Source: Isoetes taiwanensis
Lineage: Eukaryota > Streptophyta > Lycopodiopsida > Isoetales > Isoetaceae
Assembly (NCBI GenBank): GCA_021234155.1
Contig: JAJEKV010000224.1
Location: 248,001 to 312,000 of the forward strand
DNA: 64,000 nt
Direction: 5' to 3'
Below the pieces are notes generated by a model. The model did no database searches. It was not told the origin of the DNA and worked only from the letters and a program-made list of their open reading frames with translations. Positions 1 to 64,000 of this stretch are shown piece after piece (the first letter of the stretch is position 1; every line of letters begins with the position of its first letter). A program made the position numbers and the translations under genes.

Positions 1-428
1 CGTTTGGCCATAGTTTATTCCACCATAGACGTTTAGCATCACCAAAATTGTCAGATGTTGTCCCATCAGTCATGTCAAGCTTTATGTCAATTCATGTAAT
101 GACACTATGAGTGTTAATATTAACAATATGATTGAAGATGCAATATTTTGATAACTCTCATAATTCGAACACAATTCAAAAACAAAAGACAGGCATAAGA
201 GGATTAATGTTTGCACTGCCCAATAGTTGATGTGCTAGTAAGATTCCTTTTTTAAATGAGGGCTTAAAGCTATCTGAGATCCTTGAATCTTTTTCTCCTT
301 GGCCACTTCTCAACTCTTTGGGCCCATGGGAATTATATTGTTTCTTCCTAACACAACATATACCATATTCTTTTCTTCTTTATGTAATCGGTTAAATGAG
401 ATTCATAGGCGTCAACCAACCACACCCC
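1..428. other. unassigned AT-rich sequence
   Basis: No coding stretch, RNA gene or element terminus is recognisable here. Confidence 0.4.
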
Positions 429-741
429 CACTTTGAAGCAATTCTAGAGTGTCCACGTTGCTGCCAGGTGGGATTTTTGTGCAGGTGGCTGCTGTTTCCA
501 TAGTTTGATTTCATCGACGGCTTCAGAAATTCATGGAAATTCCAAGTCAGAGGCAGTTATGGGTGCGTCGGGATATCTGGGTGCGTCGGGATATCTTGCG
601 GAAGAGTGTTGTGCCTCGACAACAGCTTTGGGCCCAAATTTTATCATCTCATTCTTCGCATTTTAACTCAAACCTAATCTATATGCAGCAGAGTAACAAG
701 CTGCCGGATTTGCAAATCCTAGCATGGCTATAACTCATGGA
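429..741 (+). repeat. dispersed direct repeat, copy 1
   Basis: About 310 bp starting CACTTTGAAGCAATTCTAGA and ending GGCTATAACTCATGGA recurs at 2369-2689 in the same orientation, with many substitutions and small indels. A 17-bp stretch (GGGTGCGTCGGGATATC) is also doubled inside this copy. The short ORFs in it differ between the copies, so it is not obviously protein-coding. It could be a segmental duplication or an LTR/MITE fragment; no terminal signature was found. Confidence 0.75.
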
Positions 742-2368
742 TTCTTGCTTTGGATTCTTGTTTTGTTCTGAGGTCTTCCAACAAACGACAGACCGACTTT
801 ACCTTTACAAGGATGCAGACCCGTAGTTCGATTCAAAGCCTCCTTCTCGGTTACAGATATTTCTTCTTTTGGTAATCGGCATGTGGCTTCTAGTTGTCTG
901 TGGCATAGAGTTGCCTGTGTAGGGGGCGTGGAGTGTTTTTTTGAGTGCCTTGGCCTGCAAAATTCGCAAAGAGCATCGACATCCGCGACTCAGTCCGGGT
1001 TTTGGTACAAATGAGTTTGTTTTGAATAGGTTCTTGGTCTTCACAGGGGATTTCTCTGAGATTTGTTTGAGCAACAGAGGCTTGCTTGGTCTTCACAGGA
1101 GATTTTTTCGGAGATTTTGCTTTCCGCGGCATTTTTTCTTTGGAGTTGTGATCATTCTACGAGCAAACTTGTTCTCATCGAGCACATGTATTTGAAGCAA
1201 TCCTTGCAAACCAACCCGTGAATTCTTTTCAAGCTTTACTATTTGGGCTGCTCTATGCTAAGGTTAGCAAAGATATCGTGATTTCTATTTTGGTCGCTCG
1301 GCGCAAGGTTAACAGAGATGTTAGTGACAGAGCCATTTCCAGATAAGCAATCTTCCTTTCCAATTATTCATTCTTGATATTTTTCTTTGTTGATCAGATA
1401 AAAATTGGTTCTAATTACGACTGGTAATTTCTCCTTCCCTTGTTTTATATGGTTGCGCTTATGATAGTATATGAAGGTGCACTAGTTGTCCGTTCCTTTA
1501 TTCTGTAGCACATGGGTGATATCTGTATAGTGGTTTTGAGTATGTTTTGTTGTGTGTGCTTTAGTTATCCCCCTGTGCATCAGCAGAAAGTAGTTTGGAT
1601 CAGAAAGATAGAAAGATTATATTATTGTCTACAAGAGACCACTTGGGACTATGAGACATTTGCAAGTAGATCCGAAACTAAATATAAGCATGTTAAATGT
1701 GTGGAAGAGACTCGGGCATGTTTTTAATCACCAGAAAAATGGCCTAGCTTTATATATGATTAAAGGGATGGTGTTATCTGGGTGCCCATTTGACCTGCTC
1801 ATGTATCTATCTTTTGTTCATCATATGAGGTATCAACAGTCTTGTGAATGAATGAGTGAAAAGGAAAAGGAAGTCTGCTTGGAGTGATCTTGTTGCCACT
1901 CCATTATGCTTCATCTCTTACCGCTATTGCAAAGATGAAATTGATGACCATTTGGTTCTCGCGGATGTGAGAGATCGCTTTTGATTAGTGACATACTCCG
2001 TGCCATTATTAGCACACATGGAACCTGATTGTTTACATACTTCTAGCCATTATGAGTCCATTTTAGACTTGTCGTCTCTCAATCATGACATGGGAGTCTC
2101 TGAACCAAAGCATTTGTGTGGTGTGATCAATAATTAAGGTTATGGTAATGTGACAACAAGAGATGGCTCATTCATATACTATAAATTTGGATGAACTAGC
2201 TGCAATGGTGTGTTCGGGGATTTGAGGAAAGATTAACTATATTGAGCAAGTTGAGGGAAGGTAACCGAGGTCGCTTTGTCAAGGAAGGATAAGCGGATCC
2301 AACGGGCGCTCGAAATGGTATTTTTGTCTAGAGTGGAAAAAGCACGAGATAACTATAACGCAAGTTGA
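742..2368. other. unassigned sequence between repeat copies
   Basis: Only short ORFs of 60-90 codons are present, on both strands, with no recognisable domain. Nothing here supports a gene call. Confidence 0.4.
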
Positions 2369-2689
2369 CACTTTGAAACAATTCTAGAGTGTCCACGTTC
2401 TTTGCCAGTGAGACTTTTATGCGGTGTGGTCTTTGTTTCCGTCGTTTGATTTCATCTACGGCTTCGTAAATTCATGGAAATTCCAAGTCGATGCGCTTAT
2501 GGGTGCGTGGGATATCCGGGTGCGCGTTGGGATATCTTGCGGAAGAGTGTTGTGCCTCGACAAAGCAGCCTTTGGGGCCCAAATTTTATCATCTCATTCT
2601 TCGTGATTTTTAACTCAAACCTAATCTCTATGCAAACAGAGTAACGAGGTGTCGATTTGTAAATCCTAGCATGGCTATAACTCATGGAT
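2369..2689 (+). repeat. dispersed direct repeat, copy 2
   Basis: Second copy of the 429-741 sequence, diverged by point changes and small indels. Both copies keep the GGATATCTTGCGGAAGAG block and the same 3' end. The downstream flanks also share a few bases (GATTCTTG versus GATGCTAT) before they diverge. Confidence 0.75.
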
Positions 2690-3300
2690 GCTATTTGTTT
2701 TGGATAGATTCGCATGGCGGTACCCTTAAGCACAAATTTGGCAGATTTTGCGGGATCTTTGGCGAGACTTCTGCTTCGGATGATGTTTTTCTTTCTTACC
2801 CGCAGTTCTTTAGGTTCTTAAGTAATGGAGAAATTTGCGTGACAGGTACCTTCTCGTGGCTATGGCTATGGCTTCGGAGGATGTTGTTTCTTTACAAATT
2901 TGCAGACGAAGGCTAAGGATAACTCCAGCTTTTTGGTTCATCTGGTGCAGAAGAAAAAGGTATAGAAGCAGATAAGGAGAAGCTTGCTACTTACCGGATC
3001 TTGCCGATCCTAGCACGGCTATGGTTACGCCAAGGATAGATGCACAGTTTTGTACTTCAAAATGGCTTGGCATGATTTTGGCCCAAATCAGGAAAGTAGC
3101 CCAGCCAAATCTAACTTCGTGTGGCAGTTCTTCGTGCTGCTGCTTTCTAAGAAATGTTTCTTTCAAATTTGAGCTCAGGCTTCAAATATGAACATCAAAT
3201 GCTTGAAGGAGCCAAGAGCTAATATTTATTGTAGGAGACTACATGACTTTTTGTTCCTATTAACATTGAATATGTTGTTGATGTGGCTGTGAATGTGTTT
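2690..3300. other. unassigned sequence upstream of kinase scrap
   Basis: No clear gene. Around 3231 a plus-strand reading VGDYMT resembles the GGDxMT motif that precedes the catalytic loop in AGC kinases, so some decayed kinase sequence may extend to about 3225. Confidence 0.3.
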
Positions 3301-3405
3301 GCAATTTGCAGAGACATAAAGCCTGACAATTTACTTCTTGACAAATATGAGAACATGAAGTTATCGGAGTTTTGATTGTGTAAACCTCTTGATTGTAGCA
3401 ATCTG
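3301..3405 (+). pseudogene. NDR/LATS-type AGC protein kinase, catalytic-loop fragment
   Basis: The plus frame from 3301 reads AICRDIKPDNLLLDKYENMK, then LSEF, an in-frame TGA at 3373-3375, and LCKPLDCSNL. Plant NDR (nuclear Dbf2-related) kinases have HRDIKPDNLLLD...MKLSDFGLCKPLDCS here, covering the catalytic loop (HRD, with N of DN) and the DFG magnesium loop. In this copy the HRD histidine is Cys, the D of DFG is Glu, and the glycine codon of DFG is a stop. No other kinase subdomain is convincingly present, so this is a relic about 35 codons long. LCKPLDCS after DFG is characteristic of NDR kinases, so the family call is fairly secure although the piece is small. Confidence 0.7.
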
Positions 3406-3891
3406 GGCAACATTGCAAGAGAATGAGCCACGCATTTCGTTATTGGGGAAACGTTCGGGCCAAACATCTGTGACGGTAGCATCATCGATCCTATTTTGGA
3501 TTTTGTAGTGTTGGAGGGATTCTTTGTAGCACTTCAATTCTTATCCTCATCTAGTCTAGAATCTCTCGGCAAAAAGTACTCCTATTTCTAGAAGTAGAAG
3601 CTAGAATCCTTCCCTTCTAAATGTTCTCTCGGATATGCACTACCTTGTCTTGCTTTCGAAAAATAGGCGCCTTCTTCTTCTTCCAAGCTTTTATAGATGG
3701 TTCATACAAAGAAGGGACCTTTTAAGGCTTCCAAAGATTTGAAATGTTGCCCTTTCTTTCATGTTTTTCGCTTTTTGCACTGCTTCAAAAGCATCTTATG
3801 TATCAAGAATTTTATTGTGTTGTTGCCATTGTTTTTATACAAATGCATGGTATTGAAAAATGGCATTTGTCTATCGTAGAGAATGTCAAGG

Positions 3892-4694
3892 ATGCTGGAA
3901 GACGTAAATTTCAAAGAATTTATTTACCCATCACAAGATTCAGGTCCAACGGGTAAGTTTTCTCGCGACTAAGTTGAGTGTGAGTTTATGTGCACACAAC
4001 ACTTGTACGCTCAAATAAATTTAGGGATAATTTTTGATAATCTAATTTGTCATGTATTGTTTGCAGTTATTTCCAAGTGTACGATTTTGATGGTAATGGA
4101 AAGGTGACAACATGATTTTGATGGTAATGGAAAGGTGACAACATCTGTCATAGTGGAAGTTTTGCATGACCTGTCAGGCTCTTTTCTTATAGAAGAACAA
4201 AGGGAGGTAATTTATATGTGAATGTGTTGCATGTTGAGGCCTCCATATGTGCACAAGCTATAAGTTCCAAGTATCCTTGCCAAGCTAACTATCTCGATAT
4301 AGTTCAGTCACATTTTTAAAAATGTTTGTTATGCCTATTTCGATGCTTCATATTTGTCTTAAGTATCAAATGATTAGGAGCCAGAGCATCACTATGAAGA
4401 TAGAAGTCAATTTATTTGTAAAATGCATATCTGCTGCCAGGAAGTTGTGAGACGGACATTGGAAGAAGCAGAGTTTTTCAAGGATTGGACATTAACATAT
4501 GATGATTTTTTGAAGGTAAAAATATCAAATCTTGTTTTTGAATATGAGGAATGCCTCTGTTTGTATCATCAATGCCTGTATTAGCTGACATCATCTTATT
4601 CTTTGTGTTTGCATCCTTGATGTATCCAAGTTCTTGGGAAAGCTGGTCTGCAAATGGAATTAGAGGTTCTAGTTGATTATTATAAGCGATCTTA
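3892..4694 (+). pseudogene. calcineurin B-like EF-hand protein, 3' exons, broken
   Basis: Four exon-like pieces with splice-like borders follow the order of plant calcineurin-B-subunit-like EF-hand proteins. (1) 3892-3952 encodes MLEDVNFKEFIYPSQDSGPT and ends at GG|GTAAGT. (2) 4067-4206, after TTTGCAG, encodes FQVYDFDGNGKVT (an EF-hand loop) and then VEVLHDLSGSFLIEEQRE, ending at GTAATT. (3) 4441-4515, after CTGCCAG, encodes EVVRRTLEEAEFF...LTYDDFLK, ending at GTAAAA. (4) From about 4631 it encodes LGKAGLQMELEVLVDYYKRS and a TAA at 4692-4694. Such proteins normally bind Ca2+ and regulate a phosphatase or a related partner. A perfect 31-bp tandem duplication in the EF-hand (4083-4144) shifts the frame, exons 3 and 4 are out of phase by one base, and the N-terminal exons are not visible. 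I therefore call it a pseudogene. Confidence 0.72.
4083..4144 (+). repeat. perfect 31-bp tandem duplication in an EF-hand exon
   Basis: The unit GATTTTGATGGTAATGGAAA plus GGTGACAACAT occupies 4083-4113 and 4114-4144 without a mismatch. Since 31 is not a multiple of 3, it shifts the EF-hand reading frame. The absence of mismatches suggests a recent event. Confidence 0.95.
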
Positions 4695-5499
4695 AAACTT
4701 ATAATCTCTTAGCTCGCTTCTACCTCCTCCGGCCGGGGCTTCATCTCTTAGGCCGGGCCGATAACGGCTTAATCAGAGTTGTGTGGCTATGATGGCGCCA
4801 CGTGGCGGTGAAATATCCTCCCCCCTTAACTTTATATTTAGAAAATGTTAGCCCTTGGAGCCCTTTGCAGCGGGGTGCGGACTGTGCTCGCCTCACGGGC
4901 TTGCCGTCCTTACCCCGCGTGAAGGGCCCTGTGCTTAACATTATCTCTAACAAAACACCACCTACACTATATCCTATAATTTGTTATACAAAGTAATCAA
5001 ACGTGCTTTTGACTAGTTTTAATGCATTTTTGTTTTTCTAAAAGTAGTATTCTCATTTGTTACATTTTTTGCTCACATATTTTTGGGTTGCCCCTAGGGG
5101 GGCAAACCCTTGTTTATGTGGGTTTGTGGGTATATCCAGGTATATGCCAGCATATGCCTAGGATATCTTGATCGCCAACTCAAAATCGGGTCAGCCGCCA
5201 AGAATCGATGGGCGACGGTGGCGGTCAGCCACGATCTTCATTCTGAAGGAAGAAGACGGCAGGGGTCTTCTTTGTTCTTGTAGAGCCGATTTTCTGATGA
5301 AAGAGCTCAGTCTTTGATAAATTTTGAAGATTTTGCAGCATAATGGCGCCTTCCAGCAGCATTCTAAGGTGTTTTGGAAGATTGTTGGCAGCTTTGAACT
5401 GAATGGGGAGCCTTCTATCCTAGAGGGCTGCCAAAGTGGTGCGGAGATGCTCATGGATGGAGTAAGCTGTGCACATGGCTATGGCTTGCACAGTGATCA
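4695..5499. other. unassigned sequence with a small GC-rich palindrome
   Basis: No gene recognised. A CCTAGG-centred imperfect palindrome (about 5088-5113, GGTTGCCCCTAGGGGGGCAA) resembles the sequence at about 54770-54790 (GGTTGCACCTAGGGGGCAAC). This suggests related elements at the two ends of the window. The 4730-4950 part is GC-rich but has no convincing ORF. Confidence 0.35.
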
Positions 5500-5729
5500 T
5501 CGGATTTACACCCACTGCGGATGGAAATAAGTGTTTAGAATCTCCTTTCTATAGGAGATATTGCACCTTTACCTTTTGCCATATATGGCACGTATTCACA
5601 TATAGCACTCTTGCCTATTGTGGCACTAGCCTAATTGTGGCACATATTACTGTATAAATATGTATCTCATATGAATGAAACATGATCTTGTCTTGTGGGA
5701 AAAGTTTTGTGTGTCTCATATTTCTAACA
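5500..5729 (+). mobile_element. 3' part of a copia 5' LTR
   Basis: The end is set by the PBS that follows at 5730. A TATA box (TATAAATA, from about 5653) lies 77 bp upstream of the PBS, as expected for an LTR promoter, and the sequence ends TTTCTAACA. The LTR start cannot be fixed because no matching 3' LTR was found, so the given start is a minimum guess. Confidence 0.5.
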
Positions 5730-5742
5730 TGGTATCAGAGCC
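5730..5742 (+). other. primer-binding site (initiator tRNA-Met)
   Basis: TGGTATCAGAGCC is complementary to the 3' end of plant initiator tRNA-Met, the usual first-strand primer of Ty1/copia and many gypsy elements. Confidence 0.85.
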
Positions 5743-6120
5743 AGATTCGTTGTACAGTCTATAAGCATTAGTTCTATGTTTGACGCAAAAGCAAAAGTAG
5801 AAAGTCGCAGCTATGGAGTAAAAAGATAGCCTTGCTTTGGAAGGCCATAAATTTTCTAATATAGATCAGATTCATGCGATCTAAAGCTTGTTGGAAAGAA
5901 CATAAAGTCTAGTTTAAATGGAAACAAAAATCAGCCAAAAAGGATAATTATTTTTTGGGTTATCGCAATGTTAGTGACCAACCTTGTTTTAACACTGCAG
6001 GAGAAAAAGCAAGGATGGAGAGTGGTATTCATGTTGGATAGTTAATTCTTTGTTATTTGTTGAAGATAAAAAGTAGTATTACTTGTTGATGATTAACTAT
6101 ATCCTTTTAATCTATGAATC
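5743..6120 (+). mobile_element. copia leader (5' UTR), copy 1
   Basis: About 375 bp after the PBS, nearly identical to 13767-14150 and in the same orientation. Shared landmarks are GTCGCAGCTATGGAGTAAAA and TTATCGCAATGTTAGTGAC. At the other copy the leader leads into copia pol. Here it runs into unrelated sequence, so the element was cut apart. 6121-6347 holds nothing I recognise. Confidence 0.75.
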
Positions 6121-6347
6121 TTCTAAATCATTATTGTATGGATCCTGAAGATATATGCCTAACTAGCTTTTTAACAGCTGCCTCGTGATTCCTAATAGCT
6201 ATTGGTAGCATGCTGTCATAGTCTAAAACCTCTGATTTGAAACTGAAGACTTTGTCATCTCTTGCTCTTTGAAGAGGGATTCATGGTGTTGAAATCCTGC
6301 CTACCATTAAATTCCTTGCCTAAGCATTTGCTCTTAACTAGTTAGAT

Positions 6348-7546
6348 ATGCATTGCCTTTAGCCATATCCCAGGGATGTTAAATACCTCTTAAATTAAGC
6401 ATGAAAGTCTTGAATCATAAAAGTTAAGCATGGAAGTCTTGAATCATGAAAGTTTAAGCATGAAAGTCTTGAATCATGGAAGTTAAGCATGGAAGTCTTG
6501 AATCATGTAAGTTAAGCATGGAAGTTTTAAATGATGGAACTTACGTATGCAAGTTAAGTATGATAGCATGAAGGTGTGCAAATTTTGATTATTACAGTGA
6601 CCATATGCTTCGGAATTTTAGCAGTTGGATTTATCTGCTAGCTACACTGTTGAACGGCTAGCATGAACAAGTTATGGTAAAGAACGACAGGTATTATGTT
6701 TATTGGTTTTGTATTCAATAATCTGAGGTGTCGATTAATTTCTTTACAATGGATGTGTCTTTTGGCACTGCCGTATATATATACGTATGGGTTGAAATTG
6801 AATGATGTATTTGATGCTCTAACTGCATATGGTGATGACGAATATCATATTTTGGCATATGTCTTGTCATTCTACTATCTTGTTATAGACGAATTTACGA
6901 TTTGCTAGTGTGTAATGAAAATCTCATTGGAGATGCAAACTAGAAGATATGTTATTGAAAGTTGACAAATATATAATTGCAAACTAGAAATTTGGCAAAG
7001 CAATCTCCTTGGAGCTTGATTGAAAATTGGCCAGTATCTAATTGAACATCTCATTAAAGATTTGACTTACTGACATTGCAAAATCTCATTGGAGATTGGC
7101 TTTATCGAAATTGCAAAATCTCTTTGGAGATTGACTGATTGAATATCTCTAATTGGAAAATTTTCTTGAAGATTGACTTTGGAAGATGAATGTTATTACA
7201 GGAAGTTTGCTACACAGTATAAAAATTTTCTTGGAATTCATCATGAGGTCCACCTGGTAAGAGATATGTATAATGTGCTTGAAGATAACACTTTCATGAA
7301 TGTTGATTAAGGATGATTGTTGAGGAGGCATGACATTTTGCATGTATTGGATATTGGTTTTAGTGTTGAATTTCAATGCGCTTGCCCCATTCTATTTCTT
7401 GCCTCAATGCTATAGGTTTTCTTATTGAATTTAACAAGCCAACATACTTTTTGTGTCAAAGCTTGTCATGTTGTTGTTTGGCATCTAGATAAGTTTCCCT
7501 TTGTATGACCTCGTGCAAAATTTGGTCTAACACTATGTGGTGGTGA
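6348..7546 (+). repeat. 1.2-kb inverted-repeat arm, left
   Basis: This stretch recurs, reverse-complemented and highly similar, at 11380-12588. The outer end begins ATGCATTGCCTTTAGCCATA and the inner end is TAACACTATGTGGTGGTGAT. The shadow ORFs on the two arms differ at only a few residues, so divergence is a few percent. Near the outer end are about five 27-bp tandem units (6396-6541). Diverged CTCATTGGAGATTG-type motifs fill about 6910-7190. It could be a long terminal inverted repeat of a foldback-like or Mutator-like element, or one half of an inverted duplication. It encodes no recognisable protein. Confidence 0.85.
6396..6541 (+). repeat. 27-bp tandem repeat, about five units
   Basis: The consensus is TTAAGCATGGAAGTCTTGAA plus TCATGAAAG, with few mismatches. 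The mirror image lies in the right arm at about 12400-12545, so the array is an original part of the arm. Confidence 0.85.
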
Positions 7547-10193
7547 TGTCAGAACAACCACCCCAATAAGCATCTGTATAGCCTAGCAAAGTCAATACAT
7601 CAACATCATTCTGCTTTGTGTACAATAAACCACAAGTAGAAGTGCCTTTCAAGTATCTCAAAACCCTTTTAGCAACAATCCAATGAACCTGTCCAGGATT
7701 AGTCATGAATTGACCAAGAGTATTAGCAGCATAACTAATATCAGGGCGAGTGGCATTGGCCAAATACATCAACGCACCAACCAAACTAGCATGAGGACAT
7801 TTTTTCATTTGCAATCTTTCTTCATCAGTGCAAGGACTTTGTTTTTGAGAAAGTTTGGAGTATCTGGAACTAACAACAAGAGGAGTACTTTGTGATTTTG
7901 CTTCAAGGAGGCCAAACTTTTCAATGAGTGTAGAGATGTATGTGGATTGAGAAAGATGTAACAAACCCTTTGATCTGTCACGCACTTGAATACCCAAACA
8001 TGAGTGAATTTCACCCAAGTCAACCGTCTCAAAGGCTGCAGATAAGAGAGCTTTCACTTTATGTAAGTATGGTAAATCATTGCAAACAGAGATCGTATCA
8101 TCAACATATAGAGCAATGAAAACATAAGAGGACCCTTCTTGCTTGAAATAAATGTTCAAATCAGCCACACTAGGAAGGAATCCAGCAGAAAGCAAGAAGG
8201 TGTTAATCTTTATGAACCATGCTTGGGAAGCTTGCTTCAAACCATAAAGAACTTTTCTCAATCTACACACCAAGTGTTCTTGTCCAGACACAACAAATCC
8301 AGCAGGTTGTACCATGTAAATCTCTTCACTCAAATCACCATTCAAGAAGGCTATTGACGCAGCAACATACTCTGCTTCTGTAGTGGAAACAGAAACACAT
8401 CGTTGCTTTTTGCTCATCCAAGAAACTAAGGATTTCCCAACAAAAAAACAACTCCCACGTAGAACGAAAAGTAAGGATAGCAGGGGCAATGAGAGGAGTA
8501 GTAGGCAGCATAGGAACATCAGTAAAAAGATCATCATCTGAAAAAGGGAATTCAGCAAGTATTTCACTTTCATGTTGACTATGAGGTTTGAAGCGTAACA
8601 TAGAAAGCTCATCAAAAGTAGCATCACGACTAATGATAACTTTTCGAGAAACAGGATCCCAAAAACGATATGCTTTAGCATTAGAAGCATATCCAAGGAA
8701 AATAGCTTTCGTAGCAATAGGATCAATCTTTTTTCTTTTTTCTTTTTTCAGTTGGAATATGAACATAAGCAGTACAACCAAAAACACGCAAATTAGCAGC
8801 ATTGGGTTTACGACCAAACCAGGCTTCAAACGGAGTTTTGCCTTTCAAAGCAAAAGTAATCAAGCGATTTTGCACATACACAGCAGTGGCAACAGCTTCT
8901 GCCCAAAAACACTTATCCAAACCAGAATGAATAAGCATACAACGCACAACATTCATGATTGTGCGATTCTTCCTTTCAGCAACACCATTCTGTTGGGGAG
9001 AATAAGGCGCGGTATATTCATGAAAAATACCTGATTCTGCACAAACTTTGTCAAAAGCCAAAGATTTAAACTCACCAGGTATTATCAGTGCGCAATCTTT
9101 GAATCATGGTTCCAGTTTGAATCTCAACCAATTTCTTAAAGGTACAAAAGATGGATAGGACATCAGATTTTTTGGAAAGAAAGTACACAAAGGTATAGCG
9201 AGTATAATCATCAATGAAATGAAGAAAGTATAGGGCTTTACCAATGGAAATACAAAATGGGCCACAAAGATCAGAATGTACAAGTTCTAAGAAATGCGAA
9301 GTAGGATGTCCATCTCCAGAGAATGGATGGCGATGCTGCTTACCAAGAGCACAAGCCTCACAAACACCCAATACACCATGGGTTGACAAATTGAGTCCAT
9401 CTACAAGTTCATCACAGCTCATGTCCAAAAGAGCTTGAAAGTTAGCATGACCAAAGCGTCGATGCCACAAAATCGATATCATCACCACGAGATATCACAA
9501 CATTAGCAAACTCATCATTCGGTTGAAGAGCATAAAAATTGCCTTGCTTAAAAGAAAATGGCAAAAACAAGACCATCTTTCACAAAACGGCAAACACGGT
9601 TATCAAACCGAACAAAGGAAGCCAATATCGAGAAGACGAGCAAGAGAAAGGAAATTGTGGGAAAGGTCCGCACATGTAGAACCCCATGCAAAAGCGCACA
9701 CCGAGAAGATGTGCCAATTTGAAGAGTACCAATGCCTTTTGAAAGCAAGGGGTCTATTGTCACCAAGATAGACAAATTTCTTAGCAAGAAGAGGGCGATA
9801 TTGAGTCAACCAATGCTTGTGATGAGTCATGTGTTGAGTTGCAGCAGAATCTACAAGCATAGAGTCATTAGCTTTAATCATTTCAAGCGCATCATGGACA
9901 CACTACTACAAAAATAGGTAGAAATGGCACAAAAGTGAGCCACGGCCACGGCCGCGTCCATGCCCACGACCAGAACGACCAGCAGGCTCATCAACATAAT
10001 TATCCTGATCATCATCACGAGATCGTTTAGAACGAACAACAAGAGCTGTTTCTGTCTGATCTTTGGAAGATTTTTGAAGTTTGGTAGCTTCATCTTTCAA
10101 TGAAATATGAACACGATCTAGAGTGAGATTGGCTTTATTGAGTGGATTGTTCTTGAACTCTAGGGCATGCGAGATGAGGGACATTGTGTCCAT
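7533..10193 (-). pseudogene. Ty1/copia polyprotein remnant with permuted RNase H
   Basis: Read on the minus strand. 10193-9906 is a gag C-terminus ending in an RGRGRGRG-like tract. 9881-9603 is protease-like with VDSAATQHMT. 9488-9072 is the GAG-pre-integrase and integrase start (WHRRFGHANF, CEACALGKQ). 9061-8723 is the integrase core end (YSPQQNGVAERKNRT). The integrase linker follows to about 8480. After it comes an RNase H scrap (SWMSKKQRCVSVSTTEAEY) at about 8478-8338, joined directly to RT ([17 protein letters not shown] at about 8337, ALYVDD, GALMYLANATRPDISYAANT). The ORF ends in GGCSDITTT at 7533. RNase H normally follows RT, so this order is permuted, and roughly 200 residues of linker and N-terminal RT are missing. 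It is the same family as 14142-15902. Confidence 0.9.
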
Positions 10194-10313
10194 GATGCGC
10201 TTCTCCTTTTAAAGTAAATATTCAAATCATTCACAATAGAAAGGAATCCAAAAACCAAGTCCTCTTGTCCAAGTGTTCTAATGTTAGAGCATCCTCCATA
10301 GAAATTGGATCAT

Positions 10314-11392
10314 CAGTCAGATATTCTAACATCCATTGTGTCGGCTTTCATGCTCGACGTGCAATAACATCATAAGCAACCTCATGAATAATCTCATTAA
10401 GACCAAAATGATCTTCCCCATCAATATTAGCAAAATTATGAACAAAGTCAAGGACATCAAGAGCAAAGGCAGATTCAGTAATAGAAGCAGGGGCAGCGAC
10501 AGAAGCATGCTTTCATCAATAGAATGAAGCATAAGTAAATGGAAAGATGATCCCCAAATTGATATATTTTGGCATTATAGGCATATCTAATAAAATAGCT
10601 TCCTTAGCAAAATCATCATTTTTTACTCTCTTCAGGAGGAATATGAACATAAGCAGTACAACAAACCAAAATTGTATAAAATTGGCAACATTGGGTTTAA
10701 TAGCAGACCAAGCTTCTAATGAAGTTTTGCCTTTCAAAAAATAAGTAAGCAATTTTGCAAGTACACAGCAGCGCCAACAACTTCTGCATAGAAACACATC
10801 CAAATTAATATGAATAAGCATGCAATGCACCACATTCACGATGGTGCAATTCTTCCTCTCAGCAATACCATTCTGTTGAGGAGAATAAGACGCAATGTAT
10901 TCAAGAACAATGCTTGAATTTGCACAAACTTGGTCAAGTACCAAGGACTTAAACTTGCCACCATTATCAGTTCACAGTCTCTGAATCATTGTTCTAGTTT
11001 GAACTCCTATCATCTTTTTGGAAGTACAAAAGACTAATAATTCTTCAAGTTTTTTTTAGTAATAAAGTACATAAATGTATAGCCAAAGAGAATGAGTGGC
11101 AATGTGGCTTACCAATAACATATGCCTCACAAGCATTCAATACTCCACAAGGTGATCACAGCTCATGTCCAAAAGAGCTTGAAAGCTAGCATGACCAAAA
11201 CGTCGATGCCACAAAGTACTGATATCATCACCATGAGATATCACAACATTAGCAAACCCATCATTCATCTTGAGTTTATAAAGATTGCCTTTGATGAAAA
11301 ACTGTGAAAGGTCTTCATATTTGGCGACCATATCTTAAAAGAGGTTTCCATGTATTTTCAAAGAGCCATAAAGTAGCAGCATCACCACCACA
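10314..11392 (-). pseudogene. copia integrase-region fragment (copy C1)
   Basis: Minus-strand readings include LWHRRFGHASFQALLDMSCD (11331-11137) and SYSPQQNGIAERKNCTIVNV (10944-10516). These are integrase pieces of a related but more decayed copia copy. The same segment recurs at 12589-13753. C1 lacks about 90 bp present in the second copy (13365-13455), with AGAGAAT at the junction. It joins the right inverted-repeat arm at CATCACCACCACAT. Confidence 0.85.
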
Positions 11393-12588
11393 TAGTGTTA
11401 GACCAAATTTTGCACGAGGTCATACAAAGGGAAACTTATCTAGATGCCAAACAACAACATGACAAGCTTTGACACAAAAAGTATGTTGGCTTGTTAAATT
11501 CAATAAGAAAACCTATAGCATTGAGGCAAGAAATAGAATGGGGCAAGCGCATTGAAATTCAACACTAAAACCAATATCCAATACATGCAAAATGTCATGC
11601 CTCCTCAACAATCATCCTTAATCAACATTCATGAAAGTGTTAGCTTCAAGCACATTATACATATCTCTTACCAGGTGGACCTCATGATGAATTTCAAGAA
11701 AATTTTTATGCTGTGTAGCAAACTTCCTGTAATAACATTCATCTTCCAAAGTCAATCTTCAAGAAAATTTTCCAATTAGAGATATTCAATCAGTCAATCT
11801 CCAAAGAGATTTTGCAATTTCAGTAAGCCAATCTCCAATGAGATTTTGCAATGTCAGTAAGTCAAATCTTTAATGAGATGTTCAATTAGATACTGGCCAA
11901 TTTTCAATCAAGCTCCAAGGAGATTGCTTTGCCAAATTTCTAGTTTGCAATTATATATTTGTCAATTTTCAATAACATATCTTCTAGTTTGCATCTCTAA
12001 TGAGATTTTCATTACACACTAGCAAATCGTAGAATTAGATCTATAACAAGATAGTAGCATGACAAGACATATGCCAAAATATGATATTCGTCATCACCAT
12101 ATGCGATTAGAGCATCAAATACATCATTCAATTTCAACCCCCATACATTATGTATATATCCGGCAAGTGCCAAAAAGCCACATCCATTGTAAAGAAATTA
12201 ATCGACACCTCAGATTATTGAATACAAAACCAATAAACATAATACCTGTCGTTCTTTACCATAACTTGTTCATGCTAGCCGTTCAACAGTGTAGCTAGCA
12301 GATAAATCCAACTGCTAAAATTCCTAAGCATATGGTCACTGTAATAATCAAAATTTGCACACCTTCATGCTATCATACTTAACTTGCATACGTAAGTTCC
12401 ATCATTTAAAACTTCCATGCTTAACTTACATGATTCAAGACTTCCATGCTTAACTTCCATGATTCAAGACTTTCATGCTTAAACTTTCATGATTCAAGAC
12501 TTCCATGCTTAACTTTCATGATTCAAGACTTTCATGCTTAATTTAAGAGGTATTTAACATCCCTGGGATATGGCTAAAGGCAATGCAT
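11380..12588 (-). repeat. 1.2-kb inverted-repeat arm, right
   Basis: Reverse complement of 6348-7546, ending in GGCTAAAGGCAATGCAT. The two arms enclose about 3.8 kb of minus-strand copia sequence. No clear target-site duplication flanks the pair: GTTAGAT lies on the left and AGTCAGATA on the right. Confidence 0.85.
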
Positions 12589-13753
12589 AGTCAGATATTC
12601 TAACATCCATCGTGTTGACTTTCATGCTCGACGTGCAATAACATCATCATAAGGAACCTCATGAATAATCTCATTAAGACCAAAATGATCTTCCCCATCA
12701 ATATTAGCAAAATTATGAACAAAGTCAAGGACATCAAGAGCAAAGGCAGATTCAGTAATAGAAGCAGGGGCAGCGACAGAAGCATGATTTTATGAATAGA
12801 ATGAAGCATAAGTAAATGGAAAGCTGATCCCCAAATTGATATATTTTGGCATTATAGGCATATCTAACAAAATAGATTCCTTAGCAAAATCATCATTTTT
12901 TACTCTCTTCAGGAGGAATATGAACATAAGCATACAGCAAACCAAAATCGTACAAAATTGGCAACATTGGGTTTAATAGCAGATCAAGCTTCTAATGAAG
13001 TTTTGCCTTTCAAAAAATAAGTAAGCAATTTTGCAAGTACACAGCAGCGCCAACAACTTCTGCATAGAAACACATCCAAATTAATATGATTAAGCATGCA
13101 ATGCACCACATTCACGATGGTGCAATTCTTCCTCTCAGCAATACCATCCTGTTGAGGAGAATAAGACGCAATGTATTCAAGAACAATGCTTGAATTTGCA
13201 CAAACTTTATCAAATACCAAGGACTTAAACTTGCCACCATTATCAGTTCACAGTCTCTGAATCATTGTTCTAGTTTGAACTCCTATCATCTTTTTGGAAG
13301 TACAAAAGACTGATAATACTTCAAGTTTTTTAGTAATAAAGTACATAAATGTATAGCCAAAGAGAATCACAGAATCATAGAACGGCCCACAAAGTTTAGA
13401 ACGGACCAGTTCTAAGACTCGCGTAGCACGATATCTTTCCCCAGAGAATGAGTGGCAATGTGGCTTACCAATAACATATGCCTCACAAGCATTCAATACT
13501 CCACAAGGTTATCACTACTCATGTCCAAAAGAGCTTGAAAGCTAGCATGACCAAAATGTCAATGCCACAAAGTACTGATATCATCACCATGAGATATCAC
13601 ACCATTAGCAAACCCATCATTCATCTTGAGTTTATAAAGATTGCCTTTGATGACAAACTGTGAAAGGTCTTCATATTTTATTTGGCGACCATATCTTAAA
13701 AGAGGTTTCCATGTATTTTCAAAGAGCCATAAAGAACTAGCATCACCACCACA
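12589..13753 (-). pseudogene. copia integrase-region fragment (copy C2)
   Basis: Direct duplicate of 10314-11392, starting AGTCAGATATTCTAACATCC in both and ending at CATCACCACCACAT. Minus-strand readings include SYSPQQDGIAERKNCTIVNV (13220-12984) and a CEAY-type zinc-binding piece (13496-13248). It keeps the roughly 90 bp that C1 lost. Its right edge is fused directly to a copia PBS at 13754 without an LTR. Confidence 0.85.
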
Positions 13754-14150
13754 TGGTATCAGAGCCAAATTCGTTGTACAGTCTATAAGCATTAGTTTTA
13801 TGTTTGATGCAAAAGCAAAAGTAGAAAGTCGCAGCTATGGAGTAAAAAGATAGCCTTGCTTTGGAAGGCCATAATTTTTCTAATATAGATCAGATTCATG
13901 CGATCTAAAGCTTGCTGGAAAGAACTTAAAGTCTAGTTTAAGTGAGAACAAAAATCAGCCAAAAAGGATAATTATTTTTTGGGTTATCGCAATGTTAGTG
14001 ACTAACCTTGTTTTAACACAACAGGAGAAAAAGCAAGGATGGAGAGTGGTATTCATATTGGATAGTCAATTCTTCGTTATTTGTTGAAGATAAAAAGTAG
14101 TATTACTTGTTGATGATTAACTATATCCTTTTAATGCATCTGTGAATCTT
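13754..14150 (+). mobile_element. copia PBS and leader, copy 2
   Basis: TGGTATCAGAGCC at 13754-13766 is followed by the same leader as 5743-6120. No LTR precedes it. Instead the C2 fragment ends exactly at the PBS. Confidence 0.85.
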
Positions 14151-15902
14151 TATGCTCTTCAACTGAATGATGAGTTTGCTAATGTTGTGATATCTCGTGG
14201 TGATGATATCAGTACTTTGTGGCATCGACGCTTTGGTCATGCTAACTTTCAAGCTCTTTTGGACATGAGCTGTGATGAACTTGTGGATGGACTCAATTTG
14301 TCAACCCATGGTGTATTGAGTGTTTGTGAGGCTTGTGCTCTTGATAAGCAGCATCGCCATCCATTCTCTGGAGATGGACATCCTATCTCGCATTTCTTAG
14401 AACTTGTACATTCTGATCTTTGTGGCCCATTTTGTGTTTCCATAGATAAAGCCCTATACTTTCTTCTTTTCATTGATGATTATACTCGCTATACCTTTGT
14501 GTACTTTCTTTCCAAAAAAATCTGATGTCCTATCCATCTTTTGTACCTTTAAGAAATTGGTTGAGGTTCAAACTGGAACCATGATTCAAAGATTAGCGAC
14601 CGATAATGGTGGTGAGTTTAAATCTTTGGCTTTTGACAAAGTTTGTGCAGAATCGGATATTTTTCATGAATATACCGTGCCTTATTCTCCCCCAACAGAA
14701 TAGTGTTCTTTGAAAGGAAGAATCGCACAATCATGAATGTTGTGCGCGTTGTATGCTTATTCATTTCGGTTTGATAAGTGTTTTGGGGGTGGAAGTTGCA
14801 TTGCTGGCTGTGTATGTGCAAAATCGCTTGATTACTTCTCGCTTTGAAAGGCAAAACTCCGCTTTTGAAGCTGGTTTGGTCGTAAACCCAATGTTGCTAA
14901 CGGCGTGTTTTTGGTTGTACCGCTTATGTTCATATTCCAACCGAAAAAAGAAAAAAGATTGATCCCATTTGTTACTTTCAAAAGCTATTTTCCTTGATAT
15001 GCTTCTAATGCTAAAGCATATCGTTTTTGGGATCCCATTTCTCGAAAAGTTATCATTAGTCGTGATGCTAGTTTTGATGAGCTTTCTATGTTACGCTTCA
15101 AACCTCATAATCAACATGAAAGTGAAATACTTGCTGAATTTCCTTTTTCAGATGATGATCTTTTTACTGATGTTCCTATGCTGCCTACTACTCCTCTCAT
15201 TGCCCCTGCTATCCTTGATGCACATAATCCGATTGCTGAAGCTCTTGATGTTCCTGAACTTGCTTATGATTTTGCTAATGATGGTGATTATGATGAGGAA
15301 GATCATGATGGTCTTGATGAAGTTATTCATGAGGGTGCTCATGATGATGAAGTTATTCATGAGGTTCCTCATGATGATGCTATTGTTGCACGTCGAGCTT
15401 GGAAGCCGACGCAACGGATCTTAGATTATTATTCTGCTTTGGCTATGACTGCTGATCCAATTTCTGTTGCTGATGCTCTCAGTTCAGATCAAGCAGAATC
15501 ATGGAAAATGGCTATGGAGGCTGAATATGAGTCCTTGATCAATAAAGGTACATGGGAACTTGTGGAATTACCTGCAGCACGAAAGCCCATTCAATGTAAG
15601 TGGATTTTTAAGACCAAGGTTAAAGCTGATGGTTCTTTTGATAAATTCAAAGCTCGCCTTGTTGTCAAAGGTTTCTCACAAGTTGAAGGTGTAGATTATG
15701 AGGAAACCTTTTCTCCGGTTACGCGCCTTACAAGTTTGCGAAAGTGTTGTTAGCCTTTGCAAAGGCAAAGATGATCTTCGTGATACATCAAATGGATGTA
15801 AAGACAACCTTCTTGAATGGTGATTTGAGTGAAGAGATTTACATGGTACAACCTGCTGGATTTGTTGTGTCTGGACAAGAACACTTGGTGTGTAGATTGA
15901 GA
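14142..15902 (+). pseudogene. Ty1/copia integrase and reverse transcriptase remnant
   Basis: Plus-strand sequence with frameshifts. It starts at GAG-pre-integrase (DDISTLWHRRFGHANFQ) and continues with integrase (LELVHSDLCGPFCVSID, FIDDYTRYTFVYFLS, TDNGGEFKS). Then come a decayed ERKNRT region, an acidic Asp/His-rich linker (about 15230-15390), and the RT start ([40 protein letters not shown]). RT stops at [10 protein letters not shown] near 15902, before the YVDD motif, so the catalytic core and RNase H are missing. Gag and protease are also absent because the leader joins directly to the pre-integrase part. It is close kin of the minus-strand copy at 7533-10193. Confidence 0.9.
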
Positions 15903-15962
15903 TGCTTGGCATTTGTTTTAGATTGGTGTGTAGATTGGAATGCTTGGCATTTGTTTTAGATA
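15895..15962 (+). repeat. tandem duplication at the copia break
   Basis: TGTAGATTGAGATGCTTGGC and TGTAGATTGGAATGCTTGGC, each followed by ATTTGTTTTAGAT, form two units of about 33 bp exactly where the RT reading stops. It looks like a repair scar. Confidence 0.75.
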
Positions 15963-17127
15963 ATGTTTGCTGATGTTGTTATTCCCAATGCAGATTTGAT
16001 CGACAAATATGCTTGTGTATATGAAGGTAAATATTTCAGTTGTATATAAAGAAAAGAGAAGTTTCTGCTTTATTATTGTCGTTCTTTTTAATTATCTATT
16101 AGTTTAATGTTGGTACAAAAAGCATGGATGCTTTCAAAGCCAGAAACAATTGAATCCACACAGGATCTTGTAGTGCTGCAATTCTTAAGTTTATGTCGTT
16201 CTCGATGGGCCAAATGGAAATACCTGGGTTCAAATCCTGGAGCTTTGAGGTATCTAATATACATTTATGTTGCTTTAATACAAGAAATCTTTGATGTTTT
16301 GGTATAAAAGCTAATATGCTTGATTACGTTGGCAAATGTTTTTTACCAAAATTTTGGGTTGAAAAAAAAAGTTTTAATTACAAATTGGAGAAAGGACAAA
16401 GCAGATCATTATGGGATCATGATTAAAGAAGGCACATCTATATCAAGTATGAAGCATGATATTTTAAAAGGGGTCATGACTTTATATAAAAGGATGGAGC
16501 AAATAAAGAAGATAGGCAACGATATTTATATTTGTTGGACCTTTATCCTTTATTAAAAGGTAGATAATGAATATATATATAGAAGGAGGCCAATGAACAT
16601 ATACAAGGGGCAACCAAACATGGATACAATGCCAAGATTGAGGACAAAAACAGCGGATATCTGAAGCAAAAGGAGCAACGACACATAAGATTGGGATAAA
16701 CCGACATAACAGGGATCAGCTTTTTAACAAGGAACAACTTTTCAACAATGATTCTAGCAGCCAATTCAGATCAACGAGGAGCAATCAGGACGTTGTTTCC
16801 AAATTAAGAAAAAAAAATTATTTTCATCTTATCATTCCCGGGTTGTTTAGAATCCTCTGATCCTCGTATATAGGTAATCAGCTGAAGCTGGAAGTAAAAG
16901 CATAGGAAGTGTCGGAGTTGGATACACGAAAAGGCCATACTTAGCCTCAATCCCCTGCTCCAGCAATGTACTCAGCCTCAATACCATGTTCCAGCAGCTA
17001 TGATGGATTCTAGGCTTGGCTATTAGTTGGAGTAGAAGCTGTAGTTGCAACAGAATCATATGCCAGGATTTTTTTCAGGAACTCTGTGGCAACTAGGGAG
17101 CTTTATTTGCTTTATCTAGTTGCATCG
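15963..17127. other. unassigned sequence
   Basis: A short exon-like piece (AATGCAG|ATTTGATCGACAAAT...GAAG|GTAAAT, 15992-16026) has splice-like borders, but neither it nor neighbouring ORFs matched a family I know. The rest is AT-rich. Confidence 0.3.
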
Positions 17128-17191
17128 AAAAGTCGGATCTGTGAAGAGTGTCGAATCGGAAAGTCGGATCTGTGAAGAGTGTCAAACTCGA
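17128..17191 (+). repeat. 31-bp tandem duplication
   Basis: GAAAGTCGGATCTGTGAAGA plus GTGTC occurs twice in a row with minor changes. Confidence 0.8.
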
Positions 17192-17399
17192 AATGAGGCT
17201 GGAATTAGAATCTTTCTATTGGATAGAAATGTGGTTTAGAATTCATTTCGCTGTATTTTGGTTGAAAAAAAAAAATAAAGAAGTGCGTGCCAGGAACTAA
17301 CTGCCCAGAAGCTGGACTCTTCATTTCTTACAAAACAAATTTGATTTTTTTTGTTTTGGCGTGTTATGGGATTTGTGCATGTTTAATAGTTTATATTCT

Positions 17400-18000
17400 T
17401 TATATAGTTTACTAATCGCATATTTCTATTTAGCCATAATGACTTTAGCGAAACTTGCTCGAAGCTAATTTCAAAACTTTTTGTGATTTGTCTAGACTCT
17501 TCAAATTTTCTCTCTCATGATTCTAGCATTACTAAACTAACTTGAACTTCATCCCAAAAGTTTGTGTGGTGTGGGCACATAAAACATTAAGCTAAAACTA
17601 TTATATTTTTGCTTAATTGTTTCCATTTCTTTTAATCATTTTCTTTATGGAAACATACTAAAAAATGCCAGCTATCTAAGACTAGGCTCTAAATTATTTC
17701 AAGGATGCTAAGTAATAAATTCTAATCATATATTTTTTTATTACGTAAAATCACTTTAGCTAATAGCACAAAACTTATTCTCAAATTTTCTATGGTTTAG
17801 CTAAACGTCACAAATTTTCACTCCCTTACTTTCTAGTGTTTGGTTAAAGAGTTGAACATTGGTGCGGGGCGAGAAAGATTAAGTTAAAATATATTATTTT
17901 TCTCCTATTTTTCCATTTATTTTAGTCGACATTTTAAAAAATATGATAAAAAATCGCCAAATTGCTAAGTTTAGCCATTAAATTATTCCATGTTTTTCAT
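17400..18000 (+). repeat. diverged tandem pair of about 310 bp
   Basis: The halves at about 17405-17700 and 17735-18000 align in order: TAATGACTTTAGCGAAACTT versus TAAAATCACTTTAGCTAATA, AACATTAAGCTAAAACTATT versus AAGATTAAGTTAAAATATAT, and shared TTTCCATTT(C/A)TTTTA. They are strongly diverged and noncoding. Confidence 0.45.
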
Positions 18001-18359
18001 GAGCTTGCCAATGTTTTTTGAATTTTTATTTTTGTTTCAAACCAAAAAAATAACATCTCCCATAATGCACCAAAACAAAACAATAGACTTGCATGTAGAT
18101 CATGTCTTCCTGTTTTAAGAAACAATGGGATGTTTTAGCCTTTCGTACAGAAACCAATACCAATTCCATTAAACATTCATTGTTTGATGGAGAAACTCAT
18201 TATAGTTATGTATTTGTAGTGGCAATGATTTCCAACTGAAATATTTCTTATTATATCTAGTAAACCAATAGTAATTGCATTGTCAAAAGCACTATGATTT
18301 GATGGCAACACAATTACTATTTAGCATGTAATATTATTTTTATAAAAAGATTGGAACAT

Positions 18360-18551
18360 TTTAATGTATGGGATAACATTGCTTTAGACGTGGAATTCAT
18401 TTGCAAACCACTTTAGGTTGGAATATTTTAGTGTATGGGATGTGGACTTCATTTGCAAACCACCTTAGGTTGGAGTGTTTTTGTGTATGGGATAACATTG
18501 CTTCCTGTGAAAAGACGTGGGCTTCATTTGCAAATCACTTTAGGTTGCACA
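18360..18551 (+). repeat. tandem repeat, three units of 60-80 bp
   Basis: Each unit contains GTGTATGGGAT, a variable piece, then TTCATTTGCAAACCACTTTA and GGTTGGA. Copies start near 18364, 18433 and 18483. The third carries an extra 20 bp or so (TTCCTGTGAAAAGACGTGGG). The short ORF across it is low-complexity. Confidence 0.8.
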
Positions 18552-19472
18552 CACAAGTTCATTTTAGGTTGCACATACATTTAAAACAAAATCTGGTATT
18601 GATTTATGATCTACATAATTAATTGTACCACATAAAACGTAGTAATAAACCACTATTATCAACCGAATAAACAAACTGCCATAAAGAACCATGAAGGTGA
18701 ACTGTGATAATAAATTAGAATAATAAACTATACTATGCAAGTAATAGTAGTTACCAACACAATAACCCACATAGTAATATTAATTTATTATAGTGGTTTC
18801 GTGTAAACACTGTTTGAAAAAACTAGTATTGACTATGATTTGGAGGTCTTGTATTATGCATGTAGCAAGGCAACGAATTTATACTGCTTCTGGTCTCTTA
18901 GGAGGCCTTCCCTTCTCATCCACCCAAGCATGCCCTGTCCAGACCTAACACCTCTAGCAAATCGCTTGAGCATGGAAACAACCTAAAACATACTAGTACT
19001 AGCTTCAATAGAAGCTTCATTGCTCGCCATTGCGCTCCACAAAACACAGAGAAATAAAAAGACATGCCTCCACCAGATCTGGAAAGAACAGCGGGCTGCT
19101 TCCAAGAAAATTGGTCGAATTCTGCCAAGCAACCCATCATTCAAAATCAACTAAGGGAGGGTGCCCTACTTTGGCTCGCATATGAGCAAATCAGCAATTG
19201 TACATCCTTCTTTAGCTCCAAATTCTCTGAAATTACACCAACAAGAAGTTGAAGTATTATACTACAAATTCCATAAAAAAAATCAGAAAAAAACTTGGCA
19301 GAAGGCTGATTTTATACCTCAAAGTCGACAGCTCAGTGACCCCTCATGGCACAAGGTGTTCCATTATGGCTCAATGGATCTTGGCATTGCTTTATCTCCT
19401 TACTGGCATACCTAAAGGCTCTAATGGCACACCTGCAAGCATAATTTGGCATCAATTAATGTTCGAGGCATT
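18552..19472. other. unassigned AT-rich sequence
   Basis: No gene or element end recognised. The region just before the LTR (19370-19472) does not match the first 74 bp of the 3' LTR, so the 5' LTR is truncated. Confidence 0.4.
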
Positions 19473-19636
19473 CTAGGCCTCACACCAATTATCTAGATAT
19501 TATTAGTGTCTTTATCTTCTTATTATTAGATACTTTGCCTTTTAGGCATGATATATGTGTTACATGAAAAGCATTAATGTTATCACCTTGTGTATGCAAC
19601 TCCTCTTGTTATTTACTTGTTATTCATTTATTTAAT
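19473..19636 (+). mobile_element. truncated 5' LTR of split copia element
   Basis: TCTAGGCCTCACACCAATTA through ATTCATTTATTTAAT matches 33389-33556 with few differences, including GCATGATATATGTGTTACAT and TGCAACTCCTCTTGTTATTT. The first 74 bp of the LTR are missing. The LTR is followed at once by a PBS. Confidence 0.85.
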
Positions 19637-20852
19637 ATGGTATCAGAGCAGGCAACGGTTTCCATACGTGGAGCGACTGGGACAAAGACACTCTATGTGT
19701 TTGATGGAACGGGTTATCCTGCATGGAAAACAAAGATGAAAATTGTACTTCGAAGTGACAAAGTTATTGATGTTGTGTTAGGAGCGTTGATGCATCCTCT
19801 GCAATCTGAAAGTACGCTTGGGGTTCTTTTGACACAAGGGCCTCAATATGATGCATGGCATAAACAAGTAGAAGATTGGGATGATAAAGATCAGGTTGCT
19901 CGAGGCATGATACTTTATGCCCTTAAAGATTCCATTCTTATTGATGCCGAAGTATATGAGCATGCTAATGAAGTATGGGAGTATTTGGACAAAATTTATT
20001 TGAAGCGGACAAAACAAGAAGTATTACATTTACGTAACAAATTGAGCAGTTTAAAGTACATGGTTACAGATTCTATTGATGATCATATTGTTAAATTCAA
20101 AGAGTTGGTAGAACAACTATCAGCAGCTGGGGCACCAGTGGAAAAAGAGCAATTATTTGTTATGTTGTTAGGCACGATGCCTCATGATTTTGACACTATA
20201 ATCACCGTTCTTCTCAATAAAGAAGATTTGGCTTTTGAAAGTGCATGTTTGTCATTGAAAGATCATATTCGAAAAGTGAGGTTGTTCCCCTAGAGGAAAA
20301 AACTTTAATTGTTCATACCACTCCTGATGAGCAAATTTTTATAGGTTCTCGCCGTGCTAGGGAGCCTAGTGATGGTGAAACGGCTTTTATATTGCATATA
20401 AAAAGTTTGAAAAAGAAGCATACATCCCTAGACGGAATTTTTCTGCTCGACGCGATTCTACTAGTGGTTTTTCCGGTGGCACGAATCGAGCTTTTCCCCG
20501 AGTTACTGGCAATAAGGACCGTGCGTGTTCTTTTTGTGGCAAGCACAATCATGAAGACTTTAATTGTCACCTTCGCCAGTTTTTTGAAAAACACCATTCT
20601 CATAATAACATGGTTTATGAAGCTCGGGGTTTGCTAGTGGATTCATCCACTTATTTCATTGTTGATTCAGGAGCCAATTCTCTCATGACCTATGCTAAAG
20701 AGCATTTGGTGAATTATTTCGTATTAGCTACTGCTCACCGCATGGGACATCTCTATCAAATCAATCTTACCACTCATTTTGTGAATATATGGCGACAGAT
20801 AAAGGAAGTAGTTTGTCGTTGCTATGGCACCGCAAGTTTGGTCATGTCGGGC
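19637..20852 (+). pseudogene. copia gag, protease and pre-integrase start (5' half of split element)
   Basis: Gag begins with an ATG at 19637 that overlaps the PBS (TGGTATCAGAGC, 19638-19649) and reads MVSEQATVSIRGATG. It carries a typical UBN2/copia gag domain to DHIRKV at about 20275. After a frameshift an Arg/Ser/Gly-rich tail follows, then a zinc knuckle CSFCGKHNHEDFNC (CX2CX4HX4C, about 20526-20567), protease-like IVDSGANSLMTY (about 20660) and pre-integrase LSLLWHRKFGHVG ending at about 20850. Sequence then changes abruptly to GC-rich LINE sequence. The missing remainder resumes near 30555. Confidence 0.88.
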
Positions 20853-23800
20853 CCCACCACCACCCCCAAAGACCCAGGCCCTCGCCCACCTTTGGACCCG
20901 CAGGCCGCGGAACTCAAGAGCCAGCCGGAGAGGCCACAATGGGTAGTCCGGGGGCATGCGCCGAAAGGGGAGGGGAGAGTCTCGCCCACAACACCAACAC
21001 ACATTCTCGATCCCGGGATGACATTCCCGGCCAGTTCACATTTCCTCAGCAGCCCACATGGGGCTTCACGCCGGGGTCAAATCAAGATTGTCATATTCAA
21101 GGGTTGCGGATGCGCTGGTCGCGTGATGCCATATTGCAGACGGGGCAAGATGCCGGCGGGGCGTCCGACGTGGACCAGGACCTCACCCCCATTACCGGGG
21201 CACGGGGAATATTGTCGTGGTCGGAGAGACATCGCCACTAAGGGGGTGCCCTTGGCGCAGATTGGTTCGAGGCGGGGATGCACATTTTTTTCGCCAAACC
21301 ACGCTCGCGGGGAAGAGTCTCAACCGCGGTGATCGTGGCCCCGATTACGCTTCTCCTACCACGGCCCCCTTCTCACCCTACTCCCCGCTCCCTCACGACC
21401 CACGCCCCTTTAGCCACATGCCGCCTCCACTCCATCTACTTCTCCTCGGCCTCTGCTTCCCGGTCCTCCCCCGACTGTGCGCGATACCCGCGGCCACGAC
21501 AAATAGGAATTGTGCCTCCGGTGGTCTCATGGAATTGTCGAGGCTTCCTTTGGCAGAAGGGGGACAGTCTCAACTCCGTGGCAGCCGATATGGATCTCAT
21601 CTTTCTCATGGAGACATGGGAGCATCTTTCAGCCAATGGCTAGCTAATCTGCAGGGTTACCAACATTTCTCATTTCTTCAATACTGCATGACAGCCGAGG
21701 GGTCATGGTGGGGTCGCTTGCTACTACCGGACAACCTTGGCACATTCGGTTACCAGGGAAAAAATTAAGCATACTATATATTTTTGCATAAAAAACGGTT
21801 TGGCTATTTTTCAAAATTTTACAGTATTTTATGATATACATTTGGCTAAAGTTATTATTATTATTATTACATTTATATGTATTTGGACTTGGCGAAACTT
21901 TTAAATTATCTATTATAAACTTTTACCTGGCTATTTTTTCGAACTGAAAAAAATAAAAATGTAAATTCAAATTTTGTAGCTTTAGATATATTGTACTGCA
22001 ATTATAAATAATAATCAGCAATCATTGAACACACAATAATATTAATAACCTTTTAATAGAAGCTCACAACTTAGCTTATAACATCCATAGTCTGAACTAC
22101 ATTTAATGTAACAACACCTGCCAGATATTGTGATTAAATTGCACTTATCTCTAACCCTTAAAAGAAGACGTTATGCAATCAACTCGGGCATCTAGAGAGA
22201 TATTGGCCATCTCTTACAATTATTTTTTGAGGATGCATATGTGGTATGTATACTAAAAATTCATAGTTTGAAAAACTACTATCACTGATGATGGTAGGTG
22301 GCGATGTGTAAAAGTCTATAATAAGGATTTATTTTTGTTTGGCTATTAATTATTTATTTAATATATAAATATTGTAATATAAAGAAAGGCTATTCCCTTT
22401 TTCTTTAAGGAAAATGGGGAAAATAGTTTGGCTAATCCTAAAAAAATAATAGAGTACTTGTTTTAATTATGGCTATTTTTTATTTTTTAAAAAGAAACCC
22501 CCTTCATAAAGTTCGCCGCAAAAATTGTCTAGACCCCCTAAAAAATCGCCATTTGGCTATTAATAGCCACTAATTTTTTCCATGTCGGTTACCCTCCAGA
22601 AGACAGACAGACACAACCGGTACTTGTGGGTTCGTGTGCATAATACCAGTGGCAACCCTCTTTTTCTGGCCGCCTGTTATTTCCCTCACGCAGAGAGCAC
22701 CTTCTATCGCAGACCACTTCGATGCGGATAGGATGGACCGACGTCGATCTATATGATGACATACTGGAAGACAAGTTGGTTGGGTAGGGTCGTCCTTCTT
22801 GGGGATTTCAATGCCGCGGAGACGGGGAGTAGAGCAGCCCATGAGACTTGACCCTTTGGTCGACGACGATGTCCTCGCAATCCACGCCCCCGCAGAGGCA
22901 ACCCGCCCCGAGGATGGGATGACAGCCGGTCACTCGCTTTGTGACCGGTTGCTCCCGCTATGTGGTATTTTTGACTTGATAATTTGCAATGGCTCTGTCA
23001 TAGTGGCCGCTTCTGCAAGTGCACTGGAGAGGACAATCGGGGGAGGGTCTAGTGTGGTGGACTATGTGCTCGTGGTTGCGCCAAGATATGCATTTCATCG
23101 GTCGTTTCGGTGGGCACCGGCGATCGGGGATGAGGAGGTCGATTCGGATCACCTCCCACTTTATTTGTACATGGTTTGGCAAGCCGCCGAACCCCCACTA
23201 TGCCAGCCCCTCGCCATCCCGGTTGCGATTAGATTATGAGCAGCGGAGGGCTACGCCGAGATGCTCATGGGACGCCTCGCTAGCAATTCTCAAGGACCCT
23301 ACACTAGAGCGGCGAGCATGCACCGCTTGACTTCGCTATTACGGGATACTGACGGGCTTTGGTAGATCCGTACCGCCACTCGAAAAGGGGATGGCAACAT
23401 TTTACCGTAACAGGTGGTTTGATGCGAGTGTAAAGAACCTGGCGCCCGCCACACATTCGATCCGTATCCGGTGTAAAACTAAAAGCCACCACCGTGATGC
23501 CAGCGCCCATCCGGGAGGAGACAAAGGCGCGGTATTTTGCCGTGCATCGAGGGGAGATGTTCTTTCTTTGGACACTCATCCTCGAACCTTTGGCCAGAGT
23601 GCTTGAAGGCCAGCCCGACCCCTCGGGGACATCACAGGCGCGTGGGGCGGTACTTGCAAAGACAGCTCTATGACCCCACTGGGGACGGCGTCGCCCCATA
23701 CCCCTACCGGGATGGCCCCTATTGGTTTTCGCCGAGGAGGATGTTGTGGAGGGCCCGCAACACGGGGCTAATGGGAAGGCGGTGACCTCGATGGTATCTG

Positions 23801-24905
23801 GAGACCGAGTTACTCAAATGGGCAGGCCATTGGTGGCGATCCTCACTACCGTTCACCGAGCATTGCGGGGAAGGTTTTCCTAGACAATGGACCCTGGCTG
23901 GGGTTGTCCCCATTCACAAGGTGGGCGACCCCCTGCTTGTCCGGGAAAAGATACCTTAACGATCATGGTCGATTGATATTTTGCCTTGTTGCTTGGTGGC
24001 ATTCTCGGCGGCGATTGACCGGCCAGGCGGAAGCCGAATGTCGCGAGCCCCTCACACAAAGCGGGCTTTAGACCCGCCCTCCAGCGATTGACCATATCTT
24101 TACAACGCGGGCAATCGGGATTGAAGATACGGAACCATCCGAGGACTTGTATTGCTGCTTTGTGGACTTCACAAAGGCTTTTGATCTGGTCGGGGGAAAG
24201 CTATGAGCTAAAACTTCCGTCATGGGGCTGCGCTGCACGCGAGAATGCCATATACGAGGTTGTATGAGAGTTGTTTTAGCGAGGATGACGGGAACCGGAC
24301 GGGCATTCACCGGTAGTATCGAGTCCCGCAGTGGCTGCCCTCTCTCACCTAACACTTTTGGCCTCTACATTGTCCGGTTAGAGCCACGGCTTATCGAGCA
24401 TGGGGGATGGCATACAACTTTTGCACCCAGGTCATCGCCCGGCTCATCTATCGCGGATGATGTTGACCTTCGCCCACACCCGAAGCCATGCGATCTCATC
24501 GGATGCCCTAGACACGATACGTGGGGCTACATACATGCGCGTGAATCGCCAAGACCGGGGATGATTGGGGCCATCGGTCACATCTGTTTGCAATCGGGTC
24601 GAGCCCTGTTCTTCAGATGCAGGTCGAGGTTTGGGGCCCGGTCGTCTCTTTGGCGACCTGGAATGACTTGGAGCAGGTGCGAGGCATTTTTAGCCGCGGG
24701 CACTTGGGGTGAAACCCGTCCCCCTATCGGTCTGCTGCAGAAAACTGGATTCTTGCCGGTTCAACGGGCAGCCCTTGATAGACACATCGTCTATTTTCAA
24801 AAAGTGGTTAATATGGGTGATGCTCGGCTCCCGCACCTGGCTTATGCTGTGGCAATGGGCGCGCAGCGACTCAGGGCCTGTTGGAGGGCCTCTTCAAATC
24901 ACTCT
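20853..24905 (+). pseudogene. L1-type LINE (endonuclease and reverse transcriptase), GC-rich, decayed
   Basis: GC-rich, unlike its surroundings. 20853-21480 is a Pro/Arg-rich stretch in the frame leading to the endonuclease. VVSWNCRGFLWQKG (about 21515) starts an apurinic-endonuclease domain: FLMETWEH, RGHGGVACYYRTTLAHSVT, then after an 830-bp insert YLWVRVHNTSGN and LAACYFPHAESTFY. VVLLGDFNAA (about 22797) and VDSDHLPLYL (about 23145) carry the active-site DFN and SDH. RT follows with IHKVGDPL, YCCFVDFTKAFDLV (24150), GCPLSPNTFGLYIVRLEPRL (24335), and ADDVDL in place of YADD (24457). The C-terminus includes LLQKTGFLPVQRAAL and FQKVVNMGDARLPHLAYAV (24795). Stops and frameshifts occur throughout and no poly-A tail was found. 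It is inserted in, or replaces part of, the copia integrase. Confidence 0.85.
21755..22584. mobile_element. 830-bp non-autonomous DNA transposon with 9-bp target duplication
   Basis: Flanked by direct TCGGTTACC at 21746-21754 and 22585-22593. Ends are inverted: AGGGAAAAAATTAAGC on the left, and the reverse complement of the right end is CATGGAAAAAATTAGTGGC, sharing GGAAAAAATTA. It is very AT-rich within a GC-rich LINE and noncoding, with about eight TTTGGCTATT-like motifs. The LINE endonuclease reads in one frame from ...LAHSVT on the left directly into LQKTDRHNRYLW on the right if the insert and one TSD copy are skipped. A 9-bp TSD fits a Mutator-like MITE; an 8-bp hAT reading is the alternative. 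Confidence 0.85.
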
Positions 24906-25064
24906 TGAAGAGCCTGATCACCTCCTCAAGACTCATATTCTTAAAGCAGATATTTATTCTGATTTTGGAGCACGTTTCAATTACAATACGCAAGAAAATC
25001 CTTATAAGTTTTCCCTTGGTGCTGATAACTATGGACAAAGGCAAAAGACGCTGAAGACCAATCT

Positions 25065-25682
25065 TTGAACTCTCAAGGATGTTCAATGTACTCATCTCCT
25101 CCGAAACGAAAGGTGAAGTATTCTCAGAATTTGTTTATGATAATGCCAGAACTCTTTAAGAATTCCAATATGGATTGTGAACTAAATTCACATCATCCAA
25201 ATATGGACTTAAACTCATACTGTTGCTCTAAGTATCAACAAGAGCTTCAGCAACCGGTGTACATCTTACACCATCCAGAGGGAGAGACCAAGCAACCCTG
25301 TTTCTTGAATGGTCCCCGGATTAATGAAAGTCCAATTGAGATCGCTTCTGATGACGACACTCCAATTCCCAACGGAATTAATGAGAGTGCTCCATCTCCA
25401 ATTTCTATCATAGAAATTTCCAGTGACTCATCCCTTCTGGCAATTGAGTCTTATGATGGTGATATATCAGACCTTGAAAGATCTTCATCTCCTTATGAGC
25501 ATTTTACAGATTGCTCTAGCATAAGTACTCATAATTCTGAAAATGAAGAGTTCTCTATGAAGTCGTATTTAATTAAAGTGGAACTCATTCCATTCCCACT
25601 TTTTTTGGGAACCCTGTTAATTTACACAAAAAGAAGCACCCCGACCCGAAAACTGGCCATAATTGGAATTTTTGTCTATTAG
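25065..25682 (+). CDS. hypothetical ORF, Ser/Asp-rich, 205 codons
   Basis: The longest clean ORF in the split region. It is hydrophilic and Ser/Asn/Asp-rich. Residues around 90-130 contain two similar hydrophobic-acidic patches, SPIEIASDDDTP and SIIEISSDSS, which resemble SUMO-interacting motifs (hydrophobic core followed by acidic/Ser). No family is recognised. The preceding sequence (24905-25065) has an ORF in another frame ending KTLKTNL. It could be a captured gene fragment or chance in AT-rich DNA. Confidence 0.25.
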   Translation: MNSQGCSMYSSPPKRKVKYSQNLFMIMPELFKNSNMDCELNSHHPNMDLNSYCCSKYQQELQQPVYILHHPEGETKQPCFLNGPRINESPIEIASDDDTPIPNGINESAPSPISIIEISSDSSLLAIESYDGDISDLERSSSPYEHFTDCSSISTHNSENEEFSMKSYLIKVELIPFPLFLGTLLIYTKRSTPTRKLAIIGIFVY

Positions 25683-26358
25683 TGTGCATCCAAGCTTTTC
25701 TTCCAGTTTTCTTGGATAGCGTGTCGAGAACAAAAACAATGCAACGCAAACATAGGAATTGCATTACAGCTTGAAACCAAAGTTCTAATTGAAAAAGATT
25801 CTTAGTTGAACATTTTGGCTCTATTTTCTTAGGTGGGTAGACAATAGATCACAAATTGCAACAAAAATTAAACAAATTGTTTACTTAATAACCCAAAAAT
25901 ACTAGTTTTGAGATACCTTATATTTATAAATGGGCTCATTACAATATATATTACAGTGGGTGAAGAGACCATAGTGGTGGTATGGGCACAATGATTACAT
26001 CCTCTTCACACATGAACCACCTAGTGCAAAGGGCGCCATGGAGCTCTCCCTAGTCACCGAAAAGCAACTTCCTACGCATTTATAGAAATTTGTATGAGGA
26101 GTTCCTTTATGGGCCACGTGCTTGTATGTCCAACGATGTCACCACCCTCTTTCCCAAGACCTTTCTTCAATGAACCGATCTTTTCATTGCTCCCAAGCAT
26201 GTACTATATGGTCGAGATAAGGACTGCAAGAGACAAAATCAAATTAGTCAAGTGATGCTACATGCAAAAAAAAATAAAATAAAACACAGTTCTTAGGGCC
26301 ATTTTTGGAAAATACAGGCATGAGAAAGGTACTCAAAGGAAAAAACACATTGGAAGGA
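25683..26358. other. unassigned sequence
   Basis: Noncoding, AT-rich, nothing recognised. Confidence 0.4.
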
Positions 26359-26860
26359 CTTTCGACTTCATGAGTCGAAAGGCAGCTCAAAGCCGAAAAA
26401 CGCAAAGTTTTTAGAAGTCAGTAGTCTTTTCTTCGACTCGGCTGAAATGAGAAAGGTACCAAAGCCGAAAAACGCAGTTTTAGGGATTGAAGGCCTTTCT
26501 CGACCGCGAAGTCGAGAAAGGCGCTTCAAGCGCCAGAAACACGTTTTAGTTCGGGAAAGATTTCACCCACGAAAGTCGAAAGGCGTACCAAAGTTTAAAA
26601 CGCAGTTTTAGGGGGTCGAGCATTCTCGATCAAGGAAAGCCAGCTTTCGACTCGCGAGTCGAGAAAGGCACTCTAAAGTGAAAAAACGCAGATGGTCAAG
26701 GTCTTTCTCGACCGCGAAATAAGAAAGGCGCTTAAAAGCCGAATGCGTGTTTTGGGTCGGTAGTCTTTTCGACTCATGAAGTCGAGAAAGGCACGCGTTT
26801 AAAAATGCAGTTTGATATCTTTCGACTCATGAGTCGAAAAAGGCAGCCCAGAGTAAAAAG
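26359..26860. repeat. array of about eight palindromic (hairpin) units
   Basis: Diverged units of about 55-85 bp. Each has a palindrome of the type CTTTCTCGACTC-ATGA/GCGA-GTCGAGAAAGG, then a linker such as GCAGCTCAAAGCCGAAAAAC and GCAGTTTTAGGG. Two palindromes are nearly ideal: TTTCGACTCATGAGTCGAAA at 26820-26839 is its own reverse complement, and TCGACTCGCGAGTCGA at 26647-26662 likewise. Others have compensating or partial changes. Linker spacing is irregular and the repeats are not identical, so it is not a CRISPR. The function is unknown. Confidence 0.85.
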
Positions 26861-27367
26861 AATTTCAAAGCTCAGAGTCTGAGAAGGTCGAAAATGAATA
26901 ACCTTATTTTCTATGAAAAAATACCCTCCCCATAAATTTCTTACGTATTTTCCATGAAAAATAGACCCTCCCCATGTATTATCTAATGGACACATATCCA
27001 ATGGACCCTCCCCCTTTCTAATGGACCATACCATATAGCTATATGAAGAGGGGACCATTGGGCTCATATTTAGCTATGTAAAGAGTAATGCCTAATGCAC
27101 ATGTAAATAGCAACATATGCACCTATAATGCACATTATAACCTATGAGAGCCTATTAGACCTATGCATTAAATCTATTAATATGCATATGTACTTGTCTC
27201 CATTTTGTGTCTTGAACCTTCAAAATGGGTTAAACAAGGTGTAAATTATATCATGATCTTCGCAAAGTTAAATTTTTACCTTAGAATAAGAATATATGCC
27301 TAGAAAACGAGCACCATGGCAACATAATGTTTAACGTGTGAACATAGTAGCACACACATAAAAAGAG
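26861..27367. other. unassigned sequence
   Basis: Contains a degenerate repeat of ACCCTCCCC / TTTTCCATGAAAAATA motifs at 26915-27015; otherwise nothing. Confidence 0.4.
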
Positions 27368-27700
27368 AAATTGGGGACACGCCAAAAATCTAATCGTATA
27401 TATTATTAGCATTTATTTTACACTTCCTTTTCAACAATATTATTTTACCCCTTTTTCTAATACCCCGCTTTTTCCCCACCCATGCTTGAATTTTAAAATT
27501 TGGTACATACCTTTTAGACTAAACTCCTTTGTAAATTGGGGACACGTCAAAATATAATCCTATATATTATTAGCATTTATTTTACACTTCCTTTTTCAAC
27601 GTATTATTTTACCCCTTTTTTCTAATACCCCCGCCTTTTTTTCCCCCATGCTTGAATTTTAAAATTTGGTACATACCTTTGAGACTAAAACTCCTTTGTA
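27368..27700 (+). repeat. tandem duplication of about 165 bp
   Basis: AAATTGGGGACACGCCAAAA ... AGACTAAACTCCTTTGT at 27368-27532 is repeated at 27533-27700 with a few substitutions and 1-2 bp indels in homopolymer runs. Noncoding. Confidence 0.9.
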
Positions 27701-28083
27701 CCACTTGGACTTCTTTGTTTCTTGAAGAAGCTCCCCGTGAGCATAGCTCCCAATCGGAATTGACCTCAAGAACCAAAAGCTTCACGCCTACGGAGAGTCG
27801 AGAAAAAAAATGATATAGGGCTCAAAATTTTTATTTTCCCTTTGTTATTTGAAGCGGAAGCCATGGTCTAGTTTTCAAACTCATCCGATCCCCGAGTAAA
27901 AGGATTTGGTAGAGCAGAGGGATGTAAAGAAGGAGGCGGATGAAAGAATGCGGATGAAAAAAAAGATTCGGCAGATGAAAAAGATCCGCAGATGAGAAGC
28001 TTCTTCTCCGAAAGATCCTCCTTTTCTCACTTTCTTCAACTCCCAGACCCTTTCGTCTCATTCTTTTCTCCTTTTGTGACACA

Positions 28084-28545
28084 ATGGCACCAAGAAGCGA
28101 TCAAGAAGCCCCAAAACCGTCTCCCAGAGGAGGCGGATCTCATTACCGGGCGAAGGAAGAGGCCATGCGGAAGATATGCAGCGTAAATTAGAGATCCATG
28201 GAAAAAAATCAGTGGTATGGTTAGGAATATTTGATACCCTTGAAGAAGCCGCAAAAGCACAAAGCATATGATACAATGGCTAGAGCCCCCAAGGTGGAGC
28301 CAAAGTTAAAACAAATTTTTCTATTCCAATTTTTGGGCCTGATGATCGAGCACTAGCTGGGATCTCGGATGGAAGACCTGTGGATCGCTCCCAAGAACGG
28401 TGGATTCTACGCCCTCTCATTCTTTTAGAAGCTCATGATAATCCCCAAAATGAAGACATGGATTTGAATTCTTCTAAGGAAATCAGGACTTGTAAATCTA
28501 TTTCGATGGCCGGAGCCCCTTCTCACGACCACAAGAACTAGAAGC
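28084..28545 (+). pseudogene. AP2/ERF transcription factor, dead copy
   Basis: ATG at 28084 reads MAPRSDQEAPKPSPRGGGSH, resembling the start of group VIII (ERF3/ERF4-type) ERFs. An AP2 DNA-binding domain follows across three frames: HYR (28141), RKRPCGRYAA-stop-IRDPWKK (about 28154-28206), KSVVWLGIFDTLEEAAKAQ (about 28206-28262), AYDTMARAP and GGAKVKTNF (to about 28318). The family pattern is YRGVRKRPWGRYAAEIRDP...VWLGTFDTAEEAARAYD...GAKAKTNF. Lesions are a lost base after HYR, Trp to Cys in RPWGR, Glu to stop (TAA) in AAEIRD, an extra A in the poly-A run, and a frame change at KAQ. A long frame with DMDLNSSKEI follows at about 28456, possibly a decayed EAR (DLNxxP) repressor motif. Confidence 0.85.
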
Positions 28546-29185
28546 TTCGGGCGCTTCACCATACTCGTTCAACTGCTAAGAGATTTGAAAATCCCAAATT
28601 AAAACTTTCGATCTTCTACCGCGGTGTCTTGCCCGTCCTTGACCCTCGGATTCAAGACATGCACGGGGAGTTTACTTCAAACCCCTTCCGCGACTTTTGA
28701 CCCCTGTTCCGGATGGTGCGGGCGGGTGTTTTTCTAGACTTTGGCCATTTTCCTATTTTTCTAGATGGGCTATCTTACGCTCCCATTTATACTTCTCCCA
28801 TACAGTTTATCTTCTCCTCTGATATATCTTTGCCGCTCTCCTTACGTTCTCGGATCTGAGGCTTCTATTTCCTCACAGTGCGTCCTGCCCCATATTTTCC
28901 ATATATATGTGGATCTGCTCTTCCTAGAAGATGCCTTCTCGACTATTGCCTTCAAAAAGCAGAAGGTGCCTTCTCAACTCGGTAGTCGAGAAGGATTATA
29001 ATGTTTAAAAGGAGTGAGTTTTATTTTTATTTTGTATAATGTTCCATTCAACAAAAAAAATATTTGGTGCCCATTTCTTAGCTGGCCATCCGCTTTTATG
29101 GGGCTTGTCAAGGCTTGGGGAGCGAAGGGAGGAATTAGGCCCATTCTCGCCTCGGGAGGCGAGAAAAAACTTCTCAGCATTGTCT
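28546..29185. other. unassigned sequence with two TCTCG hairpins
   Basis: 28610-28760 reads openly in one frame (FYRGVLPVLDPRIQDMHGEF) and may be more of the ERF-linked sequence or an unknown exon. Inverted repeats lie at 28933-28994 (CCTTCTCGACT...AGTCGAGAAGG, 11-bp arms) and 29144-29165 (TTCTCGCCTC-GG-GAGGCGAGAA). Both resemble the units of the 26.4-kb array. Confidence 0.45.
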
Positions 29186-29305
29186 AAATTGTTTAATTAT
29201 TTATTATCTAATTAAATAGTTGGTTAATTAATTGTTTAATTTATTATCTATTTATTATCTAATTATCTAATCTAATTATCTACTTATTATCTAATTTATT
29301 ATCTA
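29186..29305 (+). repeat. AT-rich simple repeat, TTATCTAAT type
   Basis: Irregular repeats of TTTATTATCTAATTA. Confidence 0.85.
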
Positions 29306-29620
29306 ACCCCTTTGCCCTTCCCCCTCCTTTCCCCAAGAGACCCCGCCCCTCCCTCCCTTTGCCCCCCCCCCCCTTCCCCAAGAGACCCTCCCCCTAACCT
29401 TTTGCCCTTCCCCCTCCTCCCCTTCCCCAAGAGACCCTACCCTTCCCCCCCCTTTGCCCTTCCCCTTCTCCCTTCCCCTCCCCTCCCATTTGCGCGCCCC
29501 GCCTCTTTACCTTTTGCCCTCTCAGGTGCTCCTTTTTGCTTCCCCTCCCACCCCCTCCCTCCCCTCCTTGCCTCCTTCCTTCCTACTCTTCTTTTCTCCA
29601 CCACCCCCCTTCATTTTCTC
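29306..29620 (+). repeat. C/T-rich minisatellite
   Basis: Imperfect units of about 40-60 bp sharing TTTGCCCTTCCCCCTCC and CCTTCCCCAAGAGACC. The 171-codon Pro-rich ORF here is a by-product of the repeat. Confidence 0.85.
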
Positions 29621-29829
29621 GGATTGTCATGTGTAAATGTTATTCTTATTTTATCAAGGAAAAATCTAATAATGATTCAATGGCAACTTACTTTTTTTTT
29701 GCATGTCCCATTTTCAGTCCGAGTCCCAAAATTCGAGATTTGTCCCACTTTAATTAAATACGACTTTATCTCTGCAAAAGTAATAAAGTCATCCATAATA
29801 ATTTGGATGCATAAACCCACACATTAGTG

Positions 29830-30545
29830 GTCATCTACATGATGTTAAAGCCACCTCTAAGTGGTGCTCCATAGGGCACTAGCTCTTCTAGGTCCTTGAT
29901 GATGACAATGTTCACTTAAGGCCTAAAAACTCTCAACCTAGATCTTGTTGGAAGTTCCCAAGATCAAAAGGGGGAGAAGTTAGGGAAAGCCATAAGCACA
30001 TGGCACACCCATTTTATGTGTGAAGAGTAGTTGGAGTTATTCTGGAAGTTTGATCTTGTAAACTTCCAAAGACTTGAATAAGTTCAAGTATTGCAGCTTA
30101 CGAAGTTAAGGGTAAGTCCACAACCCTAGTGGCGTCTAACTTGTATTTTGGGAATAAGCCCACACTTGGTGGCACCCATATTAGTGAAGACCACGTTATG
30201 GTGGTAATGTTTAAATTGAAGCTGCAAGTATGGAAAGGAGCAATGAAGACTCCAAGATATGAAGCCGCTACAAAGTTCTCAAGAAGAAGATTATATAAAG
30301 GTTTGTTCATGAAGATTAAGGGGGAGTATTAACAGAAATGATGAAGGATTAATCTCCCTGAACAAACACAAATCAGTTTGTGCTTGTACACATCATCAAT
30401 CCATGCCAAAGGACATGATGATGTGGAATGTGTCCATTCATGAAGAGATGCAACTCATGCCTCTTCACTGACTATGTAAAGCCATAATCCATGCTCTTTG
30501 GATTATCTCTAATACATTACAATTTTCCGCACAATTCTATTTCAT
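29830..30545 (+). mobile_element. possible LTR-element 3' remnant
   Basis: Purine tracts AAAAGGGGGAGAAG (29968) and TTAAGGGGGAGTATTAACAG (30317) are of the polypurine-tract type found before a 3' LTR. The end TTTTCCGCACAATTC... CATAACA resembles an LTR terminus, immediately before the copia integrase resumes. There is no partner LTR or coding sequence, so this is tentative. Confidence 0.3.
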
Positions 30546-30554
30546 AACACTTGG

Positions 30555-33184
30555 AAAATTGCAGAGGCGGCCGTTCTTCAAATCTGAGATTTCGACAACT
30601 CATATTCTTGATTTGGTTCATTCTGACATTTGTGGTCCATTGTCACATTCACACGGCCGTGCTCGCTACTTTTTACTCTTCATTCATGATTTTTCTCGAT
30701 ATACACATGTTTATATTCTCAAGAACAAGTCTGAGATATTAACTAAGTTCAAGGAGTTTAAGAGTGGTTGAAATACAAACGGGTAGGCGATTGAAGAGAT
30801 TGCGAAGTGACAATGGTGGTGAATATAAATCACATGCTTTTACTCGATTTTGTGTTGAAGAAGGTGTTCATCATGAGTTCACTATTCCTTATACACCTTA
30901 GCATAATGGAGTCTCTGAGCGCAAGAATCATATTATCTTGAATGCTGCTCGTTGCATGTTGATTCACGCGGGTCTTTAAAGTTCTTTTGGGCAGAATCTG
31001 TGGCAACTGCTGTCTATCTTCAGAATAGATTGCTTTCTGTTGCTTTAGGTGATATGACTCCATATCAGTTATGGACTGACGATAAGCCGGATGTTGCACA
31101 CTTGCGTATTTTTGGATGTTTGGCTTGGGTACATATCTCTACTCATAAAAAGCTTGACCAATGTCTAGACGGTGTATTTTCTTGGGATATTCTTTTAACA
31201 CTAGTGGCTATCGCTTTTGGGATATTGAGGCACGAAGAGTCATCTTGGGAAGAGACGTTATTTTTTATGAGACACGAATAGCTCGTGAAACCTACAATCC
31301 CACAGTTTTAACTGTCATATTGCGTGACTTTCATACTGAAGAGGATGATGCTCCTCTTGTCCTAAGTTCTCCAAATGTTACTAGTGCCCATAACCCTCTA
31401 TTACCATCTCATACACTTCCTTCTACTTCTACATCCACTCACAACCCTTCATTACTCTCTCATGAACTTCTTGATATGTCCATCTTGATGAGCCCCGATG
31501 ATGATAATGGTAGCATGGATGTGGTACCAGTTGCACCTACCATAGTTCGTTCCTCCCACTGTCATTGGCATCCTACTAAAAGGATCTTGCTATCATCTCG
31601 GATGTTATTACCTTGATGACTCTCATTCTTATTTTACTATTGCAGATGACCCTACCACTTATGATGAGGTGGTTGCTTCTCCACAAAGTGCAAATTGAAA
31701 AATTGCTATGGATGCCAAATATGATTCCTTAATCAATAAAGGAACTTGGAAGCTGATAGAATTGCCCACTGGAAGGTTAAATGCAAGTGGACGTTTAAGA
31801 CTAAATATCGAGCTGATGGTACTTTTGATAAGTTTAAAGCTCGCTTGGTTGCTAAGGATTATTCTCAAGTTGCAGGAGTTGATTATACTGAAACTTTCTC
31901 ACCTGTAGTTCGGTTAACTGCTATAAGGGCTCTTTTAGCATTTATAATTGCCCATGACTTAGAAGTACATCAGATGGATGTCAAGATGGCTTTTCATCAT
32001 GGTGATCTTCAAGAAGAAATTTACATGGATCAACCAGTTGGATATGTTGTTCAAGCGGTTGCGAAAATCACTATATGGGCTTAAGTAGGCTTCACGAGCA
32101 TGGTACTTGAAGATGAACAATTTCCTATTATCAACAGGATATCTCCCTAGTGCAGCATATGTCAAGAGATGCAGTGGATTATTTGTTATTATAGCTCTAT
32201 ATGTTGATGATACGATCTTAGCTGCTAATGATATCAATTTTCTCAATCAAGTTAAGCGAGATCTTTCAATGGCCTTTGAGATAGTTGATCTTGTGGTGAT
32301 CCGTTCATGATTGGGAATTGAAGTGACTGGAGATAGATGCAAAGGATGGTTGCAGTTATGTCAAACCAAGTATATTGATGATATGCTTAAAAAGTTTGGT
32401 TTGGAACATGCCAAGAGTCAAATTACACCTTTGCCTATAAGCTCTCGGAAGTGTTCTTTTTCTAATTCAGATTCTCCTCTTTCAGATACCGAGAGACTTC
32501 AGATGAAATCAGTTCCATACACTAGTCTTGTTGGAGCCTTGATGTATTTGGCTCATGCTACTCGCCCTGACATAAGTTTTGCAGCTAATACATTGGGTCA
32601 ATTCATGCAGGATCCAGGCATCAAACATTGGCAAGCTGCGGAGCGAGTTCTTTATTATTTAAAAGGCACTAACACTTATGCACTTTTCTAAAGCAAGATA
32701 CCATACCTCTCTTACTCTCTATGGTTACATTAATGCTGATTGGGCTGGAGATTATGACACTTTGCGATCTACTAGCGGGGCTTGTTTTTTCTTTGATAAG
32801 TCTCTTGTTTCCTGGTTCAGTAAAAAGCAACATTGTGTTGCTGTGTCTTCAACTAAAGCTGAGTATGTTGCTGCCTCTTTAGCGAGTCGAGAACTTGTTT
32901 GGTTGCGAAGAATGTTGAAATGTTTTCAGCAAGTGCAATTGGAGCCGACACGGCTATTATGTGATAACCAGGGTACTATCAATTTGTCTCACGATGAAGT
33001 CTTACACTCTAAATCTAAGCACATTGAAGTTCATTATGAGTATGTGAAGCTGGAGGTAAAGAAAAGGACGATTGCCTTGGAGTATTGCCCGACTGACTCT
33101 ATGGTTGCAAATATCTTTACGAAATCATTAGGGTCAAAGAAACATCTTCAATTTTCTATCTCTCTTGGAATTGTTGGAGAGTGA
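30555..33184 (+). pseudogene. copia integrase, RT and RNase H (3' half of split element)
   Basis: Resumes in integrase: RRPFFKSEISTTHILDLVHS (30575), [12 protein letters not shown] (30810) and HNGVSERKNHIILNAARCML. The integrase C-terminus and linker follow. RT contains WTFKTKYRADGTFDKFKARL (31784), ALYVDDTILAANDI (32190) and YLAHATRPDISFAANTLGQF (32545). RNase H has ADWAGDYDTLRSTSG (32730), KAEYVAASLASRELVWLRRM (32855) and an ending with VANIFTKSLGSKKHLQF. Several stops and frameshifts break it. About 45 residues (the zinc-binding part of integrase) are missing between the two halves at 20852 and 30555. Confidence 0.9.
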
Positions 33185-33314
33185 ACATTGTGCTTGGCTA
33201 GTTGATTTATTACTACTAAGGTTTTCCCTCGAAAATGCAAAAGGGCGGGGGTTTTTCATCCTGGTAGTGATACTTTTACTAGACCAAGGTCCCTGGGAAG
33301 GGGGGAGGTAGGTA

Positions 33315-33562
33315 TGTTGGAGTTTGCGTGTTGGAGTCTGCACCCTTGGTCTATTTTGTTTTAGATGTGAGACCAAGATTGTAGGGAGGGTCTAGGCCTC
33401 ACATCAATTATCTAGATATTATTTATTATTAGTATCTTTATCTTCTTATTATTAGATACTTTGCCTGTTAGGCATGATATATGTATTACATGAAAAGCAT
33501 TAATGTTATCACCTTGTATATGCAACTCCTCTTGTTATTTACTTGTTATTCATTTGTTTAAT
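33315..33562 (+). mobile_element. 3' LTR of split copia element
   Basis: Starts TGTTGGAGTTTGCG right after a polypurine tract (GGGAAGGGGGGAGGTAGGTA). From 33389 it matches the truncated 5' LTR at 19473-19636. This LTR pairing is the main evidence that 19473-33562 was one element. Confidence 0.85.
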
Positions 33563-34219
33563 AAATAAAACCTCAAGTGCTCAAGACACAAATGGCTCAC
33601 ATTGTACATATTAGTGGCACAGACCCTCAACCTATTGTGAACGAATGTAAACATTTATGATATGCACAAATGCATAATTTACAAGGAGGGGCAAAGGGAA
33701 TTGAACCCTCTATCCAAATTAGAATTGGCTGGACCACCAACCCCCATTGCAGCACCCCATTAACACAAAATTAGCAACAATTTGGGCTGAAATGATAGTG
33801 GTAGCTCTTGCTGCCACCATCACTCCAGCCCATGAAATTTTTTTACAGAAAACAGAAACTTACTTGTACACAACATATGCATCAAACTCAAGTCCATTAC
33901 AATTCAAATCCACTACAAAGGCAGCAATAGATGTTCAAATAGAGATTAATGGACAATTACATTCATAAATAGAGAAGAATCATACATTTTTCTTAACTTT
34001 TCCAAAAACATCTTGCAAAGAATCTGCATTGCCATATCAGAGGTGTTAATTACTTGCCTTAAATACAAAATAGGCATTAGAGCAAATGAAAAAGGATGTT
34101 AGCTTACGATCCTAGACTTTTCAAGTGTTTGTGTGCTTCTGCCCTATAGACATCATCAAGACACTTTGTCTTCTTCAATTGTGGCTCAAATTCTGAGCAA
34201 CTTGAATCTAGTTCCAAGC
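33563..34219. other. unassigned sequence
   Basis: No gene recognised. Several ORFs of 60-70 codons have no domain. The 3' limit of the DNA transposon may lie in this stretch. Confidence 0.4.
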
Positions 34220-36599
34220 CTACGCCATGACAGACTGCATGTCAATTGTCCTTCCATGAAATTCATCAGGCTCAGTCCAATAGTCTTCAGCCCTTTCTTT
34301 CCAAATGTCTTTTGATTCAATGCCCTTCTTGCCAACAGTCATCAACTTATGTGCACGCCTCTTATCCCAAGAGCACTCATGTATCTCTTCTATGCTACAA
34401 GAAAGGCATGTATCATCATCATCAGAATAAGGATTTTGGTTGTCTTCCAAGTGATATCCACCCAAAAATGCATGATTAGGTATCTGCAAAACATGTACAT
34501 CCTCAAGGATATCAACATGTACATCATGTACATTTTTTTTTAACATGTTCCACATGTTCTTCATGATCCACATGTTTGGCAACATGTGCATTGCATGCAC
34601 TAGATATTCCTGCCACATTGTTGGCAGATTTATCCAAACACTTGTACCTCCCCTTGATTTTGACAACCCTAGCATTAGCCTTAATTTTGGCCAGCAATTG
34701 TGCATTATTTAATTCCCTTGCTTCACCAAAAAACTCAATGACATTATATTTACATTTCCCTATCCCATCTCCTTGGAATAATGAAGCTTGAATCCTTGCA
34801 CTAGTTTTTTCATATTCAATGTCAGTTGTTTTTGAGCAGTCTTGGCAGCATTGGCAATTGCCCTTTGAAGTGCATCTAACTCCTTTGCCCTCTTCCTATA
34901 TACAATCATTTTCTTTCTCTCCTCTATTTTTTCTTGTCTTACTTTTAGCAGCCTCTTTGTTCAATCTGTCCTGCTCTATTCTAGCAACCAACATCTGATC
35001 TGAAGTGACAAACAACCAATCTTGAAGTGCATCCAGCAACTTAGATCTCTTAGCTTTTGGTAGCCCACTAGCAAAAACATTTTGCACACGATTTTGCACA
35101 CCTGCAACAACATTTTGCACTTGTGCAGGGGCAGCATTAGGAACAAGCATACTCCTGACTTGTTCTTTATTAGGGGCAGCATTTGGAATATCCACAACAT
35201 GTTCTTGAGGAGGCATATGTGCAATTTCTGCTGCAACAACCACGCCATCATGAACCATCATATTTTCAGCCAACGTTTGCAGAATTTGAGTAGCAGCATC
35301 ATCATTGTTACCAAGATCTTCTAATTCATCTTCAGAGTCAGCCATGACTACATTATCAACATAAGGGGAAGTATAGCCTTGTCATTGAAGGGCCATATTC
35401 CTGTTTTTGCAAAACCTGCAACAATGTTAGGCCTCGTCAATGTAGCCTTGTCATTGAAGGGCCATATTCTTGTTTTTGCAAAACCTGCAACAATGTTAGG
35501 CCTTGTTTTGATGGCTCACCAACCTTACCTTTATGCATGTATCTACCTCTCAACTTCTTGAATGCTGTTTTGAATGGGCTGAAGCATGCCACATCAAGTG
35601 GTTGAAGCCTATGGCTTGTAATATGTGGAGGAAGAAGCAACATATGCAAGCCTATTTGCCTCGCATGCTGAATTGCACTCAAAGTAACATGAGAACCATG
35701 GCCATCACAAACAAGCAGGTGTGGTCGATCAACACTTATACCACTAGGAACATTAATCTTGTAAGTGCTCTAACCAAGCATCAAACAAGGCATTTGTTAT
35801 TCAGACTTTCTTTTGGAATGACATTGCTGCACTTGGCTCACATCCAGCCATCAAATCTCTATATTTAAGTTTTATTCCGTTAAATACATAGAAACTAGGC
35901 ATCCTAAAGCCAGATGCACTCACACAACTTAAGATAGTTAGCCATTCTCTATTTTTGGAATGGTCAGATTGGCATTTCTAATTCCTTTCCTTATCAATAT
36001 CTTCATTCCAGAGCTATGGCCAGCCCGAATTCCAGTTTCATCACAGTTCGAAATGGTAGATGCATCCAAATGGAAGTCATTGTACGAGGCTTTGAGAGTG
36101 GAAAAAAATTCATCCAGGTTAGTAGAATTCATAGCTTTTACTCTTTGCACTTCCACACACTCAACAGACCTTAAAGCAAGTCAGGGTATCTACTTTTGAA
36201 TCCTCTCCACCACTTCTTATCGGGTAGGCCATCTTTAAAACTAGTCCCAAATTTCTCTTCAGTTTGGCCATTCAACCACCTTCTAAGAGTGGTCAGAGGT
36301 ACGCCATAATGTAAAGAAGCCTTCCTAATGCTAAGAATACCATCATCAATAGCATCTATGGCCTGATTTAGCTTTTCCATAGTCCATGAACCTCTCTCCA
36401 TAAATCTGACACGTTTGCCTCCCAAAGAAGTATTTTCTGGCTGGGTGTGGATAATGGGGCCTTTGGAAATACATCTGGCTCTTGGAAGAGGAGGAGGTGC
36501 TGATGGTGCAACAGAGCAGATGGTTCTCCCTCTTAACTGCATTGCATATAACAAATAAGAGTAGCAAGCAATGAAGTTGTAATCACAAAACAGATTCAA
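34220..36599 (-). pseudogene. pogo/Tigger-like (DDE_1) transposase, dead
   Basis: Minus strand, N to C. 36599-36171 carries a psq-type helix-turn-helix (SWTMEKLNQAIDAIDDGILS, SIRKASLHYGVPLTTLRRWL) followed by DKKWWRGFKSRYPDL, typical of a CENP-B/pogo N-terminal DNA-binding region. 36156-35938 holds ISNCDETGIRAG (first catalytic Asp). About 35750-35437 holds LVCDGHGSHVTLSAI (second Asp, near 35705), then PPHITSHRLQPLDVACFSPF with the third Asp. 35345-34896 is a hydrophilic tail rich in Asn/Gln/Val, and more open frame reaches 34220. Frameshifts separate the blocks. Terminal inverted repeats and a TA target duplication were not found. Cut-and-paste transposase; not functional as it stands. Confidence 0.85.
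35374..35505 (+). repeat. 69-bp tandem duplication inside the transposase
   Basis: TAGCCTTGTCATTGAAGGGC...GTTAGGCCT starts at 35374 and again at 35443 with about two mismatches. It lies between the DDE region and the C-terminal tail. 69 bp is in frame. Confidence 0.9.
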
Positions 36600-37430
36600 C
36601 CAAGAGAAGAAATGATGAATCGATCCAATCTAGAGAAGAAATAACAATGATTGATCTCAGCTTAACACTACCTTTAAATATCTTGCACATTGAAAAGGTG
36701 GGAAGGAAAATTATTGAAATCTAGTAATTTGGATGGCCAGATTCATACCCAACTAGTGATCCCCTCCAAGGCGCTAAAAAGAATGGATAATATGCAGACA
36801 GGTATGCAATCTGCACGGAAATGCAATGGAGGGAACATTAGAATCATTACAAAATGGAGGGAATAAAGGTTGTGAGTTGTTACCTTGGCACCATGGGAAG
36901 CTCTAGTTGTTTAACTGAAAACCATTTGAGAAGTTTTTTCTTCTGATCTATGAGATATTGGCACCATAGAAATTGCCTAAATCTAAAGTCCAGAGGTAGA
37001 TGCGTGCATGCATCAACATGCAAAAGTGAAAAAGAAATTTTGGACACATGATTGCGAATCTGTGGATTAAGATTTGCGCCAGCTGGGTCCTTCCTTGAAC
37101 CATTGGAGTGGCTGTGCAAATCATTGAAGTGCTTTTGGAGATCATTGGAGTGCCCTTGCAGATCGTCGAGGACATATGACGCACCCGCAGATATACAGAA
37201 TGGAGCTAAAACTAAACTAATCCTAAACCATAGACATGAACCAAAAAGTCCATCATGGTGAACAAAAAGAAAAGGCCATACACGCCAGGGAGAAACTTAT
37301 GGATAAAGCCAAAAGCCATGAAAATGGCATTTCCATTCAAAAGTGAACTTGTGGGGCCGAAATTCTTTGGCCATCTAAACTTCAATAAGAACACCTCATG
37401 CATCTAGGTTCTCATATTTCATAGCAAAGG
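36600..37430. other. region upstream of the P450
   Basis: No gene. Three related motifs of about 30 bp (TGGAGTGGCTGTGCAAATCA, TGAAGTGCTTTTGGAGATCA, TGGAGTGCCCTTGCAGATCG) lie in tandem at 37103-37168. No clear TATA box was found within 100 bp of the P450 start. Confidence 0.4.
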
Positions 37431-38945
37431 ATGGAGTCTTGGTTGCCAGCAGTTGTTTCAGTAATTCTCGTCTTCTCTATCTTTTTGTACTGGGTTCCCA
37501 AACCAAGCAAGGCCGGTAAGCATCTTCCTTCTCCTCTTGCTCTTCCCATAATTGGCCATCTTCATTTGCTAGGGCATCTCCCTCACCAATCCCTCTTTCA
37601 TCTCTCAAAGCGCTATGGACCCCTCTTCTCTCTTCGCCTTGGGGCAATCGATTGTTTGGTGGCTTCTTCACCAGAGATGGCCATGGAATTCTTAAAGACA
37701 CATGATGTTGCCTTTGCTTCAAGGCCAAAAATTACATTTGCGCGACTAGTGATGCATGATGAGGATATGATATGGGCAGAATATGGACCTAGATGGAAGG
37801 AGTTCAAAAAAGTGTGCACTCTAGGGTTGTTCAGCCATACAAGGTTAGAAGAAACCAAGCATATAAGGCAAGAAGAAATCTCAGCCACTATTGAATCCAT
37901 GGTAGAGGAAAGCAAAGGAAACAGGGCAATTAAGGTGTATGAAAAGCTGTCTAATATGGAGATGAATATAGTGACGAGGATGGCGATGGGCAAGACATAT
38001 TTTGGGAAGGAGAACTCAGAGGGTGCAGATTGGATCAGGGCTGTGATTGAGGAAGTGGTCACCTTAGTAACAGTGTTCAACGTGGGAGATTTTGTGCCGA
38101 TTCTAGCAAAATTCGATCTGCAAGGATATGAGCGAAGGATGAAGGCAGTGAGGAAGGAATTGGACGCCTTTCTTGAGCGAATAATCCAAGAGCACAAGCA
38201 ACAGAGCAGAAAGAACACTGATCTTATGGACCTGCTCATATCAGGGGACTTTAGCCACGAAGCCATCAAGGCTTTTGTAATTGTAAGAATCTAATTCATC
38301 TGAATTAATTGTTTTTTCCTTATAGGGTCGATTTTGCAGGATATCGTAGCAGCAGGGACTGATACTGCAGCAGTAACAACGGAATGGGCTCTGGCAGAGA
38401 TTCTACGGTCTCCTACAGTAATGCAAAAAGCCCAAAATGAAATTGACCAAGTGGTCGGATTAAGCCGTAGAGTAGAAGAGGAAGATTTGCCGGAATTGAA
38501 ATATTTGCAGGCAATTGTGAAGGAGGCGTTTCGGCTGCATCCAGCAAGTCCTATGCTGCTGCCTCACGAATCAATGGAGGAGAGCAATGTGGGCGGCTAC
38601 CAAATTCCGAAAGGGACTCGAGTATTCGTGAATATATGGGCAATTGGGAGAGATCCAAGCATATGGGATGAGCCAGAGGCATTCAACCCAGATAGATTTA
38701 TGGGCAGCAGCGTCGATGTAAGGGGCCGGGATTTTGAACTGATTCCATTTGGATCTGGAAGACGGATGTGCCCTGGCTATACGTTGGCGCTGTGCATGGT
38801 GCAGCTCGCTTTGGCCCGCCTGCTGCAGAGCTTGGATTGGATTGTGCCGGAAGGGCAGATGCTTGACATGACAGAAACTTTCAAAGGCACTGTGAGATTG
38901 GCTCATCCCTTACAGCCCATCGCCACGTCTCGCCGAAATATCTGA
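37431..38945 (+). CDS. cytochrome P450, CYP71 clan, two exons, apparently intact
   Basis: Exon 1 is 37431-38282, exon 2 is 38340-38945, and the intron has 57 nt (GTAAGA...TTTGCAG). Joined they give 485 residues, normal for a plant microsomal P450. An N-terminal membrane anchor (about residues 4-22) is followed by a proline hinge (LPSPLALPIIGHL). The C-helix motif is GPRWKEFKKVC. The I-helix oxygen-binding motif AAGTDT starts exon 2, so the splice restores IKAFVI-DIVAAGTDT. The K-helix has ExxR (EAFR), the PERF region reads FNPDRF, and the heme loop is PFGSGRRMCPGY with the Cys ligand. The intron position just before the I-helix is the classic A-type one. The sequence is CYP71-clan and resembles CYP75/CYP750-like enzymes around WAEYGPRWKEFKKVCTLGLF, but family and substrate cannot be fixed by eye. 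It probably hydroxylates a phenolic or terpenoid at the ER using NADPH-P450 reductase. No in-frame stop is seen. Confidence 0.88.
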
Positions 38946-39190
38946 TCCTATTTGCTTGTCTTCCCTTCAAAGAAACAGTAGTGTGGCTAGATATTATTTA
39001 TAACTGGAGAGAAATATTTTCCATGGCTGGCTGAGGCAGATCATCCCTGACCAGAAGTACCTAGACCATATCGCCCATAGCTGTAAATTCAAGCATCAAG
39101 AGATGCTTTGGTTCTAGACAATCATCTTTATTTAAGTAACATATCCTTATCCATCAACAATGAGTAAGTTAAAATTAATAAACTGAATAG
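38946..39190 (+). repeat. P450 3' flank, first copy of a duplicated segment
   Basis: Blocks of this downstream region (CTATTTGCTTGTCTTC, GAAACAGTA, TGGTTCTAG-CAATCATC, ATGAGTAAGTTAAAATTAAT plus AAACTG) recur in the same order at about 40829-40980. Confidence 0.7.
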
Positions 39191-40128
39191 TAATGTCTCC
39201 ATGTGTTAATGTTTTTTCTTGTGCATTGGATGAAGGCACAATCGTGAGAATATGCCAAATCAAGGGCAAGGGATTTTACACCTCACACCCCCGTATAGCA
39301 CAACGCTCCCCATACGCCATATACAGGTATAAATATACGTTTGCAAATGGGAAATACAGTGCCATCAACCATTGGCAAGGCAAGAAAATGTTTTTGCAAT
39401 CAGTCCAGGAGCTGCACAATCTCTCAGAGCACAATCTACCTGAAGGTGCACAATCTACCAAACCTAAACCAAGATAGGATATCTGGTAACAAGCACCAAG
39501 GATGAAAAATGTTCTCGCAAATCCAAAGGCCAGTGAAAGCAAGCACCGAAGATGATATAAGAGGGCCAAACCATTGCTCATTCTTTGCTTGCTACAACCG
39601 AAATGAAACCAAAGCAAGCATAGACCAATGAAACCTCTCGGCTACCTAACACCATTCCTCATTCTCTACTTGTTAAAACAAAAATGTTCATGGCAATGCA
39701 TCCGAGAAATCGACTCCGGCAAAAGCAGCAAAAGGGGCTTCTACATGACGCAAATTCAGAGAAGAGTTTCTAGCAATAATTTGTGCATCCAATGATGCAT
39801 TTGCAATGGGGAAGAAAAGGCAAGAACTGAAATGGGTGAAGGTCAGAGTTGTCCTCCAAAATCAGAGGCAAGCCCAAGATGCCATCGCAGGCCGATTTGG
39901 GCGAAGGCACCATTTGTCTGTGGCTCCAGTTTTCCGTCCACGCGCTGCATCGGGATGTTCTTAGCAGCCCCCGTGAAGCCAAGAACTGCTATTTCTGACC
40001 ATGTAGAGCAGAGACAAAAAAAGGAACGCTCCTCAGACCATAGACAAAAAAAATTTGAAGTCCCCCTTTTTCCGGCCCACCTACGCCCAAATCTTAGGAA
40101 AGAGATATTTTGGGGGCGTAATGGGTAA
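39191..40128. other. unassigned sequence downstream of the P450
   Basis: ORFs of about 95-113 codons exist on both strands (39193-39477 plus; 39276-39617 minus) without a known domain. They overlap each other, so at most one could be real, and I do not call either. Confidence 0.35.
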
Positions 40129-40418
40129 TATTGCTCAACATGACAATGACAATGATAAGCTCAAAAACATGATATTAAATCACATTCATCTTCCTTGATA
40201 TATTAGCATGATGAATTTATCTACACCCGATTAGGGTTATCCACTCAAGAATATGAAACCGTTTTTAGCTTCAATGTGAGCAAGCATTGTATGAGGCTCA
40301 ACACGCCTATCCCATCTGGTCTATGAAGACGCATCCGGTCTTTGGAGACGTTGCAACAATCTTTGCATTTCACGAACAAGTTTGGTTTCCACATTTAAGT
40401 TCAACAATGCCCACAAAT
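40129..40418 (+). repeat. 290-bp direct repeat, copy 1
   Basis: AATATTGCTCAACATGACAA through TTCAACAATGCCC recurs at 40978-41267 with about 10 percent difference. Shared blocks include CACATTCATCTTCCTTGATA and GTCTATGAAGACGCATCCGG. Confidence 0.9.
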
Positions 40419-40489
40419 GCAATCTCCTACTAAAACTAAATCTATATGGTTGAATAGCCTCTGTTAGATTCTAATATTGGGTTCTTAAT

Positions 40490-40612
40490 TAACTTATAGG
40501 TTGCAAGCTTGCAAGCAAGATAGTGCCAGAGAACCGTTGTCGATGTGATCGAGGAGTATTTGGGCAGGCTTAAGGACTACAGTGGCCTCCAGGGCACTCT
40601 AGGAAAGGCATG
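40490..40612 (+). other. exon-like fragment of unknown protein
   Basis: After TTAACTTATAG a frame reads VVDVIEEYLGRLKDYSGLQG plus TLGKA at about 40536-40610. Codon use and composition look coding, but I do not recognise the family. A second exon-like piece after GATGACCAG (40772) reads ASKGEPFCPLEMFNMSS then TGA. Both lie just upstream of the duplicated P450 3' flank. Confidence 0.35.
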
Positions 40613-40828
40613 TTTTTATTCTGTCAAACATTCTTTTATAATCCTCTATGCAAATAAACTAGGTTTTTTTCTGTTACAATGAAAAACCTATTATAGTGCC
40701 GGTAATGCTATAACTTTGTGGTTCTATTTTTTTGCTTGACTTTGCTTATGAAAAAACTTTGGATGACCAGGCTTCCAAGGGAGAACCATTTTGCCCATTG
40801 GAGATGTTCAACATGAGTTCTGATACTA

Positions 40829-41267
40829 GGCTATTTGCTTGTCTTCTCAATTCGATTCGATAAGAAACAGTACTTATCCAAGTTAAGACGTGTGGCGATG
40901 TGTGTGTTGGTTCTAGGCAATCATCCTTTTTTAACATATTCTTATGCTTCAATGAGTAAGTTAAAATTAATAAACTGTAATATCGCTCAACATGACAATG
41001 ACGATGACAATGACAAGTTCAAAAACATGATATTTGATCACATTCATCTTCCTTGATATATTAGCATTATGAATTTATCTACACTCGATTAGGGTTATGC
41101 ACTCAAGAATATAAAACTGTTTTTAGCTTCAATGTGAGCAAGCGTCATACGAGGCTCAGCACGCCTATTGCATCTGGTCTATGAAGACGCATCCGGTCTC
41201 TGGAGACGTTGCAACAATCTTTGCAATTCATGAGCAAGTTTGGTTTCCACATTTAAGTTCAACAATG
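40829..41267 (+). repeat. second copy of the P450 3' flank plus 290-bp repeat
   Basis: Homology to 38946-39190 runs directly into homology to 40129-40418. The two source blocks, about 1 kb apart near the P450, are therefore adjacent here. The P450 coding part is absent from this copy. Confidence 0.75.
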
Positions 41268-42104
41268 CCCCTAAATGCAATCTCCTTCTACTAAAAATCT
41301 TGACAAGAATACGGCTTCTTTGCTCGATATGAAGTGAGGCTAGGGGAGAGATCCAAAATAAAATGGCTAAGGCAATTCAAGGGGCAATAGTATTCCAATG
41401 GGTTATAAGATTTGGCAAAGGGTGCATACAATTACAAACAACCCATTAAAAGTATGGACAAAAGGGTTTTTATAAATGCAACAAAGGGTTGGTGTCGCGG
41501 ATGAAAAAGGAAAAATAGGAAATGCATCGGCCTTTTACCAGTTTGTTTTGCAAAAGGGGTCGGGTCGAGCTAATCTGGGAAAGACCTTTTTCTCAACGGA
41601 AAAGGGAGATCGGGAGGAGACTAGAATAGCCGGAGAAGGAGCCTTTCTCAGAAGAAAAAAGAATCGATTTGCCCATAAAAGAGGACGTCGGCGTAGATCA
41701 AAAATTGAGAAGACTTCTGCCTTGAACTTCGACTGCAGCAATCCGGCTCTTAGCTGCTGCTATCAGACTTGACCTCCGGATATTGAAACGAACCTCTAAT
41801 CTGTACCAGATTTCTGCCAGTGCATATCCAAGCCTTAATCTGTGTAATCGGATGGTCTTGAGCTTAAGCAGAATAAGCCTTGATCCATTCTTTTGCTGTT
41901 AAAATCCCCTTTGGAATTGGCCTTAATTTTTGGATCCGGTTGGGCGGATAAACTGCTGCTTCATTTCCTATTGTGGAAACTCTGTATTCTTGCCCAAGTG
42001 TTGAGCAAATCTATAAGTTTAATTCTAAGTCTTAATCCTTGTTCGTGTTCTTGTTTGATTCCCTCTTGACGGATTTAAGCTGTAACTATTTGAGTTGTAT
42101 CAAG
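41268..42104 (+). mobile_element. probable LTR/leader of a gypsy-like element
   Basis: Positioned directly before a PBS and a gag gene. The 98-codon ORF (41476-41772) is Arg/Lys-rich, without a domain. No second LTR was found downstream, so the start is not defined. Confidence 0.4.
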
Positions 42105-42117
42105 TGGTATCAGAGCC
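42105..42117 (+). other. primer-binding site
   Basis: TGGTATCAGAGCC, 23 bp upstream of the gag ATG at 42140. Confidence 0.85.
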
Positions 42118-42139
42118 TATCGATCCCCATACCTGAACA

Positions 42140-43363
42140 ATGGCCCAAAACCGTTTCAACATCTCTGATAGTCAGTATCAGCAAGCTTTAGCCAATGCGG
42201 CTATATTGCATCCCGGATAGCCTTGCCTCTACCGCTAATCAGCGGGGAATATGAAAAGCGATTGAGCGGTTGGCTATTCTGCAGATTTCTTACCGGATAT
42301 TCCCCAGCAGCCACCTCTGCCGAATGATCCTCCACCTGTAAATCCTCCACCCCCACCGCCAGTTAATCCCAGCAAGATTAGAAAATGGTTGGAGAAAGTA
42401 GATATGCCTACATTTAAAGGGAGGAGGATAAGACCAATCAAAGTAGTCATTTTTCTAAGCCGATTGGGAAAATTCTTTGATCGAGTGCAAAGCAAGCGAT
42501 GTGGAAAAATTGCAAGCTATGGATAGCTATTTGAAAGACCAAGCCCAAGCCTGGTGGCAAGGTCGACGAGAGTGTAATCCTAAGATAGACACATGGGAAA
42601 GATTCAAGAGAGCATTTGAATTGCAATATCTTCCTTCTAATTATCAAAGTGAGCTAAGAAGAGTATGGGATCAACTGAAACAACAAGACAAGGAAACGAT
42701 CCAGTCTTACACCTCAAAGTTTAGCCATTTGGTCAAAGACCGATAAGGAACCTAGATGGGGAAGAACTCCTACGAAAATATGTTAGCGGGTGTAAAGATG
42801 ACATATATGCAGAATTGGAGATCCTAAATCCTGCAGATTTAGATGGGGCTATAAAGATGGCATCTGCAGTAGAAAGAAAGTTGGATCCCACAACGCGAAA
42901 GTTAGATATTTGGGACGAGGGTACCTCTGACGAAGAGAGTAAGACAAAAGAGAAGAAAAATGGGAATAAAGATTCTGATAGACAGTTCAAAAGAAAAAGA
43001 TACAATGGAAGGTACAACGGAGAGAACAATGGGCCTGAAAGAAGGCAAGAGGAAGCTGACACCTCAAATAAGAAGAATGAACCAAAAAGAGGATGCTTTA
43101 GATGCGGAGGAAAGCATTTTATTAAGAATTGCCCTTCTGGAGAGGGGGGTATTACAAAAGTTGAACCTCCTAAATCCCAGCATACAATTCAGATGCATGC
43201 TTTAAAGGCGCCTAAGCCCGTGGAGCCAATAGTTGAGACTTCGAAGGGGGGAGAGACCTCAAAGGTGGGAGAGGAGCGAAGAAGAGTAAGCTTCCATGAC
43301 GATGAGCGAGAGAAAGCTGCCGCTAAGGAGAAGAGATGGCTCCAGATGGGAACTCTAGGATGA
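42140..43363 (+). pseudogene. Ty3/gypsy-like gag without pol
   Basis: ATG at 42140 reads MAQNRFNISDSQYQQALANA. A proline-rich stretch follows, and another frame enters the retrotransposon gag capsid domain (KIRKWLEKVDMPTFKG; then DQAQAWWQGRRECNPKIDTW, ERFKRAFELQYLPSNYQSEL, KLKQQDKETIQSYTSKFSHL-type, 42477-42746). The last frame (42815-43363) has a Lys-rich nucleocapsid with CFRCGGKHFIKNC, spaced CX2CX3HX4C instead of the usual X4 before His. The ORF ends at 43363. No protease, RT or integrase follows, so it is a truncated or non-autonomous element. Three frames mean it is dead. Confidence 0.85.
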
Positions 43364-43696
43364 ACAACTGGTAACCTCTCTTTTTGGAGAGATTACGGAA
43401 GCTTTTGTAAGTGAAATTCTTTATTAGGTATAAAGAGTAGGATTTTCAAGGTTGATTTTCTTTATTTGGTATAAGGAATAGATACTTTGAATGTGTATAC
43501 CATGGTAGATTAGTGACTACGATTGCAACGTAGCCGGCTTGAACATGGTATACTAGATTGTATACTAGCGGGACGAAATGATCTTGCCAACAATAATTAC
43601 ATGTGTTAGATATAGAGGATGCAAATATTCTTTTGGATTAAAAACATAGGATTTAGCACATACATATTATAATCATAATATAATACAAGAAATTTA

Positions 43697-43720
43697 TCGC
43701 GGCGGCCTTGGCCGCCGCGA
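43697..43720. repeat. perfect GC-rich palindrome
   Basis: Arms TCGCGGCGGCC and GGCCGCCGCGA (11 bp each) around TT, set in AT-rich DNA. It could extrude as a hairpin. Confidence 0.95.
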
Positions 43721-43754
43721 ACATTGCTCTTCCCCGACTAACTCCTGCAAAGGG

Positions 43755-43875
43755 GGGGTTGTGTATCTATGGAATGGTGTGAAAGATGTTCTTGGAACGC
43801 AAAAGGGATTTTATATCTTTGGAATGGCGCGAGAGATGTTCTTGAAATGCAAAGGTGGATTTTTATATCTTTTGG
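43755..43875 (+). repeat. tandem repeat of about 52 bp, two units
   Basis: TATCT(A/T)TGGAATGG, then a short variable piece, then GAGATGTTCTTGGAACGCAA-like sequence, occurs twice, followed by a third TATCTTTTGG start. Confidence 0.8.
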
Positions 43876-43966
43876 CTGTGCCACAGGCTATGGAGCAGTG
43901 CTTCATTATCAAGTTGTTCTATAAAGGAACAATAAACATTTGGAGATGCAAGGTATATACCCCAAC

Positions 43967-44152
43967 TTGACAATCATTAAAGACTAGAAGTAGGAGGGCA
44001 GCAGGGGATGTCAGATCTGAAATGATATGGTGCTCTAGGACTGATTTGGCTATTTTTTCAGCATCAAGGCAGCTAATGTCATAGTACCCATAAGATAACT
44101 GAGCAGTAGAGTGATCAATGAGCAGAAGCAATGTATGTAACAGGCAAACCAA
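43967..44152 (-). pseudogene. class III peroxidase, isolated first exon
   Basis: Minus strand from ATG at 44152: a signal peptide-like start (VCLLHTLLLLI...STA), then QLSYGYYDISCLDAEKIAKS and VLEHHIISDLTSPAALLLLV, then FNDCQ at a GTTGGG donor. Class III peroxidases begin LS..YY..SCP.AE.IV...V......D...AALLRLxFHDC and have an intron at this place. The distal catalytic His of FHDC is Asn, the Arg of LLRL is Leu, and the Pro after the first Cys is Leu. No further peroxidase exons (GCDASVLLD, proximal His) were found downstream on this strand. It would have been a secreted, heme-dependent enzyme. Confidence 0.8.
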
Positions 44153-44399
44153 GATTTGCCAGTTTTTTTAAAATGGAAATAAGACTTTCACATCCATTTC
44201 CAAAGCTCAGCTTAGCTCCCTTTAGGCAGATGCCAGAGTGCCAGAAGATCTGCTCATGCACCAAGCTAGTGCAGAGTTTCCTAACTAGCCATTTTAACCA
44301 GTTTTGCACAGAGTAGTACTCTGGAAGCTTTGACTTATACAAAGAATAGTAGATTCACAAAAATTGTTTGGAAGCACTAGAGTGGACTTCATGTAAGTT

Positions 44400-46340
44400 A
44401 TTGAATCAAAATTTTACTTGATAACTCAAACGAACTCATGGAGTGGAACTTTGAGATGTAGAAAATGGATTATATCAAACTATGGAGGTTTGGCGTCGCG
44501 CCATTTTTTTTCTCATTGTTGCTTTGTGATTTTCTAGTTGAAACCAGGAGGGCAAGTCTTTTTTGTGAGAACACCTTGTGTATATAAGGCAGCGACATCC
44601 GCAAGAATATGCATAATATACTCATAGTTCTACTACAAATGGTTCTTCTAATACATAGTTCTAGCAATGGCCAATATTCCGTGCACTTGGTCAATATTTA
44701 AGACATTCTCGCTGCACTTGTGTATGCAATTCTTATACAGATTGCATACTCATCTTGAACTCACCAATCAACAACGTAAATGAGATTATAGGCAAAATAG
44801 TTGTGTTCGTCGCAAATATCGGAGTTCATATATAATCTTTGCTAACTTGAAGTTGTGTTCAACGAAGACCCAAGCCTTGTTTTGGCTTTTTGTTCCCTTT
44901 GCCATGGTCACAAACCAAGCTATGATAGACAAAATAACAAAGCTGCACCTTTGTATCAAAGTTCAATTTTTCTTTACACTTAGAGGAGCCAGGTTTGTTA
45001 CACAATATCTTAATTTAGTTTAATGTTGATGGGGCTTCAAAGAACAATTGTTTCTTCTCATCTCAAGCACGGTGACTATGGCCATCTGCCGTTGTTATTG
45101 TGTCATTTTTTACGGTAATCTAGTGGGCTTATATTTACAAATGGGACTCGACTTCGTAGCTTTAAATGTAGTAGGTTTTAGCGGATATTTCTCCTATGAT
45201 TTCAATTTCAAAGAACTCTTGCTTCAATCTGCTCTTGACAATTCGATGCTGCTATACCACTGTCAATCTCTAAAAGAACAAATGGCATCTTGGTTTTGAG
45301 ATGATCAATAGCCTTTTTCGGGCATTTCATTGGATACAAACTCAATGGCATTTAATGCAGCTTGATTTTTAAGCAATTGGGCAATCTGCAAAACTTTCGA
45401 CCCGGTTAAGTGCAGTGCGGTCGGCTTCATCTCTGCTCGGTTTGGGGGCTCGTAGTGGGTTTTGTGGTGTGCTTTATGTTTGTGTTGTTCTAGGTCGTAT
45501 TATGGTGGTCCTTATAGGTTGTGCTTGGGGCTTGGTTTGGTTCTGCCCGGGGTCTTATTTGTATAGTTAGAATAATTTACATGTTGAGTTTGGTCAGTCT
45601 AGTTCTTGCCTCATCTTTCCCTCTGTTATTTGACGCATGCATAGGTCGTTTGTGCAACCCTAATGTTATAAACATTAAACCTTGTGTTCTAAACATTATA
45701 ACAAAGATTTCTTGGGCATAATTTATTAAACATTAATCACAAAAGATGCTTATGCATAGATCAGTCCTTGTGCATGATTATATTTTGAGTTTGGTCAGTT
45801 TAGTTCTTGCCTCATCTTTCCCTTGTTGTTTGATGCTATGCATAGGTCGTTTGTGCCCCCCTTATGAACATTAAACCTCGTGTTATAAACATTATAAGAA
45901 ACGGTCCTTGGTGCATAATTTATTAAACAAGATTTCTTATTTGCTTGTAATCCTTTTTTCTTAGTTTTTCACGTTCTTGTATGTTGGTATTCCTTTTGGT
46001 AGTCCTTATGCTTGCACTATCCCCAGTTACAACATGGCTCATTGTGTTGGTTACCTCATTATTGCATTGTTTCCTATTTCTTTTTTCTTTTTATGGTGGC
46101 GCCTTGACCTTGTTACTCTAGAAACCCATTGAGACTTGCAGGCTTATTTTCCAGGGATTAGTCGAGTCGATAAGGATTGGAATCAGTTCGAACTTGGCAA
46201 CTACACAGTTCAAACGATGGACTGACTTCTTTTTGTGGTGGTTTCTTAGGGCAGATCATGTGGCTTCATGGTTTCAGATGGCTTTTTTTTTTTTTTGATT
46301 CATCACATCACTTTGGTGTTTCTACCACGGTTAGTCATGT
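44400..46340. other. unassigned sequence with one direct repeat
   Basis: GAGTTTGGTCAGTCTAGTTC ... ATTTATTAAACA at 45586-45735 recurs at 45786-45930 with many indels. No protein family was recognised in the ORFs of 60-85 codons. Confidence 0.45.
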
Positions 46341-46367
46341 TTACGAGATCTGATTGCAGTTTCATGG

Positions 46368-48142
46368 ATGCACCAGCAGATCAATAGGGTGGTTCCCATA
46401 CATAAGTCGGGAAGTGAAATGGAAGCAAATAATTATCGCATGATTATGGTGAGCAATCTCTTCGCAAATTTTTTTGCAACTATTGTAGAGCATAAGATAA
46501 GTGTTTGGGCAGAGACACATGATGTACGTGCTAAAGGGCAGGCAGGCTTTAGGATGAAAAAATCCACAATAGACCATTTGATAACATTCAGGGTTATGAT
46601 AGACTCAGTGAAAGGAACTCGAAAACCGTTATTTGCAGGCTTTGTTGACTTTACTAAAGCATTTGATCTAATGAGTAGGGACAAGCTGTGGGAAAGTATG
46701 GACAGAATTGATGTGCCTAGTCATCTAAGGAGCGCGGTGAAATTACTATACGAGAAGGTGTTGGTACAGCTCTCCTTCCCATACATTGGAGAGTGTGATG
46801 AACAGGTGGAGAGTAACATAGGAGTGAAATAGGGCTGCCCCCTATCCCCTACTATGTTTGGCATTTTTATTGATGACCTAGAAAGATGGATAACCACTCT
46901 TGGGGGGGATGGTACCCAAATCGCAGGGTATGCTATACTTATTCTGCTATATGCCGATGATATAGTTCTGAGTAGGGAGGGGATGCAGAAACATTTAGAT
47001 GTTCTAGCATCTTTTTGTGAGGCAACAGGGATGCAGGTAAATTTGATGAAGACTAAGATTGTGATGTTTGGAACCACACTGGATCAGAATTTTACATTCA
47101 CATACAAGGGAGACAGGGTCGAAATAACACAGACATACAAATACTTGGGGCTGATTGTAGATAAACACTTTAGATGGAATCAAACATTGGAACAATGGGT
47201 AAATGGGGGGCTAAAAGCTCTATTTGCCATGCAAAAAAAGTGCTTGAAAGCAGAAATTTGGAGATTTGAATTAAAAAAGATGCTCTTCAAAACCCTTGTA
47301 CAGGCTGTATTATTATATGGATGTGAGGTGTGGGGGCCAGGACTATCTCTAGAACTATGGCAAAAGATTGAGAAGATACAAAAGAAATTTCTACGCACTG
47401 AGCTCGGAGTCAAAGTATAAACACCATATGAGATGATGATGGCGGAATGTGGCATGATGCCTTTAGAATGTGAGGCTCTGTGCCGATATTTGGTGTATTT
47501 AAGTAAGCTCGGAGGTCTAGAAGAAAACAGTTATCCAAGGTTAGCATTGAGGGAATCGTTCGAGAAAGGGTGGTACGCGGAGGGGTTGACCTGGATGCAT
47601 AAATGGGGGCTTAAGATAGAAGACCTCGGTGTTAACAAACACAGAATATATGAATGGATTAGGGAGACAGCAATGGCAAGGATCTGGCATAGCCTGGAGT
47701 GAAAATGCTTCACTATAGGGAGAAGATTAACCCATCCTTTCAAGAAATGAGCTACCTCAATGAGAGCATCTCCATGAGCGAAAGACATGCAATATGTAGA
47801 ATGCGGTTAAGTGCACACCACCTGGGAGTGGAAGTAGGACGATGGTACAATATACCACGAGAATACCGAACATGTCGGATGTGTGGAGCGGATCAGGTAG
47901 AAGATGAAGAACATGCAATCATTCATTGCCCAGCATACCAAACTCTGAGGGGTGCCCTTGGCATATACATAAGCAGCATGCAACAGTTTTTTGATTTGCC
48001 AGCTGCAATAGCTGGTAGTTTCCTGATTGATATGATGCAGTTGAGAGAGGCAGGAATCAAGGTTATAGAAATGTACTTGACAGACGAGGAAAGAGGGGAA
48101 AGTGAGGACAACCCCCATGAGGGTTTGTCAGATGATAACTAA
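46368..48142 (+). pseudogene. L1-type LINE ORF2, 5'-truncated, near-intact RT
   Basis: One frame runs from 46368 to 47702 with only two internal stops. RT blocks are VVPIHKSGSEMEANNYRMIM, AKGQAGFRMKKSTIDHLITF, FAGFVDFTKAFDLMSRDKLW, GVK-stop-GCPLSPTMFGIFI, LLYADDIVLS (catalytic YADD, about 46950), GMQVNLMKTKIVMFG and YKYLGLIVDKHFRWN. After the stop at 47418 the frame continues (YEMMMAECGMMPLECEALCR). A shift near 47700 leads to the C-terminal zinc finger CRMCGADQVEDEEHAIIHC (47875-47930). The two stops are TAG and TAA where the family has Gln (VKQGCPLSP), each a single C-to-T change. The endonuclease and ORF1 are missing, as expected for 5' truncation. Its RT resembles the 24-kb LINE in motifs but is a different, less GC-rich family. 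Confidence 0.92.
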
Positions 48143-48201
48143 GAATATATATTATGTAATTGGTCTTATAGACCTGATGGTCTCAAAAGACGCAATACTT
48201 C

Positions 48202-48202
<1 letters not shown>

Positions 48203-48296
<94 letters not shown>
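48203..48296 (+). repeat. (CT)n microsatellite at the LINE 3' end
   Basis: About 46 CT units with one TT interruption near 48234, beginning 60 bp after the LINE stop codon. There is no poly-A tail. Confidence 0.97.
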
Positions 48297-48298
<2 letters not shown>

Positions 48299-48533
48299 TG
48301 GTTTCAAGTATTCTCATTTATTTGTCATTATGAGGAATCCTTTTTAACCCTTTCGTGTGTCTTAAACTTCTATGTGGACTTTTTGTTTAAACTTCTGGTG
48401 TTTGTTTGTTTTATAGATGGATCGTCTTTTCAATTTTTGATATTGTGCTATTGTGCTTGGTTGCTTGTCTTGACTATTAACTATTTGTTTACTATCGAGT
48501 TGATTCTCAGTTGGCCATTGGTCGTGCTGGTAT

Positions 48534-48695
48534 TCTCTCTCTCCCAGCGTAGCACTTGTCGCTTCTAGGTAGCCTATTTTCTCTTCCTCGCATAGCTTTG
48601 TGGCTTCCAGAGCGCACTGAGGGGAAGACCCCTGTAGTCGGGCCTAGTGTATCTATATATTTTCTCTCTCGGCGTAGCAATGTCGCTTTTGAGGA
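48534..48695 (+). repeat. three copies of a TCTC-GGCGTAGC-TGTCGCTTC motif
   Basis: TCTCTCCCAGCGTAGCACTT plus GTCGCTTCTAGG (48534), TTCCTCGCATAGCTTTGTGG plus CTTCCAGAG (48582), and TCTCTCGGCGTAGCAATGTC plus GCTTTTGAGG (48663). They are related to the array at 62721-63218. Confidence 0.6.
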
Positions 48696-49374
48696 TTCTT
48701 TATAATTTCTCTCTTATGCTATTTTATCTCGTCAGTTTCTTGTGCTCTGCTTGCTTTTTGAGCATGATGCATGCTTGGCCATAGGGCTCCTAACCTTTTC
48801 ACGTTAACCATTTGTGTGATTGTGTTTTGCAGTTCAGTGCGATCCTCTTTCTTGACACTGAGGTGTTAGCCGATTTTCAGCAGTTTCAAGGTGGTTGCGG
48901 TTGCAGTTTTCACTTCTACCCTCTTGTTGGGGTGGGGGTTCGGAGTCGATATTTGAGGGTTGCGGGTCGAGGTGCAGCTTTGGTCTGGTCAATTCTGACT
49001 TGGACGGGCTTTGGATGCGGTTTTTGGGTTCGAGAACTTTGTGGATCGTGGGCCTAGTTATATGTTTTGAGCTAGTTATATGGCTGAGGTTATTGTTGGT
49101 TTCTTTACTCATATTCACTCACGTTGGGGCCTCATTGTGGCTACCCTATGGATCATTGTATTTTCATTCATTCAGCTCAATGGAACTCCACTTTGGATGT
49201 TATTGCTTTGCAAAGGATCTTTAAATAGTACATGGAAGTTTTAAAACATTTTTTTATACATCTAATAGTACATGGGGATACGGAGTGTTCATCGACGAGA
49301 GCCCTTCATGGTCTTGAAGAAATTCTTCATGTCTTTGAGTCGGAGGCTCTTGCCGATGTTGCACAGGATGTTTC
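48696..49374. other. unassigned sequence before copia element 3
   Basis: G/T-rich on the plus strand, with two overlapping ORFs of 80-110 codons and no domain. Confidence 0.35.
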
Positions 49375-49724
49375 TGTTGGAATATAAATATGCTGACTAA
49401 GCATAATGTGCTGAAACAATAGTGGTTCAGCATTTAGCACACAGTGCTAAGAAAGTGCTGAAATGTACAGAAGGCAGCACTTTGTCAGCACTGAGCACCG
49501 ACCCTAAATCAGTGCCGAAATTAGTGGACGGTGGTTAAATGGTAGACTATTATTCTTAGTCTCACCGGTTGTATATATATTGATTGTACGTTATGTACTA
49601 TGCGATGCTCATAAGTAGAGACTGTATTTCCTATTGCTTTTCTCAATAGAATTATTATTGTTCTTCTATTCTATCTCTTGAGTCGATCTTGTGGGTTTAT
49701 GCTGGTTTTGCACTAGTTCTATCA
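49375..49724 (+). mobile_element. 5' LTR of third copia element
   Basis: Starts TGTTGGAATATAAATATGCT and ends ...CTAGTTCTATCA directly before a PBS-like TGGTATCAGA at 49725. A TATATATA-containing stretch lies at about 49572. The first 170 bp match 54079-54245. Confidence 0.9.
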
Positions 49725-50051
49725 TGGTATCAGACGCTTTCTTGAGGGAAGAATAGAAGCTATTGGAGAAGCATCCAAATTGGATTGGCCATCGTTTCTA
49801 GAAGTTCTTTGGCTGAGATTTGGTGGTGGAAAATCTCATTGCAGCATTGAAGAAGTTTCTTGCTTTTTTGGCCTGAAGGAAGTGTTTTGGAAGAGAGATT
49901 CGGATTTTCCAGCAAGTTCTGGTGTGAGATTCGAGTTTTCCAAGAACTTTTTGGCGCAAAATTCAAGATTCAACTTTTCTAGTGGGTGCTTTGTTGGTGA
50001 CGAATTTATTTTCTCAACCATCTTCTTGGCTGCTGAAAATAGGAGAAATTC
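49725..50051 (+). mobile_element. PBS and leader of third copia element
   Basis: TGGTATCAGACGC at 49725 deviates from the usual TGGTATCAGAGCC after position 10. The leader of about 310 bp up to gag has no clear function. Confidence 0.7.
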
Positions 50052-53000
50052 ATGGATCCATTCAAGTTCTCACAGAATGCAAAGCTCATTAATAATAATT
50101 ACCATGCTTGGAAGAAGTTCATGGTGAATTACTTGATATTTAGTGATATGGGAGCGGTGTTTGATGAAGACTTTATTAGCACAAAGTCAGCAGATGCTAG
50201 CAGGATAAACCAGAAAGTTTGTGCTCTTGTCAAAATGTTGGCTGAAGAGACAATTGGTCATGAAATCAACCATTTTACTGAGTTTAAGGAGATGTGGTCT
50301 CATTTGGAGAAGTCTCTTGATAGCAAGGGTATGGCTACCCAAATGCTGATCCAGAACAAAATGAGACATGCCCAATTAGGTGATTTCAAATCTGTCACGG
50401 CATACCTTACTCAGATGGAGCAATGGCGTTTGGATTACATGGCTGCTGGTGGAGTGTTGTCTGAAAAACAGCTGATTCAAGGTACCTTGGTTGATCTTCC
50501 TCCTTCGTACGATATTATCTCTTCGAAGATCAGGTACAAAGAGAAGATTGATATAGCCAAAATAAGCAGTCTACTGCAACAAGAGGAGTTGGTGTTGAAG
50601 CAAAGGGATGGGAGAGTAGACCATGCTAATTTTATGTCTACTTCTCGGGCTGACACCAAGAAGAAGTTTGCTGATAGCAAAGACACTAGAAAGTCAGAAA
50701 ATGTGAAGTCTGATGTTAAGAAATCTAAGGAGTTCAAGTGCTGGAATTGTGGTGAAAAGGGTCACTACAGTTCGAATTGTAAGAAGGAGAAGAAAAGCTC
50801 AAAGGGTAGTGACATGAGAAGCACGGCAGTCAACTCTAAGGGAGAGACAAGTGCTGTTGCGTGTGCCACTTTTGATGCTGAATACCTGAATCTTGCAGCA
50901 ACAGCCAGCACCCTACATAAAGACTGGATTTTGGACTCAGGAGCCTCGATTCATCTTACCGGAGATTCAGATGTGTTTTCTGAACTTGAACCTCGATTTG
51001 GAGGTGATGTGAAGATGGGTGATGGATATTCTCTTCCTATCACAGGAAAGGGAATTGTAGCTTTTCAACTGCGTGGACTTGATGTAGTTAGTAAGGTGAG
51101 GAATGTCATGTTTTCTCCTGGATTACAGTCTAATATCATGTCTGCTGCTGAATTTGATAAAGCAGGCCATCACATTGTTCCCAGAAATGGTAAAGCCTAT
51201 CTGCTGGACATGGATCCACTTGAAGGAATTGACTTGAAAAGTCTGCAGTTCATGGCACAGTGGACGCTACAAAATGGCTTGTATATCTTTGATGGTTCAG
51301 TTCATAAGACTGAACATGGTCTTGTATGTGCTGATTTGACTACTGAGCATCTGTGGCATGCTCGTTTTGGTCATGTTGGAGGCACTGATGTACATGCTTT
51401 GTACAAGCACAAGATGTTACAGGTATTCCCTCTCTGAAATGTGTCAAACTTGAGTGTGCTGCATGCCATCTCGGAAAGCAACCTCAACAGCCTTTTCCAC
51501 AACAGGCTATTCATCGCACAACTCAACCCCTTGAGCTGCTTCTGATTTGTGTTATATGCCTGATGTTTCACTGGGTAGAAAGAGGTATTTCTTGACCCTG
51601 ATTGATGATTTCAGTAGGTAAACTTGGGTGTATACTTTGCACTGCAAATCTGAGGTGTTTGGCAAGTTTAGGGCCTTCAAAGCAGCAGTCGAAAAGCAGA
51701 CAAGGTTAGTAATAAGAAAGTTGAGAAGTGACAATGGAGGTGAATATGTTTCTAATGCCTTTGATGAGTTTCTCATAGAAGAATGTTCAGAATGTGACTC
51801 CTTATAAAGCATTTTGGAGAATGAAACCAGATATGTATCTCATTTGAGGATGCTTGGATGCTTGGCTTATGCTTCCATACCTGCTGAGAAGCTGAAAAGT
51901 ATGGGAAGTTGCATGACAGGGATGTTAAAGCCATCTTCATTGGGTATCCAAAAAATCAGAAAGGTTACAAGCTGTATGATCCTTCCAACAAGCAGGTTAT
52001 TGTAAGCAGGTCAGTTCAATTCGTTGAAGATGCTGTGTATGATGGTATATCTTCCAGTGATTCTCCTGCAGTTTACAATGACAGCAACTTAGATATTGGA
52101 GATCTGATAGCAGCTTCTGGTAGACCTTTCTCTTCCTCTCTAGTGGTTTCTCCAGTGAACTGAAGTCATGGCACGTTGATCCCAATCCCACTCACCCTAT
52201 GGTCCATGAGCAAGTTGGTTCCTTTCAGGGGGAGTCCAGCACACATGAAGGTACTGTAGCACCTGATCTAGCACCTATTATAGCACCTATTGTAGCACCT
52301 GTTATACCTCCTGTTGTTGAACATAGGAGATCGACACGTCTCAAGGAAAAACAAATTGTTGTAGAACCGGTTGCAGCATCTGTTGTACCTGTTGTTGAAC
52401 CCAGGAGATCAGCACGTCTGATGGAGAAACAAGAGAAGTCTAATGGATTATATAACCTTACCTTAATGGCAAAGGTCTGGGATCATATTGTCCACACACC
52501 TTTCATAAAGCAGCTAGTGATCTGCAGTGGCAGCATGCAATGGAAGAAGAATACTCTCAATTGCCGAAGCAAGGCACATGGGAATTGGTTGAACTTCCAG
52601 CTGATAAGCAAGTTATTGGCTGTAAATGGGTGTTTAAAACCAAATTTCATGTTGATGGGACAGTGTTAAAGCACAAAGCTAGACTTGTAGCCAAGGGTTT
52701 TGCACAGAAAAAAGGCTTAGATTATGATGAAGTCTTTGCTCCCATAGCCAGAATATCCACTATTAGATCAGTTATAGCTCTTGTTGCGATGAAAGGTTGG
52801 TTAATGTTTCAAATGGACATTAACTCTGCCTTTTTGAATGGTGATTTGGATTAAGAGGTCTATATGACTCAACCACTAGGATTTGTTGTTCAAGGGAAGG
52901 AGTTGTCAGTTTGTCATTTGATGAAAAGCATTTATGGCTTGAAGCAGGCTCCAAGATGTTGGCATGCGAAAGCTAATGCTTCTTGAGCAGGGGTTCAGCA

Positions 53001-54042
53001 GAAGTGCAGCAGACCCCAATCTTTATTACAAATCACATGAAGGCCAAATGTGCATTGTGGTTTTGTATGTTGATGATTTGATCACCATAGGAGATGCTGA
53101 TGTGCTGATTTCTACATTGAAGTTGAAGTTATCTTCGTCCTTCGAGATGACTGACCTTGGTCTTGTGCATTACTGTTTAGGTGTAGAAGTGTGGCAGCAC
53201 TCAGATGGCATCTATCTTTCTCAGCAGAAATATATCAAAGAAATGTTACAACAGTATCGTATGCAAGATTGCAAGGCTGTGGCAAGTCCTCTTGATCTAG
53301 GCACAAGGCTTGAGCTTGATTTCGATGGTGAAGAGTGTGATCCCACACTCTATCGAAGCTTGGTAGGGGCGTTGATATATCTCACAGCCACTAGACCTGA
53401 TATCTTTTTTGCTGTAGGAGTGCTGAGCAGATTCATAAGCAATCCCAAGCAGTCGCACCGGAAGATTGCTAAAAGACTGCTGGCATATTTGAAGGGGACT
53501 TCACAAGAATGTCTCTTTTATCAGAGGTCCTCTGATTTCTAGTTGAAAGTCTTTGTTGATGCAGATCATGCTAATTTCATGATAGCAGGAGGTCCACAAC
53601 AGGGATGGTCACGTTCATAGGGCCTAACGTCCTGACATGGTTGTCCAAAAGACAGTCTACAGTGTCAATCAACACCACGGATGCAGAATTCAAAGCACTC
53701 AGTATTGGGATGTAGGAATTGTTGTGGCTTAAACATTTGTGGACAAATCTGCAGGTACCTCCATCCTCGGCTGTTATATTGTGCAACAACACAAGTACCA
53801 TCCATCTTGCCAATGATGCTACGTAGCACCCAAAGACAAAACACCTTGACACTTACTTGTGTTTTGTCCGTAAGCAGATCCAAATGGGATCTCCTCAACT
53901 TCTTCATTGCTCCTCACAGGATCAGTTTGCTGACGGCTTTACCAAACCATTAGTTGGATCTAAGTTCGTCAATGTGAAGGAGAGCTTGGGCATGAAGAAA
54001 TTGCCGCTGAAGGGAGAGAAGGATTACCTTAGTTTCAACTGA
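50052..54042 (+). pseudogene. Ty1/copia gag-pol, mostly full length, damaged
   Basis: 50052-51437 is a clean 461-codon ORF. It holds copia gag (NYHAWKKFMVNYLIFSDMGA), zinc knuckle CWNCGEKGHYSSNC (CX2CX4HX4C), protease DWILDSGASIHLTGDSDVFS and pre-integrase HLWHARFGHVGG. Integrase 51437-52160 has stops and a deletion near 51790: FLIEEC runs into VTPYKAFWRM-like sequence, losing most of the C-terminal catalytic core including the PQQNG-ERKNRT part. RT 52540-53542: WELVELPADKQVIGCKWVFK, FQMDINSAFLNGDLD-stop, VLYVDDLITIGDADVL (53060) and YLTATRPDIFFAVGVLSRF. RNase H 53548-54042: VDADHANFM, WLSKRQSTVSINTTDAEFKA and FADGFTKPLVGSKFVNVKES. Stops such as TAA at 52853-52855 and TAG at 53540 inactivate it. 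Gag alone could still be translated. Confidence 0.93.
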
Positions 54043-54078
54043 TTTTCTTCTGCTTAGTCAGCAGCATTTAAGGGAGAG

Positions 54079-54245
54079 TGTTGGAATATAAATATATGCT
54101 GACTAAGCATAATGTGTTGAAACAATAGTGGTTCAGCACTTAGCACAATGAATCTTTGAAGGTGCTGAAATATACGTAAAGGCTGACACTTTGTCGAAGA
54201 TCGAGCAACCACCTAAAACCGCGTCAAATTAGTGAACGATGGGAA
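54079..54245 (+). mobile_element. truncated 3' LTR of third copia element
   Basis: Follows the purine tract TTAAGGGAGAG. It matches the first part of the 5' LTR (TGTTGGAATATAAATAT, GCTGACTAAGCATAATGTG, TAGTGGTTCAGCA) and then stops near 54245, where unrelated minus-strand coding sequence begins. Confidence 0.88.
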
Positions 54246-54655
54246 ATCAACAGGTAGGTTGAGAGCAATGGTAACATAGCCGTCAAGTTTGGTCTGAGCC
54301 TCATCAGCAGACTGAATAGCTTGCTGTAGCTGTTGTTCGAGGTCACGGATCCGGTGCTCCTTTTTCTTGAAGGCGTGGCCAGTCCGGTCGGACCCGTTCG
54401 AAGTCGTGGCATGTGAGGAGGATTGCCCAGGAACATTGAGTCGAAGCAAGGCAATCTCGGCGTCAAGAATTTTCTATTTCTGAACCTCCGTAAGCTGATC
54501 TTGGAGAGATGTGAGCTGAGAGGTCTGCGTGGAAAGCTGAGCTGTCAAAGAGGCAATTTGAGTGTCACGCGCTGTAAGGTCTTGGGCTTGAGTGTTGTAA
54601 TTCCGAGAGTTCTCAGATCTGGCGTCCAAATTTTGGCAATGTCTTTATCCTTTGT
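54213..54655 (-). pseudogene. coiled-coil ORF fragment, possibly gag N-terminus
   Basis: The minus strand from about 54650 reads NYNTQAQDLTARDTQIASLT, AQLSTQTSQLTSLQDQLTEV, then a stop, LDAEIALLRLNVPGQ, a Ser/Thr-rich linker, and KEHRIRDLEQQLQQAIQSAD. Heptad-like Leu/Ile spacing suggests coiled coil. One stop (TAG at about 54473) and truncation by the copia LTR mark it as a remnant. Such coils occur at the start of some plant gypsy gags, but also in host proteins; the origin is unknown. Confidence 0.5.
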
Positions 54656-54659
54656 GGCG

Positions 54660-56242
54660 TTCCAAAGATAATATCGCTATCACGTATATATATCGTTATC
54701 GTCATTAACGCATACGTCACAAGTGACATGTACTTGAGAGTAGGACAACGTTGCACCTAGGAGCTAAAGGTTGCACCTAGGGGGCAACCTTGGATGTTGG
54801 GTATGTAATTAAACATACACAACAAAAGGTTCCTTGTTCATCCATTTCCAAATGGCTTAAAGCCATTTGCCCATGTGGATGCCCTAACCTAGATAGGGTC
54901 TATATAAGGGCTAAAACCCTAGACCCTAGCTCTCCTTTCACTTTGCCAATTAGGGTTTTCTAGAGCCTCCTTTCCTCTTTCGCAATTAGGGCTTTCCCGG
55001 GCCAATTCGCCAAGGTAAGGCTCGAAATCGCATTGCGAGCTCGAAAAGTCGGATTTGCACAACAAAGTTCTTGAGTAGCAATTTGTCTTCGCAAGATCGA
55101 GCATGGACGCCTTCCGGAGGATCAGGAGCAAGCCAAGGAGCAGGTATCTAGTTGTTCTGTTGTGCAAAACCGTCTTTAGGCATGGCAATATGCCGGTTTA
55201 GTATGTTGGATCATCTCTGGAAGCCTTGTAGATCCCTAGATCTGAGACTCTAACGAATGAACCTAACATTGGATGTTAAGTAGATAGATTGATATGATTC
55301 TCTATCTCTGTTCTGTGATATTGCATGTATTCCACTCTGTGATCTCCTTGTTGTGGGAAGGGGGGTAGAGACCTAAAGGCTGTGTAGAAGATGCTCCTAG
55401 CATAGCACCTTAGTTCCCACATAAATGCGGCCCGTGCACAGGAGCCCACCTGGCTGTGGGTGAAGGGGCAAGGCCGGTTGATAAGGAGAAACTTGTCTCA
55501 TCGCGGACTTACCCCTCTGGTAGTAAAGCCTATCGGGGTCTTTGGCCGGGCTAGGCTTAATGGCTTGTCCGCTGCGTGTGGGCAAGGCATGAGCTCGACA
55601 CTCGTGGGGTGGTGGACATGACCTTCCAGTGAGTTCAAGTCGAATAAGGGCAGTGGCCCTCTAGCCGCCTGCGATGAGCATGGATACCTCTAGAGGAGAG
55701 GCAGCTCTCTTCCTGCCTCATCGGGGTTGGGGAGATGCAACCCAGCAGTAGTAGCCCCTCTGGCTATTCATCCGTGAGCTACGGCCAAGTCCCAACACTT
55801 TTCAGCCTACTTTGCAAAGTGTGCTTGGGGGGGGCGGATGGAGTGGACTACCCTAAGCCATGTTCTATGCCAGCCAAATCCATTGCCATGAATTGCATGC
55901 GCAATGAACTCGGAGGCCTAGCCGGTCATCCCCTTGAGTCCAGAGCCCCGGTAGGATCTTTCATTTGTATTATTGTTATGAAGGTATTGTCGACTCTGTG
56001 ATGTTGCTATGGTTATGGTGATTGTGTTGTATATTATTAGTTGTGCTCATGTTTGTTTGTTACGCTTCAAGCAGATAGGTCGATCCGATGGAAAGGCGGA
56101 TGAATGACACATCCACTCTTCCCTTGCGGCTCTCCCCCCATGGGAGTAGAGGGTGGATGGCCCCTGTCGAGGCATTTGCCGGGGGAATGCTCCTCCTGGA
56201 GAATACGATCGGGCATCATTATAAGGAGTAGGGGATGTCACA
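54660..56242 (+). mobile_element. long LTR-like region with promoter
   Basis: Contains TATATAAG at 54901-54908, followed by telo-box-like AAAACCCTAGACCCTAG and the start of a leader with repeated CAATTAGGG(T/C)TTT. It ends GGGGATGTCACA just before a PBS at 56244. The 5' boundary is unknown and no partner LTR is in the window. ORFs inside have no domain. Confidence 0.5.
54901..54931 (+). promoter_or_regulatory. TATA box with telo-box
   Basis: TATATAAGGGCTAAAACCCT plus AGACCCTAG. A TATA box followed by AAACCCTA (telo-box) is a known plant promoter arrangement. Confidence 0.55.
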
Positions 56243-56243
56243 G

Positions 56244-56255
56244 TGGTATCAGAGC
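56244..56255 (+). other. primer-binding site
   Basis: TGGTATCAGAGC one base after the end of the LTR-like region. No gag could be identified after it. Confidence 0.75.
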
Positions 56256-56457
56256 ATGATCTTGGCATCCAAGATCGAGCACTGGCCATTTTTTTCCTTA
56301 GGACTAACAGTAGATTCGAGTCTTGGGGTATAGCCACCCAAGCAAGAGCTCGAACAATTGGGAAAATTTCCAATTTTTGGGTAGATTTTAACTCCATGAT
56401 AGGTTGCTAGTGAAGTGTAGCATCTTTCCCAACCTAAATTGCCAAAAAAAATAGGCC

Positions 56458-56529
56458 ACCCCTCACAGAGTGCGCCCAGCACCATTCGGTTCGCAAACCG
56501 ATTCCGCCCAGGCGCACTGTGTGAGTGGT
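56458..56529. repeat. cruciform-forming inverted repeat, copy 1
   Basis: Arms ACCCCTCACAGAGTGCGCC (56458-56476) and GGCGCACTGTGTGAGTGGT (56511-56529) pair at 17 of 19 positions. The loop has its own hairpin, CGGTT-CGCA-AACCG. Confidence 0.9.
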
Positions 56530-56671
56530 TGACCTCCGTTGACATAGTTAGGTGTCCCAATTAATTAAGATAATGGTGTAGTTTGGCTTATTCCCTTAGT
56601 TCTAGATAGGTTTGTATGTTATAACACTAAGAAACTCCCTGTAAATTGTAAAATAGCCTCGAAAACAGTCG

Positions 56672-56742
56672 ACCCCTCACAGAGTGCACCCAGACCCTTT
56701 CGGTTGGAATCCAATCTGGCCCAGGCGCACTGTGTGAGTGGT
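56672..56742. repeat. cruciform-forming inverted repeat, copy 2
   Basis: Same outer arms (ACCCCTCACAGAGTGCACC / GGCGCACTGTGTGAGTGGT) 214 bp downstream. The inner loop differs (CCAGA...TCTGG with TTGGAATCCAA), so pairing is kept although the sequence changed. Confidence 0.9.
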
Positions 56743-56791
56743 GGGTGTTTTGAAGTATGGTGAACCCAAATGAATGCCTCGTACCTTCGCT

Positions 56792-56951
56792 AATGCCACG
56801 ATTCTATTGCAATAGCAATAGAATCGACATTCCTTGGATGGGGACGCCCTATCTTGCTCTCCTATTTATACCGCCTTCTTCCTCATTTCCAGCCATCGGC
56901 GTTCTCTTGAGCTCCTTTCTATTCTGCTCATTTTTGGCTCCACAAGTTTCC
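56792..56951 (+). repeat. promoter-like cassette, copy 1
   Basis: 160 bp almost identical to 62346-62505. It starts with a 12-bp inverted repeat CGATTCTATTGC-AATA-GCAATAGAATCG. CATTCCTTGGATGGGGACGC follows, then a TATA-like CCTATTTATACCGCC (56859) and a C/T-rich leader ending CTCCACAAGTTTCC. Confidence 0.9.
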
Positions 56952-59900
56952 ATCCTTGCACTCACAACTAGAAATCAATCTTTCTGAAAGGTATGCATTT
57001 GATTGTTAGCGGTTTGGTTTATTTTTGTTTTTGGTCCGTTTGCATCCTCTCCTTGTCTTGTTCTGTTTCGGTGGCGTTGTGCTCTAGCTTACAGGATGGA
57101 ACCGTGGTTGTGGATGAGGTTAGTTTTTTCCTTATTTGATTTTCGTTTGCACGTGTTTGTGATGGAGTCGTGATTGTGGATCGAGGTTAGTTTTTTCTAT
57201 CTCCAATTTCTTTTGCAAGTAGCTATCTCTTGGTTTATGATGAGTCATGGTTTATGAATCGATACCTTGTCAGCCTTGGCTAGGTTTGGCTTCTGTTGTG
57301 GAGCTCCACTTCGGCCAGATTTCATAAATCGGTTCCAGTTTTCGGATGGGCCGGATCACAGTTCCATGCTCTCTTTGTTCAGTTTTTTTCAGATCTGCTC
57401 CTCTGCAGGTTTTGCATATGGGCTAGCCACCCAATTCCTAATTAGAACCCACTTCTGAGCCTGCCCATCTTTGCATCCAAGCCCAAAAAATCTGTTTATC
57501 TTATGGTTATGGCAGGAGCTCCTGTTGGGTCACTCCAGCAAAGGCGTCTCTTGAGTTGTGATAAAGATAGCAGATCCCGATCTGGGCGATGGTTGGCTAG
57601 ACCGGAAACTGGTTCTGCTCATCCGAGGACCAGATCGACTTTTCTTATGCTAGATGGATCCCCTTTTGGCCGATCTCTTGGCTTCTAGCTCGGTCTCAGA
57701 GGTTTCTTTTCTATCTCAGATTTTCTGATCAAATCTGTTTGGGTTCTTGACTGCCTTCTATTCCGTAGCCAGATCCTTATGTGTGCCATAGATTGGGTGG
57801 ATCGAGTCGATTATCGTGGTCGGCATCCCCCGAAGACAATTCGCCGATTCTCAAGAACCGCCCTCCGCCTCTGCCGCAGGTGGATTTTCAAGGGGATACC
57901 GGGTCATGGTTTCCCATGGCCCCTTGGCTGGGGGGATACCGGGTCCTCGCTTTCCTTTGATAATTTATTGTATTGGTTCTATAGCTTTGCTTTGCATTTT
58001 TTGTTTTTTCGCTGACATCCGCATTCCCCGGGCTGTGTGCTCCTTTGATTTTTGTCATCCTTGTTCCTACTTAATGTTGGCGGTTCTGTGGAAACTATGT
58101 TTATAATTTTGATTTCCAAATTGAGTTGCCTTAATCTTGGATAAACTACCTTGTCTATCTATTGGAAGGTTGGTGGCCAGTAAGTAGGAGTCATATAAGA
58201 CATATGCCTCGAGCGTTTAATGCTCCAAGATCAGTTCCCTGTGGACCTTCGTATGCACATGTTTCTACATAACACCAACACATCTCGTTGTTTTTTGCAA
58301 TGGTCTTACTTTGGCTTACTCTTTCTACATTTGCCTAGATTTCTTTTTGCGAGGTTCACAATTGTTTGCAGCTAGTAACGAGGTTTTTGTGTTGGGCACA
58401 CGAATCCAATTCGCCTTTTATTCGACATGTATCGCTGTTGTATCCAGGCCGAGCGAGAACCTAGCTTTGATCCCGATCCTCTGGGCAAGGCCTAGATTGG
58501 TGCACAGGGTCTGGCGGAATCCTACTTTAATATCATTGGAGTTTTTGCGTCAACATGTGAGATTGTGGCCTATTGGTAAGGTCTCTCTTTTCTAGTTTCC
58601 AGAGATGGGATCCTGGATCCCACTAGCAAGGTACGTTTTTTGCATCTTTTGTGTTTAAACATTTCCATCTATTTATTTTGCCCAGGGATATATTTGTATT
58701 TTCACGTCAAAACATGTCCAATTTTAGCATTTTTGCGTCTAAACTTTTTCATCTATTAATTTTTGCTAAAAGATGTGTTGTTTTTTGTGCCTCCTCATAT
58801 TGTTGATTTTCACATTTCACTTTCAATTTTTTAAGCTTTTGACACATGTAGAGTTCCATTTTTTCGTGATATTCTTTTGATGCATGTAAGTTCCAGTTTC
58901 TATTGTTCGGTTTAAAAAGACATGCGAAGTTCCGTTGTTTAATTTCGCTTCCTCTGCTTGTATTAGCATGTTGTTCTTGCAGGCTTGCATCCATTGGGCA
59001 TATAGTGGTTTCTATCGACTATCTAGTTTATTACTTGACTATTCCTTAGTTTTCCATCTTTTCAGTCTATGATAGTGGTATTTTGTTAACCTCTTTCTGC
59101 AGGCTATGGGTCCCCTATGATTGCTGATTTTTACGATTACGTGGTTCGTCGGTTCGTTAGGGGTGATTCTTTTCTCTCTATTCTCGTCGTCTTGTAAGTT
59201 TTTTTTTTTTTGGTATTCTCTATGCTTGCACTATTTCTTTTACCACATGTTTTCAATTACAAAATATTTTATATTTTGTATGGTCCTTGCTTCGTTATTC
59301 CAATTTTTCTCCACAGCTTCGAGACATTCTGTGCTTCTGGTACCATTGCTCGTTTTTTCCCATTTTTTCTTTCTGGTCATGGTTTTCAATTTTAATTACT
59401 TTTTTCCTTTTGTGTTGTGTGGATTCTTTGTTTTTCCGTCAAAATTCGTTATATTTTGCAGGTATGGTCCATTTTAATGGCTTTTTGCTCCTCGAATTTG
59501 TTGGCTTATTAGCCTTTTCGACTTTGCTATTTGTCCCCTTAGATTTATTTGTCCCAGTTCTCTTGTTTCTGGCCTTTGTTTCATTCCAACCTCTTTTCAA
59601 TGCTGCCACATTCTTTTTGTCCTGAATTATTCCATTTACTTCCACGACATGGCTTTGACCAAGGTTGTCAGCTGCTCTTTTTTATTCTTGACTGCCCTTT
59701 GTACCGCTTACTCCCTCATTTAGGTCTTGCTTATTCTTGGTCACCCGGTATTCAACTTCCTTCCTTTCTTCTGGTTTGTTAATTTCTTTTACACCATTTT
59801 TCTATTATTTATATGCTCAGTAACTTTATTCACGATCTCGTTTCCCATACTCCGTCGATTTTTTCTCCTTAGATTCTTCGTGTTCGGTTTATATGGTTCG

Positions 59901-62311
59901 ATGTTACATTGTCTGAGCATTAGTATTGCATCTAATTTTGTTCCTTTTTTGTCCAACTACCTTATTTCATGTTGGTTCATCTTTCGTCGCTTGTCTAGTC
60001 TCATTGATCACCTTGAACACTGCTCTGTCGTTTCATTTGGTGACTTTGTTGTTTTCATATCCTCTTGTCGTTGTGATATTCGTTGAATTTGTCTGCGATG
60101 TCCTGACTCATTGTCCCACTACTACGATGGCTTTCCTGCTCAGTTTGATATATTTCCTAGTTTTGATCCGATTCTTTTTTCTTCTTCGTCTCGAGTTGGC
60201 TCCTTTTATTTGTTTTTATATATTAACTTCCCATTGCCTCTTTTATCCACTTATTTCTTGTTTTTAGGGTTTTTACTCTGCATGTCTCATTTGTTCACTC
60301 TTGTTAATTTATTTTTTCTCTGTTTTCCACATATTTTTAGTTCCTTTCTTGTTCTTTTATAGGTTCTTGTTTGTGTTTCCTTTGTCAGTTAATCTTAGAT
60401 TCTCATTTAGTGCTTTTTAGTTCAATTTTTTGTTTGTTTTTTGTTTTACTTCAATTTTTTGTTTACTTCGCTCTTTGGATTTTAGTGTTAGTGTCTCTTT
60501 TAGTTTTTTAAGTTCATTTTTTAGGCATTTTTTCTATGTACCCCCTTTGCTCCATATATTCATCAAGATCCTTTCTAGTTCACTCTCCTTCATTTATTCT
60601 TTAACCTCTTAAATCGCCTTGGGTCCTTTCTTGATTTACCTAGTGAGAGGTCGTGATTTGTCCTTTCAATTTAGTTTAACGTCTTGAAACGACTTGGCTC
60701 ATTTGCTCCTATTTGTTTTGTCTGGCCCTATTTGTATTTGGCCTTGTGTTGGACTAACACTTTGCATTGCATATATTGTACATGTCGACTCGGATTCCAT
60801 GCCCTTATATTTTCACATGTGGTTCTACTAGTTTATCTTGTCTATTGGTTTGTTGGTTAGTTCTATTTACACATTACCTTAGGTTGTTCCGCTTTTAATG
60901 TTTTGGTTGCGATTGTTTTCATTGCTCCGCTGTGTCATTGTACCTCTTTTTGGTTATATGTTTTCCATAAGTATCAATTTTTCCTTTGTTTCCTACATGC
61001 TCCATTTGCTTAGCTATTTGGTTAGGTCACATTTGCTCTATTGACAGTCCTATTATGCCTGGTGCACGTTGTTTCATTAGTCTCCCTTTGTTGCCCCATT
61101 GGCTTTGTCGATTCTTGGTGTTGCAGAAACCTTAGATCATATTATCCCATTTGTCGCTTGTTCCTTTTCCAGTTTGCTCTGCTTGGCCATGTTGCGCCAT
61201 AGGTCTTTGTTCTCCGTTTATTGCATTGATCCCGTTCCACATGCATATCTCTTATCCTATTAGTTTGGTGTTAATAGTCTCGCATTCAATTATTCCAGTT
61301 TTAGTCCATGTTCTCACGTTGGTTCAATTTTATTCCATGGGGCCCTTTCTTGACTCATTTTCTCCTTCAGTTTCCAGTCACAGTTTTTATTTCTCTCTCT
61401 TGCTCTTTTTCTCTGAAGTTTTTGAGTCTATGTATTTCCTTCTTATTTTTTCTCTTCTATTGCCCGTAGTTATATTTGTTCTTTAGTTCGCTTTCGTCTA
61501 TTTGGACTCCATTAATCAGGGTTTACTCACTCCTTCTGTCTCATTTGCGTCTTTGGACCGTTACCTTCGCCTCATTTCTTTTCCTCTCATTATTTCCCTT
61601 GTTTTGCCTTTAGCATCGTTTTTATGATGTCGTCGCTTTCTATTTTGGAATCTCTCTTCGCATCATGTTGTTGTCTCAGGTGTGCCTTGTTATTGTCAAG
61701 TTTTTTGATCTCCATTTCTTTGATCTAGTTTGTCTTTTTAATCGTTATCGTCTCCTTGTTCTTTTCTCAGTTGTCCATTTTCTCCCTTGGGTCTGGCTTT
61801 GCGAATATGTCATTGTTCGATCTCTTCCCTTGTCTGATATTCTCTTTGACCCCGTTATCTCCTTTGTGTAGTGCCTTTTTTGCTTTTACTTTAATTGGCC
61901 TCTTCTTTCCACTTGTCGGCCTTACTTCATTCATCCCATCGACTCCTTTTGTTCCCAGTCCATTATGTTTGTGCGTATTTACCTCCTTTGCTTCTTTTAT
62001 CTTTGGGCTTACTTGCACCTTTGTATTACGCTAGTCCTCTGGGTTACATATTTCTACCTTTACTATGTCTCCTCTTGCTTCGTCTTACTTCTCTTTCTCT
62101 GTTGGCATCCATATATCATGCTTTGTGCCTCTGCGTTGATTATCGATTACTCTATCCCCCTTTGCTTCATGATTTCTTTGTTTGCCTCCTTTGCTTTGAT
62201 CTTTTCCAATCGTCTCTTACGCCAATTTTCTTCATGCGTTTCGCTTTTGGACGGTTTTCCCTTGTCATCTTGGTTTGATCTATTCTTTTTGAGGTTGATT
62301 CCTCTTCTATC
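56952..62311. other. T-rich plus strand, no gene recognised
   Basis: About 5.4 kb of strong strand asymmetry: T dominates, A is scarce, with many TTTTC/TTTGT runs, most extreme from 59100 to 62300. The many ORFs of 60-130 codons are hydrophobic Phe/Leu/Ser-rich by-products of this composition, with no domain or shared start. No introns, tRNA or repeats of note were found. Confidence 0.6.
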
Positions 62312-62351
62312 GGCCAACTACTTGTTTCATAGGACCCATCCTAGGAATGCC
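62312..62351 (+). repeat. 40-bp direct repeat X, copy 1
   Basis: GGCCAACTACTTGTTTCATA plus GGACCCATCCTAGGAATGCC recurs exactly at 63393-63432. Here it abuts the promoter-like cassette. Confidence 0.95.
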
Positions 62352-62505
62352 ATGATTCTATTGCAATAGCAATAGAATCGACATTCCTTGGATGGGGACG
62401 CCCTATCTTGCTCTCCTATTTATACCGCCTTCTTCCTCATTTCCAGCCATCGGCGTTCTCTTGAGCTCCTTTCTATTCTGCTCATTTTTGGCTCCACAAG
62501 TTTCC
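62346..62505 (+). repeat. promoter-like cassette, copy 2
   Basis: Near-identical to 56792-56951. Because repeat X precedes it, the inverted repeat is longer here: arms 62335-62364 (CCCATCCTAGGAATG...TTGC) and 62369-62396 (GCAATAGAATCGACATTCCT...GGG) with loop AATA and only a few mismatches. TATA-like CCTATTTATACC follows. Confidence 0.92.
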
Positions 62506-62720
62506 CGCCCCCCCTCTCCCTCTGATATATTTGAGCTTGTTTCATTTCTTCACCCTACTTCTCGTTTTCATATTTCGTTCCTTTGTTAAAGTTGCTCCCT
62601 TTCTTTTTAGTCTATGTCTGTCTAATCTTCTTTACTTCTCGAGTCACCTTGTAGCCCCTGATATCCTCCATGCCTCCTTTCTATCTTTTTTGGAAGTGCA
62701 TATGTTCTTATTTTTTCATG

Positions 62721-63218
62721 TTTCTCGATGTGGCTCTGTCGCCTCTGAGACTTTCTTATCATTTGTTCTTTCTCAACGTGGTTATGGCCTTCGAGATATG
62801 ATTTCTTGTTATTTTTTCTTGACATGGCGAGTATTTTATTTATTCATTCATGTTTTCTCTCGGTGTGGCGTTGTAGCCTCTCAGTCAATATTTTATTCAT
62901 ATTTTCTCTCGGCGTGGCGTTGTTGCCTCCGAGAATCATATTTATTGGTTTTTCTCGGCGTGGCGCTGTAGCCTCCGAGGCAGCACTAATCGGTTGTTTT
63001 TTCCCGCGATGGTCATTCCGCGGACGGTTCCCGATTAGTCGGCTGTTGTTTCTTTCTCGGCGTGGCCCTGGAGCTTCCGAGTCGTCTTGCCTATGGCATT
63101 TAACTCATTGACGGGTTATTTTTCTTTCAGCCTTGATTCTGCAGGATTGTTTCAGGTCTTATGCTTGCCATAATGCGTGGGGTCGTTCTTTCTCGGCGTG
63201 GCCCTGGAGCCTCCGAGT
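62721..63218 (+). repeat. array of TTTCTCGGCGTGGCG-TAGCCTCCGAG motifs
   Basis: About eight copies at 62721, 62769, 62855, 62905, 62950, 62998 (variant CCCGCGATGGTCATTCCGCGG), 63052 and 63189. Each begins with T-run plus CTCGG and ends CCGAG about 20 bp later, so each can form a small hairpin. The last two are part of a tandem duplication of about 136 bp (63081-63152 versus 63217-63289). Confidence 0.88.
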
Positions 63219-63392
63219 CTTCTTGCCTATGGCATCTAACTCATTGACGGGTTATTTTTCTTTCAGCCTTGATTCTGTAGGATTGTTTAAGGCTTTGTGA
63301 TTGCCATAGTGCGTGGGGTCGTGGGGTCGTGCTTCAACTATTTGCTTGGGTTTCATCAAAAACCTAAGAAGGCGTGGTTCTTCTTCCCGTTG

Positions 63393-63432
63393 GGCCAACT
63401 ACTTGTTTCATAGGACCCATCCTAGGAATGCC
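63393..63432 (+). repeat. 40-bp direct repeat X, copy 2
   Basis: Identical to 62312-62351. Here it leads into a different promoter region. Confidence 0.95.
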
Positions 63433-63493
63433 CTAGTTTGTTTTTTTTTTTCCCCATATGAATTGCAGGTCCCAACCCTAAATTCCACCTCCC

Positions 63494-63516
63494 TATAAAT
63501 AGAAAATTAGGGTTTC
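63494..63516 (+). promoter_or_regulatory. TATA box and telo-box upstream of the H3-tail ORF
   Basis: TATAAATA at 63494-63501, then TTAGGGTTT (reverse telo-box) at 63508-63516. The ORF start lies about 105 bp downstream of the TATA box, which allows a 5' leader of about 75 nt. Confidence 0.6.
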
Positions 63517-63602
63517 CATTTTACCCCCACCTTTCCCGGAGAACAGCTCGCCCAAGAAGACGATCTTCAGGCGCCAAAGCTCGAAACCCGACAAACAAAA
63601 GC

Positions 63603-63968
63603 ATGGCACGGACGAAACAGACTGCCCGCAAGGTTATGCCACCCGGTTATGTGAGCGCCCAGGAGCGAGCCATCCGACAGAAGGCCAGACGGAGGCAAGT
63701 GCACATCGGGGAAGAGGCGGCACCGGTTGAACCACCTAACCCTAACCCCAAGAGCGTGAACAGTGCACGGAGCACCTTGATTGGGGAGGCGACGGGGGCG
63801 AGCCGAGGAGGGAGCCGGCCGAGGGAGATCTTCGGGATAATGAGGAACCGTGAGCCGAACCAAAGAAGAAGAAGAGGGAAAGAGAAGAAGGCGAAGCCGA
63901 GGAAATCCAAGGCGAGGCCGGAAGGAAAAGGAAGAACTAAGAAAGAGGAGGGAGGAGAAGGAATGTAA
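63603..63968 (+). CDS. basic protein with an exact histone H3 N-terminal tail
   Basis: 121 codons. Residues 1-10 are MARTKQTARK, identical to histone H3 through K9 (counting from Ala after Met removal). Val replaces Ser10 and no H3 fold follows. Residues 11-32 are VMPPGYVSAQERAIRQ-type then KARRRQ. A Pro-rich linker (about 38-50, EEAAPVEPPNPNPK) and an Arg/Lys/Glu-rich tail (84-121) follow. The start is the first ATG after a TATA box, and the context AAAGCATGGCAC is good for plants. The H3-like residues carry K4 and K9, substrates of histone methyltransferases and ligands of PHD/chromodomain readers. No transmembrane or signal sequence. It sits in transposon-derived sequence, so it may be the first ORF of an element that continues past the window. 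A host gene fragment or chance are alternatives, though ten exact residues from the initiator Met make chance unlikely. Confidence 0.6.
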   Translation: MARTKQTARKVMPPGYVSAQERAIRQKARRRQVHIGEEAAPVEPPNPNPKSVNSARSTLIGEATGASRGGSRPREIFGIMRNREPNQRRRRGKEKKAKPRKSKARPEGKGRTKKEEGGEGM

Positions 63969-64000
63969 GAGGGAAGAAAGGAGGAAGCGCAAAGAGGAGC

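Follow-up and report, generated by a model that had tools for sequence, protein, structure and literature searches.

We have found that the open reading frame near the end of the window (the whole 64,000-nucleotide stretch of Isoetes taiwanensis DNA that was analysed, bases 248001-312000 of its contig) belongs to a Ty3/gypsy retrotransposon with a chromodomain, of whose ORF1 it is a damaged copy. Comparison with other copies established that the product of intact ORF1, as read from its translations, is a divergent histone H3 in which a long insertion separates the tail from the fold, and that both tail and fold, judging from substitution patterns, have been retained by purifying selection through many subfamilies. 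The features are collected in Table 1; there and below, extended coordinates are the window numbering carried on past position 64000.

Table 1. Features of the host element and its ORF1 copy in the window
Feature	Position	Strand	Remarks
5' LTR of host element	54716..56242	+	partner at 73104-74632 (extended coordinates); 94.2% identity over 1,552 aligned columns
Primer binding site TGGTATCAGAGC	56244..56255	+	directly 3' of LTR end
Two leader repeats	56448..56742	+	found again downstream of ORF1
Secondary insertion in leader, ~6.6 kb	56798..63426	.	foreign to the element proper; absent from locus L004
TATA box	63494..63501	+	at -109 of ATG
Telo-box TAGGGTTT	63508..63515	+	at -95 of ATG
ORF1, broken	63603..63968	+	121 aa; frame leaves that of intact relatives after residue 49 (base 63750)
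H3 tail codons MARTKQTARK	63603..63632	+	sequence read; constraint across copies

The window ORF opens with MARTKQTARK, which after the Met is identical to H3 residues 1-9, as an earlier note on this DNA had recognized. The TATA box, telo-box and good ATG context (A at -3, G at +4) listed in that note are likewise present. The note went on to describe the rest of the product as a basic, disordered-looking protein with no H3 fold. Residues 50-121 do have this appearance, but since the frame departs after residue 49 they are out-of-frame relative to the intact copies. The statement on the fold was wrong, as in-frame relatives run on into a histone fold and the window copy itself has fold pieces beyond the window end, at 64502-64633 and 64684-64779 (extended coordinates). 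Thus, of the proposed H3-tail mimic, an exact tail encoded by an element stands; a tail-only mimic is ruled out by the fold in the intact copies (13 distinct intact ORFs), whose product is a divergent H3 instead.

The genome searched comprised 1,658,258,908 bases in 1,110 contigs. A DNA search scored 40 copies of 237 candidates, and a search with the first 50 ORF1 residues gave the best 150 of 730 candidates. Thirty loci were fetched and 29 translated, of which ten continue from the tail into a complete C-terminus (for example ...LTREILQEFDPSKRVTDDMLLALQEASEQHIVHYFEDSVACAQHAKRVTCMPKDIRLAQFIKKE); one locus read in this way, L019, has a local disturbance. Nineteen of 20 more distant loci also showed the fold, the remaining locus (L041) having been fetched too short, and with these added there were 13 distinct intact family-A ORFs of 379-415 aa. 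Their architecture is an H3 tail (residues 1-8 or 1-9), a long charged linker of ~290 residues replacing the rest of the tail, and a complete C-terminal H3 fold. Many other ORF1 copies are frame-broken. The fold matched a PDB H3 at E 2.6e-25 in a PDB profile search, Pfam Histone was matched in all 12 members searched, and 43 of 87 aligned residues are identical to host H3. Residues C110, H113, K115, R116, T118, D123 and L126 are retained in the examined copies of families A and C, and H113, R116, D123 and L126, which are residues of the H3-H3' interface, are the same as in the host in all five proteins aligned. In a low-confidence structure model, helices are predicted at 305-319, 326-340, 348-380 and 386-392, in the order of the H3 helices; the AlphaFold models had mean pLDDT values of only 57.6 and 42.5. 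Family A departs from H3 at the DNA-contact residues R63, L65 and K79 and in the N-terminal portion of the alpha-N region, and nucleosomes, if formed, may therefore be weak.

Selection was measured by NG86 dN/dS over all pairs of the 13 intact ORFs. The values were 0.051 for residues 1-10, 0.357 for 11-50, 0.231 for 51-161, 0.199 for 161-301 and 0.095 for the fold, so that the tail is the most constrained segment of ORF1. Codon-level pN/pS was taken from 82 of 90 copies, eight being left out because the ATG was lost or a stop was present. For codons 2-9, pN was 0.040 and pS 0.575 (pN/pS 0.069), and pN/pS was 0.380 for codons 11-20 and 0.420 for codons 21-30; as most copies were collected through their similarity to the N-terminal 50 residues, amino-acid variation is lowered throughout in these figures, and it is the contrast within copies that stands. 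All ten tail residues (Met and H3 1-9 exact) were found in 38 of 51 distinct family-A copies. The earlier note had asked whether homologs keep the first ten residues, whether the tail decays as fast as its surroundings, and whether copies lie upstream of gag-pol with MARTKQTARK under purifying selection. Homologs do keep them, the tail is the slowest-evolving part of ORF1, and selected copies upstream of gag-pol are what was observed.

The exception within the tail is codon 10, encoding K9, which is its least constrained codon (pN 0.388, pS 0.474, pN/pS 0.82). Among 90 family-A copies this position is K in 43, I in 27, M in 11, V in 7, Q in 1 and T in 1, with a few copies frame-shifted there; V and L also occur at this position among copies. 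Genome-wide, the pattern ATG-ARTKQTA followed by CG or AG has 1,888 sites, of which 1,051 have an arginine-type codon and K, 394 have I or M, and 443 are other. K9 is kept in the youngest subfamily, to which the window copy belongs. Since codon 10 is so little constrained, the main reading proposed below was not built on position 9.

The element that carries ORF1 is a Ty3/gypsy chromovirus by its LTRs, primer binding site, gag, RNase H and chromodomain. Its primer binding site we take to resemble the initiator-Met tRNA type. Contig self-comparison and Pfam gave the order between the LTRs as ORF1, tandem repeats, pieces of an ORF of unknown kind, gag, RNase H, a weak integrase core and a chromodomain, with Pfam values of 7.5e-11 for Retrotrans_gag, 8.4e-8 for RT_RNaseH and 1.1e-10 for Chromo at the end of pol; the integrase core (0.0086) is below the cut-off. 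Reverse transcriptase (RT) was identified by eye and by its numerous genome matches. By eye, the chromodomain is without two of the three cage aromatics of type I, as that type is defined in the relevant passage of PMC6317226. No matching pair of target-site duplications was seen at the two outer ends of the element. A hAT family was listed for none of the 16 proteins scanned, and direct LTRs and gag-pol are present in place of a hAT transposase and terminal inverted repeats.

Where ORF1 accompanies RT, its distance is steady. An RT query gave the best 150 of 18,196 candidates, and of the first 74 rows, which were examined for linkage, 31 had a same-strand ORF1 tail no more than 20 kb upstream, at a median RT-to-ORF1 distance of 6,156 bp; in 27 of the 31 the distance was 4.6-7.4 kb. 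The chance expectation of an upstream tail is 0.0009 per RT. Among the same 74 rows no tail was found on the opposite strand, and a same-strand downstream tail was found in two.

The secondary insertion was delimited by L004, which runs through that point without it and where ~0.72 kb separates the end of the LTR match (833) from the ORF1 ATG (1554), and by L002-L008, which leave the window sequence upstream of 63427. At its start the insertion has inverted sequence around ACGATTCTATTGC; it has direct repeats of 160 bp (56792-56951 and 62346-62505, 99%), and its end lies close to minisatellite-like repeats at 62843-63322. Further ORF pieces were seen between the H3 ORF and gag in both families (L009:2080-3704 and L071:158-2045); they gave no Pfam match above cut-off, and the A and B versions showed no clear alignment. 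By eye, a second Ty3/gypsy-like element with long gag- and RT-like frames lies just downstream on the minus strand in L010 (4838-9051).

The sequence ahead of ORF1 is also largely retained. A TATA box at -108 to -112 before the ATG was found in 48 of 51 distinct copies, and a telo-box no more than 200 bp from the ATG, at variable position, in 43 of 51. A block containing AATTGCAGGTCC, AAACCCTAA, TATAAATA and TAGGGTT is mostly retained in an alignment of 15 copies, drawn from near as well as distant subfamilies; TTGCAGGT could alternatively be a splice acceptor. A host H3 promoter as the origin of this region was rejected, as by eye none of 12 host upstream regions matched the block. Of those 12, eight have a TATA box at -69 to -95 and one more has it at -134; a telo-box is present in one.

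The exact tail is not confined to one family. A degenerate 30-mer for ATG-ARTKQTARK had 1,051 exact genome matches and the reversed pattern had none, indicating that the tail sequence is not due to chance. The motif HAKRVTxMxxD had 4,209 matches and its control none; ordinary H3 genes are included in both counts. These genes number ~15, taken as the matches of nearly the whole profile that top a Pfam Histone search (best 150 of 8,705 candidates); 12 of the 15 were checked upstream and all 12 open with an ordinary H3 start. Element-borne H3 sites far outnumber the H3 genes of the host. Of 27 exact tails in contigs up to C99, 14 had a same-strand HAKRVTxMxxD within 3 kb downstream, 13 of them at 1.0-1.3 kb and one being an ordinary H3 gene. 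The exact-tail sites fall in several families with poorly alignable middles, and representatives of the several ORF1 types after residue 10 are 8-42% identical over residues 11-60. Among 20 loci with 20 different tail DNAs, a fold signal was seen in 19, in some partial or weak, and not in L145. Eight loci picked among tails without K9 gave a fold signal in four, one of them weak, and none within the fetched 1.5 kb in the other four. Most of these 28 loci are frame-broken. In L155 (113-949) and L156, the tails MARTKQTARM and MARTKQTARV lead into a protein of quite another kind, with 279 aa open in L155; the 1.5 kb fetched show no H3 fold, and this may be a tail-only or longer relative. Genome searches with H4 returned 46 matches from 67 candidates and those with H2B 21 from 33, that is, no amplification of the H3 kind, where the H3 side is represented by the Histone profile search and the tail and HAKRVTxMxxD counts and not by a like-for-like query. 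For H4 and H2B there was no sign of capture by the element. Relatives were also sought in viral contigs, where none of 23 pattern stretches was confirmed.

A second family, B, has an ORF1 with a different N-terminal domain, a linker and an H3 fold, without an H3 tail at the N-terminus, which indicates that the lineage does not require the tail throughout. Its fold equals host H3 at 82 of 94 and 85 of 95 residues in two copies. The B copy that was followed (L068, L071) has downstream a gag at 9.8e-5, just below the Pfam cut-off, and a protease at 8.6e-14. The gag proteins of A and B are 56-61% identical, and the architectures of their ORF1 differ. Fold dN/dS is 0.05 within B1 and B3, and B2 copies have identical fold proteins at a pS of 0.33. 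In a fold tree the B clade (98/80) stands beside host H3 and family A on a long branch, the inner branches being weak. The N-terminal domain (L065-L070, L072-L076) is of ~200 residues and unnamed, and B1 and B2 share 42% identity along the entire protein.

What the ORF1 product does can at present be proposed from its sequence only. We consider it about an even chance that it is an H3 variant made by the element, which pairs with H4 and displays the K4 module without most of the other tail lysines. As Met before Ala is removed as a rule, the tail would be exposed; the protein would then dimerise with host H4 through its fold and enter chromatin, or bind H3 chaperones, and the A1-R8 docking module would be offered to H3K4 readers and writers. 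The native contexts of K14, K18, K23, K27 and K36 would be missing, and many copies would present an aliphatic residue for K9, so that chromatin with this protein could receive K4 methylation while lacking the K27 mark and, to some extent, that on K9. By shielding its expression or its new copies from silencing, the protein would benefit the element. The exact tail, the H3 fold, the constraint on both, the steady linkage to RT, the fixed TATA box and the lack of H4 or H2B amplification support this reading; the low-confidence models, altered DNA contacts, free codon 10, N-terminus-based sampling, broken copies and tailless family B count against it. A bolder version, which we put forward only tentatively and regard as doubtful, is that a retrotransposon lineage writes its own chromatin code: private H3 variants, with the K4 module near-absolutely constrained, the other tail lysines discarded and an aliphatic residue 9 in many copies escaping and trapping H3K9 methyltransferases, would make chromatin that reads as active and resists silencing, in an arms race fought with histones.

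It was also considered that the protein might be a soluble decoy whose tail occupies H3 readers or methyltransferases without having to enter nucleosomes. K-to-M and K-to-I changes in H3 tails inhibit SET-domain methyltransferases, and the I and M forms at position 9 (27 and 11 of the 90 family-A copies, 394 codons genome-wide) would trap the H3K9 enzymes and lower silencing; the strong constraint on codons 2-9 agrees with such a use. A decoy, however, needs no conserved histone fold, whereas the fold has the second lowest dN/dS of the protein; K is kept in the youngest subfamily, the window copy included; and V and L occur as well at a codon that is the least constrained of the tail. We judge this unlikely. 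Equally unlikely in our view is a packaging or targeting factor, which would coat the cDNA or RNA of the element or, through its fold and basic linker, guide the integration complex to chromatin that is H4-rich or newly replicated. The place of ORF1 upstream of gag, the highly charged linker and the additional chromodomain with its incomplete cage would suit this role, yet it leaves unexplained why the strongest constraint falls on H3 residues 1-8. A fragment of a host gene, captured and then multiplied with the element as a functionless passenger, would fit the many frame-broken copies and the frequency of gene capture by transposons described in passages of PMC7264820, but the purifying selection on tail and fold, the long intact ORFs in diverged subfamilies and the fixed promoter all speak against it, and because of the selection data we find it scarcely credible.

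A CENH3-like role, in which a selfish centromeric H3 would draw the element or kinetochore proteins, was considered as well. Family B1 has a remnant of the tail, RTKHP, a motif of plant CENH3; L064 and L076 have T in place of P in MPKD; and the CENP-T histone-fold model was weakly matched in 8 of 12. Against this, loop 1, which is longer in CENH3 than in H3, is of ordinary H3 length in the aligned A, B and C folds, the best 60 PDB matches are named H3 and none CENP-A, and the B folds group beside host H3 in a tree that holds no CENH3. We therefore consider such a role improbable. L064 was dropped as a candidate for the host CENH3, as L076 is a protein of the same sort whose N-terminal part is element-like; a host CENH3 was not found in the searched genome.

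If the H3-variant reading is correct, it would mean that a core histone can be captured by a retrotransposon and go on serving as a working component of the element's life cycle. The family would also be a natural experiment on H3 residues, with A1-R8 and the fold preserved, K9 almost free and the remaining tail dispensable. These claims are open to testing in a plant whose genome is published. They also bring a warning that in such genomes histone counts and repeat-masked annotation can miss or misassign histones encoded by elements.

Viral histones and short H3-tail mimics are non-host proteins that reproduce a histone or the H3 tail, the mimics by a short motif only; ORF1, in contrast, has both tail and fold and belongs to an endogenous retrotransposon. 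Additional ORFs of LTR retrotransposons in plants and a rotifer are a known class, according to the passages seen of PMC7264820 and PMC5408684, and the review PMC12786077 describes an AlkB-type demethylase ORF in an orchid Ty3/gypsy element. Like these, ORF1 is an extra ORF beside gag-pol, one of them being a captured host-type protein that counters host control; it is located between the 5' LTR and gag. No histone is named among additional ORFs in the passages of these three papers, and the word does not occur in the main text of PMC7264820 and PMC5408684, nor in that of the I. taiwanensis (PMC8566536) and I. sinensis (PMC10541799) genome papers. Tcn1-like chromoviruses of non-seed plants share gag, pol and a C-terminal chromodomain with the Isoetes element, as described in sections of PMC2864245; SM-Tcn1 there is 5.7 kb with two ORFs, while the Isoetes element is much larger, with an H3 ORF and a further unknown one. 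A report of a retrotransposon-encoded histone was not found in the passages returned from the open-licence PMC literature (bioRxiv being outside this scope). An H3-like gene in a mobile element is, as far as the text consulted goes, already known in the form of H3L, carried by a hAT DNA transposon of the fungus Pyrenophora tritici-repentis (Manning et al. 2013, PMC3538342), for which ESTs were reported. H3L and ORF1 are alike in being an extra H3-like ORF in a mobile element, with insertions in the tail, and amplified. H3L, by the passages of that paper, belongs to a cut-and-paste element with 26 near-identical copies; the Isoetes case, in an LTR retrotransposon of a plant, is unusually large and well conserved, with ~1,000 exact-tail sites in many diverged families, tail residues 1-9 intact and the constraint measured.
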